Shown here piece by piece: positions 1 to 24,561 of a stretch of DNA of 24,561 nucleotides. The translations under genes were made by a program, and so were the position numbers. The first letter of the stretch is position 1; each line of letters begins with the position of its first letter. The stretch covers positions 1 to 24,561 of the IMG/VR virus record IMGVR_UViG_3300030116_005043; one strand, given 5' to 3'. Source of the DNA: a virus. The notes below the pieces were generated by a model. It worked only from the letters and a program-made list of their open reading frames with translations, was not told the origin of the DNA and ran no database searches.

Positions 1-1062
1 TGCAACACCTGGAACAACACCATTTCCAAGTAAACGTAATCTATCTATTCTGTTTTGATTTGTGTCCACCCCACTTTTAGACCCATTAGTTGTTCCACCC
101 AATTTGGATTTAACACTCCTAATGACTCTCTTTTCTTCCCAATCTTTTTGTGGCTCTGTGGGTCTTGATGGATATTCACAACAACTGTTGTTAAACTTTC
201 TTGCGTACCCTTCTTTCCATTTTTTCTGTCTTGATAACCAAGCCGACCTTCGTGGGCTACTGGTGTTGGAAACGTCTGATAAGTCAGAACTGCATCCCTC
301 AATTTTGCTCCGTATTCCGTACCATTCTCCCTTACTGCCTTGAACCCTGTCGGTGTCAGTTTCACTTCTGCAGCTACTCCACCCTCCACCAGACCTGCTA
401 CTGTTGGTGTTGGAAAATTTATTTGTTCTCTTAAATTTGATGGTCGTGTCCTTCCCTTCCTGTGCGTGGCAAACTGTCTCTCCATAGCTTCTGCCGATCT
501 TTCCGCCATGTGATCTAAAGTGTTCGGAGTAGCCCATGATAAAGATTCTTCGTCTTTGGTGTGGGAAACCGATTTCTTCCGCAGAGAATATTCCTGCTGT
601 AGCTGTGTAACCCATTGATTCCAAGTCTTTGAGGACATAGTGCAAAACCACTTCGTTTTCTTCTGTGTAGGTCGAGAACATTCCTTCCACGTTTTCAAAA
701 AAGAGTATTGATGGTCTGCATTGTTTGATGCCTTCTGAGATAAAGGGGTAGAGGTGTCGTTCATCTCCAACACCTTCTTTAACTCCTGCATTTGAAAACG
801 GTTGACAGGGGATGCCACCAGAGAGGATGTCCACACATCCGTAAAACTCTTGAAATGGGAAGGTTTCAAGGTTCGACCAAATAGGTGCTTCATCCATTTG
901 ACCTGCTTCAATCTTTTCAACCAGGTTTTGGATTGCGTATGCTTCGATTTCACAATAAGCGACTGTTCGGCAAGTTGGCAAAACTCGTCTGAGTCCGAGA
1001 TCAATTCCACCGTACCCTGTACATAGGGATAAGTGTCTGACATAGTTTTGGGTATTATCCAC
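1..1062 (-). CDS. DNA (cytosine-5) methyltransferase, C-terminus beyond left edge
   Basis: This gene methylates carbon 5 of cytosine in a specific DNA site using S-adenosylmethionine. The frame is open for 354 codons and runs off the left edge, so the last residues are missing. Family motifs occur in order: motif I, CTGYGGIDLG, around residues 14-23; motif IV with the catalytic cysteine, SGGIPCQPFSN (Cys86); motif VI, ENV at 123-125; motif VIII, HQRRRIF at 168-174; and motif X, LLGNGVVPG, around 344-352. The GTG start lies 4 nt after the stop of the upstream gene and is preceded by AGGG at good spacing; no ATG fits. All catalytic motifs are present, so it should be active. In phages such orphan enzymes usually protect DNA from host restriction. 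No partner endonuclease is visible. The recognition site cannot be predicted. A second, out-of-frame open frame of similar length overlaps it but shows no family motifs. Confidence 0.93.
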   Translation of the reverse strand, partial: MDNTQNYVRHLSLCTGYGGIDLGLRRVLPTCRTVAYCEIEAYAIQNLVEKIEAGQMDEAPIWSNLETFPFQEFYGCVDILSGGIPCQPFSNAGVKEGVGDERHLYPFISEGIKQCRPSILFFENVEGMFSTYTEENEVVLHYVLKDLESMGYTATAGIFSAEEIGFPHQRRRIFIMGYSEHFRSHGGKIGRSYGETVCHAQEGKDTTIKFKRTNKFSNTNSSRSGGGWSSCRSETDTDRVQGSKGEWYGIRSKIEGCSSDLSDVSNTSSPRRSAWLSRQKKWKEGYARKFNNSCCEYPSRPTEPQKDWEEKRVIRSVKSKLGGTTNGSKSGVDTNQNRIDRLRLLGNGVVPGVA

Positions 1063-1066
1063 ATTG

Positions 1067-2281
1067 TTACCCTGTGTAAATGTTTGAGAAATGATACCAA
1101 AAATCCTTATCTACGTCATAACTATCAGGATATCTGTCTATACGACACTTATTACCGATAAATATATCCTCTATTGGTCTTTTATTCTTCAACATATACT
1201 GCCACGCATCATAATCTACATATAAATATAAACTTGGTTGCGTTTCATCTTTTATATTCTTTCCTTTGTAATTGCCGATAAGTTGTTTATTGTTTTCAAA
1301 ATTAACATACAAGCTATAGTCTATATGATGCCACTCAGGTAAACCCACATCCAAATATAACCGCAAATTCTTTCTAAAATTAGATTTTTCAAAATACTTG
1401 TATGTATCGTCTAAACTAGAAGTTCTATTTGGCAATTTATTTAATTTTTTTTTAGTATGCTCTGATGGTCTTTCAATACTTGATGCAGCGTGGTTTAATG
1501 AAGGTACTTCAAAAGTCCATTTATCATTTAGGTCAGAACGTAATAATTTATATTTAGTATCTTCATAATCCTCAACAGTTAAAAGAATATCAGTTTTACG
1601 CACATAATCATTAACTATGTGTGAGAACCCTGCATAGGGTAAATAATACTTTGCTTTTGTTTTCTCTATTGTTGCTTTGACATTGTTTTTTAGTGTTAGC
1701 AAATTATCTTCTAATATTTTTATTTTTTCTTGTTCTGTTTTATTATTGAATAAAAGAGGATAACCAGAAGCTCCACCAACAAAACTACTCGCATACACTG
1801 TGATGTTATCAGGTAAGCCACCATTGTTTAAATTATTACTATCTACAGAAGTAAGAAATTTAAAGTTTTGATATCCCATAAGCAAACCGCTATCATCTCT
1901 ATCGTCACCAGACGGGTAAATTTTAAATACAGAATCTTTGACTGTATGAGTCACACAAAAATCTAGGGGTATAAAATTATAAAAACCTAAATTTCGTAAT
2001 GGTCTTTCAACAGATTTTGTTTCAAAATTAGGTATAAGCATAGGAATATCTTTGCGGATATATTCCAATGTATTTTCATTTAGGTGGTCGTTATGATTAT
2101 GGCTAATATATATAAAATCAACATCATTAACTATTTCAAACCAATTCTCAGGTGGCACTAATGCAGGTTGCCACCCATCACAGAAAGCACCACCAACTAA
2201 CCAAGGGTCTGTCAAAAACTTTAATTTTGGTGTTTCTATTAATAAACACGCATGACCTAATAATGTGATTGTAACTTTCAT
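1067..2281 (-). CDS. Metallo-beta-lactamase-fold hydrolase
   Basis: The 404-aa protein begins with the core of a metallo-beta-lactamase fold: a first strand with GHA at 9-11, TDPWL at 24-28, and the metal-binding motif SHNHNDHL (His61, His63, Asp65, His66). A GDDRDDSG stretch near residue 130 could give further ligands. The layout resembles UlaG-like and CMP-sialate hydroxylase-like MBL proteins rather than beta-lactamases, and the C-terminal 130 residues form an extra domain I do not recognise. The substrate is unknown; known relatives cut phosphodiester or lactone bonds, some in nucleotides or nucleic acids. The start overlaps the upstream stop as ATGA, and the methyltransferase follows 4 nt after its stop, so the genes are translationally linked. 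There is no signal peptide, so it is probably cytoplasmic. Confidence 0.8.
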   Translation of the reverse strand: MKVTITLLGHACLLIETPKLKFLTDPWLVGGAFCDGWQPALVPPENWFEIVNDVDFIYISHNHNDHLNENTLEYIRKDIPMLIPNFETKSVERPLRNLGFYNFIPLDFCVTHTVKDSVFKIYPSGDDRDDSGLLMGYQNFKFLTSVDSNNLNNGGLPDNITVYASSFVGGASGYPLLFNNKTEQEKIKILEDNLLTLKNNVKATIEKTKAKYYLPYAGFSHIVNDYVRKTDILLTVEDYEDTKYKLLRSDLNDKWTFEVPSLNHAASSIERPSEHTKKKLNKLPNRTSSLDDTYKYFEKSNFRKNLRLYLDVGLPEWHHIDYSLYVNFENNKQLIGNYKGKNIKDETQPSLYLYVDYDAWQYMLKNKRPIEDIFIGNKCRIDRYPDSYDVDKDFWYHFSNIYTG

Positions 2282-2535
2282 ATTAATTTCCCTTGGTCTG
2301 GATTTTCAGTTAAAGGTTTCCAGGTGATATCTGCTAACTGATATGACCCTTTATATTTGGATTGATGTATTTTCCCATGAGGCAATACCCATTTTAATTC
2401 TTTTGGTGTAAGTCTCATTTTCTGACCATTGTGACTAATTTCCAAACCGCCAAGTCTCTTAGCTTTTTCTAGCTCATAATCCCTTATTGAGACCTTAGTG
2501 CCTTGCCAGAGCTTCTTAACATTCTTCTTCAACAT
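2278..2535 (-). CDS. Hypothetical protein, 85 aa
   Basis: A small basic protein I do not recognise. The middle part (about residues 25-75) looks like a compact beta-rich domain and the N-terminus is lysine-rich. The ATG start overlaps the stop of the upstream nuclease gene (TGATG) and has GGGAG six bases before it. A GTG one codon upstream is an alternative start. It overlaps the next gene by ATGA, so it is co-translated between the HNH-like nuclease and the MBL-fold protein. Position suggests a DNA-metabolism accessory role, but nothing in the sequence proves it. Confidence 0.7.
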   Translation of the reverse strand: MLKKNVKKLWQGTKVSIRDYELEKAKRLGGLEISHNGQKMRLTPKELKWVLPHGKIHQSKYKGSYQLADITWKPLTENPDQGKLI

Positions 2536-2846
2536 CACTCTCTCCCTTCATTGATTGCAATAATACAAGCATTTAGATTATCCCTGTTTTTGTATAGTTT
2601 TTCCGCAAGTGCAACAGGGTCTTTAATACCATGTTCCGCAAAGAATTTTGTTTCATTTCCCCTATTATGCAGCTCCTTATGTTTGGCATCTGTCATAGGT
2701 AAGATATGATTGTCTCCAGAACGTCTATATCCCCTCCTAGAAGGCGATCTTAACAAATGGTGGACAACTATCTCAGATTGTTGATTTGTGCAAACACAGG
2801 GCAATCTATGGGCTTTTCTGACCCATTTACGATCTCTTATAATCAT
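2535..2846 (-). CDS. HNH-like nuclease (DUF968/Ref-like)
   Basis: The 103-aa protein has a short Cys-x-Cys (17, 19), then VHHLLR with His29-His30, a conserved-looking SGDNHILPM stretch, and DAKHKELHNRG with His56 and His60. The ending NETKFFAEHGI is also typical. This arrangement matches the HNH-type proteins found in lambdoid recombination regions (DUF968 and the P1 Ref relatives), which cut or nick DNA with a metal-bound His cluster. The usual zinc cysteines are reduced to two here. It sits in the recombination operon between a DUF1367-like gene and a small unknown gene, with ATGA overlaps on its upstream side. Nuclease activity is inferred from the family; the exact family is recalled, not searched. 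Confidence 0.7.
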   Translation of the reverse strand: MIIRDRKWVRKAHRLPCVCTNQQSEIVVHHLLRSPSRRGYRRSGDNHILPMTDAKHKELHNRGNETKFFAEHGIKDPVALAEKLYKNRDNLNACIIAINEGRE

Positions 2847-3256
2847 AACATCTGATACACTTCTGCTAGAAGTGACTCCTTATCCATGTCTGGTATTATA
2901 GTCTTAATAATAAGATTTACTGCACGATCAAAAAACTCATTAAATTCTGGTTGTTTCATATTTTCGAAGCTGATTGATTTAGGCACATAACAGACATTTC
3001 CATCCTTCATTGGGTATTCATCTGCATGACCAATTCCTATTTTAATAGCAGTAATCATAGATTCTAAGTTTTCATAGCGTTCTTGGTTTTCAAATACCTT
3101 CCTCATAAGTGCGTAAAACAACCTATGATGCTTCAGGTTTCGTGGTTGTTTAAGTTCACAGACCACGAAACCATCCGCAAGCCTCTGAAGTGCCTCTAGT
3201 GAGGCATCATCTGAAGGGTAGAGGCTCATACCTTTCTTTTTAAGAATTATCTTCAC
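2843..3256 (-). CDS. DUF1367-like phage protein
   Basis: The 137-aa product carries the pattern ELKQPRNLKHHRLFYALM in its first third, which I recognise from DUF1367 proteins of phage recombination regions. The rest is helical with an acidic C-terminus. The biochemical role of the family is unknown to me; it recurs beside annealing proteins and Ref/NinB-type genes. I chose the GTG start because it overlaps the upstream stop as GTGA, a common coupling arrangement. A TTG one codon earlier and an ATG at codon 10 are alternatives, the latter with a GGT-type site too close to it. Good evidence that it is a gene, moderate for the family. Confidence 0.75.
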   Translation of the reverse strand: MKIILKKKGMSLYPSDDASLEALQRLADGFVVCELKQPRNLKHHRLFYALMRKVFENQERYENLESMITAIKIGIGHADEYPMKDGNVCYVPKSISFENMKQPEFNEFFDRAVNLIIKTIIPDMDKESLLAEVYQML

Positions 3257-3585
3257 CAAGGAATATCATCATTTTTTTTAGCGTTTTCCCACGCCTGATT
3301 AGGGTCTTTTGGCGGTGAATTAAACTTTTTTCTTGGTTCGGGTTTTATTTGAGCTTCGGGTTTCCAAGTACTTACTTGAAGGTTAATTTTTTCTCTGTCA
3401 CCATCCTGCCATCCTGCTATATTAAGTGTTGGTGGCTCATTGTATCTTTCTCGGTCGTCTGTCAACATTTTTAGGACATCATCATCAATAACAATCTTAC
3501 CCTTCCAATTTGGTTTTTTCGTACCCAAACTGTCGTCTTGGTAGAATAAACTACCCTTATTGGGCTTATGTTTAAATTGGCTCAT
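3253..3585 (-). CDS. Small protein with SSB-like C-terminal tail
   Basis: This 110-aa protein starts MSQFKHKPNKGSLF and contains PNWKGKIVIDDDVLK and IAGWQDGDREKINLQVS, which look like the strands of a small OB-type barrel (similar in flavour to DUF736 proteins). A flexible Pro/Lys-rich linker follows and the protein ends with NDDIPW. Bacterial SSB ends in a nearly identical acidic tip (DDDIPF type) that recruits recombination and repair enzymes. It may therefore bind ssDNA, or present an SSB-like tip to host partners, beside the ERF and exonuclease genes. The start at 3585 has AAGGAA at ideal spacing. An in-frame ATG 18 codons earlier exists but lacks a good ribosome-binding site. Confidence 0.75.
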   Translation of the reverse strand: MSQFKHKPNKGSLFYQDDSLGTKKPNWKGKIVIDDDVLKMLTDDRERYNEPPTLNIAGWQDGDREKINLQVSTWKPEAQIKPEPRKKFNSPPKDPNQAWENAKKNDDIPW

Positions 3586-3645
3586 TCTAATTTCCTTTTC
3601 GCTATTTATTAATATTTGGTCGAAAGTTTTTAAATTCATCTGTTA

Positions 3646-4086
3646 TTAAATTTGATAGTTTTCAACTTTAGCATCATCATCTGGTGCAAGGTTAAGAGCT
3701 AAAAGTAAAGAGTATCTTCTGGCGTATGTAATTGCTCCACCAAAATCTTGTGGTGCAGCTTTAGTTGAATGAACAAATACTTTACCTGTTCTTTCTTCTT
3801 CTCCATATCCAGATAAAATTGTTTCAACACAAGCACCCTTTTCGTGTAAATAAGACATTGTTCGTATTCTTATTTTTAGTTTCTGCAAGATAGGTATTAC
3901 CAATTTGTTGAGTGCTACATGAGAAGCATAGTTAAATCTGCCTTTTGCATCTTTAGGGATTTCAACCTGCATGCCCTGGAAAGCTAACAGGGCATCATGT
4001 AATGAATTATACTCCCCATCATCACTACCGTTATCTTCATTAGTTTCAATCATTTTATTCGCATATTTTATTTCAAAACTACTCAT
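3646..4086 (-). CDS. erf: ERF-family ssDNA annealing protein
   Basis: ERF proteins anneal complementary single strands and drive phage homologous recombination or genome circularisation. The diagnostic segment QDFGGAITYARRYSLLLAL followed by the acidic APDDDA (about residues 113-139) is clear. The N-terminal part holds the expected helix-rich segment with YNSLHDALLAFQ. At 146 aa it is somewhat shorter than P22 Erf (about 200 aa), lacking an extended C-terminal tail. The start is the ATG six bases after GGAG; an ATG two codons earlier directly abuts that site and is unlikely. Together with the YqaJ-type exonuclease at 4423-5316 it forms a two-component exonuclease/annealase system. Confidence 0.88.
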   Translation of the reverse strand: MSSFEIKYANKMIETNEDNGSDDGEYNSLHDALLAFQGMQVEIPKDAKGRFNYASHVALNKLVIPILQKLKIRIRTMSYLHEKGACVETILSGYGEEERTGKVFVHSTKAAPQDFGGAITYARRYSLLLALNLAPDDDAKVENYQI

Positions 4087-4252
4087 TACCATCTCCTTTA
4101 ATTAAATCATTTGCTTTTTCTGTAAACACCATATTTAAGATTATACTCAGTTTGTCTGCCATGTTGTCATTCATTAAAATATGGCAAAGCTCGTTTAAAC
4201 CTTCTTCATTTAGCCTTCTAATTTGCTCTGCAATTTCTGAGGGATTAGTCAT
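4079..4252 (-). CDS. Hypothetical helical protein, 57 aa
   Basis: This short gene fills the gap between the ERF gene and the 61-aa gene. It starts MTNPSEIAEQIRRLNEEG and ends with a TAG that overlaps the ERF start, and its own ATG overlaps the upstream stop by 8 bp. The protein is predicted to be almost all helix. Its segment GLNELCHILMND resembles EIKQLCAMLIAQ in the neighbour at 4245-4430, so the two may be diverged duplicates. Its last codons carry the ribosome-binding site of the ERF gene, which suggests coupling. The function is unknown. Confidence 0.7.
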   Translation of the reverse strand: MTNPSEIAEQIRRLNEEGLNELCHILMNDNMADKLSIILNMVFTEKANDLIKGDGNE

Positions 4253-4430
4253 TAATCTTAACCTCTTTCTCTATTGACATTAATGCCTTAATCAGTATCA
4301 CTTTATTGTCTCGATCTAAGTCTTGAGCAATCAGCATGGCACATAATTGTTTAATTTCGTCTGCTGTGAACCACTTAGTTATATGTAAAAATTGATCTGT
4401 TACCCTACTATCTATTACCCTACTATCCAT
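4245..4430 (-). CDS. Hypothetical helical protein, 61 aa
   Basis: The protein begins with a five-residue tandem repeat, DSRVI-DSRVT, encoded by a 15-bp DNA duplication, and continues as two or three helices (WFTADEIKQLCAMLIAQDL). It overlaps the exonuclease gene upstream by 8 bp and the 57-aa gene downstream by 8 bp, with GGAG eight bases before its ATG. No known family is recognised. Position between exonuclease and annealase suggests an accessory in recombination, by context only. Confidence 0.65.
   Translation of the reverse strand: MDSRVIDSRVTDQFLHITKWFTADEIKQLCAMLIAQDLDRDNKVILIKALMSIEKEVKIND
4400..4429. repeat. 15-bp tandem duplication
   Basis: TTACCCTACTATCTA and TTACCCTACTATCCA lie back to back and differ at one base. 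In the leftward gene they encode residues 2-11 as two copies of DSRV plus one residue, so the frame is kept. Confidence 0.85.
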
Positions 4431-5316
4431 TAGTCATCTCCTTCATTGTGACTTTTCCTGTTTTACCTATATTTACCTGAATGCCACCCCCCATAACGGT
4501 TTTAGCGTCATTGGGAATTAATTTTTTTAACTCCCTTTTGGTAGTAACATGAAGATCATGTTGTTTCTTAGAAAGAACAAAATTAATAGAATGATTAACC
4601 CACTCATTGTTGGTGGAGTAATTGTAGTCTTTACGGTCATCTAACGGAATAGATTGAGGTGCAACAACATCATCAACAATAGGCTCATCATTAATAATAT
4701 GTTTTTCATACCAAGCATTTATCTTGTGCAGCATCTCAGCTATATAAACGTCATTTCTTTCAACGTATAAAATACTGTCCGACCTATAATCATTTCCATA
4801 TATAACAGATAGAATAACTTTCTGGTAGCCTGTCACATAAAGTTGCCATTGTAACTGAGGGTTATATGTATCATATACCTTATTGATCGAATTATAACTG
4901 CTTGTATGTTTACATTCAATTAATGTAGGTACATCACAAAACTCTTTAGCCACTATCCCATCAGGACTAGCGGTGTGTATTGGATTATCTGGATGCGTGA
5001 AAGGTTCTACATTCAACACTTCAATGTTAAGAGCATTTTCTAAAAGAACTTTGTTAATTCCCTCAGTTACCGTACCAATCATTACTCTAGGATTGTTTTC
5101 GACCTCTGCAATTTCTTCTTTGGTTTGATTGCCAGTTAATATTCTTTTGGCTTTTTCTTGGCTATCAACAGAGCCTAAAATATATCTAATAATAGAAGCA
5201 GACACTTTGCCTTCTCTACTCTTTTTCCATTTTTCTGATTTAGTTAAACAAGATTTTGTTTGCTGTGTTGTAGCATCAGCAAAATCTAAAATTGGATGGA
5301 CTTGAACTAATCCCAT
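4423..5316 (-). CDS. YqaJ/lambda-exonuclease-type recombination nuclease
   Basis: This 297-aa protein has the PD-(D/E)XK core of phage recombination exonucleases. G-x3-E occurs in IGTVTEG (Gly81-Glu85), then SPDG with Asp119, then IECK with Glu134 and Lys136, then the conserved helix YNPQLQWQLYVTG (Gln154-Gln158). These enzymes degrade one DNA strand from ends to give 3' tails on which an annealing protein loads. The matching ERF gene lies two small genes downstream. The C-terminal part after residue 230 is a lysine-rich extension that may bind a partner. The ATG start has AAGGGA at 8 nt. It ends in MTNG, with the stop overlapping the next start. Confidence 0.87.
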   Translation of the reverse strand: MGLVQVHPILDFADATTQQTKSCLTKSEKWKKSREGKVSASIIRYILGSVDSQEKAKRILTGNQTKEEIAEVENNPRVMIGTVTEGINKVLLENALNIEVLNVEPFTHPDNPIHTASPDGIVAKEFCDVPTLIECKHTSSYNSINKVYDTYNPQLQWQLYVTGYQKVILSVIYGNDYRSDSILYVERNDVYIAEMLHKINAWYEKHIINDEPIVDDVVAPQSIPLDDRKDYNYSTNNEWVNHSINFVLSKKQHDLHVTTKRELKKLIPNDAKTVMGGGIQVNIGKTGKVTMKEMTNG

Positions 5317-5337
5317 AATTTTTCCCTTCTAAAAAAA

Positions 5338-5757
5338 TTAAGTATTAAAAACTTCTGGTTCAAATTCTTTACGAATTAAATCCACAGGAAATTTATAACT
5401 TTTATTATTTTTCATTTTTTGGCAAATAACAGGATATTTCTTAGCGTTCATGCATAACCCTACTATCTTAAAAATTTCATAATTGTAAGTAAATTCCTGA
5501 TTAAACCAATCATCATCTAAACCATATGACCTGCAATACTTCTGATATGCTATAGCCTCTTTTGTATATATTTCACCATCTTTGGCTTCAAGATTAGCCT
5601 CCAATTTCCCTGAGAAATAAGATTCTGCATATGTACAACGACCTAACTCAATCTCAATACCATAAGTTTTACAAACTTCATTAAGGCTTTTGTTTATTGC
5701 TTTCTTGATTTCGTCTAAATTTTGCTTATTAAATGATTTAATTACTTTAGCCGTCAT
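5338..5757 (-). CDS. Hypothetical protein, 139 aa
   Basis: The protein starts MTAKVIKSFNKQNLDEIKKA, with a helix, then a possible alpha/beta domain (IEIELGRCTYAESYFSGKLE) and an acidic middle part containing YGLDDDWFNQE. It may be a phage family of unknown function; I do not recognise it. The start was chosen because GGGAGGGAGAG lies a few bases upstream; an in-frame start 11 codons earlier would overlap the preceding gene more and lacks a site. Second gene of the leftward recombination operon. Confidence 0.7.
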   Translation of the reverse strand: MTAKVIKSFNKQNLDEIKKAINKSLNEVCKTYGIEIELGRCTYAESYFSGKLEANLEAKDGEIYTKEAIAYQKYCRSYGLDDDWFNQEFTYNYEIFKIVGLCMNAKKYPVICQKMKNNKSYKFPVDLIRKEFEPEVFNT

Positions 5758-5971
5758 TACGCTCTCCCTCCCAGATGTGTTTTTTAACAATTTCTAAGGT
5801 TTCTTCTGGCGTTTGGAAGTTGCCTAGATATGTGTATTTATCATTCGCAGTTGAGTAACCTTGTCCTTCCCACAACTTTGCTTGTTCCTTGGCTTCTTTA
5901 TATTGCTCTTCATTGTAAAAGTGTTGAGTATACCCACTGTCCTCATGTATAATTGCCATATATAATTTCAT
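5747..5971 (-). CDS. Hypothetical protein, 74 aa
   Basis: First gene of the leftward early operon. It begins MKLYMAIIHEDSGYTQHFYN and has a pattern of short strands and helices with an acidic C-terminus (WEGERNDG). GAAGGGAAAA lies 11 nt before the ATG, similar to the site of the exonuclease gene. Being promoter-proximal it is probably the first product made from the leftward promoter. No family recognised. Confidence 0.65.
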   Translation of the reverse strand: MKLYMAIIHEDSGYTQHFYNEEQYKEAKEQAKLWEGQGYSTANDKYTYLGNFQTPEETLEIVKKHIWEGERNDG

Positions 5972-6008
5972 ACCACAATTTTCCCTTCAAAAAATTATTG
6001 ATTTGCAT

Positions 6009-6037
6009 ATGATACATATGTTATGTGAGTTATGCAA
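6009..6037 (-). promoter_or_regulatory. Leftward early promoter with embedded operator-like repeats
   Basis: Read leftward, TTGCAT (6037-6032) and TATCAT (6014-6009) are separated by 17 bp, a good sigma70-type match. The -10 is embedded in CATATG-ATA-CATATG (6006-6020), nearly a perfect palindrome. A wider inverted repeat TTGCATA (6004-6010) / TATGCAA (6031-6037) brackets the element. The HTH gene next door starts 24 bp to the right, so autoregulation is plausible. Confidence 0.45.
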
Positions 6038-6061
6038 GTATTAATTTGGGAGAATTATTAA

Positions 6062-6337
6062 ATGACAAAAAAAACAGTCTTAGCTCGGGAGTTAATAGCC
6101 AGAATAGGTGATGGTCAAGGTGCAATTGACTTTACGAGTGGAATTAAAACAGTATCTGCTGAATTGCAGCTAAATGCAAGTCAGGTATATAGATGGACAT
6201 ACCCTAAAGGTAAAAGAGGCAATACAGGTGGTATTCCATGCGAATATCTAAGTAGGCTAGTGATATGGGCTGACGAGATTCACCAAACTACATTGTACCA
6301 CGACTCTGATTATATATGGGAGATGATAGATGGGTAA
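6062..6337 (+). CDS. Small HTH regulator (Cro/CI-like)
   Basis: The 91-aa protein contains a helix-turn-helix: VSAELQLNASQVYRWTYPKG (about residues 31-50) is a typical recognition unit, followed by GGIPCEYLSRLVIWADE, the stabilising helix seen in small Cro- or YdaS-like repressors. It is the first gene to the right of a divergent promoter region with palindromes, the classic place for a phage switch protein. It probably represses the leftward or its own promoter. GGGAG lies 10 nt before the ATG. No dimerisation or protease-cleavage domain is present, so it is not a full CI-type repressor. Confidence 0.72.
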   Translation: MTKKTVLARELIARIGDGQGAIDFTSGIKTVSAELQLNASQVYRWTYPKGKRGNTGGIPCEYLSRLVIWADEIHQTTLYHDSDYIWEMIDG

Positions 6338-6884
6338 GATGCAACGAAATAAAGGGTCAAGGGTCGAAAGAGAAATGGTTGAACTATTCCATGCACATAA
6401 AATTCAGGCAGAAAAAGTGCCATTATCTGGTGCTATGCAAGGTTTTCCAGGTGACATAAACGTATATGCTAGTGACCTACATTTAGTTTGCGAAGTTAAG
6501 TCAAGAGCCAAAAGTTTGTGGAAAACACTTGTTAATTGGCTATCAGGCTCAGATATTTTAATCTTAAAAGCAAACAGGCAAGACCCTTATGTATTTATGC
6601 CTATGCGTGTTTTTATTGAACTTGTGAAAAGCAATCAAGCACTCAATGTTAAGCAACTAGAAATTGTCAGAGATATTTTTGATTATTGTGAAAAGAATTA
6701 CAAACAAAGTAGAGAAGATATAATATCTCAAAAAAGGTCAGATGACTTAAACATTTGCAGAAAAATTATAATTAAATTACTTAACCATGAAAACTTTACA
6801 TCTCACCAGATTGGTAATGTGCTTAATCGAGATCATTCAGCCATAATAAAAGCATTAGGAAAGATAAGAAATGACCAAAATTAG
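6330..6884 (+). CDS. PD-(D/E)XK resolvase-like nuclease fused to DnaA domain IV-like tail
   Basis: Residues 1-95 look like a Holliday-junction resolvase or related PD-(D/E)XK nuclease: RNKGSRVEREMVELFH with Glu14, GFPGDINVY with Asp42, and CEVKSR with Glu55 and Lys57. Residues 137-180 look like DnaA domain IV, the part of the bacterial initiator that reads DnaA boxes. The segment GNVLNRDHSAIIKALGKI (162-179) follows the DnaA signature almost position for position, with Ala where Ser/Thr/Val is usual. No ATPase domain lies between them. The combination suggests a nuclease targeted to DnaA-box-like sites or to the phage origin, or one competing with host DnaA. It overlaps the regulator upstream (8 bp) and the replication gene downstream (14 bp). 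Confidence 0.72.
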   Translation: MGKMQRNKGSRVEREMVELFHAHKIQAEKVPLSGAMQGFPGDINVYASDLHLVCEVKSRAKSLWKTLVNWLSGSDILILKANRQDPYVFMPMRVFIELVKSNQALNVKQLEIVRDIFDYCEKNYKQSREDIISQKRSDDLNICRKIIIKLLNHENFTSHQIGNVLNRDHSAIIKALGKIRNDQN

Positions 6885-7752
6885 ATATGTGAAATTTAAT
6901 CCAGATGAATGGCTAGTCGGTACTTTTGGTCTAAACTGTTCAGAGGTAGGTGTGTATATACAGGCTATTTCATTAATGTATTCTTCTGGTGGTGGAATAT
7001 TGCCAACAGATGAAAGATTAATGAGATCATTAAATTCAAAACCTAACATAATCAGAAAGCATTTATTGTCACTCGTTAGCAAAAATAAACTTGAATTTGA
7101 CGGTAAGTATTTGGTGAATACTCGAGTACTAAACGAAATACAAAGGGTCAATAAACGACTAGCAAACGGAACGCAAACGGAGAGTAAACGGAAAGTAAAA
7201 GATAGTGAAAATGAATTAAATCAATCACTTACCAATTTACAATCAATAGACAATAACACTAATCACAATACAAAAACTAACAATACAAAGAAAAGTGTTA
7301 AAAAGAAGAAAATTTTAAGGCAGGTTTTAGATAAGGATATTGAAGATAACTTCGGTACAATTTGGAAACTTTGGAGAAAAAAAACAGGTAAGAGTGTCTC
7401 ATTGTTAGCTTATAGAAAATGTTTACAAAAAAGCTCGCATGATGTAATCCTCAATGGAGTTAATCAATATAATTTTCAAAATGCTGAAACTGAGCAAAAA
7501 TATATACTGATGCTATCAACTTTCTTAAACCAGGAAAGGTATAATGATTATGATTACCCCCCTGTTAGCGATAAAAAACCAATCAAAAAAATGTGTGAAT
7601 GGGAGTATAGAATTTCATGGTTTTCAAGAAAAGGGTATTGGTCAAGTAATTGGGGAAGTAAGCCTACATCTGACAAATGTGCAGCTCCAAAGGATATTTT
7701 AGAAAAATATGGCTATACAAAAAGCAATCCAAGTACAGAAAAATCGAAGTAA
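6871..7752 (+). CDS. Replication protein with DUF1376-type winged-helix N-terminus
   Basis: Residues 1-95 match the DUF1376/phage replication O-type pattern: KFNPDEWLVGTFGLNCSEVG, QAISLMYSSGGGILPTD, then KHLLSLVSKNKLEFDGKYL and NTRVLNEI, a winged-helix DNA-binding unit. A low-complexity Asn/Lys/Thr-rich linker covers about 98-150. The C-terminal part (FGTIWKLWRKKTGKS..., YILMLSTFLNQERYND) resembles the helicase-loader-type tail of such proteins. It probably binds the phage origin and recruits host replication proteins. It overlaps the preceding gene by 14 bp. No helicase or primase is in the window. Confidence 0.75.
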   Translation: MTKIRYVKFNPDEWLVGTFGLNCSEVGVYIQAISLMYSSGGGILPTDERLMRSLNSKPNIIRKHLLSLVSKNKLEFDGKYLVNTRVLNEIQRVNKRLANGTQTESKRKVKDSENELNQSLTNLQSIDNNTNHNTKTNNTKKSVKKKKILRQVLDKDIEDNFGTIWKLWRKKTGKSVSLLAYRKCLQKSSHDVILNGVNQYNFQNAETEQKYILMLSTFLNQERYNDYDYPPVSDKKPIKKMCEWEYRISWFSRKGYWSSNWGSKPTSDKCAAPKDILEKYGYTKSNPSTEKSK

Positions 7753-7771
7753 TGCCAACAAAAGGGCAGAG

Positions 7772-8143
7772 ATGAAACAATGGATTTTGAAATGTATTTT
7801 AAGAAAAGAAGCGGTAGGAATAAGAAAAGATTTACCAGAGGATTTACTAGGATATGCTCTATCAAATAATAAAATAAATCAAACTGAATACGATATTTGC
7901 AGAGAATTTGAAAAACTATACAACCAAATCTGGCAACCAAATGTAAAAGCAATCAATTATAATCCAATCAAAAAAGGCGAAATTCCAGAATCACAACTGC
8001 AGCTAATTAAACAAAAGTTAGAAGTAATGAACAAGTTACTTTCGCCAAACCAAAAAAAAGTGGTAAACACCGTCATATATGGGCATTTACCACCTACCTG
8101 GAAAATATTTAAAAAGCAAATTAGTCCATTACATAGACTTTAA
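7772..8143 (+). CDS. Hypothetical protein, 123 aa, last gene of the rightward early operon
   Basis: A basic helical protein starting MKQWILKCILRKEAVGIRK. The layout 'ALSNNKINQTEYDICREFEKLYNQ' followed by a short C-terminal HTH-like segment (MNKLLSPNQKKVVNTVIYG) faintly recalls DUF6456-type or antiterminator-like phage proteins, but this is weak. AAAGGG precedes the chosen ATG at about 5 nt. An in-frame ATG at 7709 inside the previous gene has a poorly spaced site. It ends tail to tail with the leftward block, overlapping by 15 bp, with no terminator hairpin seen. Confidence 0.62.
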   Translation: MKQWILKCILRKEAVGIRKDLPEDLLGYALSNNKINQTEYDICREFEKLYNQIWQPNVKAINYNPIKKGEIPESQLQLIKQKLEVMNKLLSPNQKKVVNTVIYGHLPPTWKIFKKQISPLHRL

Positions 8144-8377
8144 TTTATTAATACCGTCTTTAAATGTAGCTAAAAAACTTTCACCATCATATTTTCCAAA
8201 CATACAAAATTGATTTTTATTTGTTGGATATTCAATAACGATATCATAAAGTTTAATATCGAATGGATTAATTAACCATTGGTCGTTGTTAGCATCTATA
8301 TATGACAAGTGAATACAACCACCCCCAGAATGATAACTTTCAATATTATTAGATTTACAATATTTAATGAAAGACAT
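8129..8377 (-). CDS. Hypothetical protein, 82 aa, paralogue of 10908-11267
   Basis: The protein starts MSFIKYCKSNNIES and its first 40 residues align with the gene at 10908-11267: both carry NNIE, a GG turn, SYID-x-N and QWLI/EWLI. This indicates a duplicated small domain, beta-rich and ending shorter here. The start has GAGGAGGG seven bases upstream; an earlier in-frame ATG would extend into the membrane protein gene and is unlikely. Last gene of the leftward accessory block. Function unknown. Confidence 0.7.
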   Translation of the reverse strand: MSFIKYCKSNNIESYHSGGGCIHLSYIDANNDQWLINPFDIKLYDIVIEYPTNKNQFCMFGKYDGESFLATFKDGINKLKSM

Positions 8378-8378
8378 T

Positions 8379-8576
8379 TCAACCCTCCTCTTTATTTGAA
8401 ATAACAAGATAAAAACCAGAAAAAGCAACAATAAACCCCATTAAGAGTAATAATAATTTTATTAGCAGGGTTGCAGTCATTAATTCTGGAGATTCTCCGT
8501 AATATTGGTAATCTTTACTGCAAGTAAACAGTAATCCACTAAATACGAAACACACAATACCCGTTAATTCCTTCAT
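8379..8576 (-). CDS. Small membrane protein, two transmembrane helices
   Basis: The 65-aa protein has hydrophobic segments at about residues 5-18 (GIVCFVFSGLLFT) and 37-59 (LIKLLLLLMGFIVAFSGFYLV), with a polar loop and a charged KEEG end. It should sit in the inner membrane as a hairpin. The last codons double as the ribosome-binding site of the next gene. In an early accessory block, such proteins can act in superinfection exclusion or membrane effects, but it could also be a holin-like protein placed away from lysis genes. Function not shown. Confidence 0.6.
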   Translation of the reverse strand: MKELTGIVCFVFSGLLFTCSKDYQYYGESPELMTATLLIKLLLLLMGFIVAFSGFYLVISNKEEG

Positions 8577-8577
8577 T

Positions 8578-8838
8578 CTAATTCTCCATCATTTGATTTA
8601 ATTCTTGTTGAACCCATTCAAGCATTTTTTCCTCATCATCAAAAATACCTTCATGGTTGCTACGATCATCATAACACTCACCATGCATACAGCCCATATT
8701 ATAAGCATCAACAACATCATCATCTAAAATAAAAAGCCATGTATATTTATCATATATAATTTTACTCTTAATTTTTCCCATATCGTAATAATGAGGAATA
8801 CGATTAAACAACCAATTTTCAACTTGTTCACTGTTCAT
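8578..8838 (-). CDS. Acidic hypothetical protein, 86 aa
   Basis: Strongly acidic small protein with clusters FILDDDVVDAY, HGECYDDRSNHEGIFDDEEK and a C-terminal amphipathic helix. GGAGGT lies 10 nt before the ATG. Its mRNA would start in the 8839-8956 gap, which holds an inverted repeat and ends (upstream side) in a terminator, so it may have its own promoter. No family recognised. Its acidity fits phage host-takeover or inhibitor proteins, by analogy only. Confidence 0.62.
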   Translation of the reverse strand: MNSEQVENWLFNRIPHYYDMGKIKSKIIYDKYTWLFILDDDVVDAYNMGCMHGECYDDRSNHEGIFDDEEKMLEWVQQELNQMMEN

Positions 8839-8857
8839 TTTGTAGTACCTCCATTTT

Positions 8858-8877
8858 CATAATCATAATTGATTATG
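8858..8877. promoter_or_regulatory. Inverted repeat upstream of 8578-8838
   Basis: CATAATCA - TAAT - TGATTATG is a perfect 8-bp inverted repeat with a 4-bp centre, lying 20 bp before the start of the acidic gene at 8578-8838. It may be an operator or an mRNA hairpin close to the ribosome-binding site. No T-run follows on the leftward strand. Confidence 0.5.
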
Positions 8878-8910
8878 ATTTAACAAGGCTCTAAAACCTC
8901 GTTAAAACAA

Positions 8911-8943
8911 AATCAAAAAAATGGGAGAGCCTGAAGCTCTCCC
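8911..8943 (-). terminator. Rho-independent terminator after 8957-9490
   Basis: Read leftward, GGGAGAGC - TTCAG - GCTCTCCC gives a perfect 8-bp stem with a 5-nt loop, followed by A and seven Ts and a further T-rich stretch. It lies 14 bp beyond the stop of the gene at 8957-9490. Confidence 0.88.
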
Positions 8944-8956
8944 TGAGTTTAGGGGT

Positions 8957-9490
8957 TTAATCATCTTTTAACTGAATTTCAAATTCAATAGGTTCAAATT
9001 CTTTATAAAATTTATCAGCAATAAATTGTAATACATAAGTTGATAATATTTCTTTTTTATTGTTTTTAGCTTCCTCATAAGTGTAGAAAGAATGAAAACC
9101 ATCTCTATGTTGAGTTGCTGAAAATAAAAACTTATCAAACTCTTTATTTTTCAAAAAATACTCATTTAATTTATTAACTTGTTTTTTTGGAATTTCACAT
9201 AGAATCTCGTCAGTTCTAAAATTATACTCTCTCGGAGACCATAAATTTATTTTCTTGAAATTTATATCAAGATCAAATTCTTGAAAAATGAAATTTTCCA
9301 ATTCATTACAATAATTTTCAATATAATTTTGATAAGTCATAGGAAAATCGACCTTCTCCCATGAATCATAATATCCGTCGTCTATGTCACTTTCTATACG
9401 ATAATCTATTTCTTCTGAAAATCTAGAATCATAAAAACCCCCAAATTTAATGACAGTTTCCTCTTTTTTTTCTAAAGCTGTATTTTCCAT
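8957..9490 (-). CDS. Very acidic hypothetical protein, 177 aa
   Basis: About 39 Asp/Glu against 23 Lys/Arg give a strongly negative protein. It opens with KFGGFYDSRFSEEID and contains many Tyr/Phe/Asp clusters (ESDIDDGYYDSWEKVDFP) and a central YNFRTDEILCEIP. The Gly-Phe-Tyr-x-S opening reminds me of phage proteins of unknown function. High acidity is shared by phage DNA mimics such as anti-restriction proteins, which is only an analogy. The gene is a separate unit: a structured leader precedes it (9491-9606), a strong GAAGGGGG site lies 8 nt before its ATG, and a terminator follows. Confidence 0.7.
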   Translation of the reverse strand: MENTALEKKEETVIKFGGFYDSRFSEEIDYRIESDIDDGYYDSWEKVDFPMTYQNYIENYCNELENFIFQEFDLDINFKKINLWSPREYNFRTDEILCEIPKKQVNKLNEYFLKNKEFDKFLFSATQHRDGFHSFYTYEEAKNNKKEILSTYVLQFIADKFYKEFEPIEFEIQLKDD

Positions 9491-9606
9491 TTTTAACCCC
9501 CTTCAAGGTAATTAGTGTGATGAAGTGTCTAACCACTTCCTAAAATAGCCCGTATAAAGCCTCAGAATGAGCTATTTAAGGAAATGGGAGGGTATAGCAC
9601 CCCCCC
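9491..9606 (-). ncRNA. Structured mRNA leader element, copy 1
   Basis: The gap upstream of the acidic gene holds, in leftward order: a G7/CCCTCCC hairpin (9606-9586), a long hairpin of 13 paired positions with one mismatch (arms 9571-9583 and 9537-9549), extended by TGG/CCA, and a short GAAGTG/CACTTC stem (9522-9527/9534-9539) sharing bases with the long one. The same order and sequence occur at 10378-10476. Imperfect pairs become G-U only in leftward RNA for the G-rich hairpin, supporting that direction. Confidence 0.6.
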
Positions 9607-9642
9607 TAAAACCAGGTTTAAGCCTTCGAATTTAATTTATTA

Positions 9643-9843
9643 TCACTCACTTATTTTTAACTTTCTATGATGTATGTAATTATGAGTTAAGTTGTCTAAA
9701 TCTTTTTTAGTATAACTAGTCCCTTTCATCTGGACTGTTTTAAAAAATTTATCGCTATTGTTCTGAGCAAAAATTAATACATAATCAATAAGGCACTTTG
9801 CATTAATTATTTCCATTTCTTTTTTAGATATTTCTACTGACAT
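9643..9843 (-). CDS. Hypothetical protein, 66 aa
   Basis: A small helical protein beginning MSVEISKKEMEIINAK, with a hydrophobic stretch DYVLIFA and a basic C-terminus (HHRKLKISE). Its ATG overlaps the stop of the upstream 52-aa gene by 10 bp, so the two are co-translated. No family recognised. GGGAG lies about 10 nt upstream, inside the preceding gene. Confidence 0.58.
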   Translation of the reverse strand: MSVEISKKEMEIINAKCLIDYVLIFAQNNSDKFFKTVQMKGTSYTKKDLDNLTHNYIHHRKLKISE

Positions 9844-9992
9844 ACTTTATTACTCCCATTTAATTCATTAACTTGTTTTTGGCATTCTATAGAACATTCA
9901 TCTAATGGCTTATTATCCAAAAAATACTCCATTAATGGATATTTATTATTTTGTTTTTTAATTTCATTTTGATGTTTTTTAAAAACTGACAT
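9834..9992 (-). CDS. Hypothetical protein, 52 aa
   Basis: The protein begins MSVFKKHQNEIKKQNNK and ends in a Cys-containing segment (DECSIECQKQVNELN). The start is fixed by AAGGGGGTTAAA directly before the ATG, the same motif as at 9490, 10377 and 11512. A longer in-frame reading upstream crosses this site and overlaps the 10003-10377 gene, so it is rejected. Function unknown. Confidence 0.6.
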   Translation of the reverse strand: MSVFKKHQNEIKKQNNKYPLMEYFLDNKPLDECSIECQKQVNELNGSNKVCQ

Positions 9993-10002
9993 TTTAACCC
10001 CC

Positions 10003-10377
10003 TTAAAAACAATAAACTTCTTGATGGTTGAATTTTTCGCCCATTGATATCGTGTTTTTATCCAGATATTCATAAACAATTTGCTCACCTATTATATAAG
10101 TGTACATATTAACAACTTTTTCAGGGTCGGCTAAGTCAGTGTAAACCTCACCAAAATTGTCCATTTCATAATCTTTTATATAATTTATTACAGTAAAGGC
10201 TTCATCACCAAGCCATTGTTTAGCTTGATAAGTGCCAATAATATAATAATCAGTAAAGCAGTTATGGTGCAAATCTTCTGTCCAATTAGATAAGCCTTTT
10301 TCTTCTCTCAAATATTCTTTATTCTCTTTCAAAAAATCGTAGAAATATTCTTCTATTTCTTCTCTTTTATAGTCCAT
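10003..10377 (-). CDS. Acidic hypothetical protein, 124 aa
   Basis: Begins MDYKREEIEEYFYDFLKEN and continues as a mainly helical, acidic protein with TDYYIIGTYQAKQWLG, NFGEVYTDLADPEKVVNMY and IIGEQIVYEYLD. These phrases recall a small family of phage proteins (possibly DUF7222), whose role I do not know. The start has GAAGGGGTTTAAA at ideal spacing. The gene follows a structured leader (10378-10476) homologous to that of the 177-aa acidic gene, so the two are probably controlled alike. Confidence 0.66.
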   Translation of the reverse strand: MDYKREEIEEYFYDFLKENKEYLREEKGLSNWTEDLHHNCFTDYYIIGTYQAKQWLGDEAFTVINYIKDYEMDNFGEVYTDLADPEKVVNMYTYIIGEQIVYEYLDKNTISMGEKFNHQEVYCF

Positions 10378-10476
10378 TTTAAACCCCTTCATGGTTGTTA
10401 ATGTTGCGAAGCGTTTAACCACTTCTTAGAATAGTCTTAGTAGACTACTCTAAGAAATGGGAGGGGAGACCCCCCC
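10378..10476 (-). ncRNA. Structured mRNA leader element, copy 2
   Basis: Homologous to 9491-9606. Leftward RNA would form GGGGGGG-UCU-CCCCUCC (10476-10460), then a 14-pair hairpin with arms 10443-10456 and 10423-10436 (one G-U pair, 6-nt loop), extended by UGG/CCA, with a competing short stem GAAGCG/CACTTC near 10408-10425. Compared with copy 1, at least two stem positions change on both sides (C-G to U-A, A-U to G-C), which favours a conserved RNA fold. It ends about 31 nt before the start codon, as in copy 1. Confidence 0.62.
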
Positions 10477-10483
10477 AAAAAAA

Positions 10484-10738
10484 CTAAGCAAAGTTATTTA
10501 ATTCTTTTAATTTTTGTTGATTAAGCTCTAGATAAACGTTTATTTTTCCGAGTTGTAATATTGACTTTTCGTCTACAATTCCTTTTGAAACGAGCTTTTC
10601 AAGACCTCTTTCTATGGATTTCTTTCGTTTACGTAATCTTTTACGATAATTTATAAGACTGCAAATTTTATTATAAGTTTTTCTACTCATATTATTGTCA
10701 ATTAAATCTTTTGTTGTGTCGTAATAGTTAAATTTCAT
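10484..10738 (-). CDS. Basic hypothetical protein, 84 aa
   Basis: Helical protein with a strongly basic central segment (NYRKRLRKRKKSIERGLEKL, residues about 30-49) and a C-terminal leucine-rich helix (LQLGKINVYLELNQQKLKEL), suggesting a short coiled coil and possible nucleic-acid binding. It overlaps the 54-aa gene upstream by 11 bp; AAAGG lies about 10 nt before the ATG. Function unknown. Confidence 0.6.
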   Translation of the reverse strand: MKFNYYDTTKDLIDNNMSRKTYNKICSLINYRKRLRKRKKSIERGLEKLVSKGIVDEKSILQLGKINVYLELNQQKLKELNNFA

Positions 10739-10892
10739 TTTCTACTGCCTTTCTAATTAATTGTTTGCTTATTGCTCTAGCTTCTTTCCTTCTCTGTCTT
10801 TTAATTAATGAGTAAAAAGTTGTTGAAGCTTTACCTGTATACCCCCAGAAAGATGACTTTTTAGACATAGTTTTTTTAGTATTAATATTCAT
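10728..10892 (-). CDS. Basic hypothetical protein, 54 aa
   Basis: Short gene starting MNINTKKTMSKKSSFWGYTG and ending in a basic helix (IKRQRRKEARAISKQLIRKA). GGAGGGG lies 6 nt before the ATG, one of the strongest sites in this block, and the stop overlaps the next gene by 11 bp. The high charge and single helix suggest nucleic-acid or acidic-partner binding, but nothing more can be said. Confidence 0.65.
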   Translation of the reverse strand: MNINTKKTMSKKSSFWGYTGKASTTFYSLIKRQRRKEARAISKQLIRKAVENEI

Positions 10893-10907
10893 AATTCCCC
10901 TCCGAAA

Positions 10908-11267
10908 CTAATAAATAGCAACTTGATCTTTTTTAATGACTTTGACACCAACTCGAAAAGGTGCAATAAATTGCAAGTCGTTTCTGTTGCCTTGAATTGG
11001 TCTATCTACAATTCCTGCTCCATTAGTAGCAGTAAAAACACATATTTGGGTCTGTCTTGTTGGTGGTGTAAAAGTCACATAATAATCCTCATTTTCCTGC
11101 CACTTTTTAAAATTAAAGTTTTTATTATCAATAGTGGCTTGATTTATTTCAATTCTTGAGATGAGCCATTCTTGACCATTTGGGTCGATATAAGAAAATG
11201 TAGAAGTACCACCAACTGAAAACAACTCTATATTATTATCTCTTATAAAATTTTTAAAATAAGACAT
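10908..11267 (-). CDS. Hypothetical protein, 119 aa, paralogue of 8129-8377
   Basis: The first 40 residues (MSYFKNFIRDNNIELFSVGG, then SYIDPNGQEWLIS) match the protein at 8129-8377. The rest is beta-rich with TPPTRQTQICVF and IAPFRVGVKVI. The ATG lies in a TAATG overlap with the upstream gene, preceded by AGGGG. The longer form suggests this is the full-length version of the fold. Function unknown. Confidence 0.7.
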   Translation of the reverse strand: MSYFKNFIRDNNIELFSVGGTSTFSYIDPNGQEWLISRIEINQATIDNKNFNFKKWQENEDYYVTFTPPTRQTQICVFTATNGAGIVDRPIQGNRNDLQFIAPFRVGVKVIKKDQVAIY

Positions 11268-11512
11268 TAGTTTTCCCCTAAAAATTTGATGTAATTACTC
11301 ATAGAGGCTGACCATTGACGGTTGCCTTTTTTATTGAGTGCAAAGTTATCTGATAGCCATAATGCGAGATGTTCTGAAGCCTGATCAGGTGATGTTGCTA
11401 TATCTAACCCTAAATCTCTGTATACACGTATAACACTGTTTTTATATCTTTTCGCTGAGCTTAATGATAATGGCTTCTTTTTATTTAATAGGTAATTAAC
11501 AAAATTATCCAT
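11267..11512 (-). CDS. Stand-alone recombinase core-binding-like protein, 81 aa
   Basis: The sequence MDNFVNYLLNKKKPLSLSSA then RYKNSVIRVYRDLGLD and WSASMSNYIKFLGEN looks like the SAM-like core-binding domain of tyrosine recombinases, a four-helix DNA-binding unit. The catalytic domain with Arg-His-Arg-Tyr is absent here and not found nearby, so it cannot be an integrase alone. It may be a DNA-binding regulator or a remnant. It is the first gene of the leftward accessory operon, next to the control region, with GAAGGGGTTAAA before its ATG. Confidence 0.6.
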   Translation of the reverse strand: MDNFVNYLLNKKKPLSLSSAKRYKNSVIRVYRDLGLDIATSPDQASEHLALWLSDNFALNKKGNRQWSASMSNYIKFLGEN

Positions 11513-11568
11513 TTTTTAACCCCTTCAAAGTTATATTCGGACTTTTGATTGTGTAACAAACTAAGTTT

Positions 11569-11596
11569 ATTCTATTTATTTTTGTACATAATGCAA
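11569..11596 (-). promoter_or_regulatory. Candidate promoter for the leftward accessory operon
   Basis: Read leftward, TTGCAT (11596-11591), 16 bp, TAGAAT (11574-11569). The -35 sits in CTTGCATTA, close to CTTGCATAA of the early leftward promoter at 6032-6040. It lies about 57 bp before the first start codon. Confidence 0.38.
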
Positions 11597-11761
11597 GCGG
11601 TTATTTCCCTATTATTCTCTCATTAATGATTATTCATGTATATATAGATAGAATATAATTTTAATTATTATGATTTTTTTCGATTCATAAAAAGTCTTGA
11701 AAAAACCTTTTTTCTCGAAAACCTCTCTAAAAATATTTCAGCGTTAGAATAATAAATAGTC

Positions 11762-11799
11762 AGCTATATAATAAAATTATAACGCTAGCTATATAATAA
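11762..11799. repeat. 25-bp-spaced direct repeat
   Basis: AGCTATATAATAA occurs at 11762-11774 and 11787-11799. The second copy is preceded by GCT, giving GCTAGCTAT. The repeat shares the AGCTAT core with the palindromes to its right. Confidence 0.75.
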
Positions 11800-11804
11800 T
11801 ATTA

Positions 11805-11960
11805 CATAGCAAGCTATGCAGCTGTGACTAATGTTCTTGTTTTGTTCTCGTTATGTTCTTCCAGGAGCGATATGTTCTGGTTTTGTTCACGTTTTGTTCT
11901 CTTTATGTTCCCCTTATGTTCTATAGCAAGCTATGTAATTATATTTCAATAGCAAGCTAT
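11805..11960. repeat. Three copies of palindrome ATAGCAAGCTAT flanking the GTTC array
   Basis: Exact copies lie at 11806-11817, 11923-11934 and 11949-11960. Each is ATAGC-AA-GCTAT, and the first extends to CATAGC-AA-GCTATG. The first is left and the others right of the GTTC array; a fourth exact copy is inside a late gene at 20619-20630. They look like protein-binding sites. Confidence 0.8.
11832..11927. promoter_or_regulatory. Array of eight 11-bp repeats with GTTC-N7-GTTC spacing (SOS-box-like or iterons)
   Basis: TGTTC starts at 11832, 11843, 11854, 11873, 11884, 11895, 11906 and 11917: steps of exactly 11 bp except one of 19. The consensus is TGTTCTCGTTW. Adjacent copies form six overlapping GTTC-N7-GTTC sites, which is the LexA box known for Alphaproteobacteria. 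An 11-bp period puts all copies on one face of the helix. Either LexA-type control or origin iterons would fit. Confidence 0.85.
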
Positions 11961-12062
11961 ATAGCAGCACCCCCCACCACCCAAATAATTTTATGGCGGT
12001 CTATAATATGGTACTTAGATCACCCATCCAAAAATATCCCAATAATCTCTCAAAGTATTTTC

Positions 12063-12091
12063 TTGCGTTACTTGTATTTTTGTGCTAATGC
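12063..12091 (+). promoter_or_regulatory. Weak candidate promoter for the late operon
   Basis: TTGCGT (12063-12068), 17 bp, TAATGC (12086-12091), with TG one base before the -10 (extended -10 form). It is about 100 bp before the glycosyltransferase gene. The match is modest. Confidence 0.25.
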
Positions 12092-12116
12092 GGAAAACGT
12101 CAAGGTGACACTCTTG

Positions 12117-12134
12117 ACTACTCATACTACTCAT
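12117..12134. repeat. 9-bp tandem repeat
   Basis: ACTACTCAT occurs twice back to back in the leader region before the late operon. Confidence 0.7.
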
Positions 12135-12141
12135 TAGGTAC

Positions 12142-12184
12142 TTCCTTCGTGTAGAGAAACTCATCCCTTCTCTACACATAGGAA
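12142..12184 (+). other. Strong hairpin in the late-operon leader
   Basis: GTGTAGAGAA (12149-12158) and TTCTCTACAC (12168-12177) are perfect complements around a 9-nt loop. After a symmetric 3/3 internal loop the stem continues with TTCC/GGAA. It ends 10 bp before the late operon's first ATG and has no T-run, so it is not a standard terminator. It could control translation or be a processing or antitermination site. Confidence 0.65.
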
Positions 12185-12194
12185 CTGGGGTTTC

Positions 12195-14378
12195 ATGGAT
12201 ATAGTTGAAAAAGAGTGGGAAGCACGCAAGAAGCATGGTTTACCGCCTTATCATGCAGTCGATCAAACAGATATAGGGTTTATCTATCATCAGCCACGTT
12301 TAAATGGTGATGTTCGCTATGATGAAGGCACAATAGCCTTTTTGAATGGTGATTTTGATGTTATGCGTTCCCATTGGAAGCATGAGAAAGATATTAGAGG
12401 TGTTTTTACAGATACTACGCCTTTGTATCTTGGGTATAGCCTACCCCATGTCACCGAAATAAGACCCACCCCCAAAGGGTTTGTGGCATATTTATTTTGT
12501 GATGGTGTATATTTCAGGAAGTTTGGTGCAAAGCTGTTAGCTTCTCTTGGAAATGGCTGTCATGTGCATATTATGGATGGTCCTGCACAGTTTGTTGAGC
12601 AGGTCATAGATGAGCTTGGGTTAGACACTGGATTAACGGTAGAACAACCCGAAGCCAATGCGGAATATTATCATAGCATACGGTTTATCCGTTGGTATGA
12701 GTTTATGAAAAAAACAGGTGAATATTCCTGTTTGTTAGATGTTGATGCACTTGCAAACCGCCCTTTTAAAGAGCTTCCACAGGTGGAAATCGGCATGAGA
12801 TTAAGACCTGCACGATTAGAACCCTGGAATGTCTGTAATGCCTCTGTATGCATAGGAAAAGCCAATACATATTGGAAAGGGGTCGCAGATTATATCTATC
12901 ATCTGTATAAAACAGATAAAATGATATGGCAGATAGACCAAGCAGCACTATGGGCAGTCTGGCAAAAACAACATGAAAATATACACACACTCGGAGAGGA
13001 AGAGGTTTCCTACGAGTATGGTGATAACAGCATTATCTGGTGTAATTCGGGCAAGAATAAATGGCAGGAAAGTGACCCCACCCGACAGAAATACAGGGAT
13101 AAGTTTAATACAATTATTGTTACACCGAGAGAAAGAATTAACAAAGAGTTAAACGACCTTGAGGCAAAAGCAAAGAATGAGTTGAAAAGCCTTAATCTCA
13201 AGGAGGCAGAACGTCTGTACCTTCGTTTATTAAGACGGTGTTTTGAAAACCTGCCACAAAAAAAGGTTAAAACGGAAACTGTTGAAAAGCAGGAAAGAAG
13301 AGTTGAAAAAATACTCTATTTGCCTGTTGAGGTGTCAGCAAGAGAATTAGCCTCAAGAGAATGGCTTGCTAAACAGATGAAGGGATGGAAGGTTGTTATT
13401 GGTAATAGATGGCAGATGCAAAACTGGCATGACCTTCCACCTGGAGTTATATTATGGAAATCCGCTAATACGCAGGATGTAGGCGTATTTACAGATGCAA
13501 TAAACTCAGGGCATTTAATAACCCTGATGGATGAAGAGCTTTTTCCTATGCAACCCCTTATGGAGTTGTATAAACCAAGTGTCGATAAAAGATGTCTTGA
13601 TTATGCAGATATGATATTTGCACACTCAGACGAGCAAAAACAATTATTTGAGCAATTAACACAAACACCTGTAGAGGTAACAGGCAACCCACGAAGTATT
13701 TTGGCAACAAAAATCAAGGGAGGTGATCGTAATGTTCTTTGCACTATGGTTGGAACACTCAATAACTTTGGTCGTACTTTTAATGATATGGTTATAGGCA
13801 CAGTCCGATTACTCGGAGGTGTGTCAGAAGAAGTTTTTGATTTTCTTGCTTATCAAATATCCCATGAAATACAGGGGTATGGGCTAACACGAAAAGCTAT
13901 AGATGAGCTTGAAAACCCACTTATACGGTGTCATCCAAGTGAAGATATGTCCTTTTGGGAAGGATTTGGTGAATTAGACGACAGAACACCGTTTTTAGAA
14001 AGATTAGAAGATTCCAGATGTATAATTCATGTCTCTGGTTGTGGCACAGGCTTGGAAGCTGCTTTAGCAGGTATTCCGACCGTCAGGCTTGGTGAGGGAG
14101 GACATGGATTATCAGCTAGAATTGGGCAGGGTATAACTGAAAACATCAAAGAAGCTGCCGTTTCTGCACAAACCCCAACTGTGCCTGAGTTTGCAGATGT
14201 TACTTTGCCCAATACGATTATGCGATTACAGGAAAAACACAGTTTTAAATGTAATTTTGATTTAAAAAAGGCGTATGATTTAATACCGTTTAAACCATTG
14301 GAATTTCATCAAAATAAGTTTCCAAAAGACCCTGATGGAGAGCTTATTGGTTGGAGAACTGTTTTATGTCAACCGTAA
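12195..14378 (+). CDS. Two-domain glycosyltransferase (GT-A-like plus GT-B-like)
   Basis: A 727-aa protein opening the late operon. The N-terminal part (about 95-310) looks like a GT-A sugar transferase, with SCLLDVDALANRP carrying a Asp-x-Asp (182-184) and a downstream IWQIDQAALWAVW typical of retaining enzymes. A helical linker (about 312-370) leads to a second part (373-720) resembling GT-B proteins of surface carbohydrate synthesis: ILYLPVEVSARELASREWL, GWKVVIGN, TGNPR, RCHPSED and SGCGTGLEAALAGIPTV. The acceptor is unknown: virion protein, host surface glycan or DNA base are all possible. The neighbouring MptE-like gene overlaps it. There are no membrane helices, so it is cytoplasmic. 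The start has GGGG eight bases upstream, just beyond the leader hairpin. Confidence 0.78.
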   Translation: MDIVEKEWEARKKHGLPPYHAVDQTDIGFIYHQPRLNGDVRYDEGTIAFLNGDFDVMRSHWKHEKDIRGVFTDTTPLYLGYSLPHVTEIRPTPKGFVAYLFCDGVYFRKFGAKLLASLGNGCHVHIMDGPAQFVEQVIDELGLDTGLTVEQPEANAEYYHSIRFIRWYEFMKKTGEYSCLLDVDALANRPFKELPQVEIGMRLRPARLEPWNVCNASVCIGKANTYWKGVADYIYHLYKTDKMIWQIDQAALWAVWQKQHENIHTLGEEEVSYEYGDNSIIWCNSGKNKWQESDPTRQKYRDKFNTIIVTPRERINKELNDLEAKAKNELKSLNLKEAERLYLRLLRRCFENLPQKKVKTETVEKQERRVEKILYLPVEVSARELASREWLAKQMKGWKVVIGNRWQMQNWHDLPPGVILWKSANTQDVGVFTDAINSGHLITLMDEELFPMQPLMELYKPSVDKRCLDYADMIFAHSDEQKQLFEQLTQTPVEVTGNPRSILATKIKGGDRNVLCTMVGTLNNFGRTFNDMVIGTVRLLGGVSEEVFDFLAYQISHEIQGYGLTRKAIDELENPLIRCHPSEDMSFWEGFGELDDRTPFLERLEDSRCIIHVSGCGTGLEAALAGIPTVRLGEGGHGLSARIGQGITENIKEAAVSAQTPTVPEFADVTLPNTIMRLQEKHSFKCNFDLKKAYDLIPFKPLEFHQNKFPKDPDGELIGWRTVLCQP

Positions 14379-15283
14379 CACTTGAAACCCTTGCTAAAAC
14401 CAATTTAAAGGAGACAAGTTTACAGAAAAAAGGTCAGGGAAGGCTTTTATTCTGGGAAATGGTTGAAAGAACACGAAAGGTTATGAAACGTAACCTTCCT
14501 GATATTTTTGAGTATCAAAACACAGGAAAAGGAACACTTTTGATTTGCGGAGGTGGTCCGAGTTTAGCAGACGAGTTAAAAACTATTCGTAAACTGTCTA
14601 AAAAGGCAAAAATACTAGCGTGTAACAAAACACACGATTATTTGATGGGTCGTAAGATAAAACCTGACTATGCTTGCCTTTTAGACCCTAAAGAATGGGT
14701 TAAAGATTATGTTCAGAACCCCCATAGAAAGGGCAAATATCTGGTGGCAGGTCAATGTCATCCGAAGGTATTCGATAATCTCAAAGGCTCGGAGGTTATA
14801 CTCTGGCACGCAGGAGTTGATTACTTTGGTGAAGAATACCCAAGTAAAATTCTCTATGAGGAGTTTCGTAACAGGGCTTGGAAAGTTGTTCCTGGGCCTA
14901 CTACAGTTGGCTTGCGGTCTGTTCTCGTGGGTTATTTGCTTGGTTATAGGGATTTTAGGCTCTTTGGTTTTGACAGTTCTCTCAGGGAGGACAAGGCTCA
15001 TGCTTATAGTAAACCAAAACCCCCTGATGCTAGAGAAGGAGAGGTAGCTTTAAAATCCAAGCTCGGCAAGGAAATATTTAAAACAAACAGTCATATGGCA
15101 AAACAATGTCTTGATTTTGAGGCATTATTAGAAAAAATCGGAGAATTAATACAAATGAAAGCATTTGACCCAATAAATATACAGGTTTATGGCGAAGGGT
15201 TACTTCCTAGCTTGGCAGCAGGGTATGGACTTCATGCAGATGCAGAAATGAACCTAAAATGGTGTGGTAAGGAAGCTGCATAA
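14366..15283 (+). CDS. MptE-like (DUF115) protein
   Basis: The 305-aa protein holds the DUF115/6-hydroxymethylpterin diphosphokinase-like core: TLLICGGGPSLADEL (GGGPSL around 62-67), ILACNKTHDYL, PDYACLLDPKEW, and VPGPTTVGLRSVLVGYLLGYRDFRLFGFD. In bacteria relatives occur in flagellin or surface glycosylation loci (motility accessory factors) and in archaeal cofactor synthesis. Beside a glycosyltransferase, a role in transferring or activating a sugar is more likely than pterin chemistry. The ATG has GGAG nine bases upstream and overlaps the glycosyltransferase stop by 13 bp; a TTG five codons earlier is possible but weaker. It joins TerS by TAATG. Confidence 0.78.
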   Translation: MSTVTLETLAKTNLKETSLQKKGQGRLLFWEMVERTRKVMKRNLPDIFEYQNTGKGTLLICGGGPSLADELKTIRKLSKKAKILACNKTHDYLMGRKIKPDYACLLDPKEWVKDYVQNPHRKGKYLVAGQCHPKVFDNLKGSEVILWHAGVDYFGEEYPSKILYEEFRNRAWKVVPGPTTVGLRSVLVGYLLGYRDFRLFGFDSSLREDKAHAYSKPKPPDAREGEVALKSKLGKEIFKTNSHMAKQCLDFEALLEKIGELIQMKAFDPINIQVYGEGLLPSLAAGYGLHADAEMNLKWCGKEAA

Positions 15284-15636
15284 TGCCTATGAAACCATTT
15301 ATACCCACAGAAGCAGATAAAGAAAGAGTTATTGACCTTGCAGGTAAAGGGTTTAGTCCTGAAGAAATAGCACATTATATCTTTAAAGAAGATGGTACAC
15401 CAGTATCAGGTAAAACAATTCTAAGAAAATTCAAAAAAGAATTAGCTTTTGGAAAAATTAAAACAGATAATCTTGTTGCAAGTGTCATGCAGGAAATGGC
15501 AACATCTGGTGAAAACACAAAAGCAACTATGTTTTGGCTTGAATCTCGCAGAAAATGGAACAAAGACAATGATGTTGAGCTTTCTGGTGAAATAACTGTT
15601 AAAATGCCATGCACAATTAAAGAAAAAAATGCTTAA
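15283..15636 (+). CDS. terS: Terminase small subunit
   Basis: The 117-aa protein has an N-terminal HTH of the type seen in phage TerS: VIDLAGKGFSPEEIAHYI then VSGKTILRKFKKELAFGK, followed by a helical oligomerisation part with ATMFWLESRRKWNK near the end. TerS recognises the packaging start on phage DNA and hands it to TerL. Its place directly before TerL, with an 8-bp overlap, agrees. Its own start overlaps the previous stop by 1 bp. Confidence 0.85.
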   Translation: MPMKPFIPTEADKERVIDLAGKGFSPEEIAHYIFKEDGTPVSGKTILRKFKKELAFGKIKTDNLVASVMQEMATSGENTKATMFWLESRRKWNKDNDVELSGEITVKMPCTIKEKNA

Positions 15637-16876
15637 TTTTGAATACACACCGAGAGATGTGTTTAAAACATTCCATGAACGAACAAACAGGTATGGTGTT
15701 ATTGTTGCACACAGGCGAGCAGGTAAAACAGTAGCGTGTGTTAATGATTTAATTATGAACGCCATAACAACTAAGAAAAAAAAGGCACGTTTTAGCTATA
15801 TTGCTCCGCATTACAACATGGCAAAAGATATAGCATGGGATTATTTAAAAAGTTACTCTGCACCTTTTTTAAAACAAGGTGGAAGTGTAAATGAAGCTGA
15901 ATTAAGAATTGACTTTAAAAATGGGTCAAGAATTAGACTTTATGGTGCTGATAATGTCAATAGATTGCGTGGAATTTACCATGATGGCATCATTTTAGAC
16001 GAATATGCAGATATGAACCCTAATATTTGGGAAGTTATACGCCCTGCTTTGTCAGATAGAGAGGGTTGGTGTGTCTGGATAGGAACGCCAAGAGGTCATA
16101 ATGACTTTTATCGTGTTTATGAACAGGCAATAAAGGATGGTTGGTATCATACTGCTTTGAAAGCAAGTAAAACAAACATACTTGATGCAAAAGAGTTAGA
16201 ATCTGCTGAACATGACCTTACTGAAGATCAATATGCACAGGAATACGAGTGTTCCTTTGAAGCAGCTATACAAGGTGCATATTATGGTGAGGAAATGAAA
16301 GAGGCAGAGGATGAAAAACGAATAACTTTCATACATTATGAAACAGACCATGAAGTGCATACAAGTTGGGATTTAGGTATTGGTGACAGCACCGCTATTT
16401 GGTTTATTCAAATGATTGGAAACGAGGTAAGGCTAATAGATTACTATGAGGCTTCTGGTGTTGGACTCGACCATTATGCAAAAGTCTTAGAAAACAAGCC
16501 TTATAAGTATGGAACTCATGTTTTTCCGCATGATGTTGAGGTAAAAGAGCTTGGAACAGGAAAATCACGCCTTGAAGTGCTGAGAAATCTTGGTTTAGAG
16601 CCATTTGTTGCTGAAAAACTTGGTTTAGAAGATGGAATACAGGCAACTCGAAGCATTTTGAACCGTTGTTGGTTTGATAAACAGAAATGTGAGCGTGGAA
16701 TAGAGGCATTAAAGCAATACAGACGTACTTTTGACGATAAAAACAAGGCATTTAAAAACAGACCCTTGCATGACTGGACAAGTCACGCAGCCGATAGTTT
16801 TAGATACATGGCTATAGGCTTAAAACCCAGACGTAAATACAAAGAATTGGAGTTTAACACAGCATGGATAGCGTAA
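15629..16876 (+). CDS. terL: Terminase large subunit
   Basis: ATP-driven DNA packaging motor and nuclease. The Walker A-like motif AHRRAGKT is at 27-34, Walker B IILDEY at 121-126 (Asp124, Glu125), the coupling motif IGTPRG at 151-156. The nuclease domain has WDLGIGDSTAIW (Asp248, Asp253) and SHAADSFRYM with Asp389, together the expected acidic metal-binding set. At 415 aa it is at the compact end for TerL but complete. It overlaps TerS and the following small gene, consistent with one late operon. Confidence 0.95.
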   Translation: MLNFEYTPRDVFKTFHERTNRYGVIVAHRRAGKTVACVNDLIMNAITTKKKKARFSYIAPHYNMAKDIAWDYLKSYSAPFLKQGGSVNEAELRIDFKNGSRIRLYGADNVNRLRGIYHDGIILDEYADMNPNIWEVIRPALSDREGWCVWIGTPRGHNDFYRVYEQAIKDGWYHTALKASKTNILDAKELESAEHDLTEDQYAQEYECSFEAAIQGAYYGEEMKEAEDEKRITFIHYETDHEVHTSWDLGIGDSTAIWFIQMIGNEVRLIDYYEASGVGLDHYAKVLENKPYKYGTHVFPHDVEVKELGTGKSRLEVLRNLGLEPFVAEKLGLEDGIQATRSILNRCWFDKQKCERGIEALKQYRRTFDDKNKAFKNRPLHDWTSHAADSFRYMAIGLKPRRKYKELEFNTAWIA

Positions 16877-17151
16877 AAAAGAAACGAGCAACTAAAACAG
16901 CCGATAAAACACCTACTAAACCTAAAATAAAGCCCGTCAGACGACCAAATTCACTTTCTGAGGGTTTTGCACAGGCAGGACTAAAGTTTAAAAAATTAGG
17001 CACAGATTGGCGGTTTAGTAACGGAGCAACATTAGTACAAGATCAAGAGCCACATTATAATAATATTTCAAAAATTGTTAATTATATGGCTACACATCCT
17101 GGAACAAATGTAACAGTAACTATAGCCTCAATACTTAAAGGTGCAAAATAG
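16864..17151 (+). CDS. Hypothetical basic protein, 95 aa, between TerL and portal
   Basis: A lysine- and proline-rich N-terminus (residues 5-30) precedes a small domain with LKFKKLGTDWRFSNGATLVQ and a C-terminal helix-strand piece. It overlaps TerL by 13 bp and touches the portal start. It may help packaging or portal assembly by position. No family recognised. Confidence 0.7.
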   Translation: MDSVKKKRATKTADKTPTKPKIKPVRRPNSLSEGFAQAGLKFKKLGTDWRFSNGATLVQDQEPHYNNISKIVNYMATHPGTNVTVTIASILKGAK

Positions 17152-19400
17152 TGGCAGAACCCCAAATTTTAGATGAAGAAATGATGCAAGAGACTGTTAT
17201 GGGCGAAGAGCCTATTGCTAAAGTTGAGCAAGTAACAGAAACAATAGAAACTGAAGTAGAACAGGGTATTACTGAAGATCAATTAAAGCAACTTTTATCA
17301 TCTGAAATAGCTGATGCTATGACCTATATACAAGGGTCAGAATTTATAGCAGATGACAGAGAAACAGCCTATGAATACTATCGTGGTGTTATGGATGATT
17401 TACCTGCACCACAAGGCAGGTCAAGAGTTACTGACAGAGCAGTATCAACTTACATAAACATGATGTTGCCGAGCTTACTGCGTGTGTTTACAGCAGGAAA
17501 ATACATAGCTATCTATGAACCTAATAATGAGCAAAATACTAAAATAGCAGAAATTATTACCCATTATGTAAACGAGTGTGTGTTTAGAAAAGATAATCAT
17601 GGTGAAATGATTATAAGAGATTGGGCTTGGAACGCACTTGTAGGTAAAGTTGGTGTTGTTAAAAGCTATTACAATGAAAGCAGTAAGAAAGAAGAAGAAA
17701 CCTATGAAGGTTTAAACGACATGGAGTTTGCTGATATTGTTCAAAGAGTAGAAGCAAATCCAGAACTTGAAATAAAGGCTCATACTGCAACATCTGTTGA
17801 AGGTCCGTCACCTATGGGCGAAGGTATGTTGTCTTTAACAGAACATGATCTTACAGTTGAAAGAACAGTAAACACTAGCACTGTTAAAATAGAAAACATA
17901 GAGTGGGAAGAGTTTGTTATATCAAGAGATGCTCGCAACCTTGAAGATGCTGTTTTAAAATCTCATAGAACGTATTACAGAGCAGGTGATCTTATTGAAA
18001 TGGGCTATGACCCAGATACAGTTGCACGTTTGCCAACCTATACAAACAGAGCATATCAATCAAAAGTATATGATGATTACTACAGAGAAAGAAACAGAGC
18101 AGATAGTCCTGACCCTGCATTAAGAGAAGTGTTAGTTCACGAGGGTATTGTTAAGTGTGATTATGATGGTACAGGGGTAAGAGAGTGGTATTTTGTCTGT
18201 GGTGGTGGTGAAAATGTAGTCGAAGTTCTTGCTATGGAACGCTATGACTGTCAAATTGTATTTTCTGATTTTTGCCCAGAACCTATTCCTAACTTGTTTT
18301 TTGGTCGTTGTCCTGCTGATGCCCTTGTAGAAATACAAAGAGCAAACACTGTTATTACTCGTATGATGCTTGATAGCGGTTATTTATCTATGACTCCCCA
18401 AAGAGAGGTTGTGTTTGACAACTTAGTAAACCCCGAGCAGTTGACCAACCTCTCACCAGGCGCACCAGTTTATGTAACAAGAGCAGGTAGTATTCGTGAA
18501 ATGCAAGTTCCTTTTGTTGGAAACCAAGCTCTTAATATGCTGACTCACTTTGAAACAGAGGCAGAAAAACGCACAGGTGTATCAAAAGCATCTATGGGAT
18601 TAGAACCTGATGTTCTTGCAAACCAGACTGCAACCGCAGCCAACATAGCCTATAGTTCAAGTTTGGGTAAAGTAGAGATGATTGCTCGTATGTGGGCAGA
18701 TGGAGGCATGAGAAAGCTATTTTCTGGTATATTAAAACAACTTATAAAATATCAGGATTTTACTCGTATAATTCGTATGTCAGGTCAGGAAGTTGCTATA
18801 GACCCTCGCCAATGGGAAATGTTTAAAGAAGCAGATGTTAATATTGATACAGGTCTTGGTACAGGCAACAGAGACAGAGATATGGCTATGATTAATGCTA
18901 TTGTTGGTAAGCAGGAAGCTATTATAGGTCAGTTTGGGGTTAATTCACCTCTTGTTGACCTTAATAAATACTCAAGAGCTTTACAGGACATGGCTCAAAC
19001 AGCAGGTATAAAAGACCCTGAACAATACTTTGGTGAAATACCTGTAGGGTATCAACCACCACAAAAACCACCTTCTGCCGAGCAAATGGAAGCACAGCGT
19101 AAACAACAGAAAGATCAACAGGACTTTCAGGTTGACATGATGAATTTACAGTTGAAAGCAAGAGAACTTGCCTTGAAAGAAGCACAGGTTCTTGCAGATA
19201 GTGGCTCACAAATGTCACCTGCTGAAATACAAAAACTACAAATGCAGTATGAAAAAATGTTGTTAGATGCTGAGTTAAAACGTCAGAAAATGGCTCTTGA
19301 TGCCACTAACAAGTTACAAGAACTAGAAGTAGAAGCAAGTTTAGAAAAATATGCAATAGATAAAAAATCACCAAAAGGACAGGGTATTATCCCTGATTAG
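17151..19400 (+). CDS. Portal protein (P22-like)
   Basis: The 749-aa protein forms the ring through which DNA enters the capsid. The layout fits P22-type portals (P22 gp1 is about 725 aa): EYYRGVMDDLPAPQGRS, then YINMMLPSLLRVF, EWEEFVISRDAR and the clip/stem region with FETEAEKRTGVSKASMGL. The C-terminal 110 residues are Gln/Lys/Glu-rich coiled coil (about 635-735), as in barrel-bearing podovirus portals. The GTG start has AAAGGTG upstream and sits on the stop of the preceding gene. Size and neighbours support the call. Confidence 0.9.
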   Translation: MAEPQILDEEMMQETVMGEEPIAKVEQVTETIETEVEQGITEDQLKQLLSSEIADAMTYIQGSEFIADDRETAYEYYRGVMDDLPAPQGRSRVTDRAVSTYINMMLPSLLRVFTAGKYIAIYEPNNEQNTKIAEIITHYVNECVFRKDNHGEMIIRDWAWNALVGKVGVVKSYYNESSKKEEETYEGLNDMEFADIVQRVEANPELEIKAHTATSVEGPSPMGEGMLSLTEHDLTVERTVNTSTVKIENIEWEEFVISRDARNLEDAVLKSHRTYYRAGDLIEMGYDPDTVARLPTYTNRAYQSKVYDDYYRERNRADSPDPALREVLVHEGIVKCDYDGTGVREWYFVCGGGENVVEVLAMERYDCQIVFSDFCPEPIPNLFFGRCPADALVEIQRANTVITRMMLDSGYLSMTPQREVVFDNLVNPEQLTNLSPGAPVYVTRAGSIREMQVPFVGNQALNMLTHFETEAEKRTGVSKASMGLEPDVLANQTATAANIAYSSSLGKVEMIARMWADGGMRKLFSGILKQLIKYQDFTRIIRMSGQEVAIDPRQWEMFKEADVNIDTGLGTGNRDRDMAMINAIVGKQEAIIGQFGVNSPLVDLNKYSRALQDMAQTAGIKDPEQYFGEIPVGYQPPQKPPSAEQMEAQRKQQKDQQDFQVDMMNLQLKARELALKEAQVLADSGSQMSPAEIQKLQMQYEKMLLDAELKRQKMALDATNKLQELEVEASLEKYAIDKKSPKGQGIIPD

Positions 19401-19408
19401 GAGGAATT

Positions 19409-19567
19409 ATGTCTTGGTTGCAAAGTATTAAAAACTTTTTTATGCGTAAACCTTCTGGAGAAAGAGCAAGGAATAAAAAAGGGCATTTTATTCCTGATGA
19501 CCCAGAAACACCGCATATAAACGAAGCCTATAAAGATGGTTATACACCTGAAAACAAACTGTATTAG
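19409..19567 (+). CDS. Small basic hypothetical protein, 52 aa
   Basis: Begins MSWLQSIKNFFMRKPSGERA, ends PENKLY. The N-terminus could be an amphipathic helix; the middle is basic and the end acidic. AGGAGG lies six bases before the ATG, directly after the portal stop. It belongs to the run of tiny genes between portal and scaffold. No family recognised. Confidence 0.75.
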   Translation: MSWLQSIKNFFMRKPSGERARNKKGHFIPDDPETPHINEAYKDGYTPENKLY

Positions 19568-19576
19568 GAGAACAAA

Positions 19577-19684
19577 ATGCCTGGATATATGTATAAAAAA
19601 CCTATGAAAACTAAGAACAAAAAGAAACCAGTAAAAAAAAGTAAAACAAAAAACAAAGCTAAAAAAATGGGTAAAAAATATTAA
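19577..19684 (+). CDS. Lysine-rich mini-protein, 35 aa
   Basis: Of 35 residues 16 are lysine. It starts MPGYMYKKPMKTKNKKK and ends MGKKY. GGAG lies seven bases before the ATG and the stop overlaps the next start (TAATG). Such composition suggests binding to DNA or to an acidic partner such as the scaffold. Gene identity rests on the ribosome-binding site and tight packing. Confidence 0.65.
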   Translation: MPGYMYKKPMKTKNKKKPVKKSKTKNKAKKMGKKY

Positions 19685-19968
19685 TGGCAACAACAGCACA
19701 GGTTAAACGTACACCTTCTGGTCGATTACAGTATCGTGGTGAAACTTTTAGTGGTTATAACAAACCTAAAAGGTCAGTTAAAGGTGCTAAAAAATCGGCT
19801 GTACTTGCAAAAAAAGGCAATCAAGTAAAACTTGTACGTTTTGGCGATAAAAACATGACAATTAAGAAAGATCAACCTGCTAGGCGTAAATCGTTCAGAG
19901 CAAGGCATAATTGTGATACTGCTAAAGATAAATTTTCAGCACGTTATTGGAGCTGCAAAGCGTGGTAA
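19684..19968 (+). CDS. Basic structural-region protein with Cys-containing tail, 94 aa
   Basis: Residues RTPSGRLQYRGETFSGYNKP open the protein, and the C-terminus is FRARHNCDTAKDKFSARYWSCKAW, with two Cys and a His that could bind zinc. This ending recalls small proteins repeatedly found next to phage head genes, especially in marine phages. About 28 percent of residues are Lys/Arg. Overlaps both neighbours. It may be a minor virion or DNA-binding protein; this is inference. Confidence 0.72.
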   Translation: MATTAQVKRTPSGRLQYRGETFSGYNKPKRSVKGAKKSAVLAKKGNQVKLVRFGDKNMTIKKDQPARRKSFRARHNCDTAKDKFSARYWSCKAW

Positions 19969-20147
19969 AGAAAAAAGCTAAAAGTCGTGTAAATGAAGCA
20001 GGTAACTATACCAAACCGACTATGCGTAAAAGATTATTTAACAAGATTAAAGCAGGTACAAAAGGTGGTAAAGCAGGTCAATGGTCTGCTCGTAAGGCTC
20101 AGATGTTAGCGAGAGAATACAAAAAAGCAGGTGGAGGCTATAAATGA
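19962..20147 (+). CDS. Basic protein of a widespread marine-phage type, 61 aa
   Basis: The sequence VNEAGNYTKPTMRKRLFNKI and AGQWSARKAQMLAREYKKAG, ending GGGYK, is a compact motif I recall from many cyanophage and marine phage proteins, sometimes as a domain of larger ones. Its function is unknown to me. Nineteen of 61 residues are basic. The GTG start has GGAG nine bases upstream and overlaps the previous stop; an in-frame TTG five codons earlier is weaker. Confidence 0.75.
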   Translation: MVKKKAKSRVNEAGNYTKPTMRKRLFNKIKAGTKGGKAGQWSARKAQMLAREYKKAGGGYK

Positions 20148-20311
20148 AAGTAAAAGCACCAAAAGGTTTTCATTGGATGAAACAAAAAGATGGTTCTTAC
20201 AACCTAATGAAGCATAAAGGCAAGTTTGTTCCTCATAAGGGTGCAAGTATGCAAGCTGTCTTTAAAGTTCAAAAAGTGCATAAAAATGGCAATCAAAAAA
20301 AGTCAGCGTAG
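20144..20311 (+). CDS. Small basic hypothetical protein, 55 aa
   Basis: Begins MKVKAPKGFHWMKQKDGSYN and contains LMKHKGKFVPHKGASMQAVF, a short beta-rich basic domain. Its ATG overlaps the stop of the previous gene as ATGA, and its end overlaps the next gene by 26 bp in another frame. No family recognised, but the composition matches its neighbours. Confidence 0.7.
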   Translation: MKVKAPKGFHWMKQKDGSYNLMKHKGKFVPHKGASMQAVFKVQKVHKNGNQKKSA

Positions 20312-20528
20312 TTTAAAGAATTGGACAAAACAAAAATGGCGTACTAAATCTGGTAAGCCTTCTGGTAAAACAGGTGAGCGTTATTTACCAGAGAAAGCTA
20401 TTAAATCTATGTCTGCAAAAGAATATGCAGCAACAACACGCAAAAAACGAGAAGATACTAAAAAAGGTAAACAACACAGTAAACAACCCAAAAAGATTGC
20501 TAAAAAAACAAGGCGGTACAGAACATGA
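20286..20528 (+). CDS. DUF5872-like basic protein, 80 aa
   Basis: The pattern KSQRSLKNWTKQKWRTKSGK, then GERYLPEKAIKSM, AKEYAATTRKKRED and QPKKIAKKTRRYR matches what I remember of DUF5872, common in phages and large viruses. Its function is unknown. About 36 percent of residues are Lys/Arg, so binding to DNA is likely. I chose the ATG at 20286; an upstream in-frame start would lie almost wholly over the previous gene. Confidence 0.75.
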   Translation: MAIKKSQRSLKNWTKQKWRTKSGKPSGKTGERYLPEKAIKSMSAKEYAATTRKKREDTKKGKQHSKQPKKIAKKTRRYRT

Positions 20529-20683
20529 CAAGCAAAGATTTAAGAACAGCATTAGAAAAACATGAACAGGAATGTTCACAAAGATTTGCTGATGTAGAAA
20601 GAAAGATAGACCGTTTAGATAGCAAGCTATGGGGTTTGGCTGTGCTTATTATTATTGCTAGTGGATTAGAACAATTATTATGA
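20525..20683 (+). CDS. Small membrane-anchored coiled-coil protein (XhlA-like)
   Basis: The 52-aa protein has a helical coiled-coil N-terminus (DLRTALEKHEQECSQRF, then VERKIDRLDSKL) and one hydrophobic segment (LWGLAVLIIIASGL, about 35-48). This is the layout of XhlA-type proteins that help phage holins, and of other small virion or membrane proteins. It overlaps the preceding gene by 4 bp and the following start as ATGA. It also contains an exact copy of the 12-bp control-region palindrome. Confidence 0.68.
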   Translation: MTSKDLRTALEKHEQECSQRFADVERKIDRLDSKLWGLAVLIIIASGLEQLL

Positions 20684-20949
20684 CCGAAGAAGAAAGATTA
20701 CAATGGGCTAAAGATGCAGAGAAAAATCCTGCAATCTGGGAAAGTTTTGAAGTTTTAAAGAAAACTTATATGCAACAAGCATCACTTTGCGATCAAAAAG
20801 ATGATTTAGGTCGTTATCGTTACTTGGAAGCATATAAAGATATAGATGTTGTAGAAAAACATCTAAAAGCTGTACTGCATGGCGGTAAATTAACTGACAA
20901 GCAACAGCGTGAATTTGCCTCTAAAAAGAGGTTTATTCCATCATTTTAA
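20680..20949 (+). CDS. Hypothetical protein, 89 aa, before scaffold
   Basis: Acidic-to-neutral helical protein, MTEEERLQWAKDAEKNPAIW at the start and a basic end. The centre carries a helical pair (YRYLEAYKDIDVVEKHLKAV). It follows the membrane protein with an ATGA overlap and precedes the scaffold by 19 bp. Small helical proteins at this position are common in podovirus head modules, but I do not recognise this family. Confidence 0.72.
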   Translation: MTEEERLQWAKDAEKNPAIWESFEVLKKTYMQQASLCDQKDDLGRYRYLEAYKDIDVVEKHLKAVLHGGKLTDKQQREFASKKRFIPSF

Positions 20950-20968
20950 CATTAAATAAGAGGTATTT

Positions 20969-22009
20969 ATGTCCGACAACATGACCTTGCCTTTAGATCA
21001 AGGCAACAATGCTCTGTCTTTGCATGGAGGAGTTAAGGCTCTCCAGGCAAAAAGAACTGTAGAACAGGATAAAGTTTCAGAAGCAGCTCGTACTTTGGCG
21101 AAAGCACGATCTACAAAAGCTGATGAACCTGCACTCGAAGAGGAAGAAACAGTAGAAGAAGAAACAGTTGAGGCTGTTGAAGAAGAAACTGTTGAAGCTC
21201 AAGAACAGGAACAAGAAACGCCCGAAGAAACAACCGAAGAAGAAAATCCAGAAGAAGAGGTTGCAGAAGAAGAAGTTATAGAAGAAACCAATGGTGTTCT
21301 TTTAACTTTGGATGATGGAACACCTTTAACTGCTGATGACATCAAAAAAGGTTATCTTCGTGAAGCAGATTATACCCGAAAAACACAGAAACTTGCTAGT
21401 GAGCGAAAAGCTGTAGAATCGGAAGCAAAAGCTAGAATTACTGCTTTAGATGCTGCTTTGGCATCTATGAAACCAGAACCAGAGCCAAATTGGGAACAAT
21501 TAGCAGAAACTAATCCTAATGATTGGCAGATATATAAACTACGTTATGAAAAAAGGTCACAAGAACGCCAAAATGCTGTTGCTATATTAAGGCAAGAGCA
21601 AGCAAACATTATAGAGAAATCAAAACAAAACGCTGTTAATGATTTACAGTCTGGTTTGTATAGATCAGATTGGAAAAAAGCAGATGTGTTTGAAAGTGAT
21701 TTATCAAAAACATCACAGTTTGCATTAGAAAAACTTGGTTTTGGTGCTGACGAAATTCATAATATTGCAGACCCAAGAGCTATTATGGCTTTAGATATGG
21801 CACGAAGATTTGCTGAGACTTCTAAAAAAGTCCAAACAGCAAATAAAAAGGTTGCTCGTAAGCCAAAAGTTCTTAAAGGGGGAGCAAAAACAAGTTTAAA
21901 AGCAGGTAAAAATCGTGTTGTTGCATCAGCACAAGAGGCTTTTGATAAAAACCCATCCAGAGCTAATGCTATGGCTTTAATGAAGGCAAAGCGTGGCTCT
22001 AAAACATAA
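20969..22009 (+). CDS. Head scaffolding protein
   Basis: Scaffolds direct capsid assembly and are then removed. The 346-aa protein has the usual features: an acidic low-complexity region (about residues 52-108, with repeats of EETVE and EEE), helical coiled coil in the middle (LREADYTRKTQKLASERKAV) and a basic C-terminus (VARKPKVLKGGAKTSLKAGK, KAKRGSKT) that contacts the coat protein. It lies directly before the major capsid gene. Sequence identity to a named family is not claimed. Confidence 0.85.
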   Translation: MSDNMTLPLDQGNNALSLHGGVKALQAKRTVEQDKVSEAARTLAKARSTKADEPALEEEETVEEETVEAVEEETVEAQEQEQETPEETTEEENPEEEVAEEEVIEETNGVLLTLDDGTPLTADDIKKGYLREADYTRKTQKLASERKAVESEAKARITALDAALASMKPEPEPNWEQLAETNPNDWQIYKLRYEKRSQERQNAVAILRQEQANIIEKSKQNAVNDLQSGLYRSDWKKADVFESDLSKTSQFALEKLGFGADEIHNIADPRAIMALDMARRFAETSKKVQTANKKVARKPKVLKGGAKTSLKAGKNRVVASAQEAFDKNPSRANAMALMKAKRGSKT

Positions 22010-22032
22010 TTTTATTTTAGGAGAATAACGTC

Positions 22033-23028
22033 ATGGCTATGACAACAAATGCCCAAAATACCTTCGCACAGATAGGTATAAGGGAGGACCTTGCCGATAT
22101 TGTCTATCGCATAGACCCAGAAGAGACCCCATTTCAGAGTAATATTTCTACCGCAGGTAGAGCTACTAATCGTTATGTAGAGTGGCAAATTCAAACTCTT
22201 GCTTCACCAAGCACAAGTAACTTCCAACTTGAAGGTGATGAGCCTACACCAACTGCTGCTACAGCTCGTAGTCGTATTGGTAACAGAGTTGCTATTTCTT
22301 TCAAAACATTTGCTGTAACAACAACTGCTAATGCTGTTGATGTCGCAGGAATTGATGACGAACTTGACGAACAAAGACTACTTCGTGGTTTGGAACTCAA
22401 ACGTGATATGGAAGTAATTCTGTTAAACAACAATGCACAAACAGTCGGTGGCACTCAAACTGTTACCGAGTGTGCAGGTTTACCATCATTTATCACTAAT
22501 ACTGATAATACAGGCACAGAAAGATTTACTGCTGCAACAGGTGATGGAACTGATGCTTGGAATTTTGCTAATTCCACAACAAGAGCATTAACACTTACTA
22601 TTCTAAATGGTGCTTTGAAAGAAGCCTATGTAGATGGTGGTGCGCCTGATTTCATTATGCTTTCACCTGACCAAAAAATTAAGTTTTCTGGTCTTGCATT
22701 AGCATCTTCTATTAGTGGAGCTGCTCAAGTGCGTCAAAGCATCAGTAAAGATGAAGCTGCAACTATTGTTGGTTCTGTAGAAGGTTGGCTATCGGACTTT
22801 GGTTCTATTGCTGTAACCGTCAACAGACAAATGGCAAGTGATACATCTTTCTTAGATATTACTGCTTTCATGGTTGATAGTAAGTATGCAGAAGTAGCAT
22901 TTCTTGAGCCAATGCAAAACAGACCTTTGGGAACAACAGGTTTGGCAGATCGAGAAATGATTTATGCTAGTTACACACTTAAAATTGGTGCGCCTAAAGC
23001 CCATGCTTTTGTAAGTAATTTATCGTAA
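22033..23028 (+). CDS. Major capsid protein (SU10/DUF5309-like)
   Basis: The 331-aa protein begins MAMTTNAQNTFAQIGIREDL and continues ADIVYRIDPEETPFQSNI, ATNRYVEWQIQTLASPS and ELDEQRLLRGLELKRDME, the pattern of DUF5309/SU10-type HK97-fold coat proteins. PDFIMLSPDQKIKFSGLAL and LEPMQNRPLGTTGLADREM complete the fold. AGGAG lies eight bases before the ATG. It comes after the scaffold and is followed by a strong terminator. Confidence 0.9.
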   Translation: MAMTTNAQNTFAQIGIREDLADIVYRIDPEETPFQSNISTAGRATNRYVEWQIQTLASPSTSNFQLEGDEPTPTAATARSRIGNRVAISFKTFAVTTTANAVDVAGIDDELDEQRLLRGLELKRDMEVILLNNNAQTVGGTQTVTECAGLPSFITNTDNTGTERFTAATGDGTDAWNFANSTTRALTLTILNGALKEAYVDGGAPDFIMLSPDQKIKFSGLALASSISGAAQVRQSISKDEAATIVGSVEGWLSDFGSIAVTVNRQMASDTSFLDITAFMVDSKYAEVAFLEPMQNRPLGTTGLADREMIYASYTLKIGAPKAHAFVSNLS

Positions 23029-23039
23029 CCTTCTTGGAG

Positions 23040-23070
23040 TGGAGAGGTTTAAACGCCTCTCCATTTTTTT
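23040..23070 (+). terminator. Rho-independent terminator after the capsid gene
   Basis: TGGAGAGG (23040-23047) and CCTCTCCA (23056-23063) form a perfect 8-bp stem around an 8-nt loop, followed by seven Ts (23064-23070). The position 12 nt after the capsid stop fits partial termination that favours capsid expression. Confidence 0.9.
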
Positions 23071-23073
23071 ATT

Positions 23074-23526
23074 ATGCAAATTAGAAATAAAGACGTAGAA
23101 AAAGATGCTCCGTTATTAGGTATGGGTCATCCTGTACTATCGGATTATAAACTTGTTAGAAAAAATAAAGAGCAAGCTGTTTATGTAAAAACAGACCCTT
23201 TAACTTACACAAAAAGTTACATGGTTGTTGACCATAAAACCAAAGAAATTACTGTAGGAAAAATATTACCTGACAATATTGCTAAAGCAACTGTTAAGCT
23301 AAACAAAGAAAAACAGAATAACTTTGATGGTTATAAGGGTAAAGAAATGGTGCAAGAGTTTTCTGTACCAGAAATGTTATTCCAACAGATAAAAGAGCAA
23401 TCAGGCTTAGAAGCAAGAACAGGACTTTATGACGAGAAAAAAGCTAAGTCTATTCTTGATGACCCTGACAACAAATATTTAAAAACTGTACCCCATAAAA
23501 TAGGCAACAGGAAACGTGAGATATGA
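23074..23526 (+). CDS. Hypothetical head-region protein, 150 aa
   Basis: Begins MQIRNKDVEKDAPLLGMGHP and ends PHKIGNRKREI, with a beta-rich middle (AVYVKTDPLTYTKSYMVVDH). The start lies only four bases after the terminator's T-run and has no evident ribosome-binding site, so translation may depend on readthrough RNA or the true start may be internal. Its stop overlaps the connector start as ATGA. By position it could be a minor head protein. Unrecognised family. Confidence 0.7.
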   Translation: MQIRNKDVEKDAPLLGMGHPVLSDYKLVRKNKEQAVYVKTDPLTYTKSYMVVDHKTKEITVGKILPDNIAKATVKLNKEKQNNFDGYKGKEMVQEFSVPEMLFQQIKEQSGLEARTGLYDEKKAKSILDDPDNKYLKTVPHKIGNRKREI

Positions 23527-24206
23527 GTATTGAAAACTATAATGAGTTACAAGCCCATTTAGCAGATACAATTAACAGAACAGATTTATCTGATGCTGTA
23601 ACTACGTTTTCACCAACAGCTTTAGACAGTCAGATTAAAAGAGCTATTGCACAAGCAGAGCAAAGAATACAAAACAATATTATGTCTAAAGGTGGTATCA
23701 GCCATATGGAAAAGGTTGATGATACACTTAATACAACTGGTGGCACTGAGTCAGTTACTATGCCAACAGGTTTTTTAGCTTTACGCAGTATGGCAATTAC
23801 AACTAATCCTTATACAGTGTTGCAAGGGTATGGAGATATTAACAGTTTGTTTAATACCTTTCCATCTACAACACAGTCTAAACCACAAGCCTATTCAATA
23901 GTCGGCACTAACAAGGCTTTTTTCAGACCAATACCAGATGCTTCTTATGATCTTAGAATTATTTACTATGAATCAATACCTGCTTTGTCAGCATCTAATA
24001 CATCTAATTGGGTTTTAGAAAATGCAATAGGTGTTTATGTCGGTGCTTCTATGGTTGAGTTATGTTTGTATGTGCAAGATTATAATGCAACACAGATATG
24101 GGAAAGTTTTTATGATGCTCAATTAGCTGACCTAATGAGAGATGACAGAGTAACACGATTTGGTGTTGTGCCAACAAGAGCTAGTGTCCAGGTTGCTATT
24201 GCATGA
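23523..24206 (+). CDS. Head-tail connector/adaptor protein
   Basis: The 227-aa protein starts MSIENYNELQAHLADTINRT, has DSQIKRAIAQAEQRIQNNI (an N-terminal helix pair) and a beta-rich middle with GFLALRSMAI and YDLRIIYYESIPALS. It ends with the helix pair ENAIGVYVGASMVELCLY and WESFYDAQLADLMRDDRV. This is the pattern of podovirus adaptor proteins that ring the portal and join it to the tail. The position after coat fits. It overlaps the preceding gene by 4 bp and the next by 4 bp. Confidence 0.82.
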   Translation: MSIENYNELQAHLADTINRTDLSDAVTTFSPTALDSQIKRAIAQAEQRIQNNIMSKGGISHMEKVDDTLNTTGGTESVTMPTGFLALRSMAITTNPYTVLQGYGDINSLFNTFPSTTQSKPQAYSIVGTNKAFFRPIPDASYDLRIIYYESIPALSASNTSNWVLENAIGVYVGASMVELCLYVQDYNATQIWESFYDAQLADLMRDDRVTRFGVVPTRASVQVAIA

Positions 24207-24436
24207 CCAAACAATCTACTCTTGTAAGCAATAACCCAATAGAAATAACAAAATTTATAGAACGACAATTTCAAAGACCTTTACCTTTACAATCCTACTT
24301 GGTAGCCGATCTACCTGACCCTGCTGAATTTATTAATACAGCAATTATAGTTTCCAATGAAACAGGCGGTAGAACGATAGCAACTAGTGATGGCAGTAAT
24401 TGGAAAAGAGTTAAAGACGGAGCAACAGTAAGCTAG
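24203..24436 (+). CDS. Small tail-associated protein, 77 aa
   Basis: Contains NTAIIVSNETGGRTIATSDG then NWKRVKDGATVS, a short beta-hairpin module I recall from phage tail and fibre-attached proteins, where it ends larger proteins as a cap domain. Here it is a separate gene, 8 bp before the tail fibre start, with an ATGA overlap with the connector. Probably a minor tail or adaptor piece. Confidence 0.65.
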   Translation: MTKQSTLVSNNPIEITKFIERQFQRPLPLQSYLVADLPDPAEFINTAIIVSNETGGRTIATSDGSNWKRVKDGATVS

Positions 24437-24444
24437 GAAAAAAT

Positions 24445-24561
24445 ATGGCAGATTCAGCAACCACAAGAAACAGACTACGCAAACAAAGTTTAGGCAGTAA
24501 TGTTAATACCTGGGGAGACACAAAACTTAATGAAGTATTAGACTGTGTTGACCAGATTACA
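24445..24561 (+). CDS. Tail fibre/spike protein, N-terminal fragment
   Basis: Only the first 39 residues are in the window. MADSATTRNRLRKQSLGSNV then NTWGDTKLNEVLDCVDQIT follows the N-terminal pattern (RLRKQ.LG.N..TWG...LN) shared by phage tail fibres and spikes, probably the virion-attachment domain. Host recognition would be encoded beyond the right edge. AGGAAA lies seven bases before the ATG. Confidence 0.78.
   Translation, partial: MADSATTRNRLRKQSLGSNVNTWGDTKLNEVLDCVDQIT

Follow-up and report, generated by a model that had tools for sequence, protein, structure and literature searches.

The window analyzed here, a 24,561-nt viral record from IMG/VR, carries an array of eight TGTTC half-sites between two divergent operons. 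This array is probably an operator for the LexA of the host, of the alphaproteobacterial GTTC-N7-GTTC type, arranged in two blocks of three and five in-phase half-sites. The predicted LexA array probably gates the divergent early and late operons. From sequence comparisons we infer LexA binding, repression, release by the SOS response, and an alphaproteobacterial host.

A direct scan placed the TGTTC copies at positions 11832, 11843, 11854, 11873, 11884, 11895, 11906, and 11917, with successive steps of 11, 11, 19, 11, 11, 11, and 11 bp, and these eight copies form six exact GTTC-N7-GTTC sites (Table 1). The preliminary description had reported the same copy number, the same six sites, and the 19-bp break after the third copy, all of which were reproduced in our recount; of its span of 11832–11927, the start was correct, while the last TGTTC copy already finishes at 11921. 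All six exact sites in the window, searched on both strands, fall within the array and none elsewhere. As a control, 300 first-order Markov shuffles of the window gave 0.42 GTTC-N7-GTTC pairs on average, with a maximum of three, and never produced a TGTTC run of more than two copies. When one mismatch was allowed, nine further dispersed sites appeared, all more than 2 kb from the array, which corresponds to the chance level. The RNA of the array was predicted to fold no better than shuffled sequences (z = +1.56), and Rfam searches of it returned no matches. A micro-ORF noticed by eye, which starts within the array at the 19-bp break (AGGAG-N4-ATG), was rejected, as its counterpart in the relative L010 ends at a stop after two codons.

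Table 1. Features of the array region and of the genes discussed in the text (window coordinates).
Feature	Coordinates	Strand	Remarks
91-aa protein, candidate phage regulator	6062..6337	+	HTH-like by eye; no family matches
Primosomal / replication-initiator-like protein	6871..7752	+	phrog_9327, phrog_270, DUF1376
First ORF of leftward operon, 81 aa	11267..11512	-	no family
Left flank, AT-rich, TAGCAAGCTA-type dyads at ~25-bp steps	11757..11816		exact copy 11807-11816; degenerate copies near 11757 and 11782
Array block 1: three TGTTC half-sites at 11-bp steps, two overlapping GTTC-N7-GTTC boxes	11832..11858	+	
Array break, 19-bp step	11859..11872	+	also in relative L010
Array block 2: five TGTTC half-sites at 11-bp steps, four overlapping GTTC-N7-GTTC boxes	11873..11921	+	
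Right flank, two exact TAGCAAGCTA dyads	11924..11959		copies 11924-11933 and 11950-11959
ACCCCCCACCACCCAAATAATTTTATGGCGGT block	11969..12010	+	best-conserved stretch of the gap in all six aligned sequences; GGGGGT in the others
First ORF of rightward late operon, 727 aa	12195..14378	+	no Pfam or PHROG matches; glycosyltransferase-like by eye only
Small terminase subunit	15283..15636	+	weak phrog_309 match
Large terminase subunit	15629..16876	+	
Portal protein	17151..19400	+	phrog_1216
Major capsid protein	22033..23028	+	phrog_1328

Two operons border the 682-bp gap that contains the array: one of small genes runs leftward, its first ORF ending at 11512, and one of late genes runs rightward from 12195, 274 bp from the array. 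Gene direction and GC skew both switch in the array region, and the flank is AT-rich. The phage is podovirus-like and encodes Erf, a YqaJ-type exonuclease, NinB, a PDDEXK-DnaA domain IV fusion, a primosomal protein, terminase, portal, and capsid. The fusion is located at 6330–6884; in the Sulfitobacter phage phiGT1, the DnaA domain IV protein stands alone. Residues 97–207 of the primosomal protein (6871–7752) weakly match Saf/Nte pilins (Pfam 0.0014; PDB 5y9h 4.7e-6), which is perhaps a compositional artefact.

Other elements were also recognized in the gap. Three of the four exact TAGCAAGCTA dyads of the window flank the array; such dyads are present in the array-less relative L006 and absent beside the array of G311. 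The conserved C/G-rich block 3′ of the array, which reads ACCCCCC...GGGGGT and contains ACCCCCCACCACCCAAATAATTTTATGGCGGT, is possibly a terminator or another cis site. Directly before the late ORF, at 12142–12184, an inverted repeat, TTCCTTCGTGTAGAGAA / TTCTCTACACATAGGAA, is found in most relatives and may form a leader hairpin. No sigma-70 promoters were recognized in the gap, where matches did not exceed the chance level.

The GTTC-N7-GTTC motif is the LexA box of Alphaproteobacteria (PMC8565304, PMC3323433; for Caulobacter, PMC12907096). In our set of alphaproteobacterial genomes, it was found in the 300 bp preceding recA in 14 of 18 genomes and in the 300 bp preceding lexA in 20 of 25. We built a scoring matrix from 36 of these host recA/lexA boxes. 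The six phage boxes reached a mean of 4.8 bits, compared with 3.3 bits for the host boxes themselves when left out one at a time and with -3.4 bits for isolated pairs in viral loci, and random six-box means never exceeded 0.28. Since the six phage boxes in part duplicate one another, these scores are not independent and weigh less than six separate matches would. Beyond the direct repeat itself, the phage boxes resemble genuine recA/lexA boxes in their spacer and flanking bases.

We searched GTDB genomes for runs of three TGTTC half-sites spaced in 11-bp phase and detected at least 80 loci. Among the 80 listed, 37 were alphaproteobacterial by title, and this share was higher for loci with diverged units (31/50 of the matches listed) than for those with identical units (6/30). 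In L208, an overlapping triple box lies 14 bp before recA, confirmed by family, and includes the 17-mer TGTTCTTGTTTTGTTCT, which also occurs at the first box of the window; in L266, a triple box lies 14 bp before imuA, a gene named by eye from its protein sequence. The window boxes have the same half-site, spacing, and T-rich surroundings as the SOS boxes of recA, lexA, and imuA. All 37 alphaproteobacterial loci among the matches listed, however, have three half-sites in phase and no more, so that these host loci do not show the dense arrangement of the phage: the window has eight half-sites in two blocks of overlapping, in-phase sites within a phage genome, where the LexA role is a prediction.

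We then examined relatives retrieved through the 727-aa ORF. L010 has all eight half-sites. In L007, L008, L009, and L015 the sequence of the gap differs, yet three to five forward boxes and one inverted GAAC-N7-GAAC box are present. Every exact GTTC-N7-GTTC site of G308, G311, and G306 lies in this same gap (6/6, 5/5, and 4/4, respectively); in the relatives of 35,458, 35,028, and 32,648 bases, all exact boxes (six, five, and four) are located there. The array geometry appears to be under selection, as judged from its maintenance while the sequence of the gap turned over. L006, by contrast, has lost the array and retains the dyads and the C/G-rich block, which means that the array is not indispensable. 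Conservation of the 11-bp phase, proposed in the preliminary description as a check, was accordingly found despite the sequence turnover, with L006 as the exception. The suggestion that the 19-bp break separates two binding blocks is only weakly supported: the break recurs in L010, and other relatives have steps of 14, 20, and 30 bp. No direct DNA relatives of the window were found among GenBank phages.

Similar arrays were detected in other viruses. IMG/VR contained 46 loci, representing 34 distinct sequences, with noncoding triple arrays of diverged units at 11-bp steps; controls gave no loci at 10-bp steps, four at 12-bp steps, and one for the permuted word TCTTG. In independent phages and in both orientations, the units were diverged outside TGTTC and TTW, which were both fixed. 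The densest records held 13–24 exact sites each, counting both orientations, and around dense arrays successive spacings of GAAC, the orientation for which the loci had not been selected, were mostly 11 bp (34 cases, against three for the next most common value). Face-to-face arrangements, in which forward GTTC sites are followed by inverted GAAC sites, were seen in L152 (5563–5908) and L150 (2709–3090, reverse strand), with 9 and 15 exact sites, respectively.

The commonest neighbor of the arrays was the large terminase, with four families in 28 of the 48 groups of array-bearing loci, and it was transcribed away from the array in 26 of these 28 phage groups. Recurrent neighbors were limited to structural or packaging proteins, terminases and portals among them, a protein judged GroES-like by eye, and two unknown families; no non-structural DNA-binding family common to the surroundings of the arrays was identified in the 48 groups. 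Peptidase_S24 (LexA/CI) was detected in none of 24 array-bearing records, several of them fragments, which included the window, G306, G308, and G311; an integrase was found in one of the 24. As expected for phages controlled by host LexA, these 24 records, some of them fragmentary, showed no self-cleaving repressor of their own. Searches of 22 cultivated or named phages, many with alphaproteobacterial hosts, revealed no dense arrays, and apart from HTVC106P only scattered single sites; the cultivated phages of Sinorhizobium, Rhizobium, Sulfitobacter, Roseobacter, Caulobacter, and Pelagibacter had no arrays, nor did prophage-like portal loci in seven alphaproteobacterial genomes. In the Pelagibacter phage HTVC106P, a single perfect box, TGTTCTTGTTTTGTTCT, is located directly upstream of the terminase operon. 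No LexA arrays in phages were found in the literature searched.

An alphaproteobacterial host for the window phage is suggested by two observations: portal homologues occurred in 7 of 142 alphaproteobacterial genomes and in 0 of 143 genomes of Gammaproteobacteria (the class of Shewanella) in an even draw, and the nearest named phages by portal (~33% identity), as far as the top-listed ones have a named host, infect mostly Alphaproteobacteria. The terminases of some other array-bearing contigs are nearest to those of Vibrio or Pseudomonas phages, and therefore not every array need reside in an alphaproteobacterial phage. As for the LexA reading put forward in the preliminary description, it is favored by the geometry and sequence of the boxes, the host triples at recA and imuA, the 11-bp phase, and the absence of an S24 gene, and on these comparative grounds it is partly supported, with the new kind of switch envisaged there still a prediction.

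In the mechanism we propose, LexA dimers of the host would bind next to one another along a single DNA face between the divergent operons. They would hold down the late operon from 12195 (two ORFs of unknown function, terminase, portal, and capsid) and perhaps the leftward operon too. RecA-driven cleavage would then lower LexA and release the operons, the trigger being either prior damage or SOS induced by the infection. Infection of SAR11 cells by the pelagiphage HTVC027P raises host recA, lexA, umuD, and umuC transcripts (PMC12753301), and therefore the SOS response can be active in infected cells; no array is present in HTVC027P. The 274 bp between the array and the late ORF count against an operator, because this distance is farther than usual.

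CTX-phi and GIL01 are cited as phages whose lytic switch is host LexA (PMC3323433, PMC8565304, PMC9437464). The window phage resembles them in that LexA-type sites lie in one of its regulatory regions and that no gene for a cleavable repressor was found in it. The LexA boxes of CTX-phi and GIL01 are of other types and their phage partners are known, whereas the window has a dense array and no integrase was found. The closest precedent in design is provided by the clusters of CtrA sites in phages of Alphaproteobacteria, which are associated with "lytic deferment" and turn over fast between close relatives (PMC9437464); there, too, dense sites for a host regulator occupy one intergenic region of the phage. 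The CtrA box, TTAA-N7-TTAA, shares the 11-bp period, but the sites of the window are GTTC-N7-GTTC. A CtrA-site cluster in the window itself was rejected, since TTAA-N7-TTAA occurs three times against 3.4 expected, which is the chance level.

The array might instead be bound by a phage protein, and natural swaps among relatives bear on this question. The arrays of L007 and L008 are almost identical, yet the homologues of the 6062 HTH-like protein in these two relatives are 36% and 87% identical to that of the window, their small terminases 30% and 100%, and their DnaA-domain proteins 32% and 40%, respectively. Conversely, the window and L008 have an exactly matching small terminase and an HTH allele in common, and their array sequences differ. 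Because L007 and L008 have the array in common and the proteins differ, the HTH protein does not account for the array, and nor does the small terminase. The earlier proposal of a phage repressor copying the LexA site, for which the 6062 protein would be a candidate, is weakened by the failure of array type to track the phage HTH gene. It draws on the presence of a small HTH-like gene at a divergent junction and on the fact that repeated operators are usual for such proteins; the region upstream of the 6062 gene, however, has no such box and no S24 repressor was found, and we consider it very unlikely. We give equally little credence to a cosB- or pac-like site at which the small terminase would bind for packaging. 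Arrays do lie upstream of terminase operons in many phages, and a conserved C/G-rich block adjoins the array, but the small terminase allele does not follow the array, its gene is 3.4 kb away, and a relative without the array (L006) exists. Neutral tandem duplication without function is barely credible: tandem repeats arise easily and L006 lost its array, but fixed TGTTC and TTW in otherwise diverged units, in independent phages and both orientations, argue against it, as do the 10-bp, 12-bp, and permuted-word controls.

The main rival, doubtful in our estimation, is that the 11-bp repeats are replication iterons at which a phage initiator, likeliest the 6871–7752 protein, binds and opens the AT-rich flank at 11600–11810. 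This protein is 77–87% conserved in all array-bearing relatives examined and 30% identical in the array-less L011, and because it is conserved with the array and diverged in L011, the initiator-iteron reading survives the comparison that removed the HTH protein and the small terminase. Tandem repeats at about one helical turn, an AT-rich flank, and the change of gene direction and GC skew are likewise shared with or expected of phage origins, and 11-bp TGTTCACTTGT arrays of TGTTC with a different consensus lie inside long ORFs of other viruses, as initiator-gene origins would. Against this stand the location of the window array, which is neither in nor beside the candidate initiator gene but ~4 kb from it, its loss in L006, and its match to host LexA boxes, which iterons would not need; arrays in other phages adjoin late genes rather than initiator genes, and no non-structural DNA-binding family shared by the 48 phage groups was found beside them. 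The iteron use considered alongside LexA in the preliminary description thus gains from the conservation of the primosomal protein and loses from the placement of the array. Alternatively, the array could be no operator of phage genes but serve to titrate host LexA as a decoy, so that RecA and repair proteins rise to the benefit of phage recombination and replication. The half-sites exceed the need of any regulatory box, other array-bearing phages reach 13–24 sites per record, and a recombination-active state could help a phage that has its own Erf and exonuclease recombination genes. We nevertheless judge titration unlikely, as one array per genome would hold about three non-overlapping dimers until the phage replicates, and consistent placement near late operons would not be required.

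Returning to the predicted LexA operator, we tentatively suggest that a recurrent, mostly non-integrating, and probably convergent class of phages uses dense arrays of overlapping, in-phase LexA half-sites near late operons as an SOS-gated timer, in which late genes would stay shut while LexA is plentiful. If so, LexA cleavage, triggered by prior damage or by the infection itself, would open this LexA counterpart of CtrA-based lytic deferment, and phages would commonly time late infection by reading the DNA-damage state of the host. A few cases in which phages use the LexA of the host are known. Dense arrays near late genes occur in some thirty or more distinct sequences of uncultivated phages, most without a recognizable integrase and none with a cleavable repressor, and the array offers a simple searchable sequence signature.

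Two other kinds of array were recorded in these searches. The coding 11-bp TGTTCACTTGT arrays form a separate, common class inside long ORFs (L020, L022, L030, L057, and many others); they probably represent initiator-gene origins and were set aside as another kind. Six Bacteroidota genomes (L209, L221, L229, L237, L242, and L248) contain 11-bp arrays of TGTTCGGGTTT or TGTTCGGATTT, with up to 11 copies.
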